The notes under the pieces were generated by a model. The model saw only the letters and a list, made by a program, of their open reading frames with translations, ran no database searches and was not told the origin of the DNA. A stretch of DNA of 10,662 nt from assembly GCF_000611645.1 (NCBI RefSeq), contig NW_014012110.1, positions 1 to 10,662 on the forward strand. The letters are read 5' to 3'. Origin of the DNA: Monoraphidium neglectum (Eukaryota > Chlorophyta > Chlorophyceae > Sphaeropleales > Selenastraceae). The translations under genes were made by a program, and so were the position numbers. The number at the start of each line of letters is the position of its first letter. Positions within the stretch are counted from its first letter, which is position 1. Positions 1-10,662 of this stretch are shown piece by piece.

Positions 1-984
1 TGCAATGGCAGCCTCTTGAGGGCCCGGGGGGGGGGGGCAGCTCCTTCCAGGCCGGCGTGGCGGCCGTGCATGCCTCTGAGGCCCGCTTAGCACGCGTGTT
101 TTGTGTGGGAGAAGAAATGAGAGAGGGATCAGGTGCCCAGAGGGCGCTCCGACCCACTTTGCAACGGGGCCCCTGACATGGGCTGCGGCGCAGGCTTTTT
201 TTCCACGGCAGCGCGCCGGTGCCCAGGTGACAGCGGGGCCCCGGCGCGCGCGTGCGGTGCGATCTATCAGACCATCAATCGTGAAAAACAACGCAAGTGC
301 ATCGGCGGCAGCTCCCCCCCTCACAGGCGGCCCCAAAATTAACGCTCCTCGCCGCCTTCCCTCCAAACGCCCGGGTCGAACTGGTTCGAATCATACCAGC
401 TCAACCAAGGATGGGCGGGGCCGCCGGGCCCCAGATCTTCGCTCGGTAGAATTGGCGTGTGGATGTGCGCCGAGCGCGATCGGGGGCGTGCAGGTTGTGT
501 GCGCGCTGCTGCTGCGCTCGGCGCCTGCACGTACGTAATGGACACTCGCGGGAAGGGTGGGGGAGGGGCAGCGTGCGAGGGATGGCCTCAGTCACCAAGC
601 AACAGCGAGGGCTTGGGCGCCGCGCGGCGCCCACATATGCTTGCTGGCGGTCGCGTGACAAGGAAAGCCTCCAGGATCAGCGCTGACAAGGGCAACGCGC
701 CGGCCCCTGGCCCCGCTGCGCATGCTCGCACGCGTGCGCGTTTGGGCAGTCCTGCACAGGCGGCCCTGAGTCAAGGAATGGGCGCGCGGTTTGACGGCAG
801 TGCCGCGCACACAGAAACAGAAGTGCAGACGGTGCGGGCAAGAGGCTCCGCACGCCAGATGCGCCCGCCACCCGCGCGCCCCCCGGCGCGCGGGCCGCAC
901 TGCTGCTACCGCCGCCGCCGAAGAAGGTTCCACGCCGGCGGGCGGAACGGGCCGCTCCCGTCGCGCCGCGCGCCGCGCACCGCT
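1..984. other. Region without a supported gene (downstream of XPT1-like gene)
   Basis: I find no coding region here that resembles a known family. The open frames on both strands are Arg/Ala/Pro-rich, as expected from chance in GC-rich DNA, and their translations show no conserved motif. The right end should include the 3' UTR of the minus-strand phosphoribosyltransferase gene, which stops at 985. No TGTAA polyadenylation signal is present on the minus strand between 984 and 1. A run of 12 G lies at 26-37. An exon of an unidentified gene cannot be excluded. Confidence 0.5.
26..37. repeat. poly(G) homopolymer of 12
   Basis: Twelve consecutive G residues on the plus strand. This is a mononucleotide run, and its exact length may be affected by sequencing error. 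Confidence 0.8.
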
Positions 985-2003
985 CTACATCAGCTTGCGC
1001 GCCGACGCGGCCAGCAGGCTGCTCGCGGTCGCGCAGCCCTCCGCCTTGGGCGCCGCGATGCCGCCGCCGGCGGCGCCGCCGCTGTGCGCCCCCGGGGCCT
1101 CGGCGAGCCGCGTGTGGTCGTAGATGTCAAAGGCGTCCCAGGGAAACACGCACCAGCAGTCGTCCATGTCGATGCAGGACCAGTACCTGTCGGTGCGGTT
1201 TTTCGAACGCAGGACTCAGTCTTGCCGCGCGATCGTCAGGGGTTTACACAATCCAGGGTGAAGGGTTCCCCTCGGGTGCTTCGAGGGTTTGCGGACCCGG
1301 GTTGTAGGGTTTGAGTGAGACGAAAGATTGAGCCGCCGGGCCCAATGGCAAAGCACGCCCGACGGCATGGCAACCGGGCCGGCAGGCTTGTTGCCGGGCC
1401 AGATCAGCCCCCGTGCGCGCTTTGCTCCTGTCAAAATCAAACTCCCAAACGACAGCCGGGGCCGACCTGCTCTTCATAAGGTCTGTGGGCAGCTCCGCCA
1501 GCTTCTCGCGCCGCTTGTAGGCCAGCACGAGTATGCCGACCTCGGGCTCCTCCCAGTATGAGCCAGCTGCGAGCGCCGCGGCGCGCGCCGCGTCGATGTC
1601 CGCCTGCAGCGTGGCCACGCAGGCTGCCAGGGTCTTGCGGCTGTCGTCCACCTGTAGGTTTGAATTCGAAATCGTGCAGTTCCAAAACGTGTGCGTGCGG
1701 TTCGTTATCCAGGCAGCATGGCGATTTGGGACATGCGAAGGTGCGATGTTGAGTCATGGTGGTTAAAGAGGCAAGGGGTAGGGGGTGCGGTACAGTCGTG
1801 GTGGCGGGGGCGGCGCGCCTTCTCAAGGTGAGCCCGGGGCGGATGCGGCGGCAAGGCGCAGACGGCGGTCAAATGGAAGGCAACAGGCGTGGACGCGACA
1901 GCCCCAGCAGAAGATTGTATGAATGCGCGTGTGGTGCTGCTTGTTCGATGCTGCAGCGACACACCCACACACGCACAAAGCATGGCGCGGGGTGTGGCTC
2001 ACA

Positions 2004-2043
<40 letters not shown>

Positions 2044-2152
2044 GCACCCCCCCACACACCCTGTTTCAATGAGAGGGTGTGGCACGCACACACAGACACA
2101 CACGTACTCTCTCATTCACACGCGGCCTCCTACTCACACATCCACACACATC

Positions 2153-2193
<41 letters not shown>

Positions 2194-2228
2194 CCACACA
2201 CGCGCGCATGCACGCACGCACGCACACA

Positions 2229-2273
<45 letters not shown>

Positions 2274-3757
2274 CATCACCCTCGGCGCACCTCGTCCACG
2301 ATCAGGATGCGCTGCCCCGACAGCGACACCGCGCCCGGCCCTGAGCCGTACTGGAGCCACTGAGTCACCTTGACCGTGCGGCGGCTGACGTCACAGCCGT
2401 CCATCTCCGACTCGTACAGCTGCGCGATTTTGGGCGGGTGGGCGAGGGTTGCGGGCCAACGGTGTGGGTGGGGCGAAACAATAGGAATGAAACTATACGA
2501 GTTGCTGTGTGAAATCCGTGTTGGGAAGAGGCCGGCCCTGCTGGCGGGTTTTGTGTCGGGCACGCGAGTTTGGGGTCGCAGGAGGGCCGAGGAGGGCTGG
2601 GGCCTCGCGGCCTCGCGCCGCGAGGCCGCGAGCAGGAGTCCGTCAGGGACGCGATCCGGGAGCCGCCGCCACCGTGGCCGTTGTTGCGGGGCGGCGGCGT
2701 GCGGTCGGTGCCCCAGTTGCGGCCAAGGGCGGGCGTCCGTCCGTGCATCTTCCGCTCACCGAGAGGCCGACGGCCTGAACTGCGACCTTGGCTTTGTATT
2801 GGTGCTGCAGGTACGTCCGCGCGATGCGCGTGGGGATGTAGCTGCGCGTGTCGCGTGGTGTGTGTGTGTGTTTGTGTGTGTGTAAGTGTGTGCGTGTGCG
2901 CGTCTACGGATGGGTGGCCGGGGCGGGAGAGGCAGGGGGTGCCGGGCGCGTTCGATTTGGGGTGGGGGATCGGCGGAGCGCCAGGCTGCGGGAAGGGGGT
3001 GTCGCTCGAGTGCACCGCATGCACAGCCGCAACGCCGGCGCACGGGCCACCGCGAGGGGCCGCCCCACACCGGCGCGCGAGAGGGCGCCAGGGGCCCAGC
3101 CCAGCCACGTGAAGGGCGCTTGGTGGGCCCGCAGCAGGCGCAAGCGCAAGCGCGCGCGCGCGCCGCACCCGCCGCCGCCGATCGCGAGCATCAGTGTGGG
3201 GACGAATGAGTCAAACACGCGGCGGTCACAAACGGTATGACGAATGGCGTCATGGACCTGCTCGTACGACCTGGCATTCAAGTTGTGGTTCAGATTGATG
3301 GGTGAGGGTGGGTTGGTGGGTGACGGGTGGAGGGTGGAGGGAAGGGCAGGGGGAGCGGCGCGCGAGGATGGCGGGGGATTGGGGACTCTGGGGCGGTGGG
3401 GCATGTCAATGTTGTGCATTGCGACCGCGGCTGTGGTTGGAGGGGGGATGAGCCGGGAAGGGGGTGCCCGTGTGGGCGCGGGCCACAGGAGGCAGCGCCC
3501 ATGGCGCGCCATGTGATCGATTCGGGCGGTCACATGGGCGATCCCCGCGCCCGTGCGCCCCCCGTCCCGGCTGGCCCCGGCCCCAGGCAACACAAGGCTG
3601 CTGATCCCAAGTTGTGGGCGTTGCCCTGCCCAGACGCGTGAAGCCCCCCGCCGGTTTGCACGAGCAGCGCCCTGCGAGCGCTGGCTGTGGCCTTGCCGGG
3701 CCCTGGGGCCCCCTCGACGCACCAGTACCGCTTCTTGATATCGCCGGGGTTCGCCAT
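985..3757 (-). CDS. XPT1: Xpt1-like purine phosphoribosyltransferase, six exons, 244 aa
   Basis: Exons in transcript order: 3757-3723, 3270-3169, 2841-2760, 2419-2291, 1651-1467 and 1186-985 (stop TAG). They total 735 nt, all introns are GT..AG and phases match at every junction. The protein is a type I phosphoribosyltransferase of the yeast Xpt1 (COG2236) family, which moves the phosphoribosyl group of PRPP onto xanthine, guanine or hypoxanthine in purine salvage, probably in the cytosol. Landmarks: SYEQVHDAI (13-21); [15 protein letters not shown] (41-55); AVGLSLYE across the exon 3/4 junction; TQWL; the PRPP loop [15 protein letters not shown] (110-124), split by intron 4 with acidic D115, E116, D118 and D119; and the family's C-terminal RYW and [12 protein letters not shown] (192-203). 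A Gly/Ala-rich tail of about 35 residues follows. The start at 3757 fits family N-termini; an in-frame ATG at 3964 would add 69 residues. The base preferred by the enzyme cannot be read from the sequence. Confidence 0.9.
2001..2275. repeat. Compound (CA)n microsatellite in XPT1-like intron 4
   Basis: Three long perfect CA tracts lie at 2005-2039, 2157-2192 and 2233-2272, joined by CA-rich degenerate sequence. They fall in intron 4 (2290-1652) of the minus-strand gene. In the transcript this is a roughly 270-nt UG-rich stretch starting about 18 nt after the 5' splice site. A small inverted repeat, CACACCCT (2055-2062) with AGGGTGTG (2074-2081), sits between the first two tracts. Confidence 0.95.
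2604..2632. repeat. Perfect 14-bp GC palindrome in XPT1-like intron 3
   Basis: CTCGCGGCCTCGCG at 2604-2617 and its exact reverse complement at 2619-2632 are separated by one base. The transcript of intron 3 (2759-2420) would form a very stable GC hairpin here, losing only a few central pairs to the loop. I see no uridine run, and nothing links it to a known RNA family. Confidence 0.85.
2856..2902. repeat. (GT)n microsatellite in XPT1-like intron 2
   Basis: An imperfect GT tract on the plus strand, so (CA)n in the minus-strand transcript. It ends about 14 nt upstream of the intron 2 acceptor (exon 3 starts at 2841). It is complementary to the UG-rich tract in intron 4 of the same gene. Confidence 0.9.
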
Positions 3758-4100
3758 TGCTGCGAACAGGTGGCAGAACGGCTGGAAGAAGCTCGGGGAG
3801 GTGAGCAATGCTAGCACGTGGGTGAGCGACCAAGAGTGAGGTACTCCCGAACAAGCGGGGGTCGACTTGCAATATGACAGCACCACGGTGAAAGGTAGGA
3901 GATCACTGAAAAGTAGGGGGCGGACGAGCAGTAGGAGGCAGCGGGGCGCGGGGTGGTGCGGCAAAAATCATTTCATCCCAAGGGTGGTGATATACCATAC
4001 ACAAGCAGCACCAGAGCACGTCGTAGCATTTGATTGGTCCCATTTTGGCGGCGGCTTCTGCAGCGCACCCGCGCGCCCGCCGCGCCAGGCGCGCGGCGCG
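3758..4100. promoter_or_regulatory. Divergent promoter region shared by XPT1-like gene and GPATCH11
   Basis: The two start codons lie 343 nt apart and point away from each other, so both promoters and both 5' UTRs must fit here. Candidate elements: a G-box core CACGTG (3815-3820); a short inverted repeat TGGT-GATAT-ACCA (3985-3997) holding a weak TATA-like core; an ATTGG inverted CCAAT box (4033-4037); and an E2F-like TTTGGCGG (4044-4051), about 50 nt before the GPATCH11 start. The arrangement is visible in the sequence; the function of each motif is inferred from plant and algal promoters. Confidence 0.6.
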
Positions 4101-5491
4101 ATGGCCGCGCGCGGCGGCGGGGGCCAGCACCCCGGCGCGCGCCGCGCAGCAGGCAGCGGCACCAACGACACCGAGCAGGGCGCAGCGGCGCCGGCGCCGC
4201 GCGTCGATTTGAATGCGTCAGATCACGCTGACGAGGACGAGCCAGACCCCCTAGACCGGCTTTTAGATGAGTACTCCGCCCAGGCGACCGCCGAGGCCGC
4301 CGCCTCCCTCTCGCGCCAACAGCAGCGCGAGCGGCGCGCCGCGCCGCGGCCCGCGGCGGCGCGGCGGGAGGAGGCGCTGGCGGCGCCGCTGGCGGCGAGC
4401 AACAAGGGGTTCGCTCTGATGGCCAAGATGGGATTCGAACCTGGGCGGGGGCTCGGCAGAGATAAGCAGGTGCGCGACGCCCATTTTAATGTTGTGGTTC
4501 GATGTCGCAACTAGCAGGCATGCGCACGTGCGGCCCTGTTAGGTCGCGTTCGGCGATGCAACGCCCGTGCCCGCGCCCCGCCCTGCGCCTCGCGCCCGCA
4601 GGGGCGGTCGGACCCGCTGCCTCTCGTGCTCAAGAGCGGCCGCGCGGGGCTGGGGATCGAGGAATCGAAGCAGCAGCGCAAGCGCGAGGCGGAGCGGCGC
4701 GCGCTAGAGGCGGGTAAGGCGACGCCGCCTGTGCAAGCAGCGGCACGGGCGGGCGCGGGCGCGGGCGCGGCTCAGGGGCCGTGCACGGGCGGTCGAGGAT
4801 GCGCGCGGGCTGGGGCACGGGCGCGGAAAGCACCGCCTCGCCACTTGGCCCAGTGCATGTGCAATCACAGCCTGTGAAGAACACTCCCTGCATGCGTCGA
4901 GCATTGCCTTCCCCACTTGCCACGCCACGCGCCCACGCAGCCGCCAAGCGTCAGCGCCACGTCAGCGCCATGCAGAGCGGCTTCAAGGGCGCCCGGGCCG
5001 ACGCCTACGCGGCCCGCAAGCTGCGCCACGCCGCCGCGCGCGCCGCGGCGGCGTGCGCGTCGCTCGACGAGCGCGCGGGTGTGGCGGGAAACCCGCTGAT
5101 CGACGGCGTCGGCGGCGGCGGCGCCGGCGGGGGCGCAGGGAGCGGTGGCGCCGCGGGCGCGGCGGAGGACGAGGAGGGAGGGGAATGGGAGCTGCTGCCC
5201 GGCGCTGGCTGCTGCGGCGTCGGCGGCGGCGGCCGGGCGGCGCGGCTTGAGCGCGGGGAGGAGGCGGCGGCAGAGGGGGAGGCGGGGGCGGGGGTTGGGG
5301 ATGGAGACGGCACAGCGGCGGTGACGCTCGGTGATCTGAGCGTGGATGAGGTGAGGGCGCGGCTGGCCGCGTTGGTGGACTACCTGCGGTCGCGCTACTT
5401 CTACTGTGTTTTCTGCGGGGCTGAGTATGAGGACGAGGAGGACCTGGCGAGAAGCTGCCCGGGGCCGGGGGAGGAGGACCACGATGACTGA
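4101..5491 (+). CDS. GPATCH11: G-patch domain protein GPATCH11-like, three exons, 343 aa
   Basis: Exons are 4101-4469, 4602-4713 and 4941-5491 (TGA). Introns of 132 and 227 nt are GT..AG and all phases agree. The N-terminus (1-99) is low complexity and acidic, then Arg/Ala-rich. The G-patch begins at SNKGFALMAKMGFEPGRGLG (100-119) and continues across intron 1 into GRSDPLPLVLKSGRAGLG (124-141). A charged helical stretch follows, then SGFKGARADAY, a Gly-rich spacer, and the C-terminal DUF4187 module with YCVFCGAEYEDEEDL and SCPGPGEEDHD. This G-patch plus DUF4187 order is specific to GPATCH11 (CCDC75). G-patch proteins usually bind and activate DEAH-box RNA helicases in nuclear RNA processing; the partner here is not shown. 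C316, C319, C333 and H341 could form a zinc site. The start at 4101 is uncertain because the frame is open upstream to an ATG at 3867. Confidence 0.9.
4747..4765 (+). other. Predicted G-quadruplex in GPATCH11 intron 2
   Basis: Four GGG tracts (4747-4749, 4751-4753, 4757-4759, 4763-4765) are separated by loops of 1, 3 and 3 nt on the transcribed-sense strand, meeting the usual G4 pattern. They lie about 35 nt after the intron 2 donor (4714). Folding in vivo is not shown. Confidence 0.55.
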
Positions 5492-6190
5492 CGGTGACGT
5501 CACACGCGAGATGACTGCATGGTCTGGGCGGTTGCTGAGCTGGCAGGGACCCCGCCTCTAACCTAATGTCGCGAGGCCTCAACCGGCTCGCATGTATTTT
5601 CGTTGGTAGTCTTCTTGTGTTGTCGCCAACACCGCATGGGCAATTGTTCGTTTGCAATTCAATTGGCAATTTATTCTTGCTCGCCCGTCCGCGCCTGCGG
5701 CGGCCGGCGGGCGAAGCGGCGCTGCAATCGATGCGCCTCCCACCCAGCCGGGGCGGTCCTGAATCAGGGGGACGGGGACCGGCCTGCGCAGCAGCATCCC
5801 CCCAGATTGACTGGCCTGCTGCAACTCCTGTGCATGTTGCGGCTGCCAGCCACGCGCTGCAGCCGCACCGCCCCGAATCGCTCTGCTTTCCCCTTGTAAA
5901 CAGCTACAAGAAATTATGGGCGACAGTCAAAGCGTTACTCCGGTTGCAAAGAGCGTCCTTGCATGTTCGACGCGGCGTCGCAGGCGCGCGCATCAGAAGT
6001 CGCACAGAAAACCTTGTGACAAATTCACAGTTGCACAGCTGCGGTGCCGGCGGCTGTATGAAGCCGCACCAGCATGCTTCCGCTGCATCCAAACCGCCGC
6101 ATTGCCGGCGCAGCAAGACCAGTCGACGCCCGCAAGGCAGGCAGCACCTGACATCTCTCACCCCGCCGCCGATATCACCAGATCACTAGA
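5492..6190. other. Convergent 3' intergenic region (GPATCH11 and REX1-B)
   Basis: 699 nt lie between the stop codons of two genes that converge. The region should hold both 3' UTRs. A relatively AT-rich patch (about 5590-5690) has three GCAATT copies (5640, 5654, 5666). A TGACGTCA palindrome (5495-5502) directly follows the GPATCH11 stop. I find no coding region and no TGTAA on the minus strand for REX1-B. Confidence 0.6.
5895..5899 (+). terminator. Candidate polyadenylation signal TGTAA for GPATCH11
   Basis: TGTAA is the usual chlorophyte polyadenylation signal. This copy on the plus strand lies about 400 nt downstream of the GPATCH11 stop and is the only clear one I see in the convergent intergenic region. 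The use of this site is inferred. Confidence 0.5.
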
Positions 6191-7758
6191 TCACGCCATG
6201 ACCTCATCGCCCACCCCTCCGCGCCTCAGATCGTCGGCCGCCTCCCTGACCTCCTCCAGGGCCGCGTTGATCTCCTCTATCGCGCCATCCAATCCGCGCG
6301 CCGCCTCGCGCGTCGCGGCGGCGACATCGGCAGCCAATGGCGCTGCGATGCCGTCAGCGCCGTACAGCACGCCCCCAGGCCCCGTCCCGCCGCCGCCGCC
6401 GCTGGGCGCCGCAGCGCACCCCTCGTCGCCGGCCGCCGCGCCGGCCGCGGGCGCGGGCGCGTGGACGGCGGGCTCCTGGTCGCCGGCGTGCGACTTGGCC
6501 GCGTCGGCGCCGCCGGCGGCCGGTGCAACCGGGGCGCCATTCTCATGCGCGTGCGCGTGGCCGCCGTGGGCGCCGCAGCACGCGCCGCCGCCGGCCCCCG
6601 CCGCCGCCTCCACCGCGATCCCCTGCAGCTGCCGCGCGAGCGCCTCGCCCGGGCCCTCTGGGCCGCCGCCGCGCCGCGGGGCGCCGCCGGCCGCGGCGAG
6701 GGCCTGGGGGGTGGAGGCGTCCCTCAGAGCCTGCCAGCTGACGGTCAGCCTGCGCCGGCGGTTTGACGTGTGTGATGTGGAGGTGTGCATATGCATGTGC
6801 ATGTGGTTAAATGTGCGGATAAATGTGTGAATGGAGAGGTGGCCGGCGGCTGGTTGGTGTGTAGGGGTGCGCGCTCGTGGCCGGGTGTGCGGACTAGATC
6901 AAAGGGGCGGAGGCGGCCAGGGGTCCCGGGCAGGCGGCAGACACAGGGGGGGGTGGGGTCAAAATTGCGGCCCGCGGCCCGCAGGGTCGCGAAAGCCAGG
7001 GCCCGCGCTGCCGCCCCGCCTCGCCTCGCCCCGCAACTGCAAGGCGGGCTAAAATCAGGATTCCAAACGCACGCGGCCGCACAAACCACGAACGCGGCCG
7101 CACAAACTATGGAAAGAAACAGATGGAAAGGCGCGCACCTGAGCTTGTCAGCCTCAGCATTCTGGACGCGCCTCAGCAGCGCGGCCAGGTCGGGCCGCCC
7201 CGCGCCGCCGCCGCCCCTCGGCGCCGCCAGGGCCGCCTCCAGCGCGCGCACCTGCAGCGCAGGGTGACGCGGCGCCGCCGGGGGCGGGGGCCGGGGAGGT
7301 TGGGGTTGCAGGGGTGCCGTGCGGCGCGCGTGCGGGGGGAGCACGATTAATGTCGTTGCCTGGCTGTTTTCTCAAATGTTCTGAAAGGCCTCAGGGTTGC
7401 AGCGCGACGGCAGCCGCCCAGGATGAGCGGGCAAGAACCCCGGCGGCCACAGGGGACGCGGCACGGGCCCTAGGGCGCGCCGCGCCGCGTCGCGCTGCCT
7501 GGCGCCCCAAGCCCTCACCCCCGCCCGACCCGCAAGCCCCTGCCCCAGCGCCCCCTCGCCGCGCGCACCCACCTGCTGCGACACCGCCCCAAACTCGAGA
7601 GTCACTTCCTGAATGCTCCTCTTGTACCGCCCCTCGTCCCTGTCCCGCAGGAACCCCCGGAACGCCGCCTGGAAGCTGCCGTACAGCTGCGCGCGCCGCT
7701 CCTGAGCCGCGAGGAACTCAGACAGCAGCGGCAGCGGCTCTGGGCCTGCCGGCGCCAT
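6191..7758 (-). CDS. REX1B: REX1-B DNA repair protein, three exons, 285 aa
   Basis: Exons in transcript order: 7758-7573, 7251-7139 and 6749-6191 (858 nt, GT..AG introns, phases agree). Residues 1-115 match the REX1-B family (DNA_repr_REX1B; human REX1BD): helix LLSEFLAAQERRAQLYGSF (11-29), YKRSIQEVTLEFGAVSQQ (45-62) and, across two introns, GRPDLAALLRRVQNAEADKLRLT with WQALRDA. A long Ala/Gly/Pro linker follows, with a Cys/His cluster (C157, C158, H161, H164, H166, H168), then a C-terminal amphipathic helix (about 235-280). In Chlamydomonas, REX1 is needed for excision of UV dimers and is expressed from one transcript with REX1-S. Here the start is the first ATG after the upstream TFB5 stop, in a modest context (C at -3, G at +4). 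Homology covers mainly the first 115 residues; the biochemical activity of the family is not known to me. Confidence 0.88.
7071..7112. repeat. Two-copy 21-bp tandem repeat in REX1-B intron 2
   Basis: ACGCGGCCGCACAAAC occurs at 7071-7086 and 7092-7107, with a 21-nt period and diverging spacer bases. It lies about 30 nt after the intron 2 donor (7138, minus strand). Each copy holds a GCGGCCGC palindrome. It is probably a simple slippage duplication. Confidence 0.75.
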
Positions 7759-7884
7759 ATGGCGGGCGCCGCGCTCCGCCTTTCCTGCCGCAGGGGACGC
7801 CTTCGCGCCGGCACGCGTGCTCGGCCGCGCCGCGGCCGGGTGGCGGTGCGAGGGGCACTCGAGCGTCGAAGCGGGGGTCGAAGT

Positions 7885-8868
7885 TCACTTGCCGGCGCGG
7901 CCGCGGCCGCCGCCCTCCTCGCCCTTGTCGGCCGGCGGCTGGTACACGTTTTTATCGTTGAACTCCTGGACCTGCAACGGGCGGGGATCGAATCCGGGTG
8001 CCGAGGCGGCGTCGGAACGGAAACGGCGCCGGCTCGGCGCACCGAGAGCGCTGGGGTTGGCACAAGCGTGCGCGTGAGAGCAGGCAGCGCGAGGAACTAG
8101 CCCATATGCTCCGTTGCTGCTGCAGACGCCGCTGCAGCTATAAGTGGTGCGTGGTGATGCGCACACACGCGCGCACGCGCAGGCCCGCCTGCAGCTGGCC
8201 CGCGCTCCCGCGGCCGTGGCTGGCGGGCGAGTGCTGACAGTTGTTGCGGCCTCGGCCGCGCGCACGGCGTGGAGCGCGGCTGCGTTCCTTGGGCGCACCT
8301 TCTCCCTCACAAAATCCACCTTGTCTGCTTTCACAAATAAGTGGGTGTCGTCCAGCACAGCGATGATGAACTTGCCCCTGGCACACGGGGGGTTGTGGGG
8401 GTGTGGGCAGCAGGTTGGGCAGTGCTGTGGGGAGGCTAGGAGGGGCGGCGCGGGAGCCGCCAGGCGGCGCAAGTGGTGGGGCAGGCGGACCTCCAGGGAT
8501 GGCCTGTGCGGCGGGGCCGGCCAGGAATATGCGGCGCTGGGTTTCAGGCGCGCCGCATACGGCCGCATGGCCGTGCATGGGGATAGGGCGGTGGCGCCGT
8601 GGCGGCAGCGGATGCCGCGGGCGCTCGCGCAGAGGCGCGCGCGGCCGCTCACTGGGCAGGCGCCTTGTTGTTCTCGTGGATTAGAACCTCCTTTGTGGGC
8701 ACGTCCCTGCGCGGCCGGCGCGCGGCACTCCTGTTGGCAGCGTGCTCAGCACAACCGAGCAGTGCAAGCGGCGCCGGTGACTGGCGTCGCAGGCAGCAGG
8801 GACTTCTCGAGCCAAACAGCGCCTCTAGCTCACGTTGCTATCAGCACGCCGTTGGAGGCGTAAACCAT
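7885..8868 (-). CDS. TFB5: TFIIH subunit TFB5 / REX1-S (GTF2H5, TTDA homologue), four exons, 84 aa
   Basis: Exons in transcript order: 8868-8834, 8706-8653, 8377-8299 and 7971-7885 (TGA); 255 nt with agreeing phases, introns of 127, 275 and 327 nt. TFB5 is the smallest TFIIH subunit; it stabilises the p52/Tfb2 part of the core and is needed for nucleotide excision repair in the nucleus. Family features: N-terminal MVYASNGVLIATD; the strand-loop core GKFIIAVLDDTHLFV (31-45), the most conserved segment; then VDFVREKVQEFNDKNVY (50-66), matching the C-terminal helix. A basic, Gly-rich tail (68-84) makes it about 12 residues longer than the usual 70-72. The start at 8868 is set by homology, although the frame stays open upstream to an ATG at 9102. 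It heads a two-gene unit with REX1-B, as in Chlamydomonas. Confidence 0.93.
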
Positions 8869-9000
8869 TTCCAAGATCCGCGCGAGGTGAAGACACGGAG
8901 TGATCTGTGCACCTTTTTGGGGGGAAGCCTTGGAATGTTTTGGCAAATCAATGAAAGCAAGCTGCGCTTGATGAGCTTTTTTGGCGCCGGGCACAACGCA
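8869..9000 (-). promoter_or_regulatory. Likely proximal promoter / 5' UTR of TFB5-REX1B
   Basis: This lies directly upstream of the TFB5 start. A perfect E2F-type site TTTGGCGC (8980-8987, plus-strand reading, after a run of T) lies about 112 nt before the ATG. No clear TATA box is seen. The transcription start is unknown, and a 5' UTR intron cannot be excluded. Confidence 0.45.
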
Positions 9001-9786
9001 CTTCTGCTGTACCGCTGTTGGCCGATGCTCGCGGCGGCTCTCGCCCAGTGTGGCGGCGGTGTGGACTGGCCAAGAGGCCATGGGCGGCTGTATGCCCCGC
9101 AACGCGCACCAGGGGCCGCCGAGGGCCAGCCCTCAGCCAACCTCCAATTCTGTCGCAGGTGGATGCTCACTGACACCCCAGGGACGTGCCATATCATTGA
9201 CCCGCGGCACACACACCGTCTCCGTCGTCTGCTCCTGCCCCCAACCCCATCCACACACGCCCAGGGCCGCACGCCGCCCCCTCACATCGCAGCCCCCGCT
9301 CTCACCCAGCAACAAATCGCGGCGTCGCGCGAAGCCGCCTTTGCCGTGTCGTGCTCTTGCCGCAGGGTCCTTCAATTCATGTTTCCACTGCTTTGGCAGC
9401 CGCGGCATTTACATCTGATCTCTGGCCAGCGGCCACTCGTCAATGGTTTGGGCCCCCAACCGCCATGGTTTGGGTTCCCCAAAAAAGGTACAAGCTGAGC
9501 AGCAACAACGCAAATACAGTGCCTCCAAACTCGAGAGCAGTGGTTGAGAGAGCGCTTCCCCTCTCCTCTCCAGTGCTACGCGCCCCACCCCAGCCCACCG
9601 CCGGCACGTGGCGGCGAGCCCGCTGCCCGGGCGGCGGTGTGTATGCAGCCGCATTGAACTTTGTCGGCATCCAATCCCATCGCATGCGGGCCGGAAAAAA
9701 AACCGGGGCCTCTGGTGGGTGTCTCGGGGAGAGGGGGGGCGCGTGGAGGGTTCGAAACCGATTGGCCCGTCGCAGCCGTCGAGCAA

Positions 9787-9811
9787 ACGCGTGCGCGCGC
9801 GCGCGCGCGTG
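9787..9811. repeat. Alternating purine-pyrimidine (CG)n tract, potential Z-DNA
   Basis: Twenty-five bases alternate strictly between purine and pyrimidine, with a core of 17 bases of pure GC repeat (9793-9809). Such tracts favour Z-DNA. The tract lies about 920 bp upstream of the TFB5 start, and any function is speculative. Confidence 0.7.
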
Positions 9812-9889
9812 AATTATGGCGTGCGATGCGCTTGCGCGCGCGCGAGGGGCGGCTGCGATGCGAATACGTATCGGCAGCGCCGCGCCGAC

Positions 9890-9910
9890 GGGCGCGGGCG
9901 CGGGCGTGGG
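9890..9910 (+). other. Predicted G-quadruplex upstream of TFB5
   Basis: Four GGG tracts (9890-9892, 9896-9898, 9902-9904, 9908-9910) are evenly spaced by three-base loops on the plus strand, a textbook G4 pattern. It is about 1 kb from the TFB5 start, and no gene is assigned to it. Confidence 0.55.
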
Positions 9911-10662
9911 CGGTGTTGTGGGGCGCGCGGCGATGCGCCGCGAGTGCCTGCCGTGTTCAAATCCTAAACTCTCACAGTGGATTGCGGTTGCTGTACCAAA
10001 TTAGACGCGGTGACGGCAGCAAAGGGGGCGTGTACGGTGCGGGTGCGGTGTTGTGCAATGCTGTGCGTTTTCCCGTGCGGCGCGGCCAAAAACAGGGTCC
10101 GGCCCAGGCATGGCATTGACAGGCATGCCCTACCAAAAACAGCGGCGCGGCGCGCGCAATCCAGGCCACACGCGCGCGGGACGGCGCCCCCGCCGTGGGC
10201 GGCCGCCCTGCGGGGTGGGGCACGGGCGGGCTGCGAGGCCCGGCGTGGCGATTCGAATCGGCTCGCCATCGGGCCTCGGGCCACTTTCAAACGGTTGGGG
10301 ACAGAGTCTCAGGGATACGCAGTGTCACTCGGATCTCACAAGGGGTGTTGGGTGCGCGAGAGGGGGGGGCGGTGGAATGGGAGGGGCCGGTGAGCCAGGG
10401 GCAGGCCCGCGCACGCGCGCATCCGGGAGGCTGCTCCGACCCCTGCGCGTCTTTGGGGCAACCTCCGCGCCCGGTGCAGCGGCGGCGGCGTGGTGTGGTG
10501 TGGGGAGGCGGGGGCCTCGGCGCGTGAAAGGCGGGGTGGCTGCGGTGCGAAGTCATGCAACCGGGGCGCCCGCGTGCACTTTGCGCCGCTGAGCTACGCG
10601 GCGACGGCCGCGCATCAAGAAACAAACACGCTGAGGCAAAAAATCTCGGGTCGGCTGCGGGC

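What the first reader, a model, noticed from the sequence alone, without database searches (positions are those of the whole stretch)
7756..8868. AUG desert linking TFB5 to REX1-B in a dicistronic message
Seen in sequence: after the TFB5 initiator, the 255-nt spliced CDS and the 126-nt spacer contain no ATG in any frame, including across all three splice junctions, until the REX1-B start at 7758. TFB5 has no internal Met codon. In GC-rich DNA of this length a few ATGs would be expected by chance. Established: the Chlamydomonas REX1 locus makes REX1-S and REX1-B from one mRNA, and green-algal polycistrons have been linked to leaky scanning with few AUGs in the first ORF. Inference: the lack of AUGs is selected so that ribosomes missing the TFB5 start reach REX1-B, coupling two repair factors. 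The TFB5 start context is not obviously weak (G at -3, G at +4), so reinitiation is also possible.
Basis: partly seen in the sequence, partly recalled or inferred. Interest (0 to 1): 0.85.

Follow-up and report, generated by a model that had tools for sequence, protein, structure and literature searches.

The report
Two-gene algal repair message without AUGs
In a green alga two DNA-repair genes lie head to tail and very probably share one messenger RNA whose first part has no spare start signals, which fits a way of reading two-gene messages that is already published for green algae.

Summary
On the minus strand, spliced TFB5 (REX1-S, 255 nt) plus the 126-nt spacer before REX1-B hold one ATG, the TFB5 start, in any frame and across all three junctions. 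Both proteins match their Pfam families; REX1-B is identical to MNEG_8148 of Monoraphidium neglectum. For one locus the desert is only mildly unusual: 2.7-3.5 ATGs expected, P(0) about 0.03, or 0.01-0.02 from own-genome rates. The spacer alone is unremarkable (P(0) 0.6-0.7), and REX1-B itself opens with 274 nt free of ATG. The mechanism is in print: Duenas et al. 2025 (PMC11892635) report weak ORF1 starts, AUG depletion before ORF2 and in vivo evidence for leaky scanning, and list REX1S_REX1B as a bicistron. Two results fit less well: TFB5 has G at -3 and G at +4 while REX1-B has C at -3, and the collinear TOM22/SDHAF3-like pair of the same genome has four internal ATGs in ORF1. Verdict: one more orthologue of a known bicistron; leaky scanning likely, selection on this interval plausible but unproven, no transcript data seen.

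The parts
8869..9078 (-). stretch upstream of the TFB5 start without ATG (candidate leader; transcription start unknown)
   Evidence: nearest upstream ATG lies 213 nt before the TFB5 ATG
8834..8868 (-). TFB5 (REX1-S) exon 1 with start codon; context TTGGAA ATG G (G at -3, G at +4)
8653..8706 (-). TFB5 exon 2 (54 nt, left out of the public protein MNEG_8149)
   Evidence: the encoded segment is conserved in P0001 and P0011
8299..8377 (-). TFB5 exon 3, the one TFB5 match of the genome search
7885..7971 (-). TFB5 exon 4 with stop codon TGA
   Evidence: whole protein PF06331, 76.3 bits
7759..7884 (-). inter-ORF spacer, 126 nt, 79% G+C, no ATG
7573..7758 (-). REX1-B exon 1 with start codon; context GCCAT ATG G (C at -3, G at +4)
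7139..7251 (-). REX1-B exon 2
6191..6749 (-). REX1-B exon 3 with stop codon
   Evidence: whole protein PF14966, 81.8 bits, identical to P0007/MNEG_8148

Best explanation
This is the Monoraphidium neglectum copy of the green-algal REX1 bicistron. TFB5 (REX1-S, the small TFIIH subunit) is ORF1 and REX1-B is ORF2 of one spliced, capped mRNA. Scanning 43S complexes mostly start at TFB5; a fraction pass its start and, meeting no other AUG in 378 nt, start at REX1-B. Shown here: gene order, strand, gene models, absence of other AUGs, collinearity of both genes in a second Monoraphidium record. Inferred from the orthologous, published loci: the single mRNA and leaky scanning. Inferred and weak: that selection has kept this interval AUG-free.
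For: Gene models and the AUG-free interval; Pfam matches; 126-nt spacer and 255-nt ORF1 lie in the range of published green-algal bicistrons (inter-ORF medians 183 and 40 nt, ORF1 medians 357 and 291 nt); REX1S_REX1B is a named bicistron in Chlamydomonas and Auxenochlorella; class-wide AUG depletion before ORF2 (observed/expected medians 0.49 and 0.48), weak ORF1 starts and reporter mutations that favour leaky scanning over reinitiation. P0001 and P0008 (M. minutum TFB5 and REX1-B) each report a contig of 204,410 nt. P0011 (TFB5) and P0009 (REX1-B) each report 3 contigs, longest 1925 nt, and both read through the window's intron positions without inserts, which suggests one cDNA-like contig with both ORFs; that contig's DNA was not seen. 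P0001 and P0011, the two other full-length close TFB5 proteins, have no internal Met.
Against: TFB5 has the favoured G at -3 and G at +4, REX1-B has C at -3, the reverse of the class trend. P(0) is only 0.01-0.03, and 0.13 for out-of-frame ATGs given the protein. REX1-B starts with a comparable 274-nt AUG-free run that leaky scanning does not explain. 29 of 113 other TFB5 proteins, those with a name being yeasts, also lack internal Met in the aligned core. TOM22 in the same genome has four internal ATGs. No transcript, TSS or ribosome data for this species were seen; only 34.6 Mb of a genome put at about 68 Mb is held.
Confidence: 0.75

Rival explanations
1. Same bicistronic mRNA, but REX1-B is made mainly by reinitiation after TFB5 termination.
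For: TFB5 start has G at -3 and G at +4, so few ribosomes may leak; the spacer of 126 nt leaves room to rescan; an AUG-poor interval near the stop also helps reinitiation (argument in section 13 of PMC11892635).
Against: 84 codons is long for reinitiation (the paper cites a negative relation between uORF length and reinitiation). In A. protothecoides, weakening or removing the ORF1 start raised ORF2 output.
Confidence: 0.13
2. Two separate or partly separate mRNAs; REX1-B has its own promoter in the spacer or in TFB5 intron 3, and the AUG-free interval is chance in G+C-rich coding DNA.
For: P(0) of 0.01-0.03 is not extreme for a feature picked out after reading; intron 3 (8298-7972) could hold a promoter; the public annotation lists two genes, MNEG_8148 and MNEG_8149.
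Against: Orthologous pairs are bicistronic in Chlamydomonas and Auxenochlorella. No TGTAA (green-algal poly(A) signal, recalled) lies between the ORFs; this is weak, since none follows REX1-B on that strand within the next 740 nt either (only TGTAG at 5908). The likely single 1925-nt contig with both ORFs in a relative.
Confidence: 0.12
3. The message is bicistronic and read by leaky scanning, but the absence of AUGs is a by-product of protein sequence and G+C-rich codons, not of selection on scanning.
For: Given the protein and this genome's codon usage, 13% of recodings have no ATG; no Cys or Trp in TFB5, so frame-2 ATGs can hardly arise; yeast TFB5 often lacks Met; TOM22 is not AUG-free. 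This rival concerns selection only and overlaps the best explanation.
Against: Class-wide depletion in two algae; zero of the two other full-length close relatives has an internal Met, though these are not independent.
Confidence: 0.45

Closest known systems
REX1S_REX1B bicistron of Chlamydomonas reinhardtii and Auxenochlorella protothecoides (Cenkci et al. 2003, recalled and cited in PMC11892635; Duenas et al. 2025)
   Same: Same two protein families in the same order on one strand, short spacer.
   Different: Spacer 126 nt here against 14 nt in A. protothecoides. One mRNA is demonstrated there, not here.
Green-algal bicistrons read by leaky scanning (36 loci in C. reinhardtii, 43 in A. protothecoides; PMC11892635)
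   Same: Short ORF1, short spacer, AUG-poor interval before ORF2.
   Different: ORF1 start context is near consensus at -3 and +4 and the ORF2 start lacks a purine at -3.
TOM22_SDHAF3 bicistron (PMC11892635) and its collinear pair in this genome (L079)
   Same: Two short mitochondrial ORFs, same strand, 334 nt apart.
   Different: ORF1 has four internal ATGs here, while the A. protothecoides TOM22 ORF and spacer have none.

Membership tests
REX1-S / Tfb5 (PF06331) | Full-length Tfb5 profile match | tested here: met
   76.3 bits against a cut-off of 23.5, profile 1-66 of 67
REX1-B (PF14966) | DNA_repr_REX1B profile match | tested here: met
   81.8 bits against 24, profile 2-93 of 94
Green-algal bicistronic loci | Two collinear ORFs on one strand with a short inter-ORF gap | tested here: met
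   126 nt, same strand
Green-algal bicistronic loci | Arrangement conserved in other chlorophytes | tested here: met
   Published for C. reinhardtii and A. protothecoides; M. minutum proteins report contigs of the same length, 204,410 nt, adjacency not read
Green-algal bicistronic loci | Single mRNA carrying both ORFs | not testable with these tools
   No transcript reads for this species; a relative's 1925-nt contig is suggestive only
Green-algal bicistronic loci | Depletion of AUG before ORF2 | tested here: met
   0 observed, 2.7-3.5 expected, P0 about 0.03; weak for one locus
Leaky-scanning bicistron | ORF1 start weaker than ORF2 start | tested here: not met
   By the -3 purine and +4 G rule quoted, TFB5 has G/G and REX1-B has C/G; a full species-specific score was not computed. 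A trend of the class, not shared by every member
Leaky-scanning bicistron | Translation of both ORFs and inverse response to ORF1 start strength | not testable with these tools
   needs ribosome profiling and reporters

The most novel reading that the evidence does not exclude
The REX1 bicistron of this lineage works with reversed start strengths: a near-consensus TFB5 start and a poorer REX1-B start, so that an entirely AUG-free interval (or a very short leader, or reinitiation) and not a weak first start is what lets REX1-B be made; different bicistrons of one alga would then rest on different mixes of leakiness and AUG purging, as the contrast with the AUG-bearing TOM22 pair hints.
Probability: 0.12. 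Interest if true: 0.45.

Novelty: new member of a known kind. Interest (0 to 1): 0.22.

Why it matters
It adds a third genus to the green algae in which the TFB5/REX1-B pair is seen in bicistron-like order (for the two published ones) and gives a locus with unusually clean separation of two variables, start context and internal AUGs. If the start contexts are as they look, it would test whether AUG purging alone can support ORF2 translation when ORF1 has a good start. It does not open a new mechanism.

Tried and rejected
Comparative DNA of other REX1 loci: the decisive test, not reached. The three protein searches returned few algae: the TFB5 single-sequence search 6 hits of 7 candidates, REX1-B 4 hits, and the profile search listed 120 of 585 hits, mostly vertebrates and yeasts, with no land plant named in the list. 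So Met counts in green-algal TFB5 rest on P0001 and P0011 (full length) and five partial or odd models. Counting was done in the part aligned to the window protein only.

Other published bicistrons in this genome: CDC26 gave one low-complexity match that I judged false after reading the frames, and one below cut-off; FAM32A gave one match below cut-off, not examined further; TOM22 with a LYR-family gene downstream was found. A possible spacer intron there (GT at 1731, AG near 1922 of L079) would remove the five spacer ATGs but not the four in the TOM22 ORF.

Start-context matrix for this species: histone, LSM and tubulin loci were fetched but I made no matrix from so few starts; contexts were judged by the published -3/+4 rule only. 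The histone and LSM loci were not analysed.

Poly(A) signal test: TGTAA is absent from the spacer, but also absent just after REX1-B, so it does not discriminate.

Coding control: 23 of 30 fetched kinase segments (82 matches in all), 24 of 30 RRM (31 matches) and 10 of 12 tubulin (21 matches) were used; the 15 dropped ones were those where my script did not find an open frame at the expected place. Chunks were made by joining segments.

Papers: PMC11892635 abstract, sections 5, 6, 7, 8, 13 and passages; PMC5144980, PMC3890519 and PMC8226300 passages only. Gallaher 2021 and Cenkci 2003 are not held and were not read. I made no search aimed at a printed account of REX1 in Monoraphidium beyond the listings.

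Full report
What is there. The window is contig C1274 of a 34.6-Mb assembly. Its REX1-B protein is identical over 285 aa to MNEG_8148 of Monoraphidium neglectum, a Selenastraceae green alga with a G+C content of 64.7% and an estimated 68-Mb genome (passages of PMC3890519). On the minus strand lie TFB5 in four exons (8868-8834, 8706-8653, 8377-8299, 7971-7885; 84 aa) and, 126 nt after its stop, REX1-B in three exons (7758-7573, 7251-7139, 6749-6191). Pfam gives Tfb5 (76.3 bits) and DNA_repr_REX1B (81.8 bits). One match to each family was found in the held assembly.

The AUG desert. In the spliced TFB5 CDS plus spacer plus REX1-B start codon (384 nt), ATG occurs only at the two starts. The next ATG upstream is 213 nt before the TFB5 start. 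Composition and shuffles expect 2.7-3.5 ATGs after the initiator, P(0) about 0.03. Split by cause: no internal Met in 83 codons P 0.26 at the Met rate of the control segments, no out-of-frame ATG given the protein and this genome's codon usage P 0.13, spacer P 0.62-0.73. In the control, 2 of 49 joined 252-nt chunks of kinase, RRM and tubulin coding sequence had none, and none of the 15 single segments long enough. Against a special meaning: REX1-B has 7 internal ATGs against 4.6 expected, but none in its first 274 nt after the start, where leaky scanning asks for nothing.

Relatives. M. minutum TFB5 and REX1-B (P0001, P0008) each report a 204,410-nt contig, so they are probably on one. An unnamed source gives TFB5 P0011 and REX1-B P0009, each with 3 contigs, longest 1925 nt; both proteins run without inserts through the window's intron positions, as a spliced two-ORF transcript would. 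I could not read that contig. P0001 and P0011 lack internal Met. Among 113 other listed TFB5 proteins 29 also lack it in the aligned core; those with names are yeasts, while 62 have two. Lack of Met is therefore not a mark of bicistrons by itself.

What is known. Duenas et al. 2025 (PMC11892635; abstract, sections 5-8 and 13 and passages) curated 36 bicistrons in C. reinhardtii and 43 in A. protothecoides, found weaker ORF1 start contexts and AUG depletion before ORF2, and showed with reporters that ORF2 output falls when the ORF1 start is strengthened or an AUG is added and rises when the ORF1 start is weakened or removed. They name REX1S_REX1B as bicistronic, with a 14-nt spacer in A. protothecoides.

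Where this locus departs. By the -3 purine/+4 G rule, TFB5 has G and G, REX1-B has C and G: the reverse of the class trend. And in the same genome a TOM22 gene (PF04281) is followed 334 nt later by a LYR-family gene (PF13233), matching the published TOM22_SDHAF3 bicistron. Its ORF1 has four internal ATGs, one of them GAGATGG, while the A. protothecoides TOM22 and spacer have none. Whether that pair is bicistronic in M. neglectum is not known. So AUG purging is not a fixed trait of such pairs in this genome.

Judgement. One bicistronic mRNA: about 0.88. Leaky scanning as main route: about 0.75. Selection against AUGs in this interval: about even. These odds are judgements, not computed. The finding is correct, well seen, and an orthologue of a locus already in print.

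Noticed in passing
window 8653-8706 (-): The public M. neglectum TFB5 protein (MNEG_8149, P0002, 66 aa) lacks the 18 residues of exon 2, which M. minutum P0001 and P0011 keep: probably an annotation error, or an in-frame skipped isoform.
   Followed up: partly
window about 4100-5488 (+): Convergent gene with a G-patch domain and a C-terminal DUF4187, likely a GPATCH11 orthologue (name recalled); TGTAA on its strand at 5895.
   Followed up: partly
window about 3757-1005 (-): Exons with a phosphoribosyltransferase-like look by eye (ILIVDEVDDSRKT); four open pieces gave no Pfam match at 0.01.
   Followed up: partly
L079 1501-1692 and 2027-2437: TOM22 followed by a LYR-family gene, the collinear counterpart of a published bicistron, with four ATGs inside ORF1, five in the gap, and ATGs 37, 43 and 63 nt upstream.
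   Followed up: yes
window about 2030-2270: Long (TG)n tracts on the minus strand inside an apparent intron.
   Followed up: no
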